DNA of 64,000 nt from Tritonibacter multivorans (lineage in GTDB: Bacteria; Pseudomonadota; Alphaproteobacteria; Rhodobacterales; Rhodobacteraceae). Below the pieces are notes generated by a model. That model was not told the DNA's origin. It was given only the letters and a program-made list of their open reading frames with translations, and ran no database searches. Every line of letters starts with the position of its first letter. The first letter of the stretch is position 1. This document shows, one piece after another, positions 1 to 64,000 of this stretch. The stretch covers positions 62,001-126,000 of the forward strand of contig NZ_CYSD01000014.1 of NCBI RefSeq assembly GCF_001458415.1, read 5' to 3'. Position numbers and translations under genes: made by a program.

Positions 1-796
1 AGACCAGCTGCGCGCGCTCGTCGGTGGCGTCGATATTGTGCAGATCAACCGCGCCGGCCGAGAAGTGGTTCACGATGGAACCATCCTTGGCGACCACAAC
101 CATGTGGTTGTTTTCCTGAAGGGTGATCACAGTTTCGCCCAGACCGTTGATCGAAACATACTCGGGCTCTGGGTCGGTGGGGGCGATCTCGGCCAGACCG
201 GTCAGATCCACCATTTTCAACGAGGCACAGTCAAGGCCCGCGTCGGTGGTGTTGATCATCACCAGATTGCCCGCAGGCAGCTGGGGGATCACGCCGTCGT
301 TCAGATCTTCGTCACGTTCGTTTTCGATCGCGACCGAAATAAACGCGCCGTCCTTGGATTTGGCGATGCTGTCCGGCTGACCGCCAAGGTCACAGGACGC
401 CAGTTCCTTGCCGGTGGCCACGTCGATGGCCTTCAGCATACCGGAAGGTGCGGTGTAGCTTTCCGAGGTGTTCACACCCACATAAGCGGTGGCGCCGATC
501 ACAGCGACCGAGGTCGGCTCGCCCGGCAGGGCAATATTACCCAGCGGCTTGGGGCTGGCAGGGTCCGTAATGTCCACACGACCCAGCGCCTCGAGCGGGC
601 TGTCGGTGTAAACCAGCGTCATGCCATCGGCGGTGACGTCGATGATCTCGGGAGAGCTTTCGCGTTTGCGATCTTCGCCCTCGGCCATGTTCATAACGAC
701 TGGGAAGGAAGCAATTCGACTAAAGGATTTTTCTGCCAGCGCTGCACCAGAGGTCAGCGCAAGGGCAGATGTCAGGCACACAAGGCGCAGGGACAT
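1..796 (-). CDS. Exported beta-propeller-like protein, N-terminal part
   Basis: Only the first 265 codons are in the window; the gene runs off the left edge. The start is ATG at 796, preceded by AGGAG. The first 22 residues form a Sec signal peptide (MSLRLVCLTSALAL, cleavage near ALA-E), so the product is periplasmic or secreted. The rest has short repeating blade-like stretches (VDITDPASPK, GMLKAIDVATGKEL) typical of YncE-like, phytase-esterase-like or 'choice-of-anchor I' propellers. The family is inferred from this pattern only; the C-terminal half that would decide it is missing. No enzyme activity is claimed. Confidence 0.7.
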   Translation of the reverse strand, partial: MSLRLVCLTSALALTSGAALAEKSFSRIASFPVVMNMAEGEDRKRESSPEIIDVTADGMTLVYTDSPLEALGRVDITDPASPKPLGNIALPGEPTSVAVIGATAYVGVNTSESYTAPSGMLKAIDVATGKELASCDLGGQPDSIAKSKDGAFISVAIENERDEDLNDGVIPQLPAGNLVMINTTDAGLDCASLKMVDLTGLAEIAPTDPEPEYVSINGLGETVITLQENNHMVVVAKDGSIVNHFSAGAVDLHNIDATDERAQLV

Positions 797-924
797 CGGG
801 AACTCCTGTTGGTTAATTCCAATTGTCCCTGCGGCTTGCCGTTTCGATGTAACGTTTGCGTGACGTCTCTGTGGCGCTTTCGCTAAACCAGCGAAAAACA
901 GTTAATAAGCGATAGCGCCATTCC

Positions 925-2397
925 TCAGACCGATAGGCAGACGTATTTCAGTTCAAGGAAGTCCTCCATGCCGTGGTGGCTGCCTTCGCGGCCCAGACCG
1001 GACTGCTTGACCCCACCAAAAGGCGCCAGCTCGGTCGAGATAATGCCGGTGTTTACCCCAACAATCCCGTATTCCAGCGCCTCGGCGACCTTATAGACGC
1101 GGCTCAGATCCTTGGCATAGAAGTAAGACGCCAGACCAAAGATCGTGTCATTGGCCATGGCGATGACTTCGTCTTCGTCTTCAAATTTGAACAGGGGCGC
1201 AAAGGGGCCAAAGGTCTCTTCCTGCGAGAACACCATGTCAGGCGTCGCGCCGGTGACGATGGTGGGCTCAAAGAAAGTGCCGCCCAGTTCCGACGGGTTG
1301 CCGCCCAGAATGATTTCCGCGCCTTTGGCGGTGGCGTCAGCAATATGCGCCTCGACCTTGGTGACAGCGCTTGCGTTGATCATCGGGCCAAAGATGGTGC
1401 CCTCTTCCAGACCGTCGCCGACCTTCATGCCCTCAATGCGCGCTTTCAGTTTGGCGGCAAAGGCGTCATAGACCCCGGCTTGCACATAGATCCGATTGGC
1501 GCAGACGCAGGTCTGACCATTGTTGCGGAACTTGCACATAATCGCGCCTTCCACGGCCTCGTCCAGATCGGCGTCGTCAAAGACGATGAAGGGCGCATTG
1601 CCCCCCAGTTCGAGCGAGACCTTTTTGACCTGCGCGGCCGACTGGCTCAGCAGGATGCGCCCCACGGCGGTGGACCCGGTAAAGGTCACTTTGCGCACAT
1701 CGGGGTTTTCGCACATTTCTTTGCCGATCTCTGAGGCATCGGTTGACGGCACAACATTGAACACCCCCGCCGGGATGCCCGCGCGGTCGGCCAGCACCGC
1801 AAGTGCGGTGGCCGACAGCGGCGTCAGGTCTGCCGGGCGCGCCACAAACGAACAGCCCGCCGCCAGCGCCGGGGCGGCCTTGCGGGTGATCATCGCATTG
1901 GGGAAGTTCCAGGGCGTGATCGACCCCACCACGCCGATGGGCTGTTTCATCACCATGATCCGCTTGTCGCGGGCATGGCCGGGGATGGTTTCGCCATAGA
2001 TGCGCTTGGCCTCTTCGGCAAAGAATTCCACGAACGACGCGCCATAGGCGATCTCGCCGCGTGCCTCGGCCAGCGGTTTGCCCATCTCGGCGGTCAGGAT
2101 CACGGCGAGGTCTTCCTGATGGGCCATCATCAGATCAAACCACTTGCGCAGCACGGCGGCACGTTCCTTGCCGGTCCACTGGGCCCAATCCTTTTGGGCG
2201 GTCTTGGCGGCTGCAATGGCCTCGGCTACTTGGGCCCGGTTCAGGTCGGTCACTTCGGCAATCACATCGCCGCGGGCCGGGTTGGTCACGGCAAATGTCG
2301 CGTCCCCGGCGATAAACTGGCCGTTCACATAAGCGCGGGTCTCCAGCAGGGCCGGATCGCTCAGACGTGATTTCAAATCAGTGGGTTGGTCAAGCAT
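925..2397 (-). CDS. gabD: NAD(P)-dependent succinate-semialdehyde dehydrogenase family protein
   Basis: This 490-aa aldehyde dehydrogenase would oxidise succinate semialdehyde, or a related short semialdehyde, to the acid in the cytoplasm. The fold is complete: PWNFP near 163, the general-base glutamate in LELGG (E263) and the nucleophilic cysteine in GQTCVC (C297). The start ATG at 2397 follows GGAGGA. One oddity is the cofactor loop: the family's usual KPA(S/E) reads RPAD here (R187), so the lysine that normally contacts the NAD(P) ribose/phosphate is arginine. GabD is the closest match I recognise, but many semialdehyde dehydrogenases look alike, so the substrate is uncertain. Confidence 0.85.
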   Translation of the reverse strand: MLDQPTDLKSRLSDPALLETRAYVNGQFIAGDATFAVTNPARGDVIAEVTDLNRAQVAEAIAAAKTAQKDWAQWTGKERAAVLRKWFDLMMAHQEDLAVILTAEMGKPLAEARGEIAYGASFVEFFAEEAKRIYGETIPGHARDKRIMVMKQPIGVVGSITPWNFPNAMITRKAAPALAAGCSFVARPADLTPLSATALAVLADRAGIPAGVFNVVPSTDASEIGKEMCENPDVRKVTFTGSTAVGRILLSQSAAQVKKVSLELGGNAPFIVFDDADLDEAVEGAIMCKFRNNGQTCVCANRIYVQAGVYDAFAAKLKARIEGMKVGDGLEEGTIFGPMINASAVTKVEAHIADATAKGAEIILGGNPSELGGTFFEPTIVTGATPDMVFSQEETFGPFAPLFKFEDEDEVIAMANDTIFGLASYFYAKDLSRVYKVAEALEYGIVGVNTGIISTELAPFGGVKQSGLGREGSHHGMEDFLELKYVCLSV

Positions 2398-2508
2398 GTC
2401 GTCCTCCGCGGGGCGTTGTCAAAAAGGTTAGGCATATGGAAATCACTTGCCTTGACGCTTGTCCAGTGACAGCAATGAGTCCAGATGCCACCTGCAAAGG
2501 GAGCAGAC

Positions 2509-3318
2509 ATGGAACTCGACGAGGCTTATGCCATTGTTCCACATATTCACGCGGCGGCGGAGTTTCCACCGCGCTGGGCGGCTTCGGCCGCAGACTTTCG
2601 AAACAGTCTTAAAAAACGGGCACATCTTGATGTGGCCTACGGTGATAGCGCCCGATCACGCTATGACCTGTTCCTGCCCGAAGGCGCGCCGCAGGGTCTG
2701 TTTGTGTTCATCCATGGTGGCTACTGGGGGGGCGCGTGGGAAGATTACGACAACAAACGCTGGTCGCATCTGGCCGTGGGGGCCCTGTCGCGGGGGCTGG
2801 CGGTGGCCATGCCGACCTATGATCTCTGCCCTGCTGTGTCAGTGGCTGAAATCACCAAACAAGTTGCCCGCGCTGTCACCCATGCCGCAGGGCAGGTGGC
2901 AGGCCCCATTGCGCTGTCCGGCCATTCAGCCGGGGGTCATCTGGCGGCGCGGATGTTGGATCCTCGGGTCTTGTCCGATCAGATCGGTCAGCGGATCGAC
3001 ACAGTCATCCCGATTTCGCCCATTGCCGATCTGCGCCCCTTGCTGCGCACCACCATGAACCAGAAACTGGGGCTTGATGCCGCCAGCGCCGCCGCCGAAA
3101 GCCCGGTGGATATGGAGCTCCGCCACCCGGCCAAGGTCACGGTCTGGGTCGGCGGCGCCGAACGGCCCGCGTTTCTGGATCAGGCGATCTGGCTGGTTGA
3201 GGCCTGGGACGCAGACCACGTGATCGCCCATGGCAAACACCACTTCAACGTCATTGATGCGCTGGCTGACCGCGAAAGCAGCATGGTGGCGCTGTTGCCG
3301 GGGGAACCTGTCACTTGA
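2509..3318 (+). CDS. Alpha/beta hydrolase, kynurenine formamidase-like
   Basis: This 269-aa cytoplasmic alpha/beta hydrolase resembles the small arylformamidase/carboxylesterase group. The oxyanion-hole motif HGGYWGG, the nucleophile elbow GHSAGG and a C-terminal histidine in GKHHFN are all visible, so the triad looks intact. I chose ATG 2509 because AAGGGAG lies six bases upstream; an upstream ATG at 2485 has no good ribosome site. It precedes the creatinase gene on the same strand by 136 bases and is divergent from the aldehyde dehydrogenase. Members of this group hydrolyse N-formylkynurenine or other amides and esters; which applies here is unknown, as no kynurenine genes are nearby. Confidence 0.8.
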   Translation: MELDEAYAIVPHIHAAAEFPPRWAASAADFRNSLKKRAHLDVAYGDSARSRYDLFLPEGAPQGLFVFIHGGYWGGAWEDYDNKRWSHLAVGALSRGLAVAMPTYDLCPAVSVAEITKQVARAVTHAAGQVAGPIALSGHSAGGHLAARMLDPRVLSDQIGQRIDTVIPISPIADLRPLLRTTMNQKLGLDAASAAAESPVDMELRHPAKVTVWVGGAERPAFLDQAIWLVEAWDADHVIAHGKHHFNVIDALADRESSMVALLPGEPVT

Positions 3319-3454
3319 GGCTTGCCTCGGGCGAAAACCTGAGGAACCATAAAGCCCAAGAAGCGGGGCGATGGCGTCGCCCTCCTGCGCGCACGCAGGG
3401 TGCTTCGGTCCGTCCTGTACGCCGGGATCTTCTTTGATTGAAAGGAGGGTTTCG
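3319..3454 (+). other. Hairpin-rich leader upstream of creatinase
   Basis: The 136 bases between the hydrolase stop and the creatinase start can fold into at least three strong consecutive hairpins. They are CCTCGGG...CCTGAGG (about 3325-3344), GGGCGATGGCGTCGCCC (near 3366-3382) and CCTGCGCGCACGCAGG (near 3384-3400). The segment ends in a strong AAAGGAGGG ribosome site at 3441-3449. This could be a regulatory leader, or just a terminator for the upstream gene followed by a promoter. No known riboswitch class could be matched by eye. Confidence 0.35.
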
Positions 3455-4663
3455 ATGTCAGATCGCCCCCATATGTATCGTTTCCACAATGGCGAAAAGG
3501 CACCGCTGCAGTTCTCGGTCACCGAATACGAGAGCCGCATTGCCGGGCTGCGCCAGATCATGGCAGAGGCAGGCGTGCAGGCGGCTGTGCTGACCTCCAT
3601 GCACAATATCTCTTATTATTCGGGCTTTACCTACTGCGCCTTTGGCCGCCCCTATGGGCTGGTGGTGACCGCATCCGAGGCCGTGACCATCTCCGCAGGC
3701 ATTGACGCAGGCCAGCCGTGGCGGCGGTCATTTTGCGACAATATCACCTATACAGACTGGCAGGGCGACAACTTCTGGCGCGCGGTGGCGTCTGTTGCGG
3801 GGACGGGCGCGGTAATCGGATATGAAAGCGACCACCTCAGCCTGTTGCAGAAGGACAAGCTTGATCACTTCCTTGCCCCTGCGGATATGCAGGATCTCTA
3901 CGAGCCCACGATGCGCCAGCGGATGCACAAGTCCGCCGCCGAAATCCAGCTTATCCGCGCGGGCGCTGCTGTGGCGGATGTGGGCGGCTATGCCATCCGC
4001 GACACCATCAAGGCAGGCCTGCGCGAGATCGACGTGGCCATGGCCGGGCGCGACGCGATGGAGGCCGAGATTGCGGCCCTTTTCCCCGATGCGGAATACC
4101 GCGACACCTGGGTCTGGTTTCAGTCGGGCATCAACACCGACGGCGCCCACAACCCGGTCACAGGTCGGGTGCTGGAACGCGGCGATATCCTGTCGCTCAA
4201 TACCTTCCCAATGATCTCGGGCTATTACACCGCGCTGGAACGCACCTTGTTTGTCGAAGAGGTCGATGCAGACAGCCTTGCCATCTGGCAGGCCAATGTC
4301 GCCGCCCATGAACATGGGATGCGCCTCTTGAAACCTGGTGTGTCCTGCGCCGAGGTCACCGAAGGCATCAATGCCTTTCTCGCAGACCGCGACCTGCTGC
4401 AATATCGCACCTTTGGCTACGGTCATTCCTTTGGCGTCTTGTCCCATTATTACGGCCGCGAGGCGGGGCTGGAGCTGCGCGAAGACATCGACACGGTGCT
4501 CGAACCCGGCATGGTGATCTCGATGGAGCCGATGCTGACGATCCCCCACGGCCAGCCCGGCGCGGGCGGCTATAGGGAGCATGATATTCTGGTCATTGGT
4601 GCCGACGGCGCGGAAAATATCACCGGCTACCCCTATGGGCCGGACTTCAATGTCGTGGGTTAG
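3455..4663 (+). CDS. Creatinase (creatine amidinohydrolase)
   Basis: The enzyme hydrolyses creatine to sarcosine and urea in the cytoplasm. The 402-aa protein follows the known Pseudomonas creatinase almost throughout, for example NINYYSDF-like NISYYSGFTYCAFGRPY (50-67), DTWVWFQSGINTDGAHNP (217-234) and EPGMVISMEPM near the C-terminus. His232 in GAHNP falls exactly at the catalytic position of the Pseudomonas enzyme. The fold is the 'pita-bread' peptidase M24 type, but this branch needs no metal. ATG 3455 follows AAAGGAGGG. No creatininase, sarcosine oxidase or urease is in the window, so downstream use of sarcosine and urea must be encoded elsewhere. Confidence 0.93.
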   Translation: MSDRPHMYRFHNGEKAPLQFSVTEYESRIAGLRQIMAEAGVQAAVLTSMHNISYYSGFTYCAFGRPYGLVVTASEAVTISAGIDAGQPWRRSFCDNITYTDWQGDNFWRAVASVAGTGAVIGYESDHLSLLQKDKLDHFLAPADMQDLYEPTMRQRMHKSAAEIQLIRAGAAVADVGGYAIRDTIKAGLREIDVAMAGRDAMEAEIAALFPDAEYRDTWVWFQSGINTDGAHNPVTGRVLERGDILSLNTFPMISGYYTALERTLFVEEVDADSLAIWQANVAAHEHGMRLLKPGVSCAEVTEGINAFLADRDLLQYRTFGYGHSFGVLSHYYGREAGLELREDIDTVLEPGMVISMEPMLTIPHGQPGAGGYREHDILVIGADGAENITGYPYGPDFNVVG

Positions 4664-4793
4664 CGCTATTGCCGCACCATAAGCGCCGATACCCCCTTGG
4701 CAAATGCCTCCGAACAAGAGAAATATCCTATGTTCAAGATGAAGAGGTCTGCACCCATTTTGCGGGCCCAACGGTAAAGCAGGAGACTTTGGG

Positions 4794-4982
4794 GTGACCT
4801 ACGAAAAACGCGAAGCGGTTCTACTGGATGTGGCGCGGCTGGTCTGGAAACACGACATCACCATTGCTGATTTCTACGGCATGATGGGCGCGGATCTGGA
4901 AGAGGGCAAGCTGGAGAGCGATCAAGAAGTCTCCATGCTGGCAGGCATCCTGACCGGGTGGAAAAACCGTCCCGAAGCCTGA
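4794..4982 (+). CDS. Small conserved-looking protein of unknown function
   Basis: A 62-aa acidic protein, probably starting at GTG 4794 behind AGGAG. I do not recognise the family. It is helical in appearance (LLDVARLVWKHDI, LEEGKLESDQEVSMLAGIL), with no signal peptide, membrane segment or cysteine. A clear intrinsic terminator follows 22 bases after the stop, which supports a genuine short transcript. It lies 130 bases downstream of the creatinase gene and may be its last operon member, or have its own promoter. Confidence 0.55.
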   Translation: MTYEKREAVLLDVARLVWKHDITIADFYGMMGADLEEGKLESDQEVSMLAGILTGWKNRPEA

Positions 4983-5004
4983 TCCCATTTTGGGACAATT
5001 CTGC

Positions 5005-5030
5005 AAACCCGGCGGTTTTCGCCGGGTTTT
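5005..5030 (+). terminator. Intrinsic terminator after the 62-aa gene
   Basis: AAACCCGGCG and CGCCGGGTTT pair around a short T-rich loop and run into TTTT. It closes the plus-strand transcript that carries the small gene ending at 4982. Confidence 0.8.
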
Positions 5031-5149
5031 GCGTGGGTTTGGACCCTTTTGAACGGGGACAGGGTTGACCGGTCGACCGGCAATCCCCATCCCTTCCCAC
5101 AAGGATCACAATGGCCGCCAGTGCTGGCCGCAAAAGGAAGGCAATTGCC

Positions 5150-5788
5150 ATGGGCTACATCAAATGGGTGTTCATCCTGTGTTTCTGGGCCATCATCGGC
5201 GCCACCTTGCATTACACGCTGCCGCAGTACGACGTGGTGCGCATCGTCAACACCTATGAGGAACGTCAGGAGCTGGGCGACTGGACCCGGATCTTCTGGT
5301 CGCGGCCCGATACCCAATCCGCAGGTCTGGAAAACCGCGACGTGCAGTTCATTCAGGCTGTGCGCCCCAATGGAAAGCCCATTGTCTATCGCAATGAAGA
5401 CACCGGCTGGAGCTGGCCGCCCTATTTCAAGTTCGACACTGCCAATCTGTATACCGAAGCCAATGATGCGGTCTCAGACAAGGACGACCCGGAGTGGGTG
5501 CGGGTCAAACACTACGGCTGGCGCAATCAGACCCTGTCGATTTTCCCCAATGCTGTGGCAATCAGCCCGGCTGCAAGTGTGGATGACAAGCCGACCAATT
5601 GGACCAGCATTGTGATCCTCGTGGGCCTCGGCTTCCTGATCCTTGCGCTCTATATCCGCTGGCTGCGGTTCAAGGCGCGCCGGATCGACCCGATGGTCGA
5701 AGACATGGAAGACGGGCTTTATGCGATGGGGGATGCGGTCAGCGAACGCACCCAAGGGCTGCGCCGCCTGTTCCGCCGTTCGAAATAA
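5150..5788 (+). CDS. DUF1523 family membrane protein
   Basis: A 212-aa protein with an N-terminal membrane segment (residues about 5-22, IKWVFILCFWAIIGA) and a second near 148-166 (SIVILVGLGFLILALYI). They flank a periplasm-sized middle domain of about 125 residues rich in Trp and Tyr. It ends in a basic cytoplasmic tail. It resembles DUF1523, a family I associate with Rhodobacteraceae; no function is known. I chose ATG 5150 over 5111 because AAGGAAGG sits nine bases upstream. It converges on the glycosyltransferase gene with a 22-base gap. Confidence 0.75.
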   Translation: MGYIKWVFILCFWAIIGATLHYTLPQYDVVRIVNTYEERQELGDWTRIFWSRPDTQSAGLENRDVQFIQAVRPNGKPIVYRNEDTGWSWPPYFKFDTANLYTEANDAVSDKDDPEWVRVKHYGWRNQTLSIFPNAVAISPAASVDDKPTNWTSIVILVGLGFLILALYIRWLRFKARRIDPMVEDMEDGLYAMGDAVSERTQGLRRLFRRSK

Positions 5789-5810
5789 GATCTAACCGGG
5801 ATTGCCCGCG

Positions 5811-7388
5811 TCAGTCCGCAAACAGATGCGGCGTGCGGGCGATCTCCAGCGCTTTGTCGCGATCCACCTGCAGGAAGGCGCCGATTGCCTCGGCCCAGTC
5901 TTCTTCGGTTTGATCGGGAGAAATAGCCCAGTGGTTGTCCAGCCCCGCATCCAGCAGATCCACCGTTTCCCGTTCCAGATCATTGCGGATCGTCGGCATC
6001 AGCCGTTCGATCACCCCGGCCGAGGTGCGCTCTCCGATCAGCCCCACCCGCAGCGCGTGGCCCACCAGATAGTCATCGCTGAATTCGCAATCGATCCGCA
6101 AAAGCCGTGTCCGGCTGCGGTCGGCAATAAAGTCGCGCACCAGATCAATGGCCGACGGGTCCAGACAGATCACCATCCGGTTGCGGCCCCAGTGGTCAAA
6201 CAGCATCCGCAACAGCGCCCGGCGATGGCGGGTGCGTTTCAGCAGCGTGCGTTCTGCCCCGCCCAGATCCGGCAGGGGGCAGTCTTCTTCGTGGAACAGG
6301 TAATCCACTGCGGGCAGGTCCATGCTGTTGCGGATCTGTTCCACCAGCCGCTTGGCCACATGCCATTTCTTGCAGGTGATCACCAACAGCTCGCGTTCGC
6401 GCCCCAGCGAGGCCTCGGTCTCCCAGAACCGCGGCGCAAACCGCTGCCCGATGCGCCCGCCTTGGGTCAGGAATTTATACAGCGTCCGGCCTTCGTTGGA
6501 GATTTCAAACGCCACCCCCTCGGACGCATAAAGCGCGCCCAGGCGTTCGCGTAGCTCCAGCGCATCAGGGCTGATCTTGCGGGCAAACAGAAAATCCTGA
6601 TTGAGCAGCATCTCGTAGTGGTCATTGTACAGAACCACCGGCATCCCATAGTCGGAAAACATCAGAAACGTCAGCGTCCGGCAGTTGATCTCGGTCTCGG
6701 GGATCAGATGGCGCACCAGCGTTTGAAAGAAGGTCTCGTCCGGGATCCAGGTGGTGGCAAAGAACCGCACCACATCGCGGCGCTTGCGGATGAAGCGCAA
6801 GATGGCTTCAATCGTACGGCGGCGCAAGCACCACCATTGCGACCCGATCTGGACCTGAATATCGGCAGGAACCTCGCGGGTGAGGCCTAGTTTTTCCTGC
6901 CATTCCATGGATTTATAGAACAGCCACGACTGCGTGCGTTCATTGAAGACATGGCGGTAGATCAACCGCTCTTCCTTCATGCCGGTCTTGATCCAGTCGC
7001 TCTCGAAGTAATCAAAGCTTTCGACAAAATCCATGTCGTGCTCATCAAGATAGCGGTGGATGTATTCGGCGGTTTTGATCGCCATGCAGTCGCCGGACAG
7101 CATGTAGAAATGGCTGGCGCGCGGAAAGGCGTCAACGGCGGTTTCAATGGCATTGAGCGTGGCGCGCACAAGGGACCATTCGCCCCAGCCGCATTTGATG
7201 CGCTTCTTGGCAAAGGCGACATTGGGGTTGTCGGCCAGCGCGGTGCGAATGGCTTTGTAGTCGGCCGCTTTGGCGCGCGCGTCAAAGTGGATGGCGATGA
7301 AATCACCCGTGGCGGTCAGCTGATTGGCCTGTGCGATAATGGCGTCTGGGTCTTTGTGACACAGCAGGATGTAAGCGATTTTTGCCAT
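5811..7388 (-). CDS. GT14 (Branch-type) beta-1,6-N-acetylglucosaminyltransferase with DUF5928 C-terminus
   Basis: A 525-aa cytoplasmic or membrane-peripheral glycosyltransferase. Residues about 1-250 carry hallmarks of the core-2/I-branching (GT14) fold: AYILLCHKDP at the N-terminus, GWGEWSLVRA, YMLSGDCM, GSQWWCL and IPDETFFQT. These predict transfer of a sugar, classically GlcNAc in beta-1,6 linkage, to a glycan. Residues about 280-525 are a second domain that I match to the Rhodobacteraceae family DUF5928; its role is unknown. The gene is divergent from a sulfotransferase gene across 196 bases, suggesting joint work on a sulfated surface or extracellular polysaccharide. The actual donor and acceptor cannot be read from sequence. 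Confidence 0.82.
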   Translation of the reverse strand: MAKIAYILLCHKDPDAIIAQANQLTATGDFIAIHFDARAKAADYKAIRTALADNPNVAFAKKRIKCGWGEWSLVRATLNAIETAVDAFPRASHFYMLSGDCMAIKTAEYIHRYLDEHDMDFVESFDYFESDWIKTGMKEERLIYRHVFNERTQSWLFYKSMEWQEKLGLTREVPADIQVQIGSQWWCLRRRTIEAILRFIRKRRDVVRFFATTWIPDETFFQTLVRHLIPETEINCRTLTFLMFSDYGMPVVLYNDHYEMLLNQDFLFARKISPDALELRERLGALYASEGVAFEISNEGRTLYKFLTQGGRIGQRFAPRFWETEASLGRERELLVITCKKWHVAKRLVEQIRNSMDLPAVDYLFHEEDCPLPDLGGAERTLLKRTRHRRALLRMLFDHWGRNRMVICLDPSAIDLVRDFIADRSRTRLLRIDCEFSDDYLVGHALRVGLIGERTSAGVIERLMPTIRNDLERETVDLLDAGLDNHWAISPDQTEEDWAEAIGAFLQVDRDKALEIARTPHLFAD

Positions 7389-7584
7389 TTAACAGTCCGA
7401 AGCCTACAAGTTCAAAGTGCGTATCCCGATCGCAACGCTGTTGGAAAGGGGCGCGTTTTTTGCGAATTATCGCCTTGATAAAGCCGTTTATGGGCTGAAT
7501 AAACCAGATTGTTTTGCATTTGGCGGTCAGATCGGCAAAGTGGCATAAACGGATCAGATCCGAAGTAAAGAAGAGGCAATTGAG

Positions 7585-8403
7585 ATGGGCTTTCCCGGGA
7601 CTTGGATGACGGAGAGCGAAAGCGTGGTGTATCGGGTTGTGCCCAAATGCGCCTGTTCGACGATCGGTCAGATCATGTTCTATTCCGACCATGGTCGCTT
7701 CTTTGACGGTGACATCCACGACAGCACCGATGGGCTGCACAAATGGTCGCAGGAACATTCCAAGCCGCTGATTCAGAACAATGTCTCAGCCCATAAATCC
7801 TATGCGTTCACCTGTGTGCGCAACCCGTACACGCGGATCCTCAGTTCCTTCTTTGACAAGATCTGCGGCATTCAGCGCAATGGCCGCCGCTATCGCGGCA
7901 ATCTGGTGCCCAAGCTGACCTATGAATACGGGATCGAGGTCGGCGGCGATGATGGCCAGCAGGAATTTGACCAGATCAAAAGCTTCCGCCGTTTCCTGCT
8001 CTTTGCGCGCGACACCATCCGCTATCGCCGCCCGATGGACCCGGACATTCACTGGTCGGCGTCGTCCGGCCATGTGTCGACCTTTATCTGCAACGGCGGG
8101 ACCTACAACAAGATCGTCTGGACCGAGAAATTCAACGACGGCATGCAGGATGTGATCGATGCAATCGAGACCCCGCATAAGGTCGACCTGAGCGCGATCC
8201 CGCGCTTCAACGAAAGCGAAGGTCACGGACCCAAACGTGCCCATCCGGTCGAGGATTACTTCGACGATCTGTCGATGCATCTGGTTTACGAGATCTACAA
8301 ACGCGATTTCGAGGTCTTCAAGTACGACTTTGAAAACCCGGGCAACAAGATGCCCATCTCAGAGATCGACCTCGACGAGGTGCACGCCAAGCTTGGCGAG
8401 TAA
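7585..8403 (+). CDS. Carbohydrate sulfotransferase family 2 protein
   Basis: A 272-aa sulfotransferase that would move sulfate from PAPS to a glycan hydroxyl. The 5'-phosphosulfate-binding loop is near the N-terminus (VPKCACST, residues 19-26), where families of this type have a K-x-A-S/C-T-T pattern. The 3'-phosphate-binding segment is probably VRNPYTRILSSFFDK (about 79-93). There is no signal peptide or membrane anchor, unlike eukaryotic homologues. ATG 7585 is preceded by AAGAGG. It is divergently paired with the GT14/DUF5928 gene, so it probably decorates the same polymer. A bidirectional terminator separates it from ilvD. Confidence 0.83.
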   Translation: MGFPGTWMTESESVVYRVVPKCACSTIGQIMFYSDHGRFFDGDIHDSTDGLHKWSQEHSKPLIQNNVSAHKSYAFTCVRNPYTRILSSFFDKICGIQRNGRRYRGNLVPKLTYEYGIEVGGDDGQQEFDQIKSFRRFLLFARDTIRYRRPMDPDIHWSASSGHVSTFICNGGTYNKIVWTEKFNDGMQDVIDAIETPHKVDLSAIPRFNESEGHGPKRAHPVEDYFDDLSMHLVYEIYKRDFEVFKYDFENPGNKMPISEIDLDEVHAKLGE

Positions 8404-8427
8404 CATCTGAAGCGCCCTCCCGGCAAA

Positions 8428-8510
8428 GGGGGGGGGCTCCCGCCCGCCGTTCGTGCATTGAAAATGCCCTCCGCCCGTTGGGCCAAGCGCCGCGCATCAG
8501 CGCGGCGCGG
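8428..8510. repeat. GGGCTCCCGCCC-type dispersed intergenic element, copy 1
   Basis: The stretch carries GGGGGCTCCCGCCCG, then a GCCCTCCGCCCGTTGGG block, then a GCGCGG hairpin. Similar blocks in the same order occur at 33152-33240 and 43341-43430, always downstream of genes in GC-rich spacers. No transposase or coding sense is attached. Confidence 0.5.
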
Positions 8511-8560
8511 TTGCGTTTGGGGCACAGGTTTTTTTGTCTGCCGCACCGGGCGCAAAGAAA

Positions 8561-8596
8561 AGCCGCCTCGCAGCAAAAGGCAGGAGGCGGCTTTTT
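8561..8596. terminator. Bidirectional terminator between sulfotransferase gene and ilvD
   Basis: AGCCGCCTC (8561-8569) pairs perfectly with GAGGCGGCT (8584-8592). TTTTT follows on the plus strand, and AAAGAAA before the stem gives a T-rich tail on the minus strand. It can therefore end both convergent transcripts. Confidence 0.85.
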
Positions 8597-8632
8597 GTTC
8601 GCTTCTGTGGTTGGGCTTATGCGCCGCAGGCC

Positions 8633-10477
8633 TTATTCGTCGTCCGGCAGCTGACGCACAGCGCCTTTCGCAGCCGAAGTTGCCAGCATCGCGTAGGCCT
8701 TCAGCGCGGTCGACACCTTGCGCTTGCGCTTCTCAACCGGTTTCCAGCCAGCCGCTTCCTGTGCCTCGCGGCGAGCGGCCAGTTCCTCGTCCGACACGGC
8801 AAGGTGGATGCTGCGGTTGGGGATGTCGATCTCGATCCGGTCGCCGTGCTCCACCAGACCAATCGCGCCGCCTTCGGCTGCCTCGGGGGAGACGTGGCCA
8901 ATCGACAGACCCGAAGTGCCGCCAGAGAACCGGCCATCGGTCAGCAGGGCGCATTTTTTGCCCAGACCTTTGGATTTCAGATAGGAGGTCGGATACAGCA
9001 TTTCCTGCATGCCCGGACCGCCGCGCGGGCCCTCATAGCGGATCACAACCACATCGCCTTCTTTGACCTTACCGGTCAGAATGTCGTTCACCGCCTTGTC
9101 CTGGCTTTCGCACACGTAAGCCGAACCGGTGAAGGTCAGGTTAGACGCATCCACGCCCGCGGTCTTCACGATGCAGCCATCCAGCGCAATATTCCCGAAC
9201 AGAACCGCCAGACCACCGTCCTGGCTGAAGGCGTTTTCCTTGTTGCGGATCACACCGCCAGCGCGGTCCACATCCACCTCTTTGTAGCGGTTGGATTGCG
9301 AAAATGCCTGCGTGGTGCGCACGCCGCCGGGGGCCGCCTTGAACAGCTCTTCTGCGGCCGGGTTATTGGCAACCGCAATGTCCCAATTGGCAATCGCCGC
9401 CCCCATGGTGGCGGTGTGCACGGTGGACACATCGGTGTGCAAGAGGCCCGCACGGGACAGTTCGCCCAGGATCGAGAAGATGCCGCCCGCGCGGTGCACG
9501 TCTTCCATGTGGACGTTGTGAATGTTCGGCGCGACCTTGCACAGGCAGGGCACCTTACGTGACATGCGGTCAATGTCGGCCATGGTGAAATCCACCTTGC
9601 CTTCGTGCGCAATCGCCAACAGGTGCAAAACGGTATTGGTCGACCCGCCCATGGCGATGTCCAGCGCAATGGCGTTTTCAAAGGCTTCAAAAGTCGCGAT
9701 CTCGCGCGGGAGAAGACCTGGCTCGTTCTGCTCGTAGTGACGCTTGGTGATCTCAACGATCTTGCGGCCGGCCTCAAGGAACAGCTGCTTACGATCCGAG
9801 TGCGTCGCCAGCGTGGAGCCATTGCCCGGCAGCGCCAGACCCAGTGCCTCGGCCAGACAGTTCATGGAGTTCGCGGTGAACATGCCCGAGCACGACCCGC
9901 AGGTCGGGCAGGCGTTCTCTTCGATGTGCTGGACTTGTTCGTCGGTGAATTTCTCATCCGCTGCGGCAACCATCGCATCCACGAGGTCGATCTTGTTCAT
10001 GTCCAGATCTTCGATGTCGATCTTGCCCGCTTCCATCGGGCCACCGGATACAAAGATCACGGGGATGTTCAGGCGCATGGCGGCCATCATCATACCCGGC
10101 GTGATCTTGTCACAGTTCGAAATACAGACCATCGCATCGGCGCAATGGGCGTTGACCATGTATTCGACGCTGTCGGCGATCACCTCGCGCGAGGGCAGGG
10201 AATAGAGCATCCCGTCATGGCCCATGGCAATACCGTCATCGACCGCAATGGTGTTGAATTCCTTGGCGACACCGCCAGCGGCTTCGACCTCGCGGGCGAC
10301 CATCTGGCCCAGATCCTTCAGGTGCACGTGGCCGGGCACGAACTGGGTAAAGGAGTTGACGATGGCAATGATCGGCTTGCCAAAGTCGCCGTCTTTCATG
10401 CCGGTGGCGCGCCAAAGACCGCGCGCGCCCGCCATATTGCGGCCATGGGTGGAGGTTCTGGATCGGTACATCGGCAT
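8633..10477 (-). CDS. ilvD: Dihydroxy-acid dehydratase
   Basis: It dehydrates 2,3-dihydroxy-3-methylbutanoate/pentanoate to the 2-oxo acids, the third common step of valine, isoleucine and leucine synthesis. The 614-aa length matches the E. coli-type enzyme. Iron-sulfur ligands are visible in SNCDKITPG (near 121) and CPTCGSCSG (near 193), with GRFSGG in the C-terminal domain. The N-terminus [19 protein letters not shown] is typical. It stands alone, without ilvBNC, between the sulfotransferase and benE genes. A 20-bp perfect palindrome lies about 110 bases upstream. Confidence 0.97.
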
Positions 10478-10587
10478 CTTAGCGGTTCCCTAGGTTTTCC
10501 CCGGCGGCCAGTTGTGCGCAACATTGGCAACCCTACGGGGTGTCTTTCGGTTCGATTAAGACCATATGGGCCTTTGTGGGGCGGGAT

Positions 10588-10607
10588 GCGAGTGAAAAAT
10601 CACTCGC
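10588..10607. promoter_or_regulatory. 20-bp perfect palindrome between benE and ilvD
   Basis: GCGAGTGA and TCACTCGC flank AAAA (minus-strand TTTT). It sits 11 bases beyond the benE stop and about 110 bases upstream of ilvD. It lacks a T-tract, so it may be a weak terminator of benE or an operator for ilvD; the sequence does not decide. Confidence 0.4.
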
Positions 10608-10617
10608 AAATTACGAT

Positions 10618-11784
10618 TCACGCCGCAGTGGGGCGCTTTAGCAGGTGGTGGACGGGCAGGCCAATGACCAAGGCCCAGAAGGGCGCGCCAATGCCAAAGA
10701 AGCCAACGCCCGATAGCGCCACAAAAAACGTAACAAGCGCCGCGTCGCGTTCGGTGGCCTTGGACAGGGCCGCACCCAAGCTGCCGCTGATGGTGCTCAG
10801 CAGCGCCAGCCCTGCGATCCCCGCAACCAAGGCGGCGGGCGCAAGAGCAAACAGCGCAATGACCCCGGCGCCACATAGGCCGACAAGGCAGTAAAGCGTG
10901 CCTGCAACAAGGCTGGCGAGGTAGCGCGTGCCGGGGTTTTCATCCGCCTCGGGGCCGGCGCAGATCGCGGCCGTGATGGCCGCAAGGTTGAAGGCATAGC
11001 CCCCGAACGGCGCGAGCAGCACGCTCGCCAGCCCCGTCACTGTCAGCGCCGAGGACACCGGCGGCACGTAACCTGCACCGCGCAGCGTCACCACGCCCGG
11101 CATGTTCTGCGAACACATGGTCACGATGTATAACGGCAGGCCAATGCCGATCAGCACGGTGATGTCAAATTCCGGCATCACAAAGATGGGCATGGACAGG
11201 GCGAAGGCGGCGGTTTCCGTCCCCGCAAATTCACCCAGCCCAAAGGCAGCAAGGATCCCCACCAGAAAGGCCACTGGCACTGCGTAGCGGGGGAAGGCCA
11301 ACTTACCGGCGACGAAGGCCACCCCCATGGCGGCAACCAGCGCGGTGTCCGTCGCCAGCGCCTCAAAGGCGCTCAGGCCAAACTGGAACAACACCCCCGC
11401 CAGCAGCGCATTGGCAAGGCTGTCGGGGATGGTGCGGGTCAGGCGTTCGAACAGGCCGGTGACCCCGGTGAGGGTTAGCAGCACCCCGCAGAACACAAAA
11501 GCCCCCACTGCCTGTCCCAAAGGCACGCCATTCAGCCCCACCGCCAGCAGGGCGGCACCCGGTGTCGACCAGGCGGTCAGCACCGGCATGCGGTGGCGCA
11601 GCGACAGGATCAGCGTGGTCAGCCCCATGCCCAGCCCCAGCGCCATCATCCAGCTGCCCGCCTGTTCGCGCGTCGCGCCCGAGGCCTCGATCGCCTGAAA
11701 GATGATGGCGACAGAACTGGTGTAGCCGACCAGAACGGCAATCAGCCCGGCAGACAGATGAGAGAGTTGCAAGTGACGCAGCAT
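10618..11784 (-). CDS. benE: BenE family (benzoate/H+ symporter-like) transporter
   Basis: A 388-aa inner-membrane protein with roughly 11-12 hydrophobic segments. I assign it to the BenE family from its length, its segment pattern (AGLIAVLVGYTSSVAIIFQA at the start) and its PGVVTLRGAGYVPP and LAPFGGYAFNLAAITAAIC segments. BenE proteins are proposed benzoate-proton symporters, but no aromatic catabolic genes are near, so the substrate is open. I chose ATG 11784, preceded by AAAGGTG; an upstream start would run into the operator. It is divergent from an XRE-cupin regulator, which probably controls it through the inverted repeat at 11803-11845. Confidence 0.85.
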   Translation of the reverse strand: MLRHLQLSHLSAGLIAVLVGYTSSVAIIFQAIEASGATREQAGSWMMALGLGMGLTTLILSLRHRMPVLTAWSTPGAALLAVGLNGVPLGQAVGAFVFCGVLLTLTGVTGLFERLTRTIPDSLANALLAGVLFQFGLSAFEALATDTALVAAMGVAFVAGKLAFPRYAVPVAFLVGILAAFGLGEFAGTETAAFALSMPIFVMPEFDITVLIGIGLPLYIVTMCSQNMPGVVTLRGAGYVPPVSSALTVTGLASVLLAPFGGYAFNLAAITAAICAGPEADENPGTRYLASLVAGTLYCLVGLCGAGVIALFALAPAALVAGIAGLALLSTISGSLGAALSKATERDAALVTFFVALSGVGFFGIGAPFWALVIGLPVHHLLKRPTAA

Positions 11785-11802
11785 GGGGCACCTTTGAGTT
11801 TC

Positions 11803-11845
11803 GACCGTTATAACGCACGCCTTGCCTTTGTGCGTTATAACGGTC
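11803..11845. promoter_or_regulatory. Perfect inverted operator between benE and the XRE-cupin gene
   Basis: GACCGTTATAACGCAC (11803-11818) and its exact reverse complement (11830-11845) flank 11 bases. Each arm contains its own 10-bp palindrome CGTTATAACG, with centres 27 bp apart. It lies 19 bases from the benE start and 34 bases from the regulator start. This is the expected layout for an autoregulating XRE protein binding two dyads and controlling both directions. The binding itself is inferred. Confidence 0.75.
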
Positions 11846-11879
11846 ACAGATGTCCAGAGCGGAATTCCAAGAGGCAGAG

Positions 11880-12488
11880 ATGGCAGCGGAAGTGGACGAT
11901 GTGCAGATCGGCGCGGACCTGCGCGCGCGGCGTCAGGCGGCGGGGCTCAGCCTTGCCCGCGCGGCTGAGTTGACCGGCGTGAGTAAGGCCATGCTGGGTC
12001 AGATCGAACGCGGCGAGTCGAGCCCAACGCTGGCAACCCTGTGGAAAATCGCGCGCGGCTTTCGCCTGCCGCTGACCTGCCTGATCGCAGGCGGAGCGGC
12101 CCCTGCGGCGGAAAATGCGCCGGTGTTCTCAAAAGAGATTGCGGTGGCAACGGTTTTTGCCTTTGATCCCTGGCTGGCGCAGGAGACGTTTGAAGTGACC
12201 CTGCAGCCCGGCCAGACCCATCTGAGCGACGCGCATATGAGCGGCACCTGGGAGGATGTGGTTCTGCTGGATGGTGCGCTCGAGATGCAACTCGACGGGC
12301 AATGGCAGGCGGTCGCCCAGCACCGGGGCCTGCGCTTCCGCGGCGATCGGCCTCATGGCTATCGCTCCGGTCCTGAGGGAAGCACGTTCCTGAGCACAAT
12401 GCATTACCCATCAAGCGAACAGGCCGAACTCAAACAGGCCGAACCGAAACAGGCCGAACCCAAACAGGCCGGAGACAAAGATGACTGA
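11880..12488 (+). CDS. XRE family transcriptional regulator with cupin domain
   Basis: A 202-aa DNA-binding protein. Residues about 10-65 form the helix-turn-helix (LRARRQAAGLSLARAAELTG, then VSKAMLGQIERGESSPTL). Residues about 85-175 form a small cupin sensor barrel that probably binds a small ligand. I prefer ATG 11880 behind AGAGGC; ATG 11850 would start only four bases from the operator. The C-terminus is a repeated QAEPK tail encoded by a 15-bp minisatellite. The stop overlaps the next transporter gene by eight bases, so the two are translationally coupled. It probably represses or activates benE and its own operon in response to a transported metabolite. Confidence 0.88.
   Translation: MAAEVDDVQIGADLRARRQAAGLSLARAAELTGVSKAMLGQIERGESSPTLATLWKIARGFRLPLTCLIAGGAAPAAENAPVFSKEIAVATVFAFDPWLAQETFEVTLQPGQTHLSDAHMSGTWEDVVLLDGALEMQLDGQWQAVAQHRGLRFRGDRPHGYRSGPEGSTFLSTMHYPSSEQAELKQAEPKQAEPKQAGDKDD
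12420..12473 (+). repeat. 15-bp minisatellite encoding a QAEPK tail
   Basis: About three and a half copies of CAGGCCGAACCCAAA (with point differences) lie in frame at the end of the XRE-cupin gene. Each copy adds Q-A-E-(L/P)-K. Copy number could vary between strains by slippage without shifting the frame. Confidence 0.85.
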
Positions 12489-13338
12489 CACCCAGCGCGG
12501 CAGCCTGTGGATGGTGCTGGCCATGGCGGGCTTTGCGCTTGAGGACATGGTGATCAAATACATCGCGGCCGAACTGCCGACAGGGCAGATCCTGATCCTC
12601 TTCGGGCTGGGTGGGATGGTGGTGTTTGCAATGCAAGCGCGTGCGCAAGGTCAGCCCCTCTGGCACCCGGGTTTTGGCACGCGGCCGCTGTTGTGGCGCT
12701 GCGTGGCCGAGGTCGCAGGGCGCCTGTGTTTCACCTTGGCGATTGTGTTGACGCCTTTGTCCTCGGCCTCGGCGATTTTGCAGGCAACGCCGCTGGTGGT
12801 GACCGCCGGTGCGGTGGTGTTCTTTGGGGAAACCGTCGGCTGGCGGCGTTGGCTGGCCATCGCGGTGGGGTTCTGCGGGGTGCTATTGATCCTGCGGCCG
12901 GGCCTTGAGGGGTTTGAATGGGCCTCCCTTTGGGCGGTGTTTGGGATGCTGGGCTTTGCCGGGCGCGATCTGGCCACGCGCGCAGCCCCCCGGGATATGA
13001 CCAATGCGCAGCTGGGGATTTTCGGCTTTGCCATGCTGGTGGTAGCGGGCGCCATCCTGCTGTGTGTCACCGGTGGTGCGGTCTGGCCCTCGTCTTTTGG
13101 CTGGCTCAGCCTGTTGGCAACCATCGCGGCAGGCGTCTTTGCCTATAGCGCGCTGACGGCGGCGATGCGGTCGGGGGATATCGGCGTGGTGGCCCCCTTC
13201 CGCTATACGCGGCTGGTCTTTGCCATGGTGCTGGCGGTGCTGGTCTTTGGGGAACAGCCTGACCTTTGGACGCTTGTGGGGTCGGTGATTGTTGTTGGAA
13301 GTGGGGTCTTTACCTTGATCAGAAGCCAAAAAGCCTGA
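12481..13338 (+). CDS. EamA (DMT superfamily) transporter
   Basis: A 285-aa inner-membrane protein with about ten hydrophobic helices arranged as two EamA repeats. The second part of each repeat is recognisable ([39 protein letters not shown]). Such proteins usually export amino acids or other small metabolites. It starts eight bases before the regulator's stop, so it belongs to the regulator's operon and is probably induced with it. The substrate is unknown; the cupin regulator and divergent BenE suggest one small-molecule efflux/uptake unit. Confidence 0.85.
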
Positions 13339-13381
13339 TCCATCTTGCGCCCCGGCTCCTGCGCGCTTACATCTGCCGCCC

Positions 13382-13858
13382 ATGGCCAATCAGAAGACAG
13401 ATCCCAATTACAAGATCGTCGCCGAAAACCGGCGGGCGCGGTTTGATTACGCAATCGAGGAAGACATCGAATGCGGCCTTGTGCTCGAGGGCTCCGAGGT
13501 GAAGGCGCTGCGCGCAGGCGGTGTGAACATTGCCGACAGCTATGCGGCTGTTGAGGATGGCGAACTGATCCTGGTGAATTCCTACATTCCCCCCTACGAG
13601 CAGGCAAAAGTCTTCAAACATGAAGAGCGCCGCCGCCGCAAACTGCTGGTGTCGCGGAAGGAATTGTCTGACCTGTGGAATGCAACCCAGCGCAAGGGGA
13701 TGACCCTTGTGCCGCTGGTTCTGTACTTCAACCACCGCGGCCGCGCCAAGATCAAGATCGGCATCGCCAAGGGTAAGAAGAACCACGACAAGCGCGAAAC
13801 CGCGGCCAAGCGCGACTGGAACCGGCAGAAGCAGCGCCTGATGAAAGATAATCGCTGA
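13382..13858 (+). CDS. smpB: SsrA-binding protein SmpB
   Basis: SmpB binds tmRNA and brings it to stalled ribosomes for trans-translation. The 158-aa length and blocks such as [35 protein letters not shown] and the basic C-terminal tail ([12 protein letters not shown]) are diagnostic. The tail's helix enters the mRNA channel. It is 43 bases after the EamA gene and is followed by a bidirectional terminator. No tmRNA gene is nearby in this window. Confidence 0.97.
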
Positions 13859-13884
13859 GACACTGTTCAGCCCCCAGACGTGAA

Positions 13885-13906
13885 AAAGGCCCCTTTCGGG
13901 GCCTTT
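13885..13906. terminator. Bidirectional terminator between smpB and mlaC
   Basis: AAAGGCCCC and GGGGCCTTT pair around TTTC. T-rich tails lie on both sides (plus: TTTGC; minus: TTTTT), fitting two convergent transcription units. Confidence 0.85.
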
Positions 13907-13940
13907 GCTGTATCCAGCGGGCGGGTGTCAGCCCAGTTTT

Positions 13941-14537
13941 TCAGCCCAGATTTTTCAGCTCAGCGATCATCTTGTCGATGTCGCCGCCATTGCGGTCGAT
14001 GATCGCGCCGATCTCGGTGCGTTCGGTCAGCAGCAGGTTCACGCCTTCGATGTACATGTTGAAGAACAAAGGCTTGCCAGAACGATCAGAAACCAAAAAA
14101 GTCACTTCAAAAGGCGACTCACCACGCAGGTAGGCGACGCAGGACACCTCGTACCAGCGCTTCACCTTCTTGACGCCGGTAACCTCCAGACGGCCACCGA
14201 TGAATTCGCGGAAACGGCTGCCGTATTTGCGCGAGATATAGGACTGGAACGCTTTGGAGTACGCTTTTCTCTGCGCAGGCGTTGCGCGGCGCGCGTCCAC
14301 ACCCATGGTATAGGCCGCGATTGATTTTGTATCGCTGTAGCGGGCGAAGATCTTCTCGAAATCGCGGAACATGGCAGATTTGCCCTTGCCGCTGTCGATC
14401 GCCTTGTTGATGTCCCCCACCAGCTTGTTGATTAGCGCCGAGGCAGAGGCCTCGTTCAGCGCCGCCCACAGCGGTGTGGCAATGGCAGTTGCGCCCGCAG
14501 CGGCGAGCGTGGTCAGAAAAGTGCGGCGCTGCATCAT
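13941..14537 (-). CDS. mlaC: MlaC-type phospholipid-binding periplasmic protein
   Basis: A 198-aa exported protein of the MlaC/Ttg2D family, which shuttles phospholipid between MlaA at the outer membrane and the MlaFEDB transporter at the inner membrane. The leader contains a twin-arginine-like QRRTFLTTLA stretch and ends near PLWA-A. The core motifs (YTMGVDARRATPAQRKAY, FNMYIEGVNLLLTER) fit the family. Its start overlaps the mlaA stop by one base (TAATG), so the pair is co-translated. The inner-membrane Mla genes are not in the window. Confidence 0.9.
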   Translation of the reverse strand: MMQRRTFLTTLAAAGATAIATPLWAALNEASASALINKLVGDINKAIDSGKGKSAMFRDFEKIFARYSDTKSIAAYTMGVDARRATPAQRKAYSKAFQSYISRKYGSRFREFIGGRLEVTGVKKVKRWYEVSCVAYLRGESPFEVTFLVSDRSGKPLFFNMYIEGVNLLLTERTEIGAIIDRNGGDIDKMIAELKNLG

Positions 14538-15334
14538 TAGAAGCCTCCGGTATCAAGCTCGAACGGATCCACTTCGGAGGTTGCATCCTCCTGGCCCAGT
14601 TCAAAGCGGCGGTTTTGCAAATAGATCAAACGCCCCTGCGCATAGCTGTCGGCGCTGTCATAAAGGATCGAGTCCACGGTGTCCGAATAGGTGCCACGCT
14701 GGCCCAGACGGTCGACAACCTCGGCATAGATATCGATGTTTTCAACGGGGTTGTTTTCCAGCGCACCAATCGGGTTGGTGAAGAAATCAACAAGGGTGCC
14801 CACCGCATCGCGGCTGGTGGAGGGGCCAAGCAGCGGCAGCTCCACATAGGCCCCTTCGCCCGCGCCCCATGCGTGCAGGGTCTCGCCGAAATCGGTGCGG
14901 GTTTCCGCCACGCCAAAATCACTGGCCGCATCCCCAAAGCCACCCACACCCAGAACGGTGTTGATCATAAAGCGCGCGGTCGCGGTGCCCGCCATTTTCA
15001 GGTCGCCCTGCAGCAGATAGTTCACCGCATTGCCGGGCATCGACAGGTTTTCGGCAAAGTTGGAAAAGGCCGTGACCATATCCGGCGGCACGATGGCGAC
15101 ATAGCCTTTGGATGCCGGGCGGAACGCATAGCGGTCCACGGCGACGTTGAATTTGTGAATGCCCCGGTTGGTGTTCTCGTAGGGGTCAAAGATCTCGCCT
15201 GCGGCGCGTGCCTCGGGGTTCTGCGTGGCGCAGGCCGACGTCAGGCAGAGCAGCGCAACCGCGCCAGCCCGCACAGCGGTCTTTGTCGAAAAAACCACAT
15301 CTGTGGTTGAAATTTGTTCGGGGGCAGCGGTCAT
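14537..15334 (-). CDS. mlaA: MlaA/VacJ outer-membrane lipoprotein
   Basis: MlaA sits in the outer membrane and removes mislocalised phospholipids from the outer leaflet, passing them to MlaC. The 265-aa protein has a lipobox (LTSAC) after a hydrophobic leader, and family blocks DPYENTNRGIHKFN, PVENIDIYAEVVDRL and RLIYLQNRRFELGQ. I chose ATG 15334; a GTG at 15349 is possible and neither has a strong ribosome site. It is the first gene of the mlaA-mlaC unit and is divergent from the type I secretion genes across about 200 bases. Confidence 0.92.
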   Translation of the reverse strand: MTAAPEQISTTDVVFSTKTAVRAGAVALLCLTSACATQNPEARAAGEIFDPYENTNRGIHKFNVAVDRYAFRPASKGYVAIVPPDMVTAFSNFAENLSMPGNAVNYLLQGDLKMAGTATARFMINTVLGVGGFGDAASDFGVAETRTDFGETLHAWGAGEGAYVELPLLGPSTSRDAVGTLVDFFTNPIGALENNPVENIDIYAEVVDRLGQRGTYSDTVDSILYDSADSYAQGRLIYLQNRRFELGQEDATSEVDPFELDTGGF

Positions 15335-15535
15335 TCTAAACTGGTCCACAACTATCTGTTCTTCTCGGTTTTAGCCCGATCCCGACCTTCACATAGTGAT
15401 GTCACACGGGATGCCCAGCCTTTTCGGCAGGAAGGCGCCCATATGTGACAGTTTGGGTACAGAATCCAGACACCCTTTGTTAAACGCATTCCGCTCTTTA
15501 TAAGGAGTTCACATAAACGGTTTACTAGGCCCCCG

Positions 15536-17515
15536 ATGAAAAAAAATCTTGTTCAGCACGGTCACGAAGAACTTCTCGAGGCACGGCGCCGCGGGCGGTC
15601 ATTGTATTGGTTTGTTGGTATATTCAGTGTTTTTGTGAACATGCTGATGCTCACCGGTCCGCTCTATATGATGCAGGTCTATGACCGCGTTCTGGGCAGC
15701 CGCTCCGAGGCCACATTGCTCGCGCTCTCGCTTCTGGTGGTTTTCCTTTATGCAATGATGGGCCTGTTGGATCTGGTCCGTGGTCGCATCCTGCGCCGGG
15801 TCGCGGCGAACTTCCAGGCCGATCTCGACAAACGTGTGTTTGACGCAATGATTCGCCGATCGGCTGTGTCCAATGACAAAATTGCGCAGACCGGCCTGTC
15901 GGATCTGGAGTCGATCCAGCGCCTGATCGGCTCTCCGGTTCTGACGGCGGCGTTTGACCTGCCGTTCACGCCGATCTTCCTTGCAGGTATTGCCCTGTTC
16001 CACCCCTATCTGGGGTTGCTGGCGCTTGGCGGCGGCCTTGTCCTTGTGGGCATTGCGCTGTTGAACCAGCTGTTCAGCACATCGCCGCTGCAAAAGGCCA
16101 ATGCGGGATCTCAGCAGGCCAACCTGATGAGCGAAAGCATCCGCAACGAGGCCGAGATGATCCAGGCCATGGGCATGCGCAAAGCTGCCTTTGCCCGCTG
16201 GAAAGTGCTGCGCGATCAGTCGCTTGCTGACAGTGTTGTGGCCTCTGACACCGGTGGTGGCTTTACCACGGTGACAAAATCCCTGCGCCTGTTCCTGCAA
16301 TCGGCGATGCTGGGCATGGGGGCCTATCTGGTGCTGCAGAACGAGGTGTCTTCAGGTGCGATTATCGCCGGGTCGATCCTGCTGGGCCGGGCATTGGCGC
16401 CGATCGAGCTGGGCCTTGGCCAATGGGCCAGCGTGCAGCGCGCCCGCAAAGGCTGGCAGAACCTGGCAGAGCTTCTGGGCACCACGCCCCCCGAAGAAGA
16501 CCGCACCCCGCTGCCCAAACCCAAGGCAAAACTGGACGTGCAGGCGCTGGCTGTGATGGCGCCGGGTGAAACCCGCCCGCAGCTGCGCAATGTGACCTTC
16601 AAGGTCGAACCGGGGCAGGCAATTGGTGTGATCGGCCCGTCCGGGTCCGGTAAATCCACACTGGCCAAAGCCCTGACCGGGGCCTGGCGGGCGGCGGCTG
16701 GCACCGTGCGTCTGGATGGGGCCTCGCTCAATCAATACGACGCCGAGGTGCTGGGCGAACATATTGGCTACCTGCCGCAGCGCGTGCAGCTGTTTGACGG
16801 CACCATTGCCGACAATATCGCCCGCCTGTCCTCCGCGCCGGACGCAACTCAGGTTGTGAATGCCGCCAAAAAGGCCGCCGCCCATGACATGATTGTGAAG
16901 CTGCCGGATGGCTATGACACCCGCGTCAGTGCCAATGGCGGCCGTCTATCGGGCGGTCAGATGCAGCGCATTGGTCTGGCCCGCGCGCTCTATGGCGACC
17001 CGATGATCGTGATCCTGGACGAGCCGAACTCCAACCTCGACAACGAAGGCTCCGTGGCGCTGAACTCTGCGATCAAACAGATGAAAGCGGATGGCCGCTC
17101 GGTTCTGATCATGGCGCATCGCCCGGCAGCCATTCAGGAATGTGATATGCTGTTGGTGATCGACAAAGGCACCATGACCGCCTTTGGCCCCAAAGACGAC
17201 GTTCTGCGCGAAATGGTGGCCAATCATCAGGACATCCAGAAATCCGCGCCGCGCAAATCACAGGGCAGCTGGTCCTCTCAGGCGCGCCAGCAGGCCGTCG
17301 CCAAAGGTCAGCAAGTCCAGCAGCCCGCGACGCCGGGCGCACCCTCCAAGGTCGCGCCCGCCCAGAAGACCGGGGGGCAAGACAGCGCAAAGGGCAATGA
17401 TACCCTTGTGAAAGGCTCTGCCAGCGCCTCCATGGGCACCGCGGGCATGAACCCGGCCCTCAGCGCCAGCAGCAAAAAAGTAAGCGCCAGCAACAAGAAG
17501 GACGGCGAGGGATGA
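15536..17515 (+). CDS. Type I secretion system ABC transporter (permease-ATPase)
   Basis: A 659-aa inner-membrane ABC exporter of the PrsD/PrtD/AprD group, powering one-step secretion through a TolC-like channel. Residues about 25-320 are the membrane domain. The ATPase domain has Walker A GPSGSGKST (367-375), signature LSGGQMQR (471-478) and Walker B with the DEPNSNLD stretch typical of this group (about 495-502). There is no C39 peptidase domain. An unusual tail of about 100 residues, rich in Gln, Ala, Lys and Ser, follows the ATPase. It overlaps the adaptor gene by four bases (ATGA). No RTX-type cargo and no TolC gene is nearby. Confidence 0.92.
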   Translation: MKKNLVQHGHEELLEARRRGRSLYWFVGIFSVFVNMLMLTGPLYMMQVYDRVLGSRSEATLLALSLLVVFLYAMMGLLDLVRGRILRRVAANFQADLDKRVFDAMIRRSAVSNDKIAQTGLSDLESIQRLIGSPVLTAAFDLPFTPIFLAGIALFHPYLGLLALGGGLVLVGIALLNQLFSTSPLQKANAGSQQANLMSESIRNEAEMIQAMGMRKAAFARWKVLRDQSLADSVVASDTGGGFTTVTKSLRLFLQSAMLGMGAYLVLQNEVSSGAIIAGSILLGRALAPIELGLGQWASVQRARKGWQNLAELLGTTPPEEDRTPLPKPKAKLDVQALAVMAPGETRPQLRNVTFKVEPGQAIGVIGPSGSGKSTLAKALTGAWRAAAGTVRLDGASLNQYDAEVLGEHIGYLPQRVQLFDGTIADNIARLSSAPDATQVVNAAKKAAAHDMIVKLPDGYDTRVSANGGRLSGGQMQRIGLARALYGDPMIVILDEPNSNLDNEGSVALNSAIKQMKADGRSVLIMAHRPAAIQECDMLLVIDKGTMTAFGPKDDVLREMVANHQDIQKSAPRKSQGSWSSQARQQAVAKGQQVQQPATPGAPSKVAPAQKTGGQDSAKGNDTLVKGSASASMGTAGMNPALSASSKKVSASNKKDGEG

Positions 17516-18816
17516 ACGAGAATAACAAGTGGTCCGTTCGCAACTCCATCTTCCTTGGGATGTTTGGCCTTGCGGTTCTTCTGGGGGGCTTTGGCTCTTG
17601 GGCGACGCTGTCGACCATCGCGGGCGCCGTGGTGGCCACCGGCCGGATCGAAGTTGACCGCAACCGTCAGGTTGTCCAGCATCTGGACGGCGGCATTGTG
17701 TCGGAAATCCTGGTGGACGAAGGGGACACGGTCGAAGCAGGCGATGTTCTGCTGAAACTCGATTCCAATGATCTGACCTCGCAGCTGGTGATCGTCGAAG
17801 GTCAGCTGTTTGAAATGATGGCCCGCCGCGCCCGCCTTGAAGCGGAACGCGACAGCCTTGATACCATCACCTATGACGCGGAACTGATCGAAGCCGCCAA
17901 AGGCAGCGCCGATGTGGCCGATCTGATGGAAGGTCAGAAACGCCTGTTTCAGGCCCGTCGCGACTCCATCGCCAAGGAAATCGAACAGTTGCAGAAACGC
18001 GGCGCGCAGATCGACGAACAGATCATTGGCGTGCAGGCGCAGCAGGAATCGACCCGCAAACAACTGGATCTGATCGACGAAGAACTGGCCAATCAGCAGT
18101 CGCTTTTGGACCGCGGGCTGGCGCAGGCCTCTGTGGTGCTGAACCTCAGCCGCACCAAAGCCGACCTCGAAGGCGCGTTGGGCGAATTGATCGCAACCGA
18201 GGCGCAGGCCGAAGGGCGGATCACCGAACTCGATATTGAGGCGCTGAAACTCGACACGGGCCGCCGCGAAGAAGCAATCACCCGTCTGCGTGACCTGCGC
18301 TATCAAGAGGTCGAGCTGGCTGAAAACCGCCGCAGTCTGCGCGACCGTCTGACCCGTCTGGATATCACCGCACCGGTGTCGGGCGTGGTCTATGGCATGA
18401 CCGTGCAGACGCCGCGTTCGGTTATTCGCCCGGCTGATCCGGTGCTGTACCTCGTGCCGCAGGACCGTCCGCTGGTGATTGCCGCGCAGGTGGCGCCGAC
18501 GGACATCGACCAGATCTTTGTCGGACAGGCCGTGTCCCTGCGTCTGCCCGCGCTGGACCAGCGCCAGACGCCGGAGCTTTTTGGCACCGTGACCCTTGTG
18601 TCTGCGGATGCGTTCGAGGACCGCAACACCGGCCTGTCGCATTACCGCGCCGAGGTCGAGATCAACCCCGGTGAACTGGACCGCCTGCCTGCGGGCACCA
18701 CCCTCATTCCCGGCATGCCGGTGGAGAGTTTTATCCGCACCGCAGATCGCACACCGCTGGCCTATCTGGTGCAGCCGCTGACCGATTATTTTGTCAAAGC
18801 CTTCCGCGAAAGCTGA
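17512..18816 (+). CDS. HlyD-family type I secretion periplasmic adaptor
   Basis: This 434-aa membrane-fusion protein would link the ABC exporter to an outer-membrane channel. It has one N-terminal membrane helix (IFLGMFGLAVLLGGFGSWATL, about 12-33), a barrel-sandwich half (RNRQVVQHLDGGIVSEILVDEGD), long coiled-coil hairpin sequence from about 90 to 280, and the C-terminal barrel (ITAPVSGVVYGM). The family motif near the end (AEVEINPGELDRL) is present. Coupled by ATGA to the ABC gene, the pair forms a complete inner-membrane export unit; the substrate is unknown. Confidence 0.92.
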   Translation: MNENNKWSVRNSIFLGMFGLAVLLGGFGSWATLSTIAGAVVATGRIEVDRNRQVVQHLDGGIVSEILVDEGDTVEAGDVLLKLDSNDLTSQLVIVEGQLFEMMARRARLEAERDSLDTITYDAELIEAAKGSADVADLMEGQKRLFQARRDSIAKEIEQLQKRGAQIDEQIIGVQAQQESTRKQLDLIDEELANQQSLLDRGLAQASVVLNLSRTKADLEGALGELIATEAQAEGRITELDIEALKLDTGRREEAITRLRDLRYQEVELAENRRSLRDRLTRLDITAPVSGVVYGMTVQTPRSVIRPADPVLYLVPQDRPLVIAAQVAPTDIDQIFVGQAVSLRLPALDQRQTPELFGTVTLVSADAFEDRNTGLSHYRAEVEINPGELDRLPAGTTLIPGMPVESFIRTADRTPLAYLVQPLTDYFVKAFRES

Positions 18817-18974
18817 GCGTTTTGGCCGGAACAACAGCAGGCGCATCCGGTTTAAGGCCGGGCGCGCGTGCGGGTTGAAAATCGGTCTCTCAGGTGTCGC
18901 ATTTCTTCTTTCAGACGTTAGATTTCCCGGCTAGGGTCCGGGCGAAATCTCATGCCTATCAAGGAGAAGACATC

Positions 18975-19436
18975 ATGAGCGTTGAAGCCAAACTGAAGGA
19001 CCTCGGTCTGACCCTGCCCGACGCCCCGGCACCGGCGGCGAACTATGTGCCTTTTGTGGTCGCGGGCGACCTTGTGCATGTCTCTGGCCAGATCTCGGCC
19101 GATGAAAACGGCCTGATCACCGGCACTCTGGGCGCCGATCTGGACGTTGAGGCAGGCCAGGCTGCGGCCAAACGCTGCGCGCTGTCCCTGCTGGCACAGG
19201 TCAAAGCCGCCTGCGGTGGCGATCTGGACAAGCTGGTGCGCGTTGTGAAGCTGGGCGCTTTTGTGAACTCCACCGCCGACTTCACCCAGCAGCCGCAGGT
19301 CGTCAACGGCGCCTCTGACCTTTTGGTCGAAGTGCTGGGCGACAAGGGCCGCCACGCGCGCTCTGCTGTGGCGTCGCCGTCCCTGCCGTTGGGTGTTGCG
19401 GTCGAAATCGACGGCATCTTCCAAATCGAGGTCTAA
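18975..19436 (+). CDS. RidA family protein
   Basis: A 153-aa member of the RidA/YjgF family. RidA proper hydrolyses reactive enamine/imine intermediates from PLP enzymes; this longer, YjgH-like branch is less well defined. VHVSGQIS, AKRCALSLLAQVKAACG and ARSAVASPSLPLGVAVEIDGIF fit the family, including the arginine (ARSAV) that binds the substrate carboxylate. ATG 18975 is six to nine bases after AAGGAG. It heads a tight plus-strand run: GDPD starts five bases after its stop. Confidence 0.88.
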   Translation: MSVEAKLKDLGLTLPDAPAPAANYVPFVVAGDLVHVSGQISADENGLITGTLGADLDVEAGQAAAKRCALSLLAQVKAACGGDLDKLVRVVKLGAFVNSTADFTQQPQVVNGASDLLVEVLGDKGRHARSAVASPSLPLGVAVEIDGIFQIEV

Positions 19437-19441
19437 TACCA

Positions 19442-20203
19442 ATGCTGCCCCGCATCTTTTGCGACCTGCCGATCACGCATCGCGCCTTCCACGATCTGGA
19501 CGCTGGCCGTCCCGAAAACAGCCGTGCTGCAATTCGCGCTGCGATGGATGCGGGCTATGGTATTGAAATCGATCTGCAATTGTCGGCGGACGGGCAGGCG
19601 ATGGTCTTTCATGACTATGCGCTCGACCGCCTGACAGATGAAACGGGCGCGGTGCGTCAGCGCAGCGCGGCTGAGCTGTCGGCCATCGCGCTCAAGGGCG
19701 GTGACGGCGAGGGCATTCCGACCCTGACCGAAGTTCTGGCGCTGGTCGCAGGCCGCGTGCCTTTGCTGATTGAACTGAAGGATCAGGACGGTGCAATGGG
19801 CACCGATATTGGCGCGCTCGAGGCTGCGACTGTGGCCGCGCTTCAGGGCTATGGGGGCGATGTCGCGCTGATGTCCTTCAACCCGCATTCCGTGGCTAAA
19901 CTGGCCGAACTCGCGCCGGAAATCCCGCGCGGCCTCACCACCAGTTCCTACGATCCGGCGCAGTGGCCGCTGTCTGAAACGCTGTGCAACACGCTGCGCG
20001 AGATCCCGGATTTTGACCGCACGCGGGCGCAGTTCATCAGCCATGAACGCGCCGATGCCGCCCGTCCCCGTGTGCAAGAGCTGCGCGCCGCGGGCGTTCC
20101 GATCCTGTCCTGGACGATCCGCTCTCAGGCAGAAGAGGCCGAAGTGCGCAAACATGTGGACAATATCACCTTTGAGGGCTACCCGGCGCCGCTTCCCGCT
20201 TGA
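19442..20203 (+). CDS. Glycerophosphodiester phosphodiesterase family protein
   Basis: A 253-aa GDPD TIM-barrel enzyme that would cleave glycerophosphodiesters to sn-glycerol 3-phosphate and an alcohol. The catalytic and metal-binding motifs are visible: HRAFHDLDAGRPENS with the general acid/base His, EIDLQLSADGQAMVFHD with Glu/Asp ligands and the second catalytic His, and ELKDQ. There is no signal peptide, so it is cytoplasmic (UgpQ-like). It lies five bases after the RidA gene and shortly before a FemAB-like gene, suggesting one operon. Confidence 0.9.
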   Translation: MLPRIFCDLPITHRAFHDLDAGRPENSRAAIRAAMDAGYGIEIDLQLSADGQAMVFHDYALDRLTDETGAVRQRSAAELSAIALKGGDGEGIPTLTEVLALVAGRVPLLIELKDQDGAMGTDIGALEAATVAALQGYGGDVALMSFNPHSVAKLAELAPEIPRGLTTSSYDPAQWPLSETLCNTLREIPDFDRTRAQFISHERADAARPRVQELRAAGVPILSWTIRSQAEEAEVRKHVDNITFEGYPAPLPA

Positions 20204-20262
20204 TCCCAGACGCTTTGCCCCCAGATAGTTGCCAAAGGCACGACACGAACCGGGAGCAACCG

Positions 20263-21459
20263 ATGGACGGCAGGGAACAGGCACAGATCGAGGTTCAGGT
20301 TCTGGGGTCTCTGCGGCAGATCGCGGCCGCGGACTGGGACGCCTGCGCCTGTCCCGAGGCCGAAGATGGCACCCGCCCCAATGACCCGTTCACCACGCAT
20401 CGCTTCCTGCTGGCGCTGGAGGACTCGGGCTCTGTCGGCACCGGCACCGGCTGGCAGCCGCAGTATCTGACGGCCTATGCAGACGGGCAGCTGATTGCCT
20501 GCGCGCCGCTTTATGCCAAGGGGCACAGCCAGGGCGAATATATTTTCGATTTCAACTGGGCCCATGCCTACGAACAGGCGGGTGGGCGCTATTATCCAAA
20601 ACTACAGATCGCTGTGCCTTTTACCCCCGCCACGGGGCGGCGGTTTCTGGTGCGTCCGGGCTATGAGGGCATGGGCCATTCCGCCCTGGTGCAGGGCGCG
20701 GTGCAATTTGCCGAAAACAACAGCCTGTCGTCGCTGCACATCACCTTCTGTTCCGAGGTCGAGGCCGAGGTGGGCCGCGACATGGGCCTGATGCACCGGG
20801 CCAGTCAGCAGTTTCATTGGCTGAACGACGCCTACGGCAGCTTTGACGATTTCCTTGCGGCGCTGTCGTCGCGCAAACGCAAGAACATCCGCAAAGAACG
20901 CGCGCAGGCGCAGGGGTTTGGCGGTGACATTCGCACCTACTCGGGCGCGGACCTGCGCCCCGAACATTGGGATGCGTTTTGGGACTTCTACCAAGACACC
21001 GGCAGCCGCAAATGGGGCACGCCTTATCTGACCCGCAGATTTTTCGATATCGCGCAGGACGTTCTGGCCGACGACATGGCGCTGGTCTTGGCCGAACGCG
21101 ATGGCGTGCCGGTGGCAGGCGCGCTGAACTTCATTGGGCGTGACACCCTATATGGCCGCTACTGGGGCTGCACCGAACATCACCCCTGCCTGCATTTCGA
21201 GCTGTGCTATTATCAGGCCATTGACCTGGCCATTCAGATGGGGCTCGGGCGGGTCGAGGCCGGGGCGCAGGGCGAACACAAGCTGGCCCGCGGATACCTG
21301 CCGACCCAGACCCACAGCCTGCATTGGGTGGCGGATCCGGGCTTTGCCCGTGCTATTGAAGACTACCTGCAGGCCGAACGCGCCGCCGTGGACGAGGAGA
21401 TCGAAATCCTCACTGACTATGGTCCTTTCCGCAACGCGCAACAGGAGGAGCAAGATTGA
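20263..21459 (+). CDS. FemAB-like GNAT-fold acyltransferase (COG3146/PF04339 type)
   Basis: A 398-aa cytoplasmic protein with the double-GNAT fold of the 'peptidogalycan biosynthesis' family. Recognisable blocks are [37 protein letters not shown], and [27 protein letters not shown] followed by [19 protein letters not shown]. These are near-invariant in the family, but its biochemical reaction is not established. I start at ATG 20263, behind CGGGAG. The gene is translationally coupled downstream: its TGA overlaps the TTG start of the pterin dehydratase gene. Confidence 0.85.
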
Positions 21460-21749
21460 CCGAGAAACTCTCTGAAGAAACCCGCGGCCCCCTGCTTGCG
21501 CCGCTGTTTGACACCGGCTGGGCCATGGTCGAGGGCCGCGATTCCATCCGTAAGGAATTCAAATTCAAGAGCTTTGTGGAGGCCTTTGGCTTTATGACCC
21601 AAGCCGCCATCTGGGCCGAGAAATGGAACCACCACCCGGAATGGAGCAATGTCTACAACCGCGTGGTGGTGGAACTGACCACCCATGATGTGGACGGGCT
21701 CAGCGCGCTGGATGCGAAACTGGCCCGCAAGATGGACAGCCTGATCTAA
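21456..21749 (+). CDS. phhB: 4a-hydroxytetrahydrobiopterin dehydratase
   Basis: It recycles the pterin cofactor by dehydrating 4a-hydroxytetrahydrobiopterin, usually for aromatic amino-acid hydroxylases. The 97-aa size and the motif [14 protein letters not shown], followed by [13 protein letters not shown], are diagnostic and carry the active-site histidines. The start is TTG 21456, four bases before the upstream stop and six bases after AGGAGGAG. No phenylalanine hydroxylase is in the window; the protein may serve another pterin role. Confidence 0.92.
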
Positions 21750-21753
21750 GCGT

Positions 21754-22329
21754 TCAGCCGATGGCCACACGGCGGCTCAACCGTCCGGCGGCGGCGCACA
21801 GCAGGCTCAGCAACAGACAGCCCATGGCGGCGGTGATGAAGGCGAACTTCAGGCTGGCAAACCCCGAATAGGGCAGGGCCAGCCAATCGGCGAATCCGTC
21901 CGGGTCAGCCAGCATCACAAACGACCAGCCGTTCTCGATCGCGTCACAGATCGCGCCCATCACGGCACAAAGCCCCGCCGTCAGCCCCAGCCAGCGCCCC
22001 CAGCTGCCGTCGCGCGATGCGCGCGCAACCAGCGTGCAGAAAAACAGCCCCATGCAGGCAATCGCCAGAATGAAGCCAAAGTCGATCAGCTGCGTGGTGC
22101 GATAGACATCCAGCGTGCCCAGATCGCTCATATGGGCGTAGAACCCTTTGATCGCCGCGCCATCAAAAGTCGTCTGCCCGGTGGCGTAATCGACCGGGTG
22201 GTTTGATGCGGCATAGCTGGCGTCGAGGCGCGCTTTGATCCAGTTGAAACCGACAAACGTCGCAATCGCCGCGCCAATATGAACAAGCAGCGGCAGCGCA
22301 GCGATGCTGCGGAAAATTTGATAAGCCAT
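21754..22329 (-). CDS. Four-helix membrane protein of unknown function
   Basis: A 191-aa protein with about four hydrophobic helices (near 8-28, 82-102, 112-130 and 155-178) and a 50-residue non-membrane loop after the first. I do not recognise the family. The start ATG at 22329 lies in an A/T-richer spacer after the CHAD gene. It converges on phhB with a four-base gap. It has no charged pattern suggesting a channel or transporter. Confidence 0.6.
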   Translation of the reverse strand: MAYQIFRSIAALPLLVHIGAAIATFVGFNWIKARLDASYAASNHPVDYATGQTTFDGAAIKGFYAHMSDLGTLDVYRTTQLIDFGFILAIACMGLFFCTLVARASRDGSWGRWLGLTAGLCAVMGAICDAIENGWSFVMLADPDGFADWLALPYSGFASLKFAFITAAMGCLLLSLLCAAAGRLSRRVAIG

Positions 22330-22389
22330 AAATCACTCCGTAAAAATTACTCAGAGTGTAGGAAGGCTCCCGGCGTAAAATCCAGTGAA

Positions 22390-23262
22390 TTAATAGGGCG
22401 GTAGCGCAATTGTTGCACGCCACAGCTTTTGCAGCCGTTTGCTGTCCAATCCGACGCCGGCTTCTTTGGCTTTGATCAGCTCTCCGGCGATGTGACGTTC
22501 GGCTGCCGCCGTGTCATCCATCTCTGCGACCAGCGCCTCTAATGTGGCCCGCACCGCTGATGCATCGCGCGCCGCCATCATCGAATCCATCAGCTTTTTC
22601 AACTGCTTCAAAAACGCCTTGGTCTTTTTGTTGGCAAACAAGGTCTGGCTGAATTCCGCTGTCGCCCGCAGTTTGCGCAGGCTTTTGCGGAAGCTGTCGC
22701 GGCTTTGTGGATCCAGCCGTTTCAGGGTCTCCCCATGCCGAATGGCCTGATCCAGACGCAACTCCATGACCTCGTGACACAGGGTCTCCAGTCGGGCTGT
22801 ATCGCCGGTCACCGGTTTCCAGAACGCCTCATCCGTCATCTCTGTCGCAGCGGCCAGCAGGGCCGCGACCCGGTCACCTTGCAACAGCGCCAGCAGCGAT
22901 GTGCGCGCGCGCTCTGTTGCGGCAAGCACCCGTTCTTCCAGCGCCGCAAGCGCGGCGTTGTTGGGCAGCGCCACCCGCGCGGGCGTCAGCGTATCCTGCG
23001 ACAGCAGAAACAGATCGCGCAGCCGGGTGACCTCGGCCGCCAGCCAGCGGGCCTCTTCCAGCAGGGCTTTATTGTGCTCCACCGGCAACAGCGGGCGGAA
23101 CAGGGTCAGTCCGGACCGCAACCGCCGCAGCGCCACCCGCAGTGCCTGCGCGCTGTCAAACCCGTCTTCGCGCGCCACAAAGGCGCAGGCAGAATTGATC
23201 TCTTCCATCACATCGGCCATTACTTTGGCCGGATGGGTCGCAGGGCTGTGCGTGTCGGTCAT
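22390..23262 (-). CDS. CHAD domain protein lacking the usual histidines
   Basis: A 290-aa all-helical protein of the CHAD family, which elsewhere binds polyphosphate through conserved histidines and basic helices. The repeat cores RVALRRLRSGLTLFRP (about 42-57) and FRKSLRKLRATAEF (about 190-203) mark the two halves. In the family each core is usually preceded by a conserved His (vHxxRVa.RRLRS; lHxlRk..k.LR); here those positions read Gln and Ser. The basic helices remain, so polyanion binding may persist. It is cytoplasmic. Its neighbours (membrane protein, peroxiredoxin) give no clear functional link. Confidence 0.8.
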   Translation of the reverse strand: MTDTHSPATHPAKVMADVMEEINSACAFVAREDGFDSAQALRVALRRLRSGLTLFRPLLPVEHNKALLEEARWLAAEVTRLRDLFLLSQDTLTPARVALPNNAALAALEERVLAATERARTSLLALLQGDRVAALLAAATEMTDEAFWKPVTGDTARLETLCHEVMELRLDQAIRHGETLKRLDPQSRDSFRKSLRKLRATAEFSQTLFANKKTKAFLKQLKKLMDSMMAARDASAVRATLEALVAEMDDTAAAERHIAGELIKAKEAGVGLDSKRLQKLWRATIALPPY

Positions 23263-23330
23263 CGTCTTGGGGTCTTTAATAAGGACTGAAACTGCTTAGG
23301 GTCGAAAGGCCCGAAGGCCTTTCGCGCGGA

Positions 23331-23816
23331 TTACATCGCATCCAGCAAGGCTTCGCCAGCGGACAGTTCGCAGGTGCCCGGACTTTCTTCGAGGTGCAGG
23401 ATTTTTACCTCACCTTGGTCCACCAGCATGGCGTAACGACGCGAGCGCGCCAGAAGACCCGCAGGCGGTGCGCTAAATTCCAGCCCCAGCGCGGCGGTCA
23501 GCTGGCTTTCAGAATCACCCAGCATGGTGATGCCTGCCGCCGTGGCGCCGGTGGCCTCGCCCCAGGCGGCCATCACAAAGGGGTCGTTCACGGACACGCA
23601 GATGATTTCATCCACGCCTTTGGCATCAAACTGCGCCTTGGTGCGCACAAAGCTCGGCACATGGGCCGAGGAACAGGTCGGCGTAAACGCACCCGGCACC
23701 GCAAAGATCACCACTTTGCGGCCTTTCACGCGTTCGGCCAGCGGCACCGCAGCGGGGCCCTCAGCGGTCATTTCAATCAGGGTGGCGTCAGGCAGGGTGT
23801 CACCAACGGAAATCAT
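23331..23816 (-). CDS. Peroxiredoxin, Prx5/AhpE-like glutaredoxin-dependent type
   Basis: A 161-aa cytoplasmic peroxidase that reduces H2O2 and organic hydroperoxides. The peroxidatic site PGAFTPTCSSAHVP contains C48 and the activating T45. The following SVNDPFVMAAWG and the short length place it in the Prx5 group, usually reduced by glutaredoxin or glutathione. ATG 23816 precedes by 99 bases a divergent flavoprotein reductase gene, a possible redox pairing that is only positional. Confidence 0.93.
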   Translation of the reverse strand: MISVGDTLPDATLIEMTAEGPAAVPLAERVKGRKVVIFAVPGAFTPTCSSAHVPSFVRTKAQFDAKGVDEIICVSVNDPFVMAAWGEATGATAAGITMLGDSESQLTAALGLEFSAPPAGLLARSRRYAMLVDQGEVKILHLEESPGTCELSAGEALLDAM

Positions 23817-23915
23817 GGGCGCGGTCCTTTTCAGGTGATTGGTTTTACAGGGGCCAAGGTGCTATAGGCTCCGAACCAGAGGTTAGAAGAACTGCATCAG
23901 GAGGCAAGGGGCGAG

Positions 23916-25127
23916 ATGAGCCATTTCGTAGTGATCGGCGCAGGCCAGGCCGGGGCGTCGCTTGTGGCAAAGCTGCGCAAGGACGGGTTCGAGGGCGACA
24001 TCACCCTGATCGGCGGCGAAACGGTGCCGCCCTATCAGCGTCCGCCCCTGTCCAAGGCCTATCTGCTGGGCGAAATGGAGAAGGAGCGCCTGTTCCTGCG
24101 TCCCGAAAGCTTCTACGCGGATCAGGACATCACCCTACGCATGGGCACTTGGGTCAACGGCATTGATGCCGAGGCCAAGACGATCCAGATCGGAGAGGAA
24201 GACATTGCCTACGACCAGCTCGCGCTGACCACCGGGTCGGTGCCGCGTCGTCTGCCCGCGGCGATTGGCGGCGATCTGGAGGGGGTCTTTGTGGTGCGCG
24301 ATCTGGCGGATGTGGACGCCATGGCCCCTGCCGTGCAGCCCGGCGCCCGCGTGCTGATTGTTGGTGGTGGTTATATCGGGCTGGAGGCCGCAGCCGTCTG
24401 CGCCAAGCTTGGTCTGGATGTGACGCTGGTGGAAATGGCCGATCGGATCCTGCAGCGCGTCGCCGCGCCCGAGACCTCGGATTACTTCCGCGCCCTGCAC
24501 ACGGGCCATGGTGTGAACATTCTCGAAGGCACCGGGCTGGATCACCTGACCGGTGCGGATGGCAAAGTCACCAGTGCCACCCTGACCGATGGGGCAGAGC
24601 TGGCGGTGGATTTTGTCGTTGTTGGCGTCGGCATTGAACCCGCCACTGACTTGGCCGAATTGGCCGGGCTGGATCTGGACAATGGCATCAAGGTCGACGC
24701 GCAGGGGCGCACCTCGGATGCCAGCATCTGGGCCGCAGGCGACTGCGCCTCTTTTCCGCATCAGGGCCGCCGCATCCGTCTGGAATCTGTGCCCAACGCC
24801 ATCGATCAGGCCGAAGTGGTCGCCCAGAACATGATGGGCGCGGCACAGGACTACTCCGCGCAGCCGTGGTTCTGGTCCGATCAGTATGACGTGAAACTGC
24901 AGATCGCGGGGCTCAACACTGGCTACGATACCGTTGTCACCCGCGCAGGCGAGGGCGCGACGACATCCTTCTGGTATTACGCAGGCGACCAGCTTCTGGC
25001 GGTGGATGCGATGAACGATCCGCGCGCCTATATGGTGGCCAAACGGCTGATTGATGCCGGCAAAACCGCCGATAAGTCCGTGGTCGCCGACGCCAGCGCC
25101 GACCTCAAACCGCTGCTGCGCGCATGA
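23916..25127 (+). CDS. FAD-dependent NAD(P)H:ferredoxin reductase
   Basis: A 403-aa two-dinucleotide-fold flavoprotein of the rhodocoxin/putidaredoxin-reductase type, which passes electrons from NAD(P)H to a [2Fe-2S] ferredoxin and on to an oxygenase or P450. The FAD-binding motif GAGQAGASL (residues 8-16) opens the protein. A second GGGYIGLEAAA (about 151-161) binds NAD(P)H, and the FAD-closing motif ASIWAAGDCAS follows. PPYQRPPLSKAYL is characteristic. No ferredoxin or oxygenase is next to it. It overlaps rsmD by four bases (ATGA). Confidence 0.9.
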   Translation: MSHFVVIGAGQAGASLVAKLRKDGFEGDITLIGGETVPPYQRPPLSKAYLLGEMEKERLFLRPESFYADQDITLRMGTWVNGIDAEAKTIQIGEEDIAYDQLALTTGSVPRRLPAAIGGDLEGVFVVRDLADVDAMAPAVQPGARVLIVGGGYIGLEAAAVCAKLGLDVTLVEMADRILQRVAAPETSDYFRALHTGHGVNILEGTGLDHLTGADGKVTSATLTDGAELAVDFVVVGVGIEPATDLAELAGLDLDNGIKVDAQGRTSDASIWAAGDCASFPHQGRRIRLESVPNAIDQAEVVAQNMMGAAQDYSAQPWFWSDQYDVKLQIAGLNTGYDTVVTRAGEGATTSFWYYAGDQLLAVDAMNDPRAYMVAKRLIDAGKTADKSVVADASADLKPLLRA

Positions 25128-25681
25128 GGATCATCGCAGGTGATTTCCGCGGCCGCGCGCTGACCGCGGTGGGCAAAGGCGATGCAGGCGCGCATCTGCG
25201 CCCGACCACCGACCGGGTGCGCGAAAGCCTTTTTAATGTGCTCATGCACACCGGCGCCATTCCGGGTGCACGGGTTCTGGATCTGTTTGCAGGCACCGGC
25301 GCGCTCGGACTCGAGGCCCTGTCGCGCGGGGCAGAACACGTCACCTTCGTGGATGACGGGCGCATCGCGCAGGGCCTTATCTCCAAGAACATCGACCTGC
25401 TGCGCACCCGCGATCAGACCCGCCTGATCCGCCGCAACGCGCTGAAACTGGGCCAGAACCCGGACGCACCCTTTGACGTGATTTTCCTCGACCCGCCCTA
25501 TGGCAAAGGTCTGGGGGAAAAAGCCCTCGCAGTCGCAGGCGACGGCGGCTGGATCGCCCCCGGCGCGCTGCTGATCTGGGAAGAAAGCGCGCCACAAAAC
25601 TGCCCCGCAGGATACACTCCGGAAAGCAGCCGCAAATACGGCGACACCCATATCACCCTGATGTGGGCGGAGGAGGGCTAG
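25124..25681 (+). CDS. rsmD: 16S rRNA (guanine966-N2)-methyltransferase
   Basis: RsmD methylates G966 of 16S rRNA in the assembled small subunit. The 185-aa protein carries RGRALT near the N-terminus, RPTTDRVRESLFN, the SAM motif LDLFAGTGALGLEALSRGA and the catalytic DPPYGKG. It begins within the stop of the upstream reductase gene (ATGA), so translation is coupled. Confidence 0.95.
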   Translation: MRIIAGDFRGRALTAVGKGDAGAHLRPTTDRVRESLFNVLMHTGAIPGARVLDLFAGTGALGLEALSRGAEHVTFVDDGRIAQGLISKNIDLLRTRDQTRLIRRNALKLGQNPDAPFDVIFLDPPYGKGLGEKALAVAGDGGWIAPGALLIWEESAPQNCPAGYTPESSRKYGDTHITLMWAEEG

Positions 25682-25825
25682 GTCCGCATCTGTTGCATCT
25701 TTGCCAACAAAAGAATGCGAACGTCGCCTGCGATTGTAACCTATTGAGCCTTCGGTGATTTTGGCTAGCTTGGCGCGGCGGTTTTCCGCTTATGACCACA
25801 GACATTTCATCGAAGGCAATTTCAA

Positions 25826-26146
25826 ATGAAAAAGACCATCGCGCTCACCTTGGCATCCGTTCTTGGCCTGTCGGCCTGTGTCTCCCCCGAAGTGGTGACA
25901 CGGACCAATGCAGGTGACCGTAACCTCAGCTGCGCCGAGATCGAACATCAGCTGCACCAGTTGGACGAAATCCGCGCCGAGGCCCAAAAAGGCCGCTCTG
26001 TTTCCGGCACCAATGTCGCAGCAGCCATCCTGTTCTGGCCTGCGGTGATCGGCAACCACGCCAATGCCACGCAGGCGCTGGAAGCGGCCAATGAACGCAA
26101 CGAAGTGCTGGTCAAACTGGCATCTGAAAAGCGCTGCAAAATCTAA
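25826..26146 (+). CDS. Small predicted lipoprotein of unknown function
   Basis: A 106-aa protein with a lipoprotein leader (lipobox LSAC, Cys18). The mature part has one hydrophobic stretch (VAAAILFWPAVIGNHA) between helical segments and a second cysteine at position 31 plus one near the C-terminus (KRCKI). I do not recognise a named family. A clear terminator follows 38 bases after the stop, supporting an independent transcript. Confidence 0.7.
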   Translation: MKKTIALTLASVLGLSACVSPEVVTRTNAGDRNLSCAEIEHQLHQLDEIRAEAQKGRSVSGTNVAAAILFWPAVIGNHANATQALEAANERNEVLVKLASEKRCKI

Positions 26147-26183
26147 GCTGTTCAAAGAACGCCACAACACAGCCAGAACAAAG

Positions 26184-26210
26184 AAAGCCAGGGCGTCGCG
26201 CTCTGGCTTT
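26184..26210 (+). terminator. Intrinsic terminator after the small lipoprotein gene
   Basis: AAAGCCAG and CTGGCTTT pair across an 11-base loop and are followed by CATCTTTTTG. The same stem could also end the minus-strand map transcript weakly. Confidence 0.75.
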
Positions 26211-26230
26211 CATCTTTTTGCAAATATCCC

Positions 26231-26265
26231 GGGGTGAATGGCCGCAGGCCAGAGGGGCAGAGCCC
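26231..26265. repeat. GGGGTGAATGGCCGC dispersed repeat, copy 1
   Basis: A 35-bp element beginning GGGGTGAATGGCCGCAGG, containing the palindrome GGCCGCAGGCC and ending in AGCCC. A second copy with one difference in 35 bases lies at 27947-27981. Both are intergenic, one at the 3' end of map and one between sfsA and the CinA-like gene. Confidence 0.75.
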
Positions 26266-26276
26266 CTCTAAAACCC

Positions 26277-27086
26277 TTACCCGTAGGTCGGGTGGAACTT
26301 ACCGCTCGGGGAAAGGGTGAAAATATCCACGCCATCCGCGGTTACACCCACCGAATGCTCAAACTGCGCCGACAGCGATTTGTCGCGGGTCACCGCGGTC
26401 CACTCATCGGCCAGCACTTTGGTTTCGGGACGGCCCAGGTTCAGCATTGGTTCAATGGTGAAGAACATGCCTTCTTCCAGAACGGGGCCGGTGCCGGGGC
26501 GGCCATAGTGCAGCACGTTCGGCGGCGCGTGGAACACCAGACCCAGACCATGACCGCAGAAATCGCGCACAACGCTGGTGCGCTGGCTTTCGGCATAGGA
26601 CTGAATGGCGTGGCCGATGTCACCAAAGGTATTACCGGGGCGCACGACCTCGATACCTTTCATCAGCGCATCATGGGTCACCTGGACCAGACGTTCGGCC
26701 TTGCGGGACAGTTTGCCTGCCACATACATGCGGCTGGTGTCGCCGAACCAACCATCGACAATCACCGTGACGTCAATGTTCAAAATATCGCCATCCTTCA
26801 GCACCTTTGCGCCGGGGATGCCGTGGCAGACCACATGGTTTACACTGATACAGCTGGCGTGTTGATAGCCTTTATACCCAATGGTGGCCGAGGTCGCGCC
26901 GGCGTCGTTGACCATCTTGGTGATCAGCTCGTCGATCTTGCCAGTGGTCTGGCCGGGAAAGACGTGTTCGGCAATGTCATCAAGGATCTGTGCCGCCAAT
27001 GCGCCCGCCTTGTGCATGCCGGCAAAATCGCCCGGCTCATAAATGCGGATGCCGTCTTTGGTGGTGCGGCCGTCTTTGGATCTCAT
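26277..27086 (-). CDS. map: Type I methionine aminopeptidase
   Basis: It removes the initiator methionine from nascent proteins. The 269-aa 'pita-bread' metalloenzyme shows the five metal ligands in order: Asp in DINIDVTVIVDG (first ligand) and DTSRM, His in GHGLG, Glu in FTIEPM and the last Glu in QFEHSVGV. The start ATG 27086 begins MRSKDGRTTKDG. It stands alone between the small lipoprotein gene and sfsA. It is related in fold, not function, to the creatinase at 3455. Confidence 0.96.
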   Translation of the reverse strand: MRSKDGRTTKDGIRIYEPGDFAGMHKAGALAAQILDDIAEHVFPGQTTGKIDELITKMVNDAGATSATIGYKGYQHASCISVNHVVCHGIPGAKVLKDGDILNIDVTVIVDGWFGDTSRMYVAGKLSRKAERLVQVTHDALMKGIEVVRPGNTFGDIGHAIQSYAESQRTSVVRDFCGHGLGLVFHAPPNVLHYGRPGTGPVLEEGMFFTIEPMLNLGRPETKVLADEWTAVTRDKSLSAQFEHSVGVTADGVDIFTLSPSGKFHPTYG

Positions 27087-27183
27087 TGCGAAAAAGCTCC
27101 GGGCTGTAAAAGATGTCTGTCGCGTTTCGCTCTATCTAAGCGCAAACAGAAAAAAGAACCAGAGGGGCCATAACAAACCGGCA

Positions 27184-27885
27184 TCAAACGGGCGGCAAAG
27201 CCCGCCCCAAGCGCACAGACTGCGGGCTGATAACGGTGTCATAAATCAGCCGCTCCACCCCCGCCGCCTGCGCGTCCTCAAAAGCGGCGGCATAGGTCGG
27301 GTCAATGTCACCCGCCAAGGCAAAGCGGTCACAATCGGTGCGCTGCACCAGATAGAACATCACCGCCCGGTGCCCGGCAGCCACCATTTTGGTCAGCTCG
27401 CCCAGATGTTTGGTGCCGCGTGCGGTCACGCTGTCGGGAAATTCGGCCAGCCCCGCAGCGCGCGACAGGGTCACGGATTTCACTTCGACATAACACTCGG
27501 GCAAGCCCTCTTGGCTCAGCAGGAAATCTATTCGGCTTTTCTCACCGTATTTCACCTCCGCGCGCAGGGTTTTATACGCGGCCAGCTCCGCGATCTCGCC
27601 CGCCTCCAGCGCCGCACGCAGGGCGCGGTTGGGCACGGATGTATCAACGCCGGTGAAATGCCCACCCGCATGTTCCACCAGCCGCCAGCCAAACTTCAGC
27701 TTTTTCTTCGGGTCGTCATTGGGCTCCAGCCAGATCGTCATGCCCGGCTCCGCCAGCCCCATCATCGATCCGGGATTGGCGCAATGGGCCGTCACTTCGC
27801 GCCCATCCTCTAGGCGGCAGTCGGCCAGAAACCGTTTGTAACGTTTGATCAGCGTGGCGGGGATCAGGGGCGTGGGAAATTCCAT
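27184..27885 (-). CDS. sfsA: SfsA family DNA-binding/nuclease protein
   Basis: A 233-aa SfsA homologue. The E. coli protein was named as a sugar-fermentation stimulator and later linked to nuclease folds; its physiological role is unsettled. Family blocks are present: RYKRFLADC, TAHCANPGSMMGL, DFLLSQ with VEVKSVTL, and FPDSVTARGTKHL. The Asp, Glu and Lys in DFLL / VEVKS form a nuclease-like active site. I start at the second methionine (27885), which gives the family's usual length. Confidence 0.92.
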   Translation of the reverse strand: MEFPTPLIPATLIKRYKRFLADCRLEDGREVTAHCANPGSMMGLAEPGMTIWLEPNDDPKKKLKFGWRLVEHAGGHFTGVDTSVPNRALRAALEAGEIAELAAYKTLRAEVKYGEKSRIDFLLSQEGLPECYVEVKSVTLSRAAGLAEFPDSVTARGTKHLGELTKMVAAGHRAVMFYLVQRTDCDRFALAGDIDPTYAAAFEDAQAAGVERLIYDTVISPQSVRLGRALPPV

Positions 27886-27946
27886 GCGCCCTTCCTGCCT
27901 CAAACCTCTGCGAAATCAAACCGCTTCTTTTGGCCCATGAAACTCT

Positions 27947-27981
27947 GGGGTGAATGGCCGCAGGCCAGAGGGGCAAAGCCC
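27947..27981. repeat. GGGGTGAATGGCCGC dispersed repeat, copy 2
   Basis: The second copy of the 35-bp element at 26231-26265, same orientation, one difference (CAAAG against CAGAG). It lies in the spacer between the sfsA start and the CinA-like gene. Confidence 0.75.
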
Positions 27982-28062
27982 TTTCCTGCGTCCTTATCGG
28001 TTGCGCCCACCGCACAGCGCCCTATCCTCTCGCCAACCACGACTTTTCCGGGAGATCCCCCA

Positions 28063-28788
28063 ATGACCAACCCCACAGCCGCCATGCTGGTGATCGGTGA
28101 CGAAATCCTCTCGGGACGCACCCGCGATGCCAATATGTTCCACCTCGCAGGCGAGCTCAGCAAGCGCGGCATTGACCTCAATGAGGTGCGCATTGTCTCG
28201 GACGACCGCGATGCAATCATTGCCGCCGTCACGGCGCTGTCGCAGGCATACGACAATGTCTTCACCTCGGGCGGGATCGGGCCGACCCATGACGATATCA
28301 CCGCCGACTGCATTGCCGCAGCCTTTGGCGCCTCGATTGATGTGCGCGACGATGCCCGCGCCATTCTCGCAGAACACTACGCCCAGACCGGGGCCGAGCT
28401 GAACGAGGCCCGCCTGCGCATGGCCCGCATCCCGGATGGCGCGACGCTGATCGACAATCCGGTCTCCAAAGCGCCCGGTTTCACGTTGAACAATGTGCAT
28501 GTGATGGCGGGTGTGCCTTCTGTGTTTCAGGCCATGGTCGCCACGGTCCTGCCGCTGATCACCGGCGGCCAGCCGCTGCTGAGCCAGACCCTGCGTGTGG
28601 ATCGCGGCGAGGGCGAGATCGCCGCGCCGCTCTCGGCCCTGGCCGAGGACTACGCAGACCTGTCCATCGGCTGCTACCCGTTCCAGAAAAACGGTGCCTT
28701 TGGGGCAAATATCGTGGTGCGCGGCACCGATGGCGCGCGGGTCGAGTCCGCCGTGGCCGCGCTGGCCCATAAACTGGGTCTGGCGTGA
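28063..28788 (+). CDS. CinA/MoaB-like molybdopterin-binding domain protein
   Basis: A 241-aa protein with the MoCF/CinA-N fold: AAMLVIGDEILSGRTRDAN at the start, GGIGPTHDDITAD and the GAPSM-like VMAGVPSVFQAM. It corresponds to the N-terminal half of CinA without the NMN-amidohydrolase half. Stand-alone versions may act on molybdopterin or nucleotide metabolites; none is proven here. ATG 28063 follows GGGAG. Its stop overlaps the GTG start of the next gene. Confidence 0.87.
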   Translation: MTNPTAAMLVIGDEILSGRTRDANMFHLAGELSKRGIDLNEVRIVSDDRDAIIAAVTALSQAYDNVFTSGGIGPTHDDITADCIAAAFGASIDVRDDARAILAEHYAQTGAELNEARLRMARIPDGATLIDNPVSKAPGFTLNNVHVMAGVPSVFQAMVATVLPLITGGQPLLSQTLRVDRGEGEIAAPLSALAEDYADLSIGCYPFQKNGAFGANIVVRGTDGARVESAVAALAHKLGLA

Positions 28789-29507
28789 GCGCGCCTTTCG
28801 TCTTTGACCTGCTCGACGCCACATGGCCGGCCGCCGCGCGGATCAAATCCGGGCCCTTCACCCTGCGCGAGGGCTTGGGCGGCGGCAGTCGGGTGTCGGC
28901 GGCGACGCTGGATGCGGGCCGCGACGCCGCAACCGACGATGCGTTGATGCAGGCCGAGGCCGGCATGGATGCGCTGGGACAAAAGCGCATTTTCCAGATC
29001 CGCCCGGCTCAGGAAGGGTTTGACGTCGTTCTTCAAGCCCGCGGCTATGAGGCCCGGGACGAAACCCGGCTCTGGTCCTGTCCCGTGGATCTGCTGTGCG
29101 ATCAGCAGATCCCGCGCGTCACCACCTTCTGCGTCTGGCAACCGCTGGCCATCCAGCGCGAAATCTGGGCCGAAGGCGGCATTGGCCCGGAACGGCTTGC
29201 GGTGATGGAGCGGGTCCGTGGTCCCAAAACCGCGATCCTTGGCCGCCGCGACGACAAACCCGCTGCCACCGCCTTTGTCGCCATCCACGCAGGCCGCGCC
29301 ATGCTGCACGCGCTCGAGGTCCGCGCGGACCACCGCCGCCATGGTATGGGCGAATGGATGATGCGGCAGGCGGCGATCTGGGCGCGGGATCACGGCGCGG
29401 TCGAGCTCTGCGTTTTGGCAACGGCCGCGAACGCGGGGGCAAATGCGCTCTATGCGCGGCTTGGCATGCAGCAGGGGGACGGCTACCACTATCGGGTCAG
29501 CGACTGA
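28785..29507 (+). CDS. GNAT family N-acetyltransferase
   Basis: A 240-aa cytoplasmic protein. The C-terminal half (about 140-240) has the acetyl-CoA-binding pattern of GNAT enzymes (LHALEVRADHRRHGMGEWMMRQAA, then TAANAGANALYARLGM). The N-terminal half is less conserved and may be a second degenerate GNAT copy. The start is GTG 28785, overlapping the CinA-like stop. The substrate is unknown. Confidence 0.82.
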   Translation: MSAPFVFDLLDATWPAAARIKSGPFTLREGLGGGSRVSAATLDAGRDAATDDALMQAEAGMDALGQKRIFQIRPAQEGFDVVLQARGYEARDETRLWSCPVDLLCDQQIPRVTTFCVWQPLAIQREIWAEGGIGPERLAVMERVRGPKTAILGRRDDKPAATAFVAIHAGRAMLHALEVRADHRRHGMGEWMMRQAAIWARDHGAVELCVLATAANAGANALYARLGMQQGDGYHYRVSD

Positions 29508-29548
29508 AGTGACCCCACGGAGAGCCCGTCGCCCAAGGAGGAGCCCGC

Positions 29549-30154
29549 ATGACTGCCAAAACCCCAAACTACCCCGTAGACAGCCCGACCGCGCTGGATC
29601 TGCCAATGGTCGACCCGCTGCCGGAACCGACGCAGACTTACTTTGATATCTGTCAGGACAAGCTGGGTATGATCCCCAATGTTCTGAAGGCCTATGCCTT
29701 TGATATTGAAAAGCTGAATGCCTTCACCGCGATGTACAATGACCTGATGCTTGCCGACAGCGGCATCAGTAAACTGGAGCGCGAGATGATCGCGGTGGTC
29801 GTGTCTTCGCTGAACCGCTGTTACTACTGTCTGGTGGCGCATGGCGCGGCGGTGCGGCAGCTTTCGGGGGATCCCGAACTGGGCGAGCAGCTGGTGATGA
29901 ACTACCGCTATGCCCCGCTCGACGCCCGCCAGCGCGCGATGCTGGATTTCGCGGCCAAACTCACCACCGCGAGTGCCGAGATCGAGGAGCCCGACCGCCA
30001 GACCCTGCGCGAACACGGGTTCTCGGATCGCGATATCTGGGACATTGCCTCTGTGGCAGCGTTTTTCAATATGACCAACCGGGTGGCCAGCGCCTCTGCC
30101 ATGCAGCCCAACCCCGACTATCACAGCCAGTTCCGAACATCCGAGACCGAATGA
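29549..30154 (+). CDS. Peroxidase-related AhpD/CMD-like protein
   Basis: A 201-aa carboxymuconolactone decarboxylase-like protein of the 'peroxidase-related' branch. The redox motif CYYCLVAHG carries the CxxC pair and a downstream His, as in AhpD, so a thiol-dependent peroxidase or disulfide reductase role is likely. The N-terminal IPNVLKAY block and the C-terminal FFNMTNRVASAS fit the family. ATG 29549 follows AAGGAGGAG. It overlaps the following OmpA-like gene by four bases (ATGA). Confidence 0.88.
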   Translation: MTAKTPNYPVDSPTALDLPMVDPLPEPTQTYFDICQDKLGMIPNVLKAYAFDIEKLNAFTAMYNDLMLADSGISKLEREMIAVVVSSLNRCYYCLVAHGAAVRQLSGDPELGEQLVMNYRYAPLDARQRAMLDFAAKLTTASAEIEEPDRQTLREHGFSDRDIWDIASVAAFFNMTNRVASASAMQPNPDYHSQFRTSETE

Positions 30155-31173
30155 AACACCTCTTCGCGCCCGCCTTCCTTGCCATGTTCTTTGGGGCTGC
30201 CGCCGCAGCCGCGCCGCTCGAGATGGCCTTGCCCCCCGCTGCGGAATTGCTGCGCGAACAGGATCGGGGGCTGGCGACCCTGCACTTGCCCGTTGGGCCG
30301 GCCAAGGCGGATCTGGTGCCAACCCGCGCGGTCGAAGGCCACATCTGGCGGCGCAGCTGGCGGGTCACCGGGGCGCAGACCACGCTCGAGGTGTTTGCTC
30401 CGCTGCGCGACGCGTTGCAGGCCGCAGGGTTTCACGTGGAATACAGCTGCGCCGCCCAGGCCTGCGGCGGGTTTGCCTTCCGCTTTGGCATCGACACCAT
30501 TCCCGCCCCGGACATGCGGGTGCGGATTTCCGATTTTCAGTTCCTCTCGGCCAGCCGGGACGCCGATGGGATGGCCCTGTCCTTGCTGGTGTCGCGGTCT
30601 GGCGGCGCGGTCTATGTGCAGGTGATCGAACGTCACAGCGCGCAGGCCCCGGCCTTGTCCGCCACAGACGCGCAGGCCGCTGACCCCGACACCGTGCCCG
30701 CCAGCGCGCAAGCGCCCACCGACACAGGCTCTGCTGACACAGGCCCTGCTGATGCAACGTCCGGCACCGCCGCCAACAGCACGGCTGATACCGGGGCCGA
30801 CGGCCTGCGCCAGATGCTGCTGACCTATGGCCATGTGGTGCTGACAGAGGTGGAGTTTCAGTCCGGATCTGCGGTGCTGACCAGCGGTAAAATCCAAAGC
30901 CTTCAGGACCTTGCAACCCTCTTGCGGGCGGAACCGGACTGGAAGGTGCTGATCGTCGGCCACACCGACACGGTTGGCAGTCTGGACGCCAATACCGCCC
31001 TCTCCCGTCGCCGCGCCGCCGCCGTGCGCCAGCATTTGCAAGAGGTGGAAGGCATGCGCGGCGACCGACTCCAGGTCGCAGGGGCCGGCTTTATGGCGCC
31101 GCTCACTCAGAACGCAACGCCGGAGGGGCGCGAAGAAAACCGCCGGGTCGAAGTGGTCCTGATCGCACCCTAG
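30151..31173 (+). CDS. OmpA-family envelope protein
   Basis: A 340-aa exported protein: signal peptide of about 22 residues (MKHLFAPAFLAMFFGAAAAAA), an N-terminal domain of about 160 residues of unknown fold with a Cys pair (YSCAAQACGG), a low-complexity Ala/Thr/Asp linker (about 172-215), and a C-terminal OmpA domain. That domain has FQSGSAVLTSGK and GHTDTVGSLDANTALSRRRAAAV, which bind peptidoglycan. It therefore probably sits in the periplasm against the wall. It shares an ATGA overlap with the AhpD-like gene, a pairing without an obvious functional reason. Confidence 0.87.
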   Translation: MKHLFAPAFLAMFFGAAAAAAPLEMALPPAAELLREQDRGLATLHLPVGPAKADLVPTRAVEGHIWRRSWRVTGAQTTLEVFAPLRDALQAAGFHVEYSCAAQACGGFAFRFGIDTIPAPDMRVRISDFQFLSASRDADGMALSLLVSRSGGAVYVQVIERHSAQAPALSATDAQAADPDTVPASAQAPTDTGSADTGPADATSGTAANSTADTGADGLRQMLLTYGHVVLTEVEFQSGSAVLTSGKIQSLQDLATLLRAEPDWKVLIVGHTDTVGSLDANTALSRRRAAAVRQHLQEVEGMRGDRLQVAGAGFMAPLTQNATPEGREENRRVEVVLIAP

Positions 31174-31204
31174 GGCGCGGTTTGTCCAACAGCGCAAAAG
31201 AAAA

Positions 31205-31237
31205 CCCCGCCATCAGCACGGGGTCACTGAGGCGGGG
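31205..31237 (-). terminator. Intrinsic terminator of the LysR gene
   Basis: CCCCGCC and GGCGGGG pair across a 19-base loop. On the minus strand the stem is followed by TTTTCTTTT, fitting the end of the lysR-type gene at 31275. Confidence 0.7.
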
Positions 31238-31274
31238 CAAGTCGGCCTTGGGTCGGCCGGGGAGGGAGTTCGGG

Positions 31275-32180
31275 TTACCAGGTCTCCAGACCTTTGTCGG
31301 CAAAGGCATGGGCGAGGAAATCAATGAAAGCGCGCACTTTGGGCTGGGTGAACCGGCCCGGCGGGTAAACCGCATAGATGCCCTGGGTCTCAACCGGGAG
31401 GGAGGGCATGACATCTTCGATCAGCCCCTCAGCCATGGCTTCGGAATAAAGGTAGCTCGGCAGGTAAGCGATGCCGAGGCCGGACACAGCGGCGTTCAGC
31501 AGGGATTGCCCGTCGTTCACCGACAGCCAGCCCGCAGACCGCACCTGACGCTTCTCACCGGAGGGCGCAGTGATCTTCCACAGGTTGCCGCTCGACTGGT
31601 TCGAATAATGCAGCAGCTTGTGGTTGTTGAGATCGTCAATGCGCGTCGGCCGGCCATATTTTTCGAGGTAAGCCGGGGAGGCGATCATGCGTTTGGTGGT
31701 GTCACACAGCTTGCGGGCCCGCAGGGAGCTGTCTTCCAGCTCACCAATGCGCACGGCCATGTCAAACCCTTCAGAGATCAGCTCAACATAGCGGTTGTTC
31801 AGCACCATATTGACGGTGATGTCGGGGAAATCATTGAGGAATTCGGACAGCACCGGGGACAGGTGATTGACGCCAAAATCGGTGGCCACCGAAATCCGCA
31901 GCAGGCCCGAGGGCGCCGATTGCATCGAGGTCACCAGCGCATCCGCTTCGCCCGCATCGTTCAGCACCCGGCGGGCACGGTCATAATAGGCCAAGCCAAT
32001 CTCGGTCGGAGAGACACGGCGGGTGGTCCGGTTCAGCAGACGGGCCCCCAGACGCGCCTCAAGGCTGGAGACATGTTTGGACACAGCCGATTTGGAGATG
32101 CCCATCTTCTTGGCGGCATCGGTAAACCCACCTTGGTCCACCACATTGGCAAAGGCTTCCATTTCCGTCAGTCGGTCCAT
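31275..32180 (-). CDS. LysR family transcriptional regulator
   Basis: A 301-aa LysR regulator. The N-terminal winged helix reads MDRLTEMEAFANVVDQGGFTDAAKKMGISKSAVSKHVSSLE, followed by a periplasmic-binding-fold effector domain from about 90. It resembles the CrgA/'transcriptional activator' branch. I start at ATG 32180, since the sequence matches LysR proteins from there; extensions to 32270 are unconvincing. It is divergent from the NIPSNAP-ABM pair across 260 bases and probably controls it. Confidence 0.9.
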   Translation of the reverse strand: MDRLTEMEAFANVVDQGGFTDAAKKMGISKSAVSKHVSSLEARLGARLLNRTTRRVSPTEIGLAYYDRARRVLNDAGEADALVTSMQSAPSGLLRISVATDFGVNHLSPVLSEFLNDFPDITVNMVLNNRYVELISEGFDMAVRIGELEDSSLRARKLCDTTKRMIASPAYLEKYGRPTRIDDLNNHKLLHYSNQSSGNLWKITAPSGEKRQVRSAGWLSVNDGQSLLNAAVSGLGIAYLPSYLYSEAMAEGLIEDVMPSLPVETQGIYAVYPPGRFTQPKVRAFIDFLAHAFADKGLETW

Positions 32181-32440
32181 CCCGCGCATCCCTTTCGTAT
32201 CCTGTTGGGAAACAGTTGTGGGGGTGAAATCGGGCAAGAACGGGGCCAAGTTGAGAAAATGCAGCGACAAACGCAGGATCGTTCAAAAAATGGAAACAAG
32301 CGCAGGGATCGCTGGCTGAGGGAAAGTGTCAGGGTTTTCAATTGTTTCGATGCGTATCGAAGCTTTGCGTCGCCGCAATTGTTTAGGGTCTGGGCAGGTC
32401 CAATAACAGCGCCATATCCCCGGCCCAAAGGAGAGAAACA

Positions 32441-32767
32441 ATGCTAACCTGCGTGATCCGCTATGACATCGACCCCCGAAAACACGAGGATTTCCGCCAA
32501 TATGCCCGCGCCTGGAACACAGCGATTCCCCGCGCAGGCGCAGAGTTGTTGGGGTATTTTGCCCCACACGAGGGCTCGGCCAATCTGGCCTATGGGATCT
32601 ACAACATAGAAAGCCTCGCGGCCTATGAGGCCTATCGCGCCCGGCTGGCGGCGGATGCGTTGGGCAAACAGAACTATGACTTTGCCCAGTCGCGGGGCTT
32701 TATTCTGCGCGAGGATCGGTGTTGGCTGAAACGGGTTGAAGGCACCGCTGAGGAGGGCGAGCGATGA
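32441..32767 (+). CDS. NIPSNAP family protein
   Basis: A 108-aa ferredoxin-like-fold protein of the NIPSNAP family (CVIRYDIDPRKHEDFRQYARAW, LLGYFAPHEGSANLAYGIYNIESLAAYEAYRA). Bacterial members are small cytoplasmic proteins of unknown catalysis, often in oxygenase-like operons. The start ATG follows AAAGGAGAG. It overlaps the next gene by four bases (ATGA), so the two dimeric ferredoxin-like proteins are probably made together under the divergent LysR regulator. Confidence 0.88.
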   Translation: MLTCVIRYDIDPRKHEDFRQYARAWNTAIPRAGAELLGYFAPHEGSANLAYGIYNIESLAAYEAYRARLAADALGKQNYDFAQSRGFILREDRCWLKRVEGTAEEGER

Positions 32768-33108
32768 TAGCCGTGATATTTGAGCTGGAACCGGCGGAGG
32801 GGCAGGAGACAGCCTATCTGGATGAGGCCGCCGCCCTGAAGGCACTGGTCGAGGCGGCGGAGGGGTTTATCTCGGTTGAACGGTTCCAGAGCCTGACGAC
32901 ACCGGGCAAGCTGTTGTCCCTGTCGTTCTGGGAGGATGAGGCCGCGGTCGCGAAATGGCGGCAAAAGACAGCGCATCGCGCGGCGCAGAGCAAGGGGCGT
33001 GGGGGGATCTTTGCGGGCTACCGGCTGCGTGTGGCGCAGGTCCTGCGCGACTATGGGATGGACGATCGCGAGAACGCGCCACAGGACAGCAGGGCCACGC
33101 ACGGCTGA
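32764..33108 (+). CDS. Antibiotic biosynthesis monooxygenase (ABM) family protein
   Basis: A 114-aa member of the ABM dimeric alpha/beta-barrel fold (IAVIFELEPAEGQETAYLDEAAAL, FISVERFQSLTTPGKLLSLSFWEDEAAVAKWR). Family members include cofactor-free quinone monooxygenases and heme-degrading proteins; the key residues for either are not clear here. It starts inside the NIPSNAP stop codon. The last 20 residues are low-complexity. After the stop comes a 360-base spacer. Confidence 0.85.
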   Translation: MIAVIFELEPAEGQETAYLDEAAALKALVEAAEGFISVERFQSLTTPGKLLSLSFWEDEAAVAKWRQKTAHRAAQSKGRGGIFAGYRLRVAQVLRDYGMDDRENAPQDSRATHG

Positions 33109-33151
33109 TCCTTGCAGCTGGGGTCGGCCGTTGCCATTGGCTGCCCCCACA

Positions 33152-33240
33152 GGGGCGGGGGGCTCCCGCCCGTCCCGGCGGCTTTAAAAAGCCTCCGGTC
33201 CCGTTGGGGGTGGCGCCGGGCCTTCGGCCCGGCGCGCGGC
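33152..33240. repeat. GGGCTCCCGCCC-type element, copy 2, in a 363-base gene-free spacer
   Basis: The spacer 33109-33471 holds no convincing gene. It contains the GGGGGGCTCCCGCCCGTC block, a GGCTTTAAAAAGCC hairpin, CGTTGGGGG and a GCCGGGCCTTCGGCCCGGC hairpin. Downstream (33301-33350) is a short tandem GCCGCAGGCGAAAGCA repeat. The block order matches the elements at 8428 and 43341. Confidence 0.5.
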
Positions 33241-33405
33241 CCAAGGCCGCATAAAGGGGGGCTGACCAAAGGGCAGCGCCCCTGCGGGCGCGGGAGAGCC
33301 CCGCCCGCCGCAGGCGAAAGCAAGCACGCCGCAGGCGAAAGCATGCCCGCATCAGGCGCCCACGCGCCCGCCGCAGGCTGGGGCTGGGTCTGACGGGGCT
33401 TGGAT

Positions 33406-33439
33406 AAAAAAACGGCGCGTCCGAAAGGCGCGCCGTTTT
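33406..33439. terminator. Bidirectional terminator at the end of the FadH-type gene
   Basis: AACGGCGCG (33411-33419) pairs with CGCGCCGTT (33429-33437). The minus-strand stem runs into a seven-base T tract, and the plus-strand stem runs into TTTTG. It ends the minus-strand reductase gene and any plus-strand readthrough. Confidence 0.85.
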
Positions 33440-33471
33440 GCCGTTTTGTCGCGTGTGAGGTCTCGGGACGC

Positions 33472-35601
<2,130 letters not shown>

Positions 35602-35636
35602 CTAAGTTGGGCCAATTCAACCGACCGGAGCCGAAG

Positions 35637-36119
35637 ATGACCCCAGAAGAGATCGCCAAACTGCCCTATCGCCCCAATGTCGGCGTCATGCTGATGAACG
35701 CGGATGGCCATGTTTGGGTCGGTCAGCGCAGCGACCGTCACAAAGACGCCTGGCAAATGCCTCAGGGCGGGATCGACAAAGGCGAAGATCCGCAAGCCGC
35801 AGCCCTGCGCGAGCTGGAAGAAGAAACCGGCGTCACCGCCGATCTGGTCGATGTGGTTGCGGAAACCGACGGCTGGCTGGCCTATGACCTGCCGGTGGAT
35901 CTGGTGCCCGAAATCTGGGGCGGCAAATGGCGCGGGCAGGAACAGAAATGGTTCCTCCTCCGGTTCAAAGGCACCGATGATCAGATCAATATTGAAACCG
36001 ACCACCCAGAATTTACCGCCTGGAAATGGCTGCCCGGCGATCAGCTGGTCGACAATATCGTGCCCTTCAAACAAGAGGTCTATGCCCGTGTGGTCGATGC
36101 GTTCCGTGCTCATCTCTAA
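35637..36119 (+). CDS. rppH: RNA pyrophosphohydrolase
   Basis: RppH converts 5'-triphosphate RNA ends to monophosphate, starting RNase E-dependent decay. The 160-aa protein opens [13 protein letters not shown] and has the full Nudix box from G44 to V66 (G-x5-E-x7-REL-x-EE-x-GV), followed by W-rich substrate contacts ([13 protein letters not shown]). ATG 35637 follows CGGAG. The next gene begins inside its 3' end. Confidence 0.95.
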
Positions 36120-36609
36120 GGTCGCAGCGGCGCTGATCCTAAGTGCGACGCAAGCGGCGGCGCTGACCTGCGTGCCGATGGGGCCGGGGGATGTCTATCA
36201 GATCATTGCCCGCGAAGAGGCGGCGGAATATGTGGTGCTCGAAGGGCGGCTCAGCTTTGATCCGACCTCGCTGCCGCAAAGCGGCAAGTCTGCACCAAAA
36301 AAACCGCAGCGCATCTCGGCGCATTTCACGGGGCTGATGCTGGGCGAGCGCTTCTTTGATCAGGACGTCACCGGTGAATTGCTGATCGAATCCCATTGCG
36401 AGGCCGGCCAATGCGGCGCGCTGCAGGACGGCGAACGCTACTTGCTGTTTGCCCGTCAGGAAGCGGATGCGCTGGTGCTGCCGCTCGATCCTTGTGTGTC
36501 TTTTGCCTTCTCGGCCGCCGATGGCGCGGCGGGGGATGTGATCCTGCAATGTCACAAGGGGCTGGAATGCCCCAGCGAACTGCCGGTCCCGCCGGTCTCG
36601 TTTGACTAA
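36097..36609 (+). CDS. Exported protein of unknown function
   Basis: A 170-aa protein with a signal peptide ([22 protein letters not shown]) and a Cys-containing mature domain ([25 protein letters not shown]), suggesting disulfides in the periplasm. I do not recognise a family. It overlaps the rppH 3' end by 23 bases. The start is ATG 36097, or perhaps GTG 36088, which has a better spaced AAGAGG. It may be translated by reinitiation after rppH. Confidence 0.65.
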
Positions 36610-36619
36610 GGGCGCGCAG

Positions 36620-37096
36620 ATGGCGGCCACCCTGCATATGATCTGCGGCAAGATCGCCGCCGGGAAATCCACCCTCGCTGCACAGCTCGAGGGGGAGGGC
36701 GCGGTGCGTCTGTCCGAAGACAGTCTTCTGGCCGCGCTCTACCCGGAAGAAATCCGCAGCCCCCGTGACTATGTCCAATATGCGGCCCGCCTGCGCACCG
36801 CCATTGGCCCGCATGTTGTGTCGCTGCTGCAGGCGGGTGTTTCGGTCGTGCTGGACTTTCCCGCCAACACGATCACCAACCGGGACTGGATGCGCGGGCT
36901 GTTCACAGAGGCCGGGGCGGATCACCAGTTGCATCTGCTCAATGTGCCGGACGCGGTCTGCCTCGCCCGGCTCCATGCCCGCAATGCGGCGGGCGATCAC
37001 CCCTTTACTGCGACCGAAGAACAGTTCCGCCTGTTCTCTGCGCATTTTGTGGCGCCCACGGCTGCGGAAGGTTTCACGCTGGTCACGCACGGCTAG
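36620..37096 (+). CDS. P-loop ATP-binding kinase-like protein
   Basis: A 158-aa nucleotide kinase-like protein. It has Walker A GKIAAGKST near the N-terminus, a Walker B-like VVLDFPANT with a DWMR stretch, and a lid-type RLHARN. It resembles small AAA_33/zeta-like kinases found alone in many genomes, which phosphorylate small molecules. ATG 36620 is preferred; a TTG at 36602 overlapping the upstream stop is possible. The gene converges with an EamA gene, overlapping it by 14 bases. Confidence 0.75.
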   Translation: MAATLHMICGKIAAGKSTLAAQLEGEGAVRLSEDSLLAALYPEEIRSPRDYVQYAARLRTAIGPHVVSLLQAGVSVVLDFPANTITNRDWMRGLFTEAGADHQLHLLNVPDAVCLARLHARNAAGDHPFTATEEQFRLFSAHFVAPTAAEGFTLVTHG

Positions 37097-37970
37097 GGGC
37101 GCGGCGGCGGCGCGGCGACAGTTTCGCCTGCCCCAGCCACAGGCTGCCCATCGCCAGCGCCGCGCCAATCGCCTGCCAAACGGTCAGCACTTCGCCCGCC
37201 AAAGCCGCGCCCAGCACCACCGCCGTCAGCGGCGACAGCACCCCCAGCAAGGACACCTGCGCAGGCGCAATCCGGCCCAGCCCCCGGAACCACAGAACAT
37301 AGGTCAGCGCGCCGCCGATCAGGCTCATATAGGCCAGTCCAAACAGGTTCCCGGCATCCAGCACAGGCCAGCTCTCAAGCCGCCAGGCCACCACCGGCAG
37401 CAATAACAGCCCACCTGCGGTCATTTGCCAGGCAGTCAGGGTCAGCGGCGGAATATCCCCCTGCCACTTGCGGCTCAGCACAATGCCCGCCGCCATAGAC
37501 GCCGCACCGCCCAGCCCGGCCAGCACACCGATCATGTCCAGTTGCGCCTCGGGCGACAGCACCAAAAGCGCAACACCCGCCGCGCCGACCAAGGCCGCGC
37601 CAATGGCCTGCATGCGTGGCGGGATCTGTAGCCAAAGCGCCGACAGGGCAATCACGAACAACGGCTGCGCCGCGCCCAAGGTGGCCGCCACCCCGCCGGG
37701 CAGGCGGTAGGCGGCCAGAAACAGGCAGGCCCAGAAGATGGCAAAGTTCAACGCGCCCAGAAGGGTGATTTTCCAAAGCATCGCCACCGGCGGCAGCCGC
37801 CGCACCAGCACCAGCAGCAACAGCCCCGCAGGCAACGCCCGCAGCAGCGCCACCAGCAAGGGGTCCTGTCCGGGCAGAAACGTTGTGGTCACAATATAGC
37901 TGCTGCCCCAGATCATCGGGGCCAGCGCCGTGAGGGCAAGGTCGGACATTTGCGGACGAGGGGCAGACAT
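37083..37970 (-). CDS. EamA (DMT superfamily) transporter
   Basis: A 295-aa inner-membrane protein with about ten helices in two EamA repeats (ALAPMIWGSSYIVTTTFLPG at the start; LGRIAPAQVSLLGVLSPLTAVVLGAALAGE in the second repeat). Probably a metabolite or drug exporter. It is divergent from a MarR gene across three CTTGACGTCAAG operators, so it is probably the regulated target and induced by its own substrate. Confidence 0.86.
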   Translation of the reverse strand: MSAPRPQMSDLALTALAPMIWGSSYIVTTTFLPGQDPLLVALLRALPAGLLLLVLVRRLPPVAMLWKITLLGALNFAIFWACLFLAAYRLPGGVAATLGAAQPLFVIALSALWLQIPPRMQAIGAALVGAAGVALLVLSPEAQLDMIGVLAGLGGAASMAAGIVLSRKWQGDIPPLTLTAWQMTAGGLLLLPVVAWRLESWPVLDAGNLFGLAYMSLIGGALTYVLWFRGLGRIAPAQVSLLGVLSPLTAVVLGAALAGEVLTVWQAIGAALAMGSLWLGQAKLSPRRRRAPSRA

Positions 37971-37989
37971 AAGCGGGCTCCTGATTTAT

Positions 37990-38042
37990 CTTGATGTCAA
38001 ACTTCTTGACGTCAAGATATGTGCGGATCTCTTGACGTCAAG
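37990..38042. promoter_or_regulatory. Triple palindromic MarR operator
   Basis: Three copies of CTTGAC/TGTCAAG occur at 37990-38001 (CTTGATGTCAAA), 38005-38016 and 38031-38042. The last two are perfect 12-bp palindromes. Centres are 15 and 26 bp apart. They lie between the divergent EamA and MarR starts and overlap TTGACG-type -35 boxes, the classic place for MarR repression of both directions. Confidence 0.8.
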
Positions 38043-38066
38043 ATAAATACCGGCAAAAACGACGGC

Positions 38067-38555
38067 ATGGATCATGTCGACAAAGTGCTAGAGCAATGGC
38101 GCCGCGCGCGCCCGGATTTGGATGTTGGGCCTATGGGGCTGATCGGACGGGTGGGGCGGCTCTATCTGGCTTACCTCAAACCGATGGAACAGACCTTCGC
38201 CCGTTTTGGCCTTAACGCTGCAAAGTTTGATGTGCTGGCGACACTGCGCCGTGCGGGTACTCCGCACGAGCTGTCGGTGGGGGATCTGCTGAAATCGACG
38301 ATGGTGTCCTCGGGCACCATGACCAACCGGCTGGATCGGCTGGCGGCGGATGGGTTGATCGCCCGCAGGCCCCATCCCGACGACAGCCGCAGTTTTCTGA
38401 TCGCCCTGACGCCTGACGGGCTGGCGCTGATCGACCGCGCGGTCGAGGCCCATGTGCAGACGCAAGCCGAACTGGTTGCAGGGCTGTCGGCCGAAGACCA
38501 GGCCCAGCTCACCACCCTGCTCAGCCGCGCCTTAAAGGCAGCCGGGTCAAACTAG
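38067..38555 (+). CDS. MarR family transcriptional regulator
   Basis: A 162-aa winged-helix regulator. Residues about 45-115 show the MarR core: LNAAKFDVLATLRRAG, LLKSTMVSSGTMTNRLDRLAADGLIARRPHPDDSRSFLIALTPDG. Dimerising helices lie at both ends. I chose ATG 38067; an upstream in-frame ATG at 38019 falls inside the operator. It probably represses itself and the divergent EamA exporter, released by a small ligand. Confidence 0.9.
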   Translation: MDHVDKVLEQWRRARPDLDVGPMGLIGRVGRLYLAYLKPMEQTFARFGLNAAKFDVLATLRRAGTPHELSVGDLLKSTMVSSGTMTNRLDRLAADGLIARRPHPDDSRSFLIALTPDGLALIDRAVEAHVQTQAELVAGLSAEDQAQLTTLLSRALKAAGSN

Positions 38556-38592
38556 GCGCCACCGCGCCGCGCCAGCGGCGCCACCAAAAAAA

Positions 38593-38614
38593 CGGGCGGG
38601 GTTTCCCCCGCCCG
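38593..38614 (-). terminator. Intrinsic terminator of the nth-kinase operon
   Basis: CGGGCGGGG pairs with CCCCGCCCG around a short TTTC loop. On the minus strand the stem is followed by a seven-base T tract, just past the kinase stop at 38647. It also blocks readthrough from the MarR gene. Confidence 0.8.
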
Positions 38615-38646
38615 CGCGCGATTTTGCCGTGTGGGCTGTGGGTCGC

Positions 38647-39636
38647 TTAGATCAACCCGGCAGAGCTCAGCAGCGACTTCATATCCACCTGCGGGCGCGG
38701 ACCAATGTGGCTGATGACCTCTGCGGCACAGGCGCAGCCGATTTTGGCGCAGGTTTCCAGATCACGGCCCTGCGACAGGCCAAACAGGAAGCCGGCGGCA
38801 AACTGATCGCCGGCCCCGGTGGCATCCACGGGCACAACCTTCTGCACCGGCACATCCACGCGCCCCTCAGCCGAGACAACGCTGACCCCATCGCCCGACC
38901 GGGTGCAGACCACCAGCGGGCAGATCGCCGCGAGTTTGTCCAGCGCCACGTCCAGATCGTCGGTCTCGAACAGGGATTTCACCTCGTCCTCATTGCCGAT
39001 CACAAACTCCAGCTCGTTTTCAATCAGGCGCAGGAAGTCGGCGCGGTGACGTTCGACGCAGAAGGGGTCCGACAGGGAAATGCCCGGCTTGCCACCGCCT
39101 TTGCGGCAGTCCTGCGCGGCTTCCATAAAGGCGGTTTTGCCTTTGTCTTTGTCGAACAGATAGCCCTCGAGGAACATGATCTGCGCCGCGCCCGCAACCG
39201 CGGGGGATACATCCGCGCTGCTCAGTTCCGAGGAAATACCCAGATAGGTGTTCATGGAACGCTCCCCGTCAGGGGAGACAAAGATCATCGACCGCGAGGT
39301 CGGCAGCTCGCCGCCTTCAACCGGGGCGTTCACAAAATCAACGCCATCGTCCTGCATCGCTTGAGCGTAAAACCGTCCCAGCGCGTCGTCATGCACCCGG
39401 CCGATGAAAGCCGAGGACAGACCCAGCGCACCGGCACCTGCAATGGTGTTTGCAACCGATCCGCCGGGGGTCTGAACACGGCCTTCCATCGCCGCATAAA
39501 GCACCTCGCCGCGATCGCGTTCGATCAGCTGCATAATGCCTTTCTCGATCCCCATGTGATCAAGGAAAGTGTCTTCGCACTGCGAGATGACATCAACAAC
39601 GGCATTGCCAATGCCAACAAGCTGGTAGGTTTTCAT
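38647..39636 (-). CDS. PfkB family sugar/adenosine kinase
   Basis: A 329-aa ribokinase-fold enzyme resembling the alphaproteobacterial adenosine kinases. It has GIGNAVVDVISQ near the N-terminus, the GGSVANT glycine switch (about 56-62), and the ATP/anion-hole motif VDATGAGDQFAAGFL with the catalytic Asp near residue 275. It probably phosphorylates adenosine or another ribosyl sugar in the cytoplasm. ATG 39636 follows GAGGAAAAG and overlaps the nth stop (ATGA), so the two are coupled. Confidence 0.87.
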   Translation of the reverse strand: MKTYQLVGIGNAVVDVISQCEDTFLDHMGIEKGIMQLIERDRGEVLYAAMEGRVQTPGGSVANTIAGAGALGLSSAFIGRVHDDALGRFYAQAMQDDGVDFVNAPVEGGELPTSRSMIFVSPDGERSMNTYLGISSELSSADVSPAVAGAAQIMFLEGYLFDKDKGKTAFMEAAQDCRKGGGKPGISLSDPFCVERHRADFLRLIENELEFVIGNEDEVKSLFETDDLDVALDKLAAICPLVVCTRSGDGVSVVSAEGRVDVPVQKVVPVDATGAGDQFAAGFLFGLSQGRDLETCAKIGCACAAEVISHIGPRPQVDMKSLLSSAGLI

Positions 39637-40277
39637 AGGGTCTTTTCCTCGAACTGACAGAGGTCTCGAATGATACAGGTGGGACACTGCGGCCTGCGGG
39701 CCTTGCAGTGATAACGGCCGTGCAGGATCAGCCAGTGATGGGCGTGGAGTTGGAAATCCACAGGGATATTGTCTTCGATTGCGCGTTCAACCGCGTCGAC
39801 ATTTTTACCGGGACATATTCCCGAACGGTTACCAACGCGGAAAATATGCGTGTCCACGGCCTGCGCCGGGTGACGCCACCACATGTTCAGCACCACATTG
39901 GCGGTTTTGCGACCGACACCGGGGAGGCTTTCGAGGGCCGCGCGCGAACAGGGCACCTCGCCGCCGTATTGCTCGACCAGGATCTTAGAGAGCTTAATGA
40001 CGTTCTTGGCCTTGTTTCGGTAAAGGCCAATGGTTTTGATGTGGTCGATCACGCCTTCTTCGCCGAGGTCCAGCATTTTCTGCGGGGTGTCGGCGATTTT
40101 GAACAGCTCGGCCGTGGCGCGGTTCACGCCCACGTCGGTGGCCTGCGCGGATAGGGCAACGGCGACGACCAGCGTGTAGACATTCACGTGATCGAGCTCT
40201 CCCACAGGGGCGGGGTCAGCCTCCTGAAACCGGGTAAAGATCTCGCGGAGGGTGTGGTAGTCAAGTTGCTTGGCCAT
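39633..40277 (-). CDS. nth: Endonuclease III
   Basis: This 214-aa base-excision-repair enzyme removes oxidised pyrimidines and nicks abasic sites. The helix-hairpin-helix LPGVGRKTA contains the catalytic Lys, VDTHIFRV carries the catalytic Asp, and C-x6-C-x2-C-x5-C near the C-terminus (CKARRPQCPTCIIRDLC) holds the [4Fe-4S] cluster. ATG 40277 gives the usual length. The kinase gene follows in a four-base overlap. The upstream spacer carries a tandem palindromic repeat. Confidence 0.96.
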   Translation of the reverse strand: MAKQLDYHTLREIFTRFQEADPAPVGELDHVNVYTLVVAVALSAQATDVGVNRATAELFKIADTPQKMLDLGEEGVIDHIKTIGLYRNKAKNVIKLSKILVEQYGGEVPCSRAALESLPGVGRKTANVVLNMWWRHPAQAVDTHIFRVGNRSGICPGKNVDAVERAIEDNIPVDFQLHAHHWLILHGRYHCKARRPQCPTCIIRDLCQFEEKTL

Positions 40278-40422
40278 CGGCGTGCCTTTTGCCTGTTTGA
40301 ATGCGGGGGCGCAAACCAAATCTGGGTTGGATTGGAAGAAGGTCTAACGGTGTTGCGCAAGGTTTCCTAGGTCGGGCCAGAGGATTTGTGCGCTGCTGCG
40401 TGCCATAGGGGCAAGGGGTTGC

Positions 40423-40515
40423 GTGTCGCTTCGCGACACAGGGGTGAGGGTTTGCGCGTCGCTTCGCGACACGCCGGGGCGAGGGTTTGCGCGTCGCTTC
40501 GCGACACGCCGGGGG
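40423..40515. repeat. Tandem REP-like palindromic repeats in the nth / Ada-like spacer
   Basis: Three palindromes of the form GTCGCTTCGCGAC are centred at about 40431, 40464 and 40499. Units two and three form an exact head-to-tail 35-bp repeat (40446-40480 and 40481-40515, last base differing), starting GAGGGTTTGCGCGTC. The rest of the 364-base spacer 40278-40641 shows no gene; it must hold the two divergent promoters. An inverted copy lies at 43437-43465. Confidence 0.85.
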
Positions 40516-40641
40516 CGGGGGCCGGACCTGCGGTCCGTCCCCCGCTGGCCTGCTGATGCGTGCAAAGCGCAGGAAACGGGTCGCGGGATTGCGGCGCGGC
40601 GGCTAGGGTGGAGCCTTGTAGAGATGTTTCTTGGGTGTGCC

Positions 40642-41580
40642 ATGACTGCTGATCTTGCCATTGACCTTTCAACGACGTCCCCGGCTGAGGAGGGCGGCTA
40701 TCACTATGGCGTCATGCGCCGTGCGATCGAAGTGATTGATGCGGCCAGCGCGGCGCATGGCGGTGATCTTCCGCTGGACGCTCTGGCGGCGCAGATGGGC
40801 ATGAGCCCGGCGCATTTCCAGCGCTTGTTTTCGGCCTGGGTCGGCGTGTCGCCGAAACGCTATCAGCAATATCTGCGACTGGGCCATGCCAAGGCGCTTC
40901 TTGCGGACAAAGAACCGGTTCTGGCCACGGCCCATGCGGTGGGCCTGTCGGGGTCGGGGCGGCTGCATGATCTGTTTCTGCGCTGGGAAGCGATGAGCCC
41001 CGGCGAATACGCCCGCAAAGGTGACGGGCTGACCATCCGGCAGGGGTGGTTTGACAGCCCCTTTGGCCCGCTGTTGGCCATGGGCACCGAACGCGGGTTA
41101 TGCGGGCTGGCCTTTGGCGCGGAAACCGGGCGCGCGGCCACGCTGGCGGATATGCAGTCCCGCTGGCCCAAGGCTGTTTTTGTCGACGACACCGCTGCCC
41201 TGACCCCATGGGTGCAGGCTGCCCTGACCCGGACAGGCGAGGCCGCTCTGCATCTGATGGGCACCCCTTTGCAGATCAAAGTCTGGGAGGCCCTGTTGCA
41301 GATCCCCGAAGGCGCGGTGTCCACCTATGGCGAGATTGCGGGTCTTGCCGGGGTCCCCACAGCCGTGCGCGCGGTCGGCACCGCCGTTGGTAAAAATCCG
41401 ATCAGCTGGCTGATCCCCTGCCACCGGGTGCTGCGCAAAGGCGGGGCGGCGGCGTCGGTTCTGGGCGGCTATCACTGGGGCGTGCCGGTCAAACGCGCCA
41501 TGCTGGCCTATGAAGCCGCCCGCATCGAAGGCCCCGAGACGCCCGAGGCGGGCCTGTCCCTGTGGGAAAATGCGCAATAA
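40642..41580 (+). CDS. AraC-type domain fused to O6-methylguanine-DNA methyltransferase (Ada-like, lacking the Zn domain)
   Basis: A 312-aa DNA-repair protein. Residues about 20-125 form an AraC-type helix-turn-helix pair (LAAQMGMSPAHFQRLFSAWVGVSPKRYQQY). Residues about 145-295 form the methyltransferase with the acceptor C260 in PCHRV and the VWEALLQIP...TYGEIA block. The N-terminal zinc/Cys38 domain that lets E. coli Ada sense methylphosphotriesters is absent, so damage sensing must differ or be lost. ATG 40642 is chosen; ATG 40624 is possible. Confidence 0.9.
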   Translation: MTADLAIDLSTTSPAEEGGYHYGVMRRAIEVIDAASAAHGGDLPLDALAAQMGMSPAHFQRLFSAWVGVSPKRYQQYLRLGHAKALLADKEPVLATAHAVGLSGSGRLHDLFLRWEAMSPGEYARKGDGLTIRQGWFDSPFGPLLAMGTERGLCGLAFGAETGRAATLADMQSRWPKAVFVDDTAALTPWVQAALTRTGEAALHLMGTPLQIKVWEALLQIPEGAVSTYGEIAGLAGVPTAVRAVGTAVGKNPISWLIPCHRVLRKGGAAASVLGGYHWGVPVKRAMLAYEAARIEGPETPEAGLSLWENAQ

Positions 41581-41739
41581 CCCGCCGATCTTCCCCCTTC
41601 ACAGCTCTGTGTCACTTGTTGCATTGGTCAAGCGCTACGATATGTCGGGCAAAGAACCGCAGCGCGCCCACCACAGGGCAGGCCCAAAACCGGGCAAGCG
41701 TTGCGGCAGAACAAGACAAGAGCAGAAAGGGCCGTACCG

Positions 41740-42402
41740 ATGGCAATTGCAAAAACACCGCTTCTTGGAGGCGCAGCCGCGCTGGCACTGCTGGGCGCCT
41801 GCACCGAGCCGGGCAGCTATCAGCCGCTGCAAAGTGAACGTGTCCAAAATGGCGCCGTGATTGGCGGCCTGATCGGCGCAGGCGTTGGCGCGCTGACCGC
41901 CGATGATGACGTGCTGCCAACCGTTGTTGCGACCGGTGCCATTGGCGCGCTGGTCGGCGGTGTGATCGGCAATGAGCTGGACAAACAGGCCGCCGAGCTG
42001 CGTCAGGACATCGACAATGACGCGGTGACCATCGTCAACGCAGGCGACCGCCTGATCGTGACCTTCCCCAATGACATCACCTTTGCCACCGACAGCGCCG
42101 CGATCGCGCCCGCCCTGCGCGGCGATCTGGCCGCCGTCTCTGGCAGCCTGCAGCGCTATCCGGGCAGCATTGTCCGCGTGATCGGCCACACCGACAGCGA
42201 CGGCTCTGCCGATTACAATCAGGCTCTGTCCGAGCGCCGCGCCAATGCGGTGGCTGATGCAATCCAGGCCGGCGGCGTGCCCTACAACCGTCTGGCCATT
42301 GTTGGCCGCGGTGAAAACGACCCCGTCGCTTCTAACCTGACGCCCGAAGGCAAGGCGCAGAACCGCCGCGTCGAGATCGAGATCATCCCCCAGCGCGGCT
42401 GA
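41740..42402 (+). CDS. OmpA-family lipoprotein (YiaD/Pal-like)
   Basis: A 220-aa outer-membrane lipoprotein. The leader ends in LLGAC. A glycine-zipper segment (GAVIGGLIGAGVGALTA ... IGALVGGVIGNELDKQ) spans about 37-90. The C-terminal OmpA domain (DITFATDSAAI, GHTDSDGSADYNQALSERRANAV, GENDPVASN) binds peptidoglycan. It therefore tethers the outer membrane to the wall. ATG 41740 lies nine bases after AGAAAGG. A strong terminator follows. Confidence 0.92.
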   Translation: MAIAKTPLLGGAAALALLGACTEPGSYQPLQSERVQNGAVIGGLIGAGVGALTADDDVLPTVVATGAIGALVGGVIGNELDKQAAELRQDIDNDAVTIVNAGDRLIVTFPNDITFATDSAAIAPALRGDLAAVSGSLQRYPGSIVRVIGHTDSDGSADYNQALSERRANAVADAIQAGGVPYNRLAIVGRGENDPVASNLTPEGKAQNRRVEIEIIPQRG

Positions 42403-42432
42403 TCTGCAATCCGCAAGGACACTATCATTGCG

Positions 42433-42458
42433 AAAAGGGGCCCCAGTGGCCCCTTTTT
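42433..42458 (+). terminator. Intrinsic terminator after the OmpA lipoprotein gene
   Basis: AAAAGGGGCC pairs with GGCCCCTTTT across a five-base loop and ends in TTTTT, 30 bases after the stop at 42402. Confidence 0.88.
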
Positions 42459-42618
42459 GCTGCCGCCTTTGGTGGCGGACGGACAGCTTTTGCACAGTCC
42501 CTGTGCGGCGGCAGGGGATGGCCTGCGGGCGCAGGCCTGCTAGCTGTTGGCTACAGTGTTTTCGCCCGCCGCCTGATAGGCCCTATTGGCTCTGCGCGGC
42601 CCCAAGAGGAATGATCTC

Positions 42619-43161
42619 ATGTCCGACCCAAAACTCCTGCTGATCTCCGGTTCCCTGCGCCGCGAGGCGACCAATCGCAAACTCCTGACAGAGGCCGCGC
42701 GCCTGTTTGGCACGGCAGAGGTGGTCTGGGCGGATCTGAACCTGCCTCTTTACGATGGAGACGTCGAGGCAGCGGATGGCATTCCCGCAGCCGTGCAGAC
42801 CCTTGCCGATCAGATCGCAGCTGCGGATGCGGTGGTGATCTCCACGCCGGAATACAACAAAGGGATCTCGGGCGTGCTGAAAAACGCGCTGGATTGGGTC
42901 AGCCGCACCGAGGGCGCGCCCTGGGCGGACACACCTGTGGCGGTGATGTCGGCAGCCGCTGGTCGTGCGGGCGGCGAGCAGGCGCAGACCATGCTGCGCA
43001 GCCTGATGGTGCCCTTTGGTCCGCATCTGCTGACCGCGCCTGCGGTGCATCTGGCGGGATCGGGCACGGCGTTTGAGGAGGACGGCCGGTTGAGCAGCGA
43101 ACGCTACGCGGCCTCGGTAGGCAAATTGATGACCGCCCTGCGTGCGGCTGCCACGACCTGA
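42619..43161 (+). CDS. NADPH-dependent FMN reductase family protein
   Basis: A 180-aa flavodoxin-fold reductase that uses NAD(P)H to reduce FMN, quinones or azo/chromate compounds. LLISGSLRREATNRKLL binds the FMN phosphate, and STPEYNKGISGVLKNALDW is the family signature around the flavin. ATG 42619 follows AAGAGGAA. It is followed by a 340-base repeat-rich spacer and the convergent VOC gene. The physiological acceptor is unknown. Confidence 0.88.
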   Translation: MSDPKLLLISGSLRREATNRKLLTEAARLFGTAEVVWADLNLPLYDGDVEAADGIPAAVQTLADQIAAADAVVISTPEYNKGISGVLKNALDWVSRTEGAPWADTPVAVMSAAAGRAGGEQAQTMLRSLMVPFGPHLLTAPAVHLAGSGTAFEEDGRLSSERYAASVGKLMTALRAAATT

Positions 43162-43340
43162 GCACAGAGCCTTTTTGGGGGCCTTTTTGTGGGCCAGCTT
43201 GCGGGCCAGTCCTTGGGGCAGTTTGCAGCTGAGTTCGGGGTCCAAGTCGCGCATGAATGCGCGGGCAGTTGTGCGGGCAGTTGCGCGGGCAAGTGCGCCG
43301 AAAGGGGCGCGGCACGGGCCAGAAGTGGCCCGCGAGAAAA

Positions 43341-43430
43341 CGGTGGGCTCCCGCCCCTTTCGGGATGAGGCAGAGCCTCCCCCAAAAGCGTTGGGCTTGG
43401 CGGGGGCCGCGCCGCAGGCGCGGCCCCCGC
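43341..43430. repeat. GGGCTCCCGCCC-type element, copy 3, in a 340-base gene-free spacer
   Basis: The spacer 43162-43501 shows no convincing gene. It holds imperfect GCGGGCAGTT tandem units (about 43255-43300), then GGTGGGCTCCCGCCCC, a GCGTTGGGC block and a strong hairpin GCGCC(G)...CGCGGC, and finally the inverted REP copy at 43437. Confidence 0.45.
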
Positions 43431-43436
43431 GCTCGG

Positions 43437-43465
43437 GCGTGTCGCGAAGCGACGCGCAAACCCTC
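43437..43465. repeat. Inverted copy of the 35-bp REP-like unit
   Basis: These 29 bases are the exact reverse complement of the start of the units at 40446-40480, including the palindrome GTCGCGAAGCGAC. It lies about 3 kb from the tandem array and in the opposite orientation. Confidence 0.85.
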
Positions 43466-43501
43466 TGCCCGACGCAAAAGGACTGCCGTTTGGTCGGGGC
43501 T

Positions 43502-43882
43502 TTACGCCGCCCCGCCCGTCAGGTCCTCGGCCAGCATCAGCGCATTGCCATCCGGATCAAAGAAGGTCGCGGTCTTTACCATTCCCTCAACCACATCTGT
43601 TGCGCCATCAAATGCCACGCCCGCCTGCTCCAACGTGGCACGCGCGCCGTCCAGATCTGCGATGCCAAAAACGGGCACGCAGTTTCCCGGCGCAGGCTTC
43701 GTGTGTTCGCCCAGTCCCATCACCACGCCGGGGGTCTTGGTCTGCAGCTCGGACCAGCCTGCCGCGTCGGCGTGATACAGCACCTCAAACCCCAGCATAT
43801 CTTCATACCAGCGCGCACTTGCGTGGCGGTCTGACACGGACAGCGCCAGCGTGATTGTCTGATCCAGTGAAACAAGCGGCAT
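43502..43882 (-). CDS. VOC (glyoxalase/bleomycin-resistance-like) protein
   Basis: A 126-aa vicinal-oxygen-chelate protein: two beta-alpha-beta-beta-beta units (TLALSVSDRHASARWYEDMLGFEV; FDGATDVVEGMVKTATFFDPDGNALML). Likely metal ligands are a Glu near the end (LMLAED) and residues in the first unit; no lactoylglutathione-specific residues are evident. It is divergent from a tandem-HxlR regulator across 39 bases, so it is probably that regulator's target and may handle a reactive electrophile. Confidence 0.85.
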   Translation of the reverse strand: MPLVSLDQTITLALSVSDRHASARWYEDMLGFEVLYHADAAGWSELQTKTPGVVMGLGEHTKPAPGNCVPVFGIADLDGARATLEQAGVAFDGATDVVEGMVKTATFFDPDGNALMLAEDLTGGAA

Positions 43883-43904
43883 GAACTTTCCTTACGTTTA
43901 AAAA

Positions 43905-43919
43905 TATACTAACTATACT
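43905..43919. promoter_or_regulatory. TATACT direct repeat between the VOC and HxlR genes
   Basis: TATACT-AAC-TATACT lies two bases before the HxlR start and within the 39-base divergent spacer. It may be a -10 box for a leaderless hxlR-type mRNA and/or the binding site for the regulator. The regulator start has no visible ribosome site. Confidence 0.45.
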
Positions 43920-43921
43920 TT

Positions 43922-44464
43922 ATGGACATTGATCTTTTTGTCAACATTACCGCCAGGGCCTGGGCCATGCCCATTCTGACCAGCCTGCACAACGGTGTCG
44001 CAGGACGGCAAGCGCCGCTTTTGGCGGCGACCGGGGCAAGCCGCTCTGCATTTGCACAAAGCATGGAGCATCTGATTGAAATCGGTCTGCTGGAACGTAA
44101 CCCCGGCTATGGCCACCCGCTGCGCCCGGAATTTCGGCTGACAGAGCAGGGCAAGCCCGCCGCCGCGCTGGCCTGCAAGATCTACCTTCTGCCCAAAGCA
44201 GAAGAACGCGATCTGCTGCGCCGCGCCTGGACCCTGCCGGTCCTGACATCGCTGCGTGCGCCGGGCCATTTTAATGACATCAGGCGCAGCCTGCCAAAGA
44301 TAACAGACCGGGCGCTGTCGCAGTCTTTGAAGGCGATGGAGGCCAGACACTGGGTGCACCGCAGCATTGATGATGGCTCTCGCCCGCCGCGGTCGCTTTA
44401 TCGCGCGGTGCACACGGGCGCTTTGATCAGTCAGGCCACTGTGGCAGAGGTGTCACTGCGTTAG
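43922..44464 (+). CDS. Transcriptional regulator with two HxlR-like winged helices
   Basis: A 180-aa regulator. The second half (about 99-165) is a clear HxlR/MarR-like winged helix (RAWTLPVLTSL, HFNDIRRSLPKITDRALSQSLKAME). The first half (about 12-75) has the same layout in weaker form (RAWAMPILTSL, RSAFAQSMEHLIEIGLLERN, FRLTEQG), so the protein looks like an internal duplication that could bind as a pseudo-dimer. ATG 43922 has no upstream ribosome site. It probably controls the divergent VOC gene. Confidence 0.8.
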   Translation: MDIDLFVNITARAWAMPILTSLHNGVAGRQAPLLAATGASRSAFAQSMEHLIEIGLLERNPGYGHPLRPEFRLTEQGKPAAALACKIYLLPKAEERDLLRRAWTLPVLTSLRAPGHFNDIRRSLPKITDRALSQSLKAMEARHWVHRSIDDGSRPPRSLYRAVHTGALISQATVAEVSLR

Positions 44465-44508
44465 CCACACGGGGGCAACAGGTTCCGCATCAGGCGCGCA
44501 AGCCCGCG

Positions 44509-45561
44509 TCAGAGGTTGTCCTCGACCCGGAAGCCTTCGGGGATCTGATCGCGGCCCTCCAGCAGCAGATCTGCCATGACGCCCGCCACTTTGGGCGCCA
44601 TGCCAAAGCCGATCTTGAAGCCGCCATTGGCAATGAAATGCCCGCTTCGACCCGGCCAGGCGCCCAGCATTGGGGCGCGGGTCCGCGCGCGCGGGCGCAC
44701 ACCGGCCCAGCGTTCGATGACCTCAGCGCCCTCCAGCTGTGGCACCGCGCGCAGGGCACGGGCGATCACGTCGTCGATCTGACCATCCGGCTGGTCGGGG
44801 CTGTCAAAGTCGCGCTCGGTGGTGGACCCGATTGCCAGCGTCCCATCGGCATGTGGGATCAGATGCAGCGCATCGGCATAGAGCTGCGGCAAATCCCGTG
44901 CATCAAACCGCAAGAGCGCCGCCTGACCTTTGACGCCATTGCCGACCATGCGGCCGGTCTCGCTTGGGAAGGCGGCGTTTAATTCCAGCATGCCGGCATA
45001 GCCTTTGGCGTGCAGAACCTGCCCCTGATCCGGGGCCTCGGCCACGACCTGCACCCCCTTTGACGCCAGCGCCGCCACCAGTGCGGCACAGGCGCGGCGG
45101 GGGTGCATGCGGCCCGACAGCGTGTCATGCACGACAAAGCCGGTGGCGCTGGGCGGGCACCAGTCGCCAAAGTCCGACGCCGGGCGCACCTGCCAGATGG
45201 CGTGATCCTGCCACAGCGCTTTGGCGCTGTCCTCGCGGGTTTTCGCCAGCGCAAGCGCCTTGTCATCGTTCAGGGGCTGCAGACGACCTGTGCGACCATA
45301 GCCGGGAGAGACCCCGCCTGCCGCCTCCACCTCGGCCCAGAAGGCGCGCGACATCAGCAGGCTGTCCAGTTGAAAGGCTTTCTTGGCATTCCAGTTTTCC
45401 GGCACATGCGGGGCCAGTGCACCGACCAGACCGCCGCTGGATCCTGCACCTGCGCCGTAAGGGTCCACCACCTGCACCTTTGCGCCGCGCTGGGCGCAGG
45501 CCCATGCGATCGACAGGCCAAAAATCCCTGCGCCGCGAACTGTAATATCAGCCATTGCCAT
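44509..45561 (-). CDS. FAD-dependent oxidoreductase, MnmC C-terminal-like
   Basis: A 350-aa DAO-fold flavoprotein with the FAD motif GAGIFGLSIAWACAQRGAKV at the N-terminus and GGFKIGFGMAPKVA near the C-terminus. It matches the C-terminal half of bifunctional MnmC, which oxidatively removes the carboxymethyl group from cmnm5U34 in tRNA. That reading is supported by its divergent partner, MnmD, the other half of MnmC. An independent amino-acid oxidase role cannot be excluded. Confidence 0.8.
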   Translation of the reverse strand: MAMADITVRGAGIFGLSIAWACAQRGAKVQVVDPYGAGAGSSGGLVGALAPHVPENWNAKKAFQLDSLLMSRAFWAEVEAAGGVSPGYGRTGRLQPLNDDKALALAKTREDSAKALWQDHAIWQVRPASDFGDWCPPSATGFVVHDTLSGRMHPRRACAALVAALASKGVQVVAEAPDQGQVLHAKGYAGMLELNAAFPSETGRMVGNGVKGQAALLRFDARDLPQLYADALHLIPHADGTLAIGSTTERDFDSPDQPDGQIDDVIARALRAVPQLEGAEVIERWAGVRPRARTRAPMLGAWPGRSGHFIANGGFKIGFGMAPKVAGVMADLLLEGRDQIPEGFRVEDNL

Positions 45562-45652
45562 TTGCCTGCCCTTTCGTCAGTTTCACCGCATGCTCTGCGT
45601 GTATGGGTGTGCTTGCACGGATGCGCTCAGGGCTCACCTAAAGGAAAAGCAC

Positions 45653-46330
45653 ATGACAGACCAGAAGGCGCAGCTTTCGTGGCGGGATGGCACATTGCCT
45701 GTGTCCGACCAATTCGACGATCCCTATTTCTCGCTCCAGAACGGTCTGGCCGAGACGGAGCATGTGTTTCTGGCCGGCAATGACCTGCCCGCGCGGTTCG
45801 CCCCCGGTTTCCACATTGCCGAGCTGGGCTTTGGCACCGGGCTGAACTTGTTGGCTGCGTGGCGTGCGTGGGAACAGGCAGGGCAGGACACCCCGCTGCG
45901 CTTCACCAGTTTTGAGGCCTTCCCGATGACCCCGGATGACATGGCCCGCGCGCTTGAGGCCTTTCCGGCGATCACCCCTTGGGCCGACCGGTTCCTTGCC
46001 AAATGGTCAGGCGGCGGCACCTGTGATTTGGGCACCTTGCAGGTCAATGTGATCCTTGGTGATGCGCGCGAAACGCTTACCGCGTGGCAAGACAAAGCGG
46101 ACTGCTGGTTTCTGGATGGGTTTTCGCCGGCCAAAAACCCCGAGCTTTGGGGCGAAGACCTGATGCGGGCCGTGGGCGATCACACCGCAGAGGGCGGCAC
46201 GGCCGCGACCTATACGGCGGCGGGGTTTGTGCGTCGGGGGCTGGCAGAGGCCGGGTTTGACGTGACCCGCGTGAAGGGCTTTGGCCACAAACGCCATATG
46301 ACCGTGGCCCGCAAAGGCGCAGGCGCATGA
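45653..46330 (+). CDS. mnmD: tRNA 5-(aminomethyl)uridine methyltransferase MnmD
   Basis: A 225-aa SAM-dependent methyltransferase that makes mnm5U34 from nm5U34 in tRNA. The family motifs are QFDDPYFSLQNGLAETEHVFL, the SAM loop ELGFGTGLNLLAAW, and FLDGFSPAKNPELW (acceptor/catalytic). In E. coli this is the N-terminal half of MnmC; here it is a separate gene divergent from the FAD half by 91 bases. ATG 45653 follows AAAGGAAA. The next gene overlaps by four bases. Confidence 0.92.
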   Translation: MTDQKAQLSWRDGTLPVSDQFDDPYFSLQNGLAETEHVFLAGNDLPARFAPGFHIAELGFGTGLNLLAAWRAWEQAGQDTPLRFTSFEAFPMTPDDMARALEAFPAITPWADRFLAKWSGGGTCDLGTLQVNVILGDARETLTAWQDKADCWFLDGFSPAKNPELWGEDLMRAVGDHTAEGGTAATYTAAGFVRRGLAEAGFDVTRVKGFGHKRHMTVARKGAGA

Positions 46331-47220
46331 CCCAGGCTGTGACCTCTGCCGCGCAGAACAATGCCCGTCTTGGCATTCTGTTGATGATTGCCACCACCTT
46401 TGTCTTTGCCATGCAGGACGGGATCTCGCGCCATCTGGCGGGGGAATACAACGTCTTTATGGTGATTTCGATCCGCTACTGGTTCTTTGCGCTGTTTGTC
46501 TGCGCCATTGCGCTGCGCCAGCCCGGCGGCCTTCGCAAGGCGGCAGCGAGCAACCAGAAACTGCTGCAGATCGGGCGCGGCGTGCTGCTGGTGGCTGAAA
46601 TTTGCGTGATGGTTGTGGGCTTTACCATCCTTGGGCTGGTGGAAAGCCACGCGGTGTTTGTCTGTTACCCGCTGCTGGTGGCGGCGCTGTCGGGGCCGGT
46701 TCTGGGCGAAACTGTTGGCTGGCGGCGCTGGGCCGCGATTGGCGTTGGGTTTCTGGGGGTGCTGATCATCCTGCAGCCGGGATCCGGCGTGTTCCGGGTC
46801 GAGGCGCTGATCCCGCTCTTGGCGGCCTTGATGTTTGCGCTCTACGGGTTGCTGACCCGCTATGCCGCGCGCAAGGACACGGCGGCGACCAGTTTCTTCT
46901 ACACGGGCGTTGCGGGCATGGTGGCGGTGACGCCGCTGGGCCTGTGGCATTGGGAGGTGATGAGCGCGCCCGACTGGGGCTGGATGGCGCTGTTGTGCCT
47001 GACCGGGGCCTTGGGCCACTGGCTGCTGATCCGCTGCTACGAGGTGGCCGAGGCCTCCACCGTGCAGCCCTTTGCCTATTTCCAGCTGCCCTTTGGTGCG
47101 GTGCTGGGGGTGATCGCCTTTGGTGAAATGGTGCGGTTCAATGTGATCCTGGGCGCGGGCCTTGTGGTGGCGGCGGGCCTATTCACCTTTTGGCGCGAAC
47201 ACCTGAAGCGTGCGTCCTGA
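46327..47220 (+). CDS. EamA (DMT superfamily) transporter
   Basis: A 297-aa inner-membrane protein with about ten helices and two EamA repeats (GILLMIATTFVFAMQDGISRHL at the start; VQPFAYFQLPFGAVLGVIAFGE in the second repeat). It is coupled to mnmD by ATGA and overlaps the convergent slt gene by 42 bases at the C-termini. The substrate is unknown. Confidence 0.86.
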   Translation: MTQAVTSAAQNNARLGILLMIATTFVFAMQDGISRHLAGEYNVFMVISIRYWFFALFVCAIALRQPGGLRKAAASNQKLLQIGRGVLLVAEICVMVVGFTILGLVESHAVFVCYPLLVAALSGPVLGETVGWRRWAAIGVGFLGVLIILQPGSGVFRVEALIPLLAALMFALYGLLTRYAARKDTAATSFFYTGVAGMVAVTPLGLWHWEVMSAPDWGWMALLCLTGALGHWLLIRCYEVAEASTVQPFAYFQLPFGAVLGVIAFGEMVRFNVILGAGLVVAAGLFTFWREHLKRAS

Positions 47221-49173
47221 CAGTTCCTTGCTAAACGGCTGCGGCAGGGGATCCTTGCCCAGCCGGGCGCGATAGATGGGCAGGCTTTCGGTGACCCGCA
47301 TCACATAGTTGCGGGTCTCGTTGAAGGGGATATGTTCGATCCAGTCGATCACATTCACCGACCGCGACCGCGGGTCGCCATAGCGTTCCATCCAGGTATC
47401 TGACCGATGCGGTCCCGCGTTATAGCCCGCCGCCATCAGCACCACATTGCCGTCAAATTCGCCTGCCAGCTGCGCCAGATAGGCGGCGCCAAGGCGGGCA
47501 TTATAGGGCCAGTCCTGCGTCAGTCGCGCGGTCTGGTGGCCAGAGATCCCCAGCCCATCGGCGACCTTCTGGGCGGTGGCAGGCATCACCTGCATCAGCC
47601 CGCGCGCACCTGCGTGGCTGATCACCACGGGGTCAAATTCGCTCTCGCGTCGGGCGATTGCCAGCACCATTTCGGGCGCCATCGGCAGGTCACGTTCGGC
47701 CACGGGATGCAGCGGGTAATAGGCACCTGCCAGTTCCTGCCCGTCGCGCGCCGCGCGTTTGGAAATCATCACTGCCAGATGGGGTTCACCCAGATCGGCG
47801 GCCATCTGGCCCAGCTCCAGCGCCTGATCGGCCTCCAGTCCTTCGACCAGATGGGTCAGGAACCGTTCGGCCAGCACCCGGTCGCCTGCCTTCAGCGCCG
47901 CAAGCCCGGCGGCTGCGACCGACGATTGCAGGAACGGCGCGTTCTGCCATTGGGTCTTGGGCGGAGTGCTCAGCCGCGCGGGGAAAGGACGCCCCAGCGC
48001 CTCCGCCGACAACAGCCCATAGAAAGAGGTCTGGAAATTCGCGCCCAGCTGATAGGCGGCGTGGGCTTTGTCCACCTCGCCCTGCGCGCCATAGGACCGG
48101 CCCAGCCAGTATCCGGCACGGCCCAATGAGATCGGCGAATTCACCGCGCCAAGGAAGCGGGTGAAGTGATAGGTCGCCAAAGGCGCATCATCCAAATACC
48201 GCAGCGCCACATAGCCCGCGATCCATTCGCAATCGGCATAGCCATAGCCGTCCTCGGGCACCGCATGGTGGTTGGCCGCCAGTTGGTAGGCGGCACGGTA
48301 TTTCCCGTCGCGCATCAGCTGGCGGGCATGGTCGCGGCGGCGGGTCAGCCATTTCGCGGGCTCCCCCAAGGCCGCCGCCGAGGTAGAGCGTTCCTGCATC
48401 AGGGCAATGGCATCATCGGCGCGGCGTTTGCGGTCGCGCCAGGCAAAACGGTCATAGGCCAGACCGGCCTCCGCAGCCTGCTTGCGCGGGATGGCCTTGA
48501 TCAGTTTATCGACCCCATTGGAGTCCTTCTGCAAGGCAATGCGCGCCTCTGCCAGCGCGCGCGGACCACGCCCCACCAGATCGAGCATCCGGCCCCCGCT
48601 GACCGTGTGACCATCCCACAGAAGCGCCGACAGGCGGGCCACGTGATGGGGGCGCAGCAGGCGGGCGTGATCGCGCAGGTAGGCGGTCTGCACCTCTTCG
48701 GACATGGGCATGGTGCGCCAGGCCATGACCAGCGTGCCTTCGCCTTCGCCCTTGCGGTCTGCGGCGATCAGCGCGCGCGCGTGGGACAGCGCGCCAAGGG
48801 CGGTCTGCGGGGCCGATGTGGCATAGAATTTCAGGATCGCATCGCGGCTGGCATCGGCCATGACCTCTTCGGAGCGGCGACGCAAGAGCGCCAGCCCCGG
48901 CCAGTCACCGCGCCGGTCGAGAAAGGCCTGAACCTCGGCTGCGGTGCCTTCGCCCGCGCGCAGGCGCTGCCATTCGACAATGTCGCCGATCACCGATCCG
49001 GGCGCTCCGGCCGCGCGCCGGGCGGCGGCCCAGTCTTTTTCAGCCGTGGCCTTCAGCGCTGATTCGAGGGCTGCGGTTTGTGCCAAAGCGCCGCCCCACG
49101 ACCCTTCGGGCCCCCCGAAAGGTGCCAAAATCAGCGCGCAACCCAGCGCGAGGGCGGTAACGATGCGTCTCAT
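47179..49173 (-). CDS. slt: Soluble lytic murein transglycosylase
   Basis: A 664-aa periplasmic enzyme that cleaves the glycan strands of peptidoglycan with formation of 1,6-anhydroMurNAc. A signal peptide (MRRIVTALALGCALILAPF) precedes a long helical U-shaped domain. The C-terminal SLT domain (about 500-640) has the catalytic Glu in ARRESEFDP, then GARGLMQVMPATA and AAGYNAGPHRSDTW. I chose ATG 49173; longer starts precede the signal peptide. The last 42 bases overlap the EamA gene on the other strand. Confidence 0.93.
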   Translation of the reverse strand: MRRIVTALALGCALILAPFGGPEGSWGGALAQTAALESALKATAEKDWAAARRAAGAPGSVIGDIVEWQRLRAGEGTAAEVQAFLDRRGDWPGLALLRRRSEEVMADASRDAILKFYATSAPQTALGALSHARALIAADRKGEGEGTLVMAWRTMPMSEEVQTAYLRDHARLLRPHHVARLSALLWDGHTVSGGRMLDLVGRGPRALAEARIALQKDSNGVDKLIKAIPRKQAAEAGLAYDRFAWRDRKRRADDAIALMQERSTSAAALGEPAKWLTRRRDHARQLMRDGKYRAAYQLAANHHAVPEDGYGYADCEWIAGYVALRYLDDAPLATYHFTRFLGAVNSPISLGRAGYWLGRSYGAQGEVDKAHAAYQLGANFQTSFYGLLSAEALGRPFPARLSTPPKTQWQNAPFLQSSVAAAGLAALKAGDRVLAERFLTHLVEGLEADQALELGQMAADLGEPHLAVMISKRAARDGQELAGAYYPLHPVAERDLPMAPEMVLAIARRESEFDPVVISHAGARGLMQVMPATAQKVADGLGISGHQTARLTQDWPYNARLGAAYLAQLAGEFDGNVVLMAAGYNAGPHRSDTWMERYGDPRSRSVNVIDWIEHIPFNETRNYVMRVTESLPIYRARLGKDPLPQPFSKELSGRTLQVFAPKGE

Positions 49174-49321
49174 CTCTTGCAATTTCCCTGCCTCCGGGGC
49201 TAGAGCCTGAGACGATAATGTTTGCGCAGCCGGTATCAACTCAAATCCCCGGCATTTTGTGCAAAACAGGCGGCGGATTGCCGCCATCGACGTGAATGAA
49301 ACTTAACTCGGGAGAGCACCC

Positions 49322-50194
49322 ATGTTCAAAGGCTCCATGCCTGCCCTCGTCACCCCTTTCCGTAACGGTGAAGTGGATGTGGAGACGCTCAAACACCTGG
49401 TTGAGTGGCACATCGCCGAAGGCTCTTCTGCGCTGGTTCCCGTGGGCACCACCGGTGAAAGCCCGACCCTGACCCATGACGAACATGAGATGGTCATCGA
49501 TGTGGTGGTCAAAGCCGCCGCTGGGCGCGTGCCGGTGATTGCGGGCGCGGGGTCGAACAACACGCTGGAAGGCATCCGCTTTGTCGAATTTGCCAAGAAA
49601 GTCGGCGCCGATGCGGCGCTGGTGGTGACGCCTTACTACAACAAGCCGACCCAGCGCGGCATGGTGGCCCATTTCACCGCCCTGCATGACTGCGCTGATA
49701 TTCCGATCTTCATCTACAACATCCCCGGCCGGTCCGTGGTTGATATGACCCCGGAAACCATGGGCGAGCTGGCAAAGCTTGACCGGATCATCGGTGTCAA
49801 AGACGCCACCGGCGATCTGGCCCGTGTGTCGCAGCAGCGCGGCACCTGTGGGGCAGACTTCATCCAGCTGTCCGGTGAGGACGCAACCGCGCTGGGCTTC
49901 AATGCCCATGGCGGTCAGGGCGCGATCTCGGTCACGGCCAATGTGGCGCCGAAGCTTTGTGCGGAATTCCAGGCCGCAACGCTGGCGGGGGACTACAAAA
50001 CCGCGCTCGAATATCAGGACCGCCTGATGCCGCTGCATGAAGCGATCTTTATTGAGCCCGGTCTGGTTGGCGCGAAATACGCCATGTCCAAGCTGGACCT
50101 GTGTTCCGACGAGGTGCGCCTGCCGCTGACCGGTCTGACCGATGAGACCAAAGCCGTGATCGACGCTGCCATGGCGCATGCGGGTCTGCTGTAA
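49322..50194 (+). CDS. dapA: 4-Hydroxy-tetrahydrodipicolinate synthase
   Basis: DapA condenses pyruvate and aspartate semialdehyde in the lysine/diaminopimelate pathway. The 290-aa barrel has the GTTGESPTL motif (about 43-51), a Tyr in IYNIPGRS and the Schiff-base Lys in VKDATGD near 161. ATG 49322 follows GGGAG. It is divergent from slt, both being wall-related. A terminator follows the stop. Confidence 0.96.
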
Positions 50195-50221
50195 ACTGAC
50201 GTGATTTAGACACGCCGAAAG

Positions 50222-50252
50222 GGCCGGGACGCTGCCAGCGTTCCGGTCTTTT
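50222..50252 (+). terminator. Terminator after dapA
   Basis: CCGGGACGCTG pairs with CCAGCGTTCCGG with one mismatch and is followed by TCTTTTT. The rest of the 280-base spacer up to 50474 is GC-rich and shows no gene. Confidence 0.75.
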
Positions 50253-50474
50253 TCGTTTCGGGTCTCTGGTCGGTGTCGTGCCGGGGGAGAGGTCCCAGAG
50301 TGGCGGCGCCGCCGGGTGGGCGGAAGTGGCAGGGCGTATCCGCCCTATGTGCTAAACGTTGTCTCTGCACAGCCCCAAAGATGGGGGCCGGGTCCTGATG
50401 ATCGCGATCGAGGTCAGAGTAAGGGGCAGCCGTTGCCATCCCCTCAGCAGGGCGCGCGCGCGGCGCGCAACACC

Positions 50475-51368
50475 CTAGGACGGCGTGTCCAGCAGCGGGG
50501 CAAGATGCGCCGTCTTTTCGGGGTTTCGGACCACATAGATGCGGGTGATCTGACCGTCTTGGATTTCGACCGAGGTGGCCTGCACCAGACCGGCGTTTTC
50601 CTGATCGCTGACAATCCCTGGCAGACCGTTCAGATGGCAGAACTGCCAGCGCCCGTCGGTCCCGGTGGTGCCTTTGCGGGCAAGACCCGCAAAAAAGCGC
50701 AGCAGCCGGTCGCGCCCGTGGATCACATTGATCGCAGCGACCACCTTGCCGCCGCCGTCGGTGGCGATCTGCGCATCCTGCGCCAGCAACCGGGCCAATG
50801 TTTTGGTGTCGCCGGTGCGGCTGGCCTGAAAGAACGCGCGGGTGATCGCGGCCCCGTCTTGGGCGCTGACCACGCTGCGCGGGCGCAGATCCTGCAGATG
50901 GCTGCGGGCGCGTTCCACCAGTTTGCGACAGGCTGCGGGGCTTCGGTCCAATGTGGCGGCGACCTCGGCGTAGTCGGTGTCAAACACATCGCGCAGCAGA
51001 AAGGCCGCGCGCTCCAGCGGTGTCAGCCGTTCCAGCGCCATCAGCAAGGCAACCGAGACATCGTGGTCAATGCGGTCAATCGGACCATCGGTGACAATGG
51101 GTTCGGGCAGCCATGCGCCGGGGTAGTCCGCGCGTTGGCGTTTGGCGCGGCGCAGATGATCGAGACAGAGGTTGGTGGTGATGCGGATCAGATAGGCGAC
51201 CGGGTCGTCAATCTGATGTGGGTCGCAGCCCTGCCAGCGCAGAAAGCAATCCTGTAGCACATCATCAGCGTCATGCACCGTGCCCAACATGCGGTAAGCG
51301 ACCGCGAAAAGACGCGGCCGCAGCGACAGAAAATCTTCTGTCATTTGATGTTCAGACGCCGTGGTCAC
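50475..51368 (-). CDS. ECF41-group sigma factor with fused SnoaL-like domain
   Basis: A 297-aa extracytoplasmic-function sigma factor (SigJ-like). Residues about 10-70 (sigma-2) and 105-160 (sigma-4, YAEVAATLDRSPAACRKLVERAR) are followed by a fused NTF2/SnoaL-like regulatory domain. The three signatures I recall for group ECF41 are present: WLPEP (86-90) in the linker, DGGGK (204-208) and an NP(D/E)K motif (282-285). In this group the C-terminal domain controls activity, instead of an anti-sigma factor. The GTG start overlaps the stop of the CMD-like gene, its usual partner. Confidence 0.92.
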   Translation of the reverse strand: MTTASEHQMTEDFLSLRPRLFAVAYRMLGTVHDADDVLQDCFLRWQGCDPHQIDDPVAYLIRITTNLCLDHLRRAKRQRADYPGAWLPEPIVTDGPIDRIDHDVSVALLMALERLTPLERAAFLLRDVFDTDYAEVAATLDRSPAACRKLVERARSHLQDLRPRSVVSAQDGAAITRAFFQASRTGDTKTLARLLAQDAQIATDGGGKVVAAINVIHGRDRLLRFFAGLARKGTTGTDGRWQFCHLNGLPGIVSDQENAGLVQATSVEIQDGQITRIYVVRNPEKTAHLAPLLDTPS

Positions 51369-51838
51369 GCAGCTGCTGCCCCCTCGGGCAGAGCATGCGG
51401 CATGCGAAATCCGATCGCAATGCGGTTCCAGGTGTTGATGGCACTGATCAGCAGGCTCAGCGCGACCTGTTCGCGGGGCGCGAAATGGGCGGCGATCTGG
51501 GCGTAATCGGCGTCCGGCGCCTGCGAGGTTTCAATCCGGGTCAGCGCCTCGGTCCAGGCCAATGCGGCGCGTTCGCGCGGGCTGTAGACCGAGGCCTCGC
51601 TCCAGGCGTTTAGCAGATACAGCCGTTCGTCGCGTTCGCCATGCGCCTTGGCGTCCTGCCAGTGCATATTGATGCAGAAGGCGCAGCCATTGATCTGCGA
51701 GGCGCGCAGTTTCACCAATTCGATCAGACTGTGTTCAAGGCCACTGTCTTTGAGCAGGGTTTCCTGATCCATCATGGGGCGGAACAGGTCTCCGGCGATG
51801 GCAAAATGGTCAATGCGCGGGGCGTGTGTGTCAGACAT
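51365..51838 (-). CDS. Carboxymuconolactone decarboxylase-like partner of ECF41
   Basis: A 157-aa AhpD/CMD-fold protein with the redox motif CAFCINMHW (C52, C55, H59), the usual thiol peroxidase/disulfide pattern. Genes of this family are the hallmark neighbours and targets of ECF41 sigma factors. It is coupled to the sigma gene by a GTGA overlap and has an ECF41-type promoter just upstream. The true substrate is unknown. Confidence 0.9.
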   Translation of the reverse strand: MSDTHAPRIDHFAIAGDLFRPMMDQETLLKDSGLEHSLIELVKLRASQINGCAFCINMHWQDAKAHGERDERLYLLNAWSEASVYSPRERAALAWTEALTRIETSQAPDADYAQIAAHFAPREQVALSLLISAINTWNRIAIGFRMPHALPEGAAAA

Positions 51839-51871
51839 GTTTGTCTCCTGTTTTGCGATGTCTGCACCAAG

Positions 51872-51898
51872 GACGCAGGCGCGCCCTTGGCTGTGACA
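51872..51898 (-). promoter_or_regulatory. ECF41-type promoter
   Basis: Reading the minus strand, TGTCACA (51898-51892) and CGTC (51875-51872) are separated by 16 bases, the -35/-10 pair I recall for ECF41 promoters. The -10 ends 33 bases before the CMD-like start, implying that the sigma factor drives its own operon. Confidence 0.8.
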
Positions 51899-51916
51899 TG
51901 TCAGGAGAAAAAAACT

Positions 51917-52804
51917 TCAGCGTTTGCCGTAATAGAGACCGACCACATGCTCGGCCTCGGCAAAGAACAGCCAGCGGCAGCAGAAGACGCCCGCGATGTG
52001 CGACACCACCGCCAGTCCCGCCAGCGTGTGTTTCAGCGCAAGGCCCGAGACCGGCAGCAGCAGGAACAAGAGCGGCAGCACAAAGGCGAGCGAGACCCCG
52101 ATCACTCGCAGCTTGAGGCTGTGTTTGCGGCCCACCACATGCACAAATTCCCGAAGCAGGTAATTGCTGCCGGTGTGCGGCGGTTCAAACGCGCGCACCG
52201 CGCCACGGTCGCCCAACCCGGTGGCGGAGCCAATGTCACTGCCCGCCGTGGCAAACGCCCGGTCGCCGCGCTGCCAATAGGCCAGCGCCACGGCGCCTGC
52301 GATCAGCAGCAGCCACGTGGCCAGCGTTTCCTGACCGGCCAGCAGCGCACCGCCTGCCAGCGCGAATGTCAGGAACTTCACCGGCACCAGCGCCATGTTC
52401 CAGCGCGGAATGGTCTTCAGCTGCGCATAGATCATCGAGGTGGTGAACACGGTTGTCAGCGACAGCATAGCGCCAATGCCGCCCAGAAACTGCCAGTCGG
52501 CGGCATAAAAAATGCGCCCAATCGCATAAAGACCCATGATCAAGAGGGCGGCCACGGCCGCGCAGCCTTCGCGGCTCAGCCAGCTGCTGCGCCACTGGGT
52601 GAACGCCTTCCATGCGCGTTCGGGATGCCCAAGGTGGAAGGTCGAGGCCAGAAGCCCGCCCACCGCCAGCGCGTAAGCCAAGGCAAAGAACACAAACGCC
52701 ACCCCGCCCGTGGCACCGGGCATGCCGAGGCCGAGGAAAAACAACAGCCCAAAGCCAAGGCCCGAGAGCGTGGTGAAAACAATAACTGAAGGGGCTGGAT
52801 GCAT
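51917..52804 (-). CDS. soeC: Sulfite dehydrogenase membrane anchor (DmsC/NrfD-type)
   Basis: A 295-aa inner-membrane subunit with about eight helices and histidines in the DmsC-like positions. It anchors the molybdenum and iron-sulfur subunits and passes electrons to the quinone pool. The sequence LGMPGATGGVAFVFFALAYALAVGGLLAS and WRSSWLSREG fit the DmsC family. Its start overlaps the soeB stop by one base. In the SoeABC system it lets sulfite be oxidised on the cytoplasmic face. The name relies on its soeAB neighbours and the xsc context. Confidence 0.88.
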   Translation of the reverse strand: MHPAPSVIVFTTLSGLGFGLLFFLGLGMPGATGGVAFVFFALAYALAVGGLLASTFHLGHPERAWKAFTQWRSSWLSREGCAAVAALLIMGLYAIGRIFYAADWQFLGGIGAMLSLTTVFTTSMIYAQLKTIPRWNMALVPVKFLTFALAGGALLAGQETLATWLLLIAGAVALAYWQRGDRAFATAGSDIGSATGLGDRGAVRAFEPPHTGSNYLLREFVHVVGRKHSLKLRVIGVSLAFVLPLLFLLLPVSGLALKHTLAGLAVVSHIAGVFCCRWLFFAEAEHVVGLYYGKR

Positions 52805-53595
52805 CAGTTCGATCCTCCAGAAGAATTTCCGGGTAGGGCGTCGAGCGCCTTGTCGAGCCAGCCAAGGAAGCCTTTGGGTTCTTCGGCGACGGGGGCGAGC
52901 AGGGGGGCAAGCACGTCGATGTCGCCCAGCTGATCCTTGGGGCGGGGCGGCAGGTATTTGTTCACGGGCCGCGTGCCCTGTTCCGGCATCAGATCCATGC
53001 CACCCCGTTCGGCCACGAGTTTGGAGACATCCGAAGTCGGGTCGCCAAGGTCGCCAAAGTGGCGCGCGCCTGCAGGACAGGTGCGCACGCAGGAGGGTAC
53101 GCGGTCCTCTTCGGGGAGGTTTTCATTGTAGATCCGGTCAACGCAGAGGGTGCATTTCTTCATCACCCCTTCGGCCAGATCAAGCTCGCGCGCACCATAG
53201 GGGCAGGACCATGCACAGAGGCCACAGCCGATGCAGTCGCTCTCGTTCACCAGAACAATGCCGTCCTCGACCCTTTTGTAGCTGGCGCCTGTCGGGCAGA
53301 CGGTCACGCAGGGCGCGTCCTCGCAGTGGAGGCAGGATTTTGGGAAATGCACCAGCTGCGCTGTGGGGCTGGGCTGGGCGCTGCAGGGGGCGGGCTGGAC
53401 CTCGAAGGAATGCACGCGGTTCAGGAAGGTGCCGGAGGGGTCGGCGCCATAGGGGTCCTGATCGCTGAGCGGCGCGCCATAGTTTTCGGTGTTCCAACCT
53501 TTGCAGGAGATCACACAGGCATGGCAGCCGACACAGGTGTCGAGGTCAATGACGAGACCGAGTTTGCGGTCGGTGGTTGTGGGCAGGTCGGTCAT
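52804..53595 (-). CDS. soeB: Sulfite dehydrogenase iron-sulfur subunit
   Basis: A 263-aa DmsB-like protein with four [4Fe-4S] sites: CVGCHACVISC, CLHCEDAPCVTVC, CIGCGLCAWSC, and CTLC with CVRTC. It carries electrons from SoeA to SoeC. I chose ATG 53595, nine bases after AGGAGG; a longer start would run back into soeA. An 88-base spacer containing a GC hairpin separates it from soeA. No Tat leader is present, fitting a cytoplasmic location. Confidence 0.9.
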   Translation of the reverse strand: MTDLPTTTDRKLGLVIDLDTCVGCHACVISCKGWNTENYGAPLSDQDPYGADPSGTFLNRVHSFEVQPAPCSAQPSPTAQLVHFPKSCLHCEDAPCVTVCPTGASYKRVEDGIVLVNESDCIGCGLCAWSCPYGARELDLAEGVMKKCTLCVDRIYNENLPEEDRVPSCVRTCPAGARHFGDLGDPTSDVSKLVAERGGMDLMPEQGTRPVNKYLPPRPKDQLGDIDVLAPLLAPVAEEPKGFLGWLDKALDALPGNSSGGSN

Positions 53596-53683
53596 TGGGT
53601 CTGGCCTCCTGACGTGTGGCGGATGTTGCGGCGGGGCGCTGCCCCGCACCCCGGAGTATTTTGGGCCAAAAGAAGGATCTGGG

Positions 53684-56506
53684 TCATTTTCCAACCTTCC
53701 ATGTGAGCGCGTCGGGGGCGGTGGGGACAGGCGATTTTAGCGGGTCGAGGGCCGGTTGGCTCTGCTCCAGATCGTCTGGCGGGGCGGCTTTTTCGATTTT
53801 GACCTTGAGGTCGAACCACGCGGCCTGACCGGTGATCGGGTCGGAGTTTGCCCATCGCAGCCCGTCGCCTTTGGGCGGCAGAAGTTCGTGGATCAGGTGG
53901 TTCAGCAGGAACCCTTTGGTGGCCTCGGGCGCGTCTTCGTCCAGCGCCCAGGCGCCTTTGCGTTTGCCGATCGCGTTCCAGGTCCAGACGGTGTTGTCGT
54001 TGAGTGCGGCCATCTCCATCACCGGGACGGTGATTTCGCCGTGGGGCGAGGTGACGCGGGCCCAGTCGCCGTCGCTGAGGCCATTATCGCGCATCAGTTT
54101 TGTCGGCACGTACAAGGGGTTGCGCCCATGGATCTGCCGCAGCCAGGCGTTCTGGCTGCCCCAGCTGTGATACATGGCCATGGGCCGTTGGGTCAGCGCG
54201 TTGACGGTGAAGCCTTCGTTGCCCTGCTGGTCGGTCTCGTACCAGATTGGCAGCGGCGTCATGGTGTCTTTGATCCGCTGGCGCAGGTGTTCGGGCGGTT
54301 GGCGGTCGCCGTGGCCTTCGGCGGCCAGTTGGAACTTGCGCATGGGTTCGCAGTAGAGCTGGAACAGATAGGGTTGCGGGCTGTCGAACAGGCCCAGATC
54401 CACCGCCCAATCCTGATAGGCGCGGTTCCAGGGTTTGTAATAGGCGCCTTCCTCGGGCACATGGGTCAGGAAGAAGCCGCCATTGTCGATGTACTTGTTG
54501 AGCTGATCGGGGTTCACTGCGCCGCGGCCTACCTTGTCGCCGTCCTCACCCCGGAAGCCCGCCAGCGGGCCAATGCCCGGTTTGCGTTCGTGGTTGACGA
54601 TATAGTCAGCGTAGTCTTTCCACTTGGCGCTGCCGTCCTCATGGGTGAAGCCCGGCAGCTTCATCTTATTGGCAAGCTGCACCAGCACCGACTGGAAGCC
54701 GCGCACGTCACGGTCGGGTTCGACCACCGGCCAGCGGATTGCGTCTGCGGCGCCATCAGCCTCGCAGATCGGGCGGTCAAGGAGCGAGATACAGTCGTGG
54801 CGTTCGAGGTAGGTGGTGTCCGGCAGGATCAGGTCGGCATAGGCCACCATTTCGGAGCTATAGGCGTCGGAGTAGATGATCCGGGGGATCACATATTCCC
54901 CGTCCTCATCCTTGTCGGTCAGCATCTCGATCACGCCGCGCGTGTTCATCGAGGAGTTCCACGACATATTCGCCATATACATAAACAGCGTGTCGATCTT
55001 GTAGGGATCACCGGCGTGGGCGTTGGAGATCACCATATGCATCAGCCCGTGGCTGGACATGGGGTTTTCCCAAGTGAACGCCTTGTCGATGCGGGCAGGG
55101 CTGCCGTCCGTTTTCAGGGCCAGATGTTCGGGGCCGTGGACGAACCCCAGATGCGGCCCGTCGAGCGGTTTGTTGGGGGTGACGCGGCAGTGGGGCGCGG
55201 GGTGGGCCTCGGGCGGTTTGGGGTAGGGCGGTTTGAAGCGGAAGCCACCGGGGACCTCGACCGTGCCGAGGATGATCTGCAGCACATGCAGCGCGCGGCA
55301 GGTTTGGAAGCCATTCGCGTGCGCCGAAACCCCGCGCATGGCGTGCATGGACACGGGCCGGCCGACCATGGATTTATGCACGTCGCCGCGGAAATCGGTC
55401 CATTGCTGATCAAGCTCAAACGCCTCTTCAAACGCGACGCGGGCCAGCTCAGCCGCGATGGCGCGGATGCGGGGGGCGGGGATGCCGCAGCGGTCGGCCA
55501 CGGCTTCGGGGGCGTGCGCGTCCTTCAGGTATTCTTCCGCCATCAGCTGGAAGACCGAGACATGGGTCACGTCGCCCATCTGGAAGGACCCGCCGAGATC
55601 CGGGCGCACGCCTTTCATGTCAAAGGGCGCGAGCTTGCCGGTGGTGCGGTTGATCACCAAGGGCGCACCGGTGTCGTCGCGCAGGAACAACCCGTAATCG
55701 GGGCTTTCCGGGTCCCGGTTCACCAGCACCGGCGCATTGGTGAAGCGCGAGAGATATTCGAGGTCGATTTTCCCCGCCTTCATCAGGCAGTGGATCAGCG
55801 ACAGGATGAACAGACCATCGGTGCCCGGCGTAATGCCGACCCAGTCATCAGCCACCGCGTTATAGCCAGAGCGGATCGGGTTGACGCCAATGACGCGTGC
55901 GCCGCGGGCTTTGATCTTGCCAATGCCCATTTTGATCGGGTTGCTGTCATGGTCTTCGGCGACGCCAAACAGCATGAACAGCTTGGTGTGGTCCCAGTCG
56001 GGCTGGCCGAACTCCCAGAAGGCGCCGCCCATCGTGTAGATGCCGGCGGTTGCCATGTTCACCGAACAGAACCCGCCATGGGCGGCGTAGTTGCAGGTGC
56101 CAAAGTTCTGCGCCCAGAAGCTGGTGAAAGACTGTGATTGGTCACGGCCGGTAAAGAACGCCAGCTTTTCGGGATTGTCCTTGCGGATGGGCTCCAGCCA
56201 GCCGGCGGCGATGTCCAGCGCCTCGTCCCAAGAGATCTCCTCGAACTCTCCGGACCCGCGCGGGCCGACCCGTTTCAGGGGCGCGCGCAGGCGAGAGGGC
56301 GCATTGTGTTGCATGATCCCGGCGGATCCTTTTGCACACAAGACGCCCTTGTTTACGGGATGGTCGCGGTTGCCCTCAATGTAGGCAACCTTGCCGTCCT
56401 TCATATGAACATTGATACCGCATCGGCAGGCACACATGTAACAGGTGGTCTGTCGGATTTCGTCCGAGACCTTGGGGGATGTTTCCACCCGTGGCTGTGT
56501 TGTCAT
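53684..56506 (-). CDS. soeA: Sulfite dehydrogenase molybdopterin subunit
   Basis: A 940-aa DMSO-reductase-family molybdoenzyme. The N-terminal [4Fe-4S] site is C22-x2-C25-x3-C29-x27-C57, followed by the bis-MGD domains (GVLCAKGSAG, GVSAHANG, SWNSSMNTRG). There is no twin-arginine leader, so it works in the cytoplasm, as reported for SoeA. Placed with soeBC behind xsc and two exporters, it most likely oxidises sulfite to sulfate. Related enzymes reduce polysulfide or thiosulfate, but context favours sulfite. Confidence 0.9.
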   Translation of the reverse strand: MTTQPRVETSPKVSDEIRQTTCYMCACRCGINVHMKDGKVAYIEGNRDHPVNKGVLCAKGSAGIMQHNAPSRLRAPLKRVGPRGSGEFEEISWDEALDIAAGWLEPIRKDNPEKLAFFTGRDQSQSFTSFWAQNFGTCNYAAHGGFCSVNMATAGIYTMGGAFWEFGQPDWDHTKLFMLFGVAEDHDSNPIKMGIGKIKARGARVIGVNPIRSGYNAVADDWVGITPGTDGLFILSLIHCLMKAGKIDLEYLSRFTNAPVLVNRDPESPDYGLFLRDDTGAPLVINRTTGKLAPFDMKGVRPDLGGSFQMGDVTHVSVFQLMAEEYLKDAHAPEAVADRCGIPAPRIRAIAAELARVAFEEAFELDQQWTDFRGDVHKSMVGRPVSMHAMRGVSAHANGFQTCRALHVLQIILGTVEVPGGFRFKPPYPKPPEAHPAPHCRVTPNKPLDGPHLGFVHGPEHLALKTDGSPARIDKAFTWENPMSSHGLMHMVISNAHAGDPYKIDTLFMYMANMSWNSSMNTRGVIEMLTDKDEDGEYVIPRIIYSDAYSSEMVAYADLILPDTTYLERHDCISLLDRPICEADGAADAIRWPVVEPDRDVRGFQSVLVQLANKMKLPGFTHEDGSAKWKDYADYIVNHERKPGIGPLAGFRGEDGDKVGRGAVNPDQLNKYIDNGGFFLTHVPEEGAYYKPWNRAYQDWAVDLGLFDSPQPYLFQLYCEPMRKFQLAAEGHGDRQPPEHLRQRIKDTMTPLPIWYETDQQGNEGFTVNALTQRPMAMYHSWGSQNAWLRQIHGRNPLYVPTKLMRDNGLSDGDWARVTSPHGEITVPVMEMAALNDNTVWTWNAIGKRKGAWALDEDAPEATKGFLLNHLIHELLPPKGDGLRWANSDPITGQAAWFDLKVKIEKAAPPDDLEQSQPALDPLKSPVPTAPDALTWKVGK

Positions 56507-56527
56507 GTTTCCTCCCTTGGCGATGGC

Positions 56528-57565
56528 TTAGGTCAAAAGCGAGATCCCTGTCAGAATGAAGCCTGCAATGAACAGGGTCTCGATCACAATAAGTGCGATG
56601 GCGGCGGCCCCGACAGAGAGCACCTGCTTGAGGTTGCTCTTCATGCCGACGGCGGCAATGGCGATCAGCAGGAGCCAACGGGAGGCATCGCTGAGGGTGT
56701 TGGCGAGTGCTTCGGGGATCACACCGAAGGAATTCAGGCCCGCCAGAACAATAAAGGCGATGACAAAGCCGGGCAGCAGCGGTGGCTGTTTGCCGTCGGA
56801 TTTCTCAGACACATAGGCGCGGATCAGAAGCGAGGCGACCAGAACCACCGGGGCCAGCATGGAGACACGGATCAGTTTCACCAGCGTTGCGGTGTCGCCG
56901 GTTTCCTCGGAAATCGAGAAGCCCGCGCCGACAACCTGTGCCACATCGTGGATGGTCCCGCCGAGGAAAACACCCGCCTGAATGTGGTTGAACTCCAGAT
57001 AGTTGGACAGGATCGGATAGGCGATCATGGCAATGGTGGACAGGACGGTCACGCCCATCACGGTAAAGATCAGCCGTTCTTCCGACCGGCCATCGCGCGG
57101 CAGGATGGCGCCAATGGCCATCGCAGCCGAAGCGCCACAGATCGCCACGGACCCGGCGGTCAGCAGGGCAAAGCGCCACTGGTGGCCAAAGAACCGCGCA
57201 ACCAGCAGGCCAAAGCCAATGGTTGCCACAACACCGCCAATGGTCAGCGCGATCAGCGGCAGGCCCAGACCGGCCAGAACCATCATCGACACGCGTACAC
57301 CCAGAAGGGCCACACCCAGACGCAGCAGCGAGCGGGCGGAAAAGGCGACGCCGGGCACGGTTTTGCCCTCTTCCCCCAGAAAGCTGACCGCGATGCCCAA
57401 AAGCAGCGCCAGCAGCATGGCGGGGGTGTCGTAATGTTCCGACAGGAACTTCGCCGAGGCGGCGACAATCACGGAAACGGCGATCCCCGGAAACAGCTCC
57501 TGCGCGCGGGCGTGCAGGGTCTGGACAAAGGGAATGGAGAGGAGCTTGGCGGCGGCTTGGGTCAC
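56528..57565 (-). CDS. YeiH/PSE family putative sulfate or sulfite exporter
   Basis: A 345-aa inner-membrane protein with about ten helices of the UPF0324/YeiH family (FPGIAVSVIVAASAKFLSEHY; GGTIHDVAQVVGAGFSISEE is the family signature). It is annotated as putative sulfate exporter in sulfonate clusters, though transport is not proven for most members. The start is GTG 57565 behind GGAAG. It leads straight into soeA (21-base gap) and follows ackA after 137 bases that contain an inverted repeat. Confidence 0.85.
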   Translation of the reverse strand: MTQAAAKLLSIPFVQTLHARAQELFPGIAVSVIVAASAKFLSEHYDTPAMLLALLLGIAVSFLGEEGKTVPGVAFSARSLLRLGVALLGVRVSMMVLAGLGLPLIALTIGGVVATIGFGLLVARFFGHQWRFALLTAGSVAICGASAAMAIGAILPRDGRSEERLIFTVMGVTVLSTIAMIAYPILSNYLEFNHIQAGVFLGGTIHDVAQVVGAGFSISEETGDTATLVKLIRVSMLAPVVLVASLLIRAYVSEKSDGKQPPLLPGFVIAFIVLAGLNSFGVIPEALANTLSDASRWLLLIAIAAVGMKSNLKQVLSVGAAAIALIVIETLFIAGFILTGISLLT

Positions 57566-57584
57566 GATGGTCTTCCGGGTCTTG

Positions 57585-57603
57585 GACTCAGGAGGAGTGA
57601 GTC
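57585..57603. promoter_or_regulatory. Inverted repeat between ackA and yeiH
   Basis: GACTCA and TGAGTC flank seven bases, 20 bases upstream of the yeiH GTG start, beside an AT-richer stretch (57600-57650). It may mark a second promoter for yeiH-soeABC, separate from the tauR/xsc unit. Confidence 0.4.
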
Positions 57604-57702
57604 AATTGGTGCATCATTTGTGTATCAATTCTGCCCAGGGCTTCAAGGTGAAACAATCGTTCCCAAAAAGCCTCTATCACAGATACGACATTTCGCCGAA
57701 CC

Positions 57703-58884
57703 CTATCCCGGAGGGACCTTTTGCTTGGGGTCGAAAGCGAAGGTTTGCAGTCTTTTCGCGGCATCCAGCGCGATCTGGCGTTCTTCGTCTGCGGGGATAA
57801 TCCAGGCGGCCACGCGGCTTTTGGGGTGGTGCAATTGTGTGGCCTTGGCGGTGTTTGCCTCTGAATCGGGGCGCAGGCCAAGGAAGGACAGCCCGCCCAG
57901 GATTGCGCCGCGCACATAGGCGTCGTTTTCGCCAATGCCGCCGGTGAACACCACCGCGTCCACCCCCCCCATTGCGGCCACCAGACTGCCTGCGTGGCGC
58001 ACCGCCCAGTGGCAGAAATGGTCGATGGCAAACTGTGCCTCAGCCGTGCCGGCCTGTCCCAGCGCGCGCATGTCCGAGAGGCCACCGGACAGGCCCTTGA
58101 GGCCGCTTTGGTTGTTCAGAAGGGTGCGGGTGGCGTCGATGCCGTCTTCTTCGGCCAGACGCAGCACGGCGTTGGCGTCAATCTGGCCCGCGCGGGTGCC
58201 CATGGTCAGCCCTTCCAGCGGCGAATAGCCCATGGTGGTGGCCACGGATCTGCCGTTCAGGATCGCGCAGGCCGAGGCGCCATTGCCAAGGTGGAACGCC
58301 AGCACGCGGGCGGGCAGATTGGTGCCAGTCACGTCCGCCCAACGGCGCATGAGGGCGGCATAAGAGGTGCCATGAAACCCATAGCGGCGGATGCCGCGGG
58401 CGGTCACTTCGGCCGGGACCGCGTAGGTCGTGGCGATATCCGGGTTGGTGGCGTGAAAGGCGGTGTCAAAGCTCGCGAATTGCGCAAGGCCGGGCGCGTG
58501 GCGGCTGATCGCATCAATGCCCGACAGCGCATGCGGGTTGTGCAAAGGTGCGAGTGGCACGGCGGCTTCGATCTGGGCGCGCACATCGGGTGTGATCTCG
58601 CAGGCCTCTTTCAGTGTCGCGCCGCCATGCACCACCCGGTGGGCGGCGGCGGCGAGCTGGTCGCGGTCTATGCCTGCCTCGGCCAGCGCGTCCAGCACCG
58701 CCTCCAAGGCGGTGGCATGGTCGGGCAGCGGGCGGGTGATGTCGTGATCGCCACAGGTCAGCCGGCCTGCATCGGTGCCAATGCCTTCGGCCTGACCGTG
58801 CAGGATCTCGGTCAGGGCGGCATCAAAGACGGCAAATTTCACCGAGGAAGAGCCGGTGTTCAGAACCAGAATGTTTTGGGGCAT
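57703..58884 (-). CDS. ackA: Acetate kinase
   Basis: It converts acetyl phosphate + ADP to acetate + ATP. The 393-aa protein has LNTGSSSVKF (residues 7-16), RVVHGG near 85, and HLGNGASACAI with GRSVATTMGYSPLEGLTMGTR. It overlaps the tauE/safE stop by one base, so it is part of the xsc transcript. In most described xsc clusters phosphate acetyltransferase (pta) takes this place and makes acetyl-CoA; AckA instead gives ATP directly and leaves acetate. Confidence 0.95.
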   Translation of the reverse strand: MPQNILVLNTGSSSVKFAVFDAALTEILHGQAEGIGTDAGRLTCGDHDITRPLPDHATALEAVLDALAEAGIDRDQLAAAAHRVVHGGATLKEACEITPDVRAQIEAAVPLAPLHNPHALSGIDAISRHAPGLAQFASFDTAFHATNPDIATTYAVPAEVTARGIRRYGFHGTSYAALMRRWADVTGTNLPARVLAFHLGNGASACAILNGRSVATTMGYSPLEGLTMGTRAGQIDANAVLRLAEEDGIDATRTLLNNQSGLKGLSGGLSDMRALGQAGTAEAQFAIDHFCHWAVRHAGSLVAAMGGVDAVVFTGGIGENDAYVRGAILGGLSFLGLRPDSEANTAKATQLHHPKSRVAAWIIPADEERQIALDAAKRLQTFAFDPKQKVPPG

Positions 58885-59639
58885 CAGATCAGCCTCGCAA
58901 TGTTCAGGGCCGCCAATGCAGCGAGCATCCAGAGTGTCAGGCGCCGGAACTGCACCGGCGTAATTCGGTCAAACCCAAGCGATCCGACCCAGACCCCAAG
59001 CCCGAGGATCGGGAAGGCCATGAGCGCGGCCTTGGCGGTGTCTGCTCCCACCAGCCCGTGACCGGCCATGATCGGCAAAGACAGGATGTCGAGCCCGGTC
59101 AGAAACACAATCATCGTGGCGCGAAAGGCCGCCGGTCGCATCGACTGGGCGGCCAGCGCGCCTGCGGTGGGAAGGCCGCCGACACCCGCGCCATTGGCGG
59201 CACCGGCCACAATTCCGACGGCAAAATGACCGCGCGGGCCAAGGTCCCGTTCCAACTGCCAGCCCGTCAGCAGGAACAGGCACAGCGTCAGAACAAGACC
59301 GGAAATCATCAGCCGCGCCAGAGAGGGGTCCAGCGCGGCCAGAAACCCCACCGCTGGCCACAGTGCAACAGCGGCGCCAGCCAAAAGCGGGATCGTGCGG
59401 CGCCAGTCCACATGGGGGCGGATGCCGCGGGCTTGAAAGAGGGTCATTGCAATCTCGCAGGCAAAGACCACTGGGATCAATGGCAGCGGATTGGTGACCA
59501 CCGCTGCCATCAGGATAAAGATCGCGGAAAATCCAAAACCGGATAAACCCCGCACCACCGCCGCCAGAAAAAGCGCTGCACAGAGGAAGAGCCCCTGCGC
59601 AGCGGCCAGTTGGAACGGAAGTTCCGGGGAGAAATCCAT
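58884..59639 (-). CDS. TauE/SafE family sulfite exporter
   Basis: A 251-aa inner-membrane protein with about seven to eight helices of the TauE/SafE family (GLSGFGFSAIFILMAAVV; NGAGVGGLPTAGALAAQ is the repeat signature). In sulfonate clusters this family is proposed to export sulfite or sulfoacetate. It starts five bases after xsc and overlaps ackA by one base, so it is expressed with them and would protect the cell from sulfite. Confidence 0.9.
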   Translation of the reverse strand: MDFSPELPFQLAAAQGLFLCAALFLAAVVRGLSGFGFSAIFILMAAVVTNPLPLIPVVFACEIAMTLFQARGIRPHVDWRRTIPLLAGAAVALWPAVGFLAALDPSLARLMISGLVLTLCLFLLTGWQLERDLGPRGHFAVGIVAGAANGAGVGGLPTAGALAAQSMRPAAFRATMIVFLTGLDILSLPIMAGHGLVGADTAKAALMAFPILGLGVWVGSLGFDRITPVQFRRLTLWMLAALAALNIARLI

Positions 59640-59644
59640 ATGGA

Positions 59645-61423
59645 TCAGTCGACCTGCTGGGGACGCATGTCTTCGGCCGAGATGCCAGCAACCGCAACCG
59701 GCTGCTTCATCGCGTCACGGCGGAAGGGTTCGCCCAGTTCCTGGTTGATCATGGCTTCAATCAGGGTGGTGATGCCGTTCTTCTGGTCTTCGACCGCCTG
59801 ATGCAGCGCCGAGGTCAGCTCGTCCATGGTGCGGGCGACAACGCCCTTCAGGCCACAGGCGTTTGCGATGCCCGCATAAGACACCTGCTGGTCGAGTTCG
59901 GTGCCGACGAAGTTGTCGTTGAACCACAGGGTGGAGTTCCGCTTTTCCGCGCCCCACTGATAGTTGCGGAAGACAACCTGCGTCACTGCGGGCCATTCGT
60001 TGCGACCGATGGCGGTCAGTTCGTTCACGGCGATACCAAAGGCACCGTCGCCCGCGAAACCAACAACCGGCACATCGGGGCAGCCGATCTTGGCGCCCAT
60101 GACCGCAGGCAGACCGTAGCCGCAGGGGCCGAACAGGCCGGGGGCGAGGTATTTGCGGCCCTCGTCAAAATCCGGGTAGGCGTTGCCGATGGCGCAGTTG
60201 TTGCCGATGTCCGAAGAGATGATCGCTTCGCGCGGCAGGGCGGATTGGATCGCGCGCCAGGCCATACGGGGGGACATCCAGTCGGGTTTGTCGGCACGGG
60301 CGCGCTGGTTCCAGGTTGTGCCCGGATCGTCGTCCTCGTGGTCCATCGACGCGAGCTGCTGGGCCCAGCGGGATTTCTCTTCGGCGATTTTCGCTTTGCG
60401 TGCTTCGCGGCCTTCGTCACCAGCGGTGTCCGCAAGCTGCGACAGGATCGAGGTGGCGACTTTGGCGGCGTCGCCGACGATGCCAACCGTGACCTTCTTG
60501 GTCAGGCCAATGCGGTCAGGGTTGATGTCGACCTGAATGATCTTGGCGTCTGCGGGCCAGTACTCCATGCCGTAGCCGGGCAGGGTGGAGAAGGGGTTCA
60601 GACGGGTGCCAAGGCAAAGAACAACGTCCGCCTGCTTGATCAGCTCCATACCGGCCTTGGAGCCGTTGTAGCCCAGGGGGCCTGCAAACAGCGGGTGGTT
60701 GCCGGGGAAGGCGTCATTGTGCTGGTAGCCGACGCAGACCGGCGCATCGAGGCGTTCAGCCAGCGCTTTGGACGCGGCGATGCCACCTTTGGACAGGACC
60801 ACGCCTGCGCCGTTCAGGATCACCGGGTTCTTGGCGTCGGACAACAGGGCTGCGGCTTCGGCCAGGGCGGTTTCGCCACCGGAGGGACGTTCGAATTCCA
60901 CGATCGCGGGCAGTTCCACGTCGATCACCTGAGTCCACATGTCACGCGGGATGTTCAGCTGGGCCGGCGCAGAGGCGCGTTTGGCCTGCATGATCACGCG
61001 GTTCAGAACCTCGCAGACGCGGGAAGGGTCGCGGACCTCTTCCTGGTAGGCAACCATGTCCTCAAACAGTTTCATCTGTTCAACTTCCTGGAAGCCACCC
61101 TGACCGATGGTCTTGTTCGCGGCCTGCGGGGTGACCAGCAGCAGCGGGGTGTGGTTCCAGTAGGCGGTTTTCACGGCGGTCACAAAGTTGGTGATGCCGG
61201 GGCCGTTCTGCGCGATCATCATCGACATTTTGCCGGTGGCACGGGTGTAGCCATCGGCCATCATGCCGGCAGAGCCTTCGTGGGCGCAGTCCCAGAAGGT
61301 GATACCTGCCTTGGGGAACAGGTCCGAGATCGGCATCATGGCAGAGCCGATAATCCCAAAGGCATGTTCAATGCCATGCATCTGCAGCGTTTTCACAAAG
61401 GCTTCTTCGGTGGTCATCCGCAT
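59645..61423 (-). CDS. xsc: Sulfoacetaldehyde acetyltransferase
   Basis: Xsc is a ThDP enzyme that desulfonates sulfoacetaldehyde with phosphate to acetyl phosphate + sulfite. The 592-aa protein has the catalytic Glu in CAHEGSAG (E49), the ThDP motif starting GDGAFG (458-463) and ending near RN, and the Xsc-typical stretch NYQWGAEKRNSTLW (487-500). I start at ATG 61423, behind AGGAGAAG. Upstream lie two CTGGC-type direct repeats, probable TauR sites. It heads the xsc-tauE-ackA unit. Confidence 0.96.
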   Translation of the reverse strand: MRMTTEEAFVKTLQMHGIEHAFGIIGSAMMPISDLFPKAGITFWDCAHEGSAGMMADGYTRATGKMSMMIAQNGPGITNFVTAVKTAYWNHTPLLLVTPQAANKTIGQGGFQEVEQMKLFEDMVAYQEEVRDPSRVCEVLNRVIMQAKRASAPAQLNIPRDMWTQVIDVELPAIVEFERPSGGETALAEAAALLSDAKNPVILNGAGVVLSKGGIAASKALAERLDAPVCVGYQHNDAFPGNHPLFAGPLGYNGSKAGMELIKQADVVLCLGTRLNPFSTLPGYGMEYWPADAKIIQVDINPDRIGLTKKVTVGIVGDAAKVATSILSQLADTAGDEGREARKAKIAEEKSRWAQQLASMDHEDDDPGTTWNQRARADKPDWMSPRMAWRAIQSALPREAIISSDIGNNCAIGNAYPDFDEGRKYLAPGLFGPCGYGLPAVMGAKIGCPDVPVVGFAGDGAFGIAVNELTAIGRNEWPAVTQVVFRNYQWGAEKRNSTLWFNDNFVGTELDQQVSYAGIANACGLKGVVARTMDELTSALHQAVEDQKNGITTLIEAMINQELGEPFRRDAMKQPVAVAGISAEDMRPQQVD

Positions 61424-61562
61424 TGGGCTTCTCCTAGTCGTGTGCCGCTGAGGGGGCGGCGTTATGTGTCTGTTTCCCCGAGCCACGCGTTTTCATCGGG
61501 TTCACCGATATGAAGAAACGCCGCAGCTTTTCATCAGCATTAGGGACAGGCAGGGGTGTGGG

Positions 61563-61594
61563 TTAGGGCCAGATCTGGCTCTGCATATAGCCAG
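61563..61594 (-). promoter_or_regulatory. Probable TauR direct repeats upstream of xsc
   Basis: Reading the minus strand, CTGGCTATAT (61594-61585) and CTGGCCCTAA (61572-61563) are direct repeats with starts 22 bp apart, about 140-170 bases upstream of xsc. Phase and core match the pair upstream of tauR and the CTGGAC-type TauR site I recall from Rhodobacter. Confidence 0.6.
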
Positions 61595-61617
61595 TGTGTC
61601 GGGCGGGGCGACTGGCC

Positions 61618-63105
61618 TTAGTCGCCTGCGTCGCGCAAAGCTTCCGCAAGCAGTGCAATTCCCGCAGGAATCCGGCTTGCAGGGATCGAGGAATAGCCCA
61701 AGCGGTAGTAATGCAGCGGCTGATGCGGGGCAGAGAAAAAGGGCGCGCCGGGTTCAATAAACACGCCTTTGCTGCGCAAAGATCGGGCAACTGGACCCAT
61801 ATCGAGGTGCGCAGGCCCCTCCATCCACAGCGACGAGCCACCGCTGGCGCCATGTTTGCCGAGTCGCACCTTGGTCAGCCCGTGTTTGGCAATGGCGTCT
61901 TCCAGAACTTCGCGGCGTTCCTGCAGGACGCGCGCGGTGCGGCGAATCTGGGCGTCGTAGTGCCCAAGCGACAGGAAATAGGCGACGGTGCGCTGAATAT
62001 GGCCCGGCGGGTGGCGCAGCACATTGGCCCGCAGGGCGCGCGCCTGACGAATAAACGCCTCGGACCCCACCAAATAGCCCAGCCGCAGACCCGGAAACAG
62101 CGATTTGGAGAAACTGCCGAGGTAGATCACCCGCCCATCCGCATCGATCGATTTCAGCGCCGGCGAGGGGGCCGCGCCAAAGGACATCTCGAATTCATAG
62201 TCATCTTCGACCACCACCGCGCCAATATCCCGTGCGCGCGCCAGCAGCGCCTTGCGCCGCGCCATCGGCATGGTCACAGTGGTCGGGCTCTGGTGGCTGG
62301 GGGTGGTGAAGATCACATCGGTGTCGTCGCCGATCTGGTCGGGGGGCAGGCCCGCATCATCGACGGGGATAATATCCAGCTTGCAGCGGCGATGGGCCAG
62401 CTGATCGCGCAGGGTATAGTAACAGGGGTCCTCAATCGCAGCCTTGCGGTTGCGGTTCAGCAGCAGTTCCGAGGTCAGCCACAGCGCGTTCTGCGCCCCA
62501 AGGGTGATCAGGATCTCTTCGGGGCGGGCAAGGATGCCGCGCCGGGGCAGGGTATGGCGCGAGATATATTCGAGCAGAAGCGGGTCGTCCTGATCGAAGT
62601 AATCGCCGGTCATGGCGGCAAAGTCTTTTTGCCCCAATGCCCGCAGCGCACAAAGCCGCCAGTTGGCGTGGTCAAACAGGGTCTCGTCCGCCTGCCCATA
62701 GATGAACGGATAGCGATAGCTGCGCCAGTCCTGCGGCTTGCGGGGGGTATCCCCGCCAGTAAAGCTGCGGGTCAGATGGCGCTGCCAGTCCAGCTGGTCG
62801 GCGCTGTCGCGCAGATGCTGGGGCGCGGGCGCATAGCTGGGCGGCACCGGCGCGCTGTCCGAGACAAAATACCCCGACCGGCCGCGCGCAGACAGATAGT
62901 CGTTGGCCACCAGTTCCGTATAGGCGAGCGTCACCGTAATCCGACTGACCCCAAGGTGTTTGGCCAGCTTGCGCGAGGAGGGCAGCTTGTCGCCCACCCC
63001 AAAGCGGCCCGACAGAATACCGGCGGCGATCAGCTCTTGGATCTGCGCTTGCAGGGTGCCTTGGGCTTCGGGGTTCAGGAAGAAGGTGTCAACGGAAAGG
63101 GCCAT
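61618..63105 (-). CDS. tauR: MocR-type taurine regulator TauR
   Basis: A 495-aa GntR/aminotransferase fusion. Residues about 10-80 are the winged helix (DKLPSSRKLAKHLGVSRITVTLAYTELVANDYL). Residues 120-495 form a fold-I aminotransferase-like sensor with the PLP Lys K334 in SFSKSLFPGLRLGY and PLP-contact D301/D302. TauR activates taurine genes in the presence of taurine and PLP in Rhodobacter. Here it lies upstream of xsc on the same strand, 194 bases apart, rather than divergent from transport genes. The effector may be taurine or another C2 amine sulfonate. Confidence 0.9.
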   Translation of the reverse strand: MALSVDTFFLNPEAQGTLQAQIQELIAAGILSGRFGVGDKLPSSRKLAKHLGVSRITVTLAYTELVANDYLSARGRSGYFVSDSAPVPPSYAPAPQHLRDSADQLDWQRHLTRSFTGGDTPRKPQDWRSYRYPFIYGQADETLFDHANWRLCALRALGQKDFAAMTGDYFDQDDPLLLEYISRHTLPRRGILARPEEILITLGAQNALWLTSELLLNRNRKAAIEDPCYYTLRDQLAHRRCKLDIIPVDDAGLPPDQIGDDTDVIFTTPSHQSPTTVTMPMARRKALLARARDIGAVVVEDDYEFEMSFGAAPSPALKSIDADGRVIYLGSFSKSLFPGLRLGYLVGSEAFIRQARALRANVLRHPPGHIQRTVAYFLSLGHYDAQIRRTARVLQERREVLEDAIAKHGLTKVRLGKHGASGGSSLWMEGPAHLDMGPVARSLRSKGVFIEPGAPFFSAPHQPLHYYRLGYSSIPASRIPAGIALLAEALRDAGD

Positions 63106-63120
63106 GCGGCGGAGCCTAGA

Positions 63121-63150
63121 CTGGACTTATGTTGGGGGCAATCTGGACTG
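63121..63150 (+). promoter_or_regulatory. Probable TauR direct repeats between tauR and arsR
   Basis: CTGGACTTAT (63121-63130) and CTGGACTGTG (63143-63152) are direct repeats with starts 22 bp apart. They begin 16 bases from the tauR start codon, suggesting autoregulation. They point toward the arsR-type gene, the orientation a divergent activated gene would have. Confidence 0.65.
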
Positions 63151-63264
63151 TGGCTTGATTTGGCATTTTTATCCGGATCTGCTGTGCAATCGGGCGGCTG
63201 TGGCGGCTTGCAACCCGGCCCCTTGTATTGGGGGCGTCTTGAGGGCTTGGCGCGCCGTTCAAAT

Positions 63265-63288
63265 AACCATATAACTAGTTTTGTGGTT
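63265..63288. promoter_or_regulatory. Possible ArsR-type operator
   Basis: AACCA and TGGTT flank an AT-rich 14-base centre (TATAACTAG...), 17 bases upstream of the arsR-type start. It is the only AT-rich island in the spacer and looks like an autoregulated ArsR promoter-operator. Confidence 0.45.
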
Positions 63289-63305
63289 GTGATTCGAGAG
63301 GCGAC

Positions 63306-63638
63306 ATGAACAGTGCAGAGGCAGCGGCAGGATTTGCCGCCATGGGATCAGAGGCGCGGCTGTCGGTGCTGCGGCTGTTGATCCGCGCAGGGGACGCAGG
63401 GCTGAGTGTCGGGGATTTGCAGACCCGCAGCGGGCTTGCCGCCTCAACGCTGGCCCATCACCTCAAGGTGCTGGCAGAGGCCGGGGTTGTGACCCAGGAA
63501 CGTCAAGGGCGCAGCACCCTGTGCCGCGCGAATTTCACCCCGCTGGAGGCACTGGCGGGGTTCATCCTGAGTGAATGCTGCGCCGATGCAGAGGCCAGCA
63601 CACAAACGGGCCCTCAGATGGAGCAAGCCAATGGTTGA
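63306..63638 (+). CDS. ArsR family transcriptional regulator
   Basis: A 110-aa winged-helix repressor: LSVLRLLIRAG, LSVGDLQTRSGLAASTLAHHLKVLAEAGVVTQERQGRSTLCRANF. A Cys pair (SECCADAE, about 90-97) lies near the C-terminus, as in some metalloid sensors with C-terminal thiol sites, plus one Cys in the wing (LCRAN). ATG 63306 follows GAGAGG. It overlaps the permease gene by eight bases, so it should control it. Confidence 0.88.
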   Translation: MNSAEAAAGFAAMGSEARLSVLRLLIRAGDAGLSVGDLQTRSGLAASTLAHHLKVLAEAGVVTQERQGRSTLCRANFTPLEALAGFILSECCADAEASTQTGPQMEQANG

Positions 63639-64000
63639 ACAGACACAAAACGCGCCTGCGATCAGCCTGGCGCAGGTCCTGAAAAAATGGCTCTGGAGCC
63701 CCTGGGCGCTGGGTGCGGCGCTGCTCTTGGCGGTGGCGCTGCTGGATCCGGCGAACCTTGGATCCGTCGCAGGATTTGCCGGATCGGCGCTGGTGTCGAC
63801 GGCGAAATATATCCTCTTTGCGGTGCTCTTGCTGGCCTATCTGAAGGCCACGGGGGCCGAGGTCATGGTGGCGCGCGCCTTTGAAGGGCGCGAAACGCGA
63901 ATGATCGTGATGGCCGCGCTGTTTGGCGGGCTTGCGCCGTTCTGTTCCTGCGAAGTCATCCCCTTTGTGGCCGGGCTTCTGGCGCTGGGCGCGCCTTTGT
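63631..64000 (+). CDS. DUF318 (ArsP/YraQ-like) permease, N-terminal part
   Basis: The first 123 residues only; the gene runs off the right edge. After a short cytoplasmic start it has three or more hydrophobic helices, and the motif APFCSCEVIPF (about 107-117), which marks the DUF318 family. ArsP members export trivalent methylarsenicals through cysteines of this motif; YraQ members have no known substrate. The overlapping ArsR-type gene favours a metalloid role, but this is inference. Confidence 0.82.
   Translation, partial: MVEQTQNAPAISLAQVLKKWLWSPWALGAALLLAVALLDPANLGSVAGFAGSALVSTAKYILFAVLLLAYLKATGAEVMVARAFEGRETRMIVMAALFGGLAPFCSCEVIPFVAGLLALGAPL

Follow-up and report, generated by a model that had tools for sequence, protein, structure and literature searches.

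A probable acetate kinase exit for acetyl phosphate in the xsc cluster of Tritonibacter multivorans, and its counterparts in the Rhodobacteraceae

A stretch of 64,000 nucleotides from Tritonibacter multivorans (contig NZ_CYSD01000014.1, positions 62,001 to 126,000 of the forward strand; hereafter the window) carries a gene for sulfoacetaldehyde acetyltransferase, xsc, together with an acetate kinase gene, ackA, in the place that the initial annotation described as usually held by a phosphotransacetylase gene, pta. This raises the questions of where the acetyl phosphate predicted to be formed by Xsc would go, and of how common an ackA in this position is within the family. The ackA gene (57703-58884, minus strand) is intact and encodes 393 aa, and its product exceeds the cut-offs of TIGR00016 (326 bits against 293.4, over positions 4-402 of 405) and PF00871 (339.6 bits against 22). 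Solved acetate kinases align with residues 4-377, and the stretches NTGSSSVKF, HRVVHGG, PLAPLHNP, FDTAFH, GFHGTS, GTRAG and DEER, which we take to be active-site stretches, match those of the two best-matching solved enzymes. By profile, by full-length coverage and by these stretches, the product is a predicted acetate kinase. A genome profile search found a single copy of ackA, carrying no PduL fusion.

All genes of the cluster lie on the minus strand, in the order regulator, xsc, tauE, ackA, yeiH and soeABC-like genes. The product of xsc (59645-61423, 592 aa, with the longest open frame reaching 61486) is over the cut-offs of TIGR03457 and NF005713, and 5 bases separate the gene from that of a tauE/safE-type exporter (PF01925; 58884-59639, 251 aa). 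The overlap of ackA with tauE/safE that had been read from the sequence is confirmed and amounts to one base, common to the tauE/safE stop codon (58886-58884) and the ackA start codon (58884-58882). After a gap of 137 bases ackA is followed by a gene for a putative sulfate exporter of the YeiH family (PF03601; 56528-57565), whose match to TIGR00698 stands at 135 bits, below the cut-off of 232.6. Beyond it lie genes for a soeA-like molybdopterin oxidoreductase (53684-56506), a soeB-like 4Fe-4S protein recognized by profile matches (52804-53694) and a soeC-like membrane anchor of the DmsC family recognized by a Pfam match (51917-52804), which reproduce the SoeABC-type order of molybdoprotein, Fe-S subunit and membrane anchor. 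None of the three products reaches an NCBIfam model cut-off, and the SoeABC name is given on the basis of an arrangement like that of Ruegeria pomeroyi.

The gene upstream of xsc (61618-63105, minus strand) encodes a regulator of the MocR/GntR-aminotransferase type that is probably TauR, a name taken from its position and from the boxes described below. Its best NCBIfam match is the PdxR model (327 bits against a cut-off of 320), so automatic annotation may label such a TauR-like protein PdxR. Pairs of the TauR 10-mer, given as CTGGACYTAA in passages of a published regulon study (PMC5320631), were sought on both strands of the whole window, allowing any spacing between 18 and 28. The best pair of the whole window is a direct repeat before xsc (61540-61572, minus strand; 3 mismatches in 20, 23-base phase), and two more pairs have 4 mismatches, one before the regulator gene (63121-63152) and one elsewhere in the window (8097-8127). 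Counted singly, boxes that deviate at no more than one base are at chance level (four in the window against 2.3 expected), so that it is the paired box alone that stands out. Of the 142 other xsc loci that we collected from the family, 139 were searched in the same way; a pair with at most 4 mismatches is present in 84 of these 139 upstream regions as against none of 139 equal-length control stretches taken inside xsc, and 73 of the 84 pairs have the 23-base phase seen in the window. We infer from this that the cluster is under TauR control, and the paired boxes and close spacing suggest that xsc, tauE and ackA may form one transcript, a weaker statement than that of the initial annotation, which had ackA clearly in the transcript of xsc. 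The stretch separating xsc from ackA contains a terminator-like hairpin, found by consensus match, which falls within the first part of tauE (59604-59574, minus strand), 40 bases past the xsc stop; it comprises 13 pairs, nine of them G-C, followed by the T-rich stretch CTTTTTCTGG. Terminator-like matches in the hairpin region are commoner than in shuffled sequences (24 vs 9.7), and among the 49 ackA-type loci only the window and one other were found to have a hairpin of this kind. The hairpin might reduce transcription continuing from xsc into ackA.

We consider it likely that the cluster serves the breakdown of C2 sulfonates under TauR control, by an Xsc-AckA-Acs route of the Roseovarius sp. 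217 type, a reading drawn from gene content, spacing, boxes, the failure to find a PTA_PTB-type pta and the presence of acs and ccr in the genome. The feeding compound would be a taurine-like C2 sulfonate. Under this scheme, Xsc would convert sulfoacetaldehyde to acetyl phosphate and sulfite, AckA would run in the direction that makes ATP and acetate from acetyl phosphate and ADP, and one of two acetyl-CoA synthetases (Acs) would probably convert the acetate to acetyl-CoA, which would enter the TCA cycle and the ethylmalonyl-CoA pathway. The sulfur product would be exported by TauE and YeiH and oxidized by the SoeABC-like complex.

A pta elsewhere in the genome could offer acetyl phosphate a different exit. 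The PF01515 search of the genome returned two matches, both malic enzymes bearing a PTA domain at the C terminus, and profiles of the classical pta and of two divergent kinds described below added no further match. No stand-alone PTA_PTB-family pta was thus found genome-wide, and the cluster has no co-directional pta beside xsc. For every one of the three pta kinds linked to xsc, a representative was recognized by PF01515, so that the negative carries weight within the PTA_PTB family, which is the scope of this profile; PduL-type transacylases (PF06130) belong outside it. The PTA domains of malic enzymes of the MaeB type apparently lack critical catalytic residues and act as acetyl-CoA sensors, according to passages of PMC7902834. 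In an alignment with three stand-alone Ptas, which keep the arginine of the S-R motif, the two T. multivorans copies read S-P and S-T. AckA-PduL fusions occur at five of 20 ackA loci of relatives that are not linked to xsc, and a PduL would escape PTA_PTB searches. It is conceivable on these grounds that a phosphotransacetylase is hidden in the genome, be it a stand-alone PduL or residual PTA activity of MaeB, and that AckA only sets the level of acetyl phosphate. We think this improbable, given that the single ackA of T. multivorans is unfused, that the MaeB domains appear to lack catalytic residues and that no PTAC-like sequence was found in sampled stretches of at most 186 kb (overlaps counted twice), a small part of the 4.17 Mb genome.

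Both genome searches proposed by the initial annotation, for pta and for acs, agreed with its prediction at the gene level, two malic-enzyme fusions being the sole PTA_PTB-type matches. Two acs genes are over the TIGR02188 cut-off (C12:274114-275982 and C42:247651-249525), and ccr, encoding the crotonyl-CoA carboxylase/reductase of the ethylmalonyl-CoA pathway of acetyl-CoA assimilation, is also present, so that acetate can be assimilated. The genes of an Xsc-AckA-Acs route are thus all found, xsc and ackA in one cluster and an acetate-CoA ligase gene in the genome. Since AckA makes ATP and acetate, the initial annotation had named dissimilation, overflow and reactivation by a separate Acs as possible outcomes; with two acs genes and no PTA_PTB-type pta, reactivation fits best at the level of genes. 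In the overflow alternative AckA would be a valve through which most of the acetate leaves, and the sulfonate would serve mainly as a source of ATP, sulfite electrons or nitrogen. AckA does yield acetate and ATP, and the SoeABC-like genes downstream in the same direction could let sulfite feed electrons to respiration, but the presence of acs and ccr counts against such a loss of carbon and we regard it as unlikely, if a little less so than a hidden phosphotransacetylase.

The energetics do not favour reactivation. By known reactions, Acs consumes two ATP equivalents and AckA returns one, and the route would therefore be dearer than Pta by about one equivalent; this extra cost and the hairpin between xsc and ackA both count against the AckA-Acs reading. 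A membrane H+-pyrophosphatase, which could recover part of the Acs cost, was not found in the genome. The gain from AckA may lie in draining acetyl phosphate without CoA or in allowing acetate release. Phosphoketolase, another source of acetyl phosphate, was likewise not found in the genome search, suggesting that Xsc may be the main source.

To place this cluster among its relatives, we surveyed the family with a single genome for each genus, 199 in all, using profile searches for xsc, ackA and pta. The survey yielded 143 xsc copies in 132 genomes, 129 of them over the cut-off and three (G053, G065 and G128) kept with a partial xsc; we excluded matches of up to 403 bits, which we took for other TPP enzymes, along with the second G128 fragment. 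Matches to ackA were obtained in 138 genomes, of which 136 were used, with G026 and G157 excluded for having weak matches alone. Three kinds of pta were distinguished: the classical PtaA; PtaB, which is short at about 285 aa; and PtaC, which resembles phosphate butyryltransferases as well as the PTA part of bifunctional enoyl-CoA hydratase/Pta. The pta matches first listed reached down to about 165 bits and did not include PtaC; PtaB and PtaC were recognized from their neighbourhoods and then given profiles of their own. No NCBIfam cut-off is reached by either, TIGR00651 ranking PtaB under its cut-off, so the phosphate acetyltransferase activity of both is assumed.

Within 6 kb of the 143 xsc copies we counted PtaA alone at 31, AckA alone at 23, AckA with PtaB at 20, PtaB alone at 17, PtaC alone at eight, AckA with PtaC at five, and PtaA with PtaB and AckA with PtaB and PtaC at one each, with none nearby at 37, a number that includes contig ends. 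The co-directional partner most often found with xsc in this sample is ackA, at 49 copies as against 32 for PtaA and 14 for PtaC. The statement that the position is usually held by pta therefore stands in part only: pta genes do occupy it in many relatives, but ackA is the commoner occupant. AckA is co-directional with xsc in all 49 copies and PtaB convergent in all 39, and AckA and PtaA are never found together (0 of 143 copies). Twenty-six of the 49 ackA-linked copies nevertheless have a divergent pta nearby, a co-directional PtaC in six and a convergent PtaB in 21 (one copy enters both counts), which indicates that in the majority of these relatives AckA is no plain replacement for Pta.

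The butyryltransferase-like PtaC stands directly before ackA in the xsc clusters L018, L019, L022, L027, L030 and L087. The existence of such PtaC and ackA pairs led us to drop the rule that pta and ackA never share a strand beside xsc. The gene for PtaB always faces xsc or ackA, and in 17 of 20 loci read a citrate synthase gene, recognized by eye, is near it; the two may form a conserved acetyl-CoA unit. PtaB also occurs in L049 and L050, where the stretch examined contains no xsc.

The recurrence of ackA also bears on its substrate. Acetate and propionate kinase families overlap, and the kinase could in principle act on another acyl phosphate, as a propionate kinase would, and lie beside xsc by chance. 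We give this very little credence, for ackA is within 6 kb of 49 of the 143 xsc copies, sharing their strand in every case, where a rough estimate predicts about 0.3, and the proteins concerned are related: in a tree of 69 AckA, 47 of the 49 xsc-linked proteins fall into one starred group together with three of 20 unlinked AckA, which were hand-picked from 101. Most xsc-linked AckA thus form one subfamily and are not random recruits. The two outside this Xsc-dedicated group, from L028 (G135) and L086 (G065), suggest a separate recruitment, and both come from genomes among the 14 ackA-linked ones described next. PtaC-ackA pairs of the Xsc-dedicated type are also seen in L190 (G043) and L191 (G017), in genomes without detected xsc.

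Fourteen of the 49 ackA-linked genomes, T. multivorans included, show no PTA_PTB-type pta in the profile searches; in the 13 others the absence is judged from the PtaA, PtaB and PtaC profiles, PF01515 having been run on T. multivorans alone. Among xsc genomes as a whole, ackA is present in all 17 without a PTA_PTB-type pta, compared with 82 of the 115 that have such a gene (Fisher p 0.007, relatedness not corrected), and all 17 have a strong Acs match, which is over the cut-off in 16. The count of 17 is weaker than it looks as evidence for genomes without any pta, since G030, which is among them, carries an AckA-PduL fusion. The 37 xsc-free genomes with ackA comprise 33 with a PTA_PTB-type pta and four, G033, G145, G178 and G187, that lack one and all carry an AckA-PduL fusion. 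The five fusions (PF06130; L172 in G178, L173 in G187, L174 in G033, L175 in G145 and L176 in G030) are 589-618 aa long in four cases, the frame of L175 being longer, and their PTAC domain was identified by Pfam scan in four and by tblastn in all five.

More tentatively, and at somewhat less than an even chance, we propose that xsc clusters in this family have an exchangeable slot for the enzyme that takes up acetyl phosphate, in which a largely Xsc-dedicated AckA group, PtaA, PtaB and PtaC substitute for or accompany each other, in many cases upstream of soeABC-like genes. AckA with a Pta would split the flux between ATP plus acetate and acetyl-CoA, and AckA alone would make acetate an obligatory intermediate. 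Among the 113 loci with at least 7 kb of downstream sequence, a soeA-like gene lies within 8 kb in 71 and was not found in 42, which counts against the slot. By slot type it follows AckA in 14 of 21, PtaA in 18 of 28, PtaC in six of eight, PtaB in 10 of 10, AckA with PtaB in five of nine, AckA with PtaC in four of five, the one locus with all three, and an empty slot in 13 of 31. The enzyme beside xsc thus changes while the frame often stays. On a quick tree of the 143 Xsc proteins, 29 changes are required to explain how the AckA label is distributed over the 106 copies that have a slot enzyme; starred branches force at least 13 of these. Also against the slot, the label is only weakly clustered (29 changes vs a shuffled mean of 35.2, with 10 of 500 shuffles as low). 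With 50 of 140 inner branches poorly supported, part of the slot switching is tree error, and paralogues, gene transfer and tree error inflate the change count.

What the survey adds is that ackA is the commonest co-directional partner of xsc, and that 14 genomes with this arrangement show no PTA_PTB-type alternative. For a lineage that includes many roseobacters, this points to a possible way of disposing of the carbon of taurine-like sulfonates, about one ATP equivalent dearer than Pta, in which acetate may be a free intermediate that could leak to neighbours.

The likely Xsc-AckA-Acs route has precedents. In Roseovarius sp. 217, known to us by the title of a paper of Baldock et al. from 2007, AckA and an acetate-activating ligase reportedly take part in taurine dissimilation, and the likeness to T. 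multivorans lies in this route through AckA and an acetate-CoA ligase. Roseovarius spongiae (L057) has the order regulator, xsc, ackA and soeABC with an unassigned stretch between xsc and ackA; T. multivorans differs in its YeiH gene between ackA and soeA. The classical xsc-pta operon of Cereibacter sphaeroides 2.4.1 has in common Xsc followed by a putative sulfate exporter, but holds pta in place of ackA, and its adjoining genes are read as those of a TauXY taurine dehydrogenase. No close TauY homologue was found in the T. multivorans genome, in which the best matches have 30 and 32% identity. In Ruegeria pomeroyi DSS-3, SPO3561 is presumably xsc. Its neighbours there, as given in passages of PMC4334477, are tauR (SPO3562), pta (SPO3560) and soeABC (SPO3559-3557), which is the same frame of tauR, acetyl phosphate enzyme and soeABC with the slot annotated as a phosphate acetyltransferase. 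In Rubellimicrobium mesophilum, xsc, pta and ackA have tags close together (rumeso_03970, 03968 and 03967) in passages of PMC4149006. A further comparison is with the TauR regulons of Suvorova & Rodionov 2016 (PMC5320631), passages of which list xsc, tauE, ackA and bisC/hybA/dmsC genes as TauR targets in Rhodobacterales, genes shared with the cluster here, name AckA plus acetate-CoA ligase as an alternative to Pta, and state that Pta and AckA never occur together in these regulons. Our family survey differs in the AckA loci with PtaB or PtaC neighbours; counted as neighbours of xsc and not as TauR regulon members, these suggest that the rule holds for classical pta in our sample and may not hold for the divergent kinds. 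Both the route and the arrangement are thus already in print, and the T. multivorans cluster represents a further case of a known arrangement.
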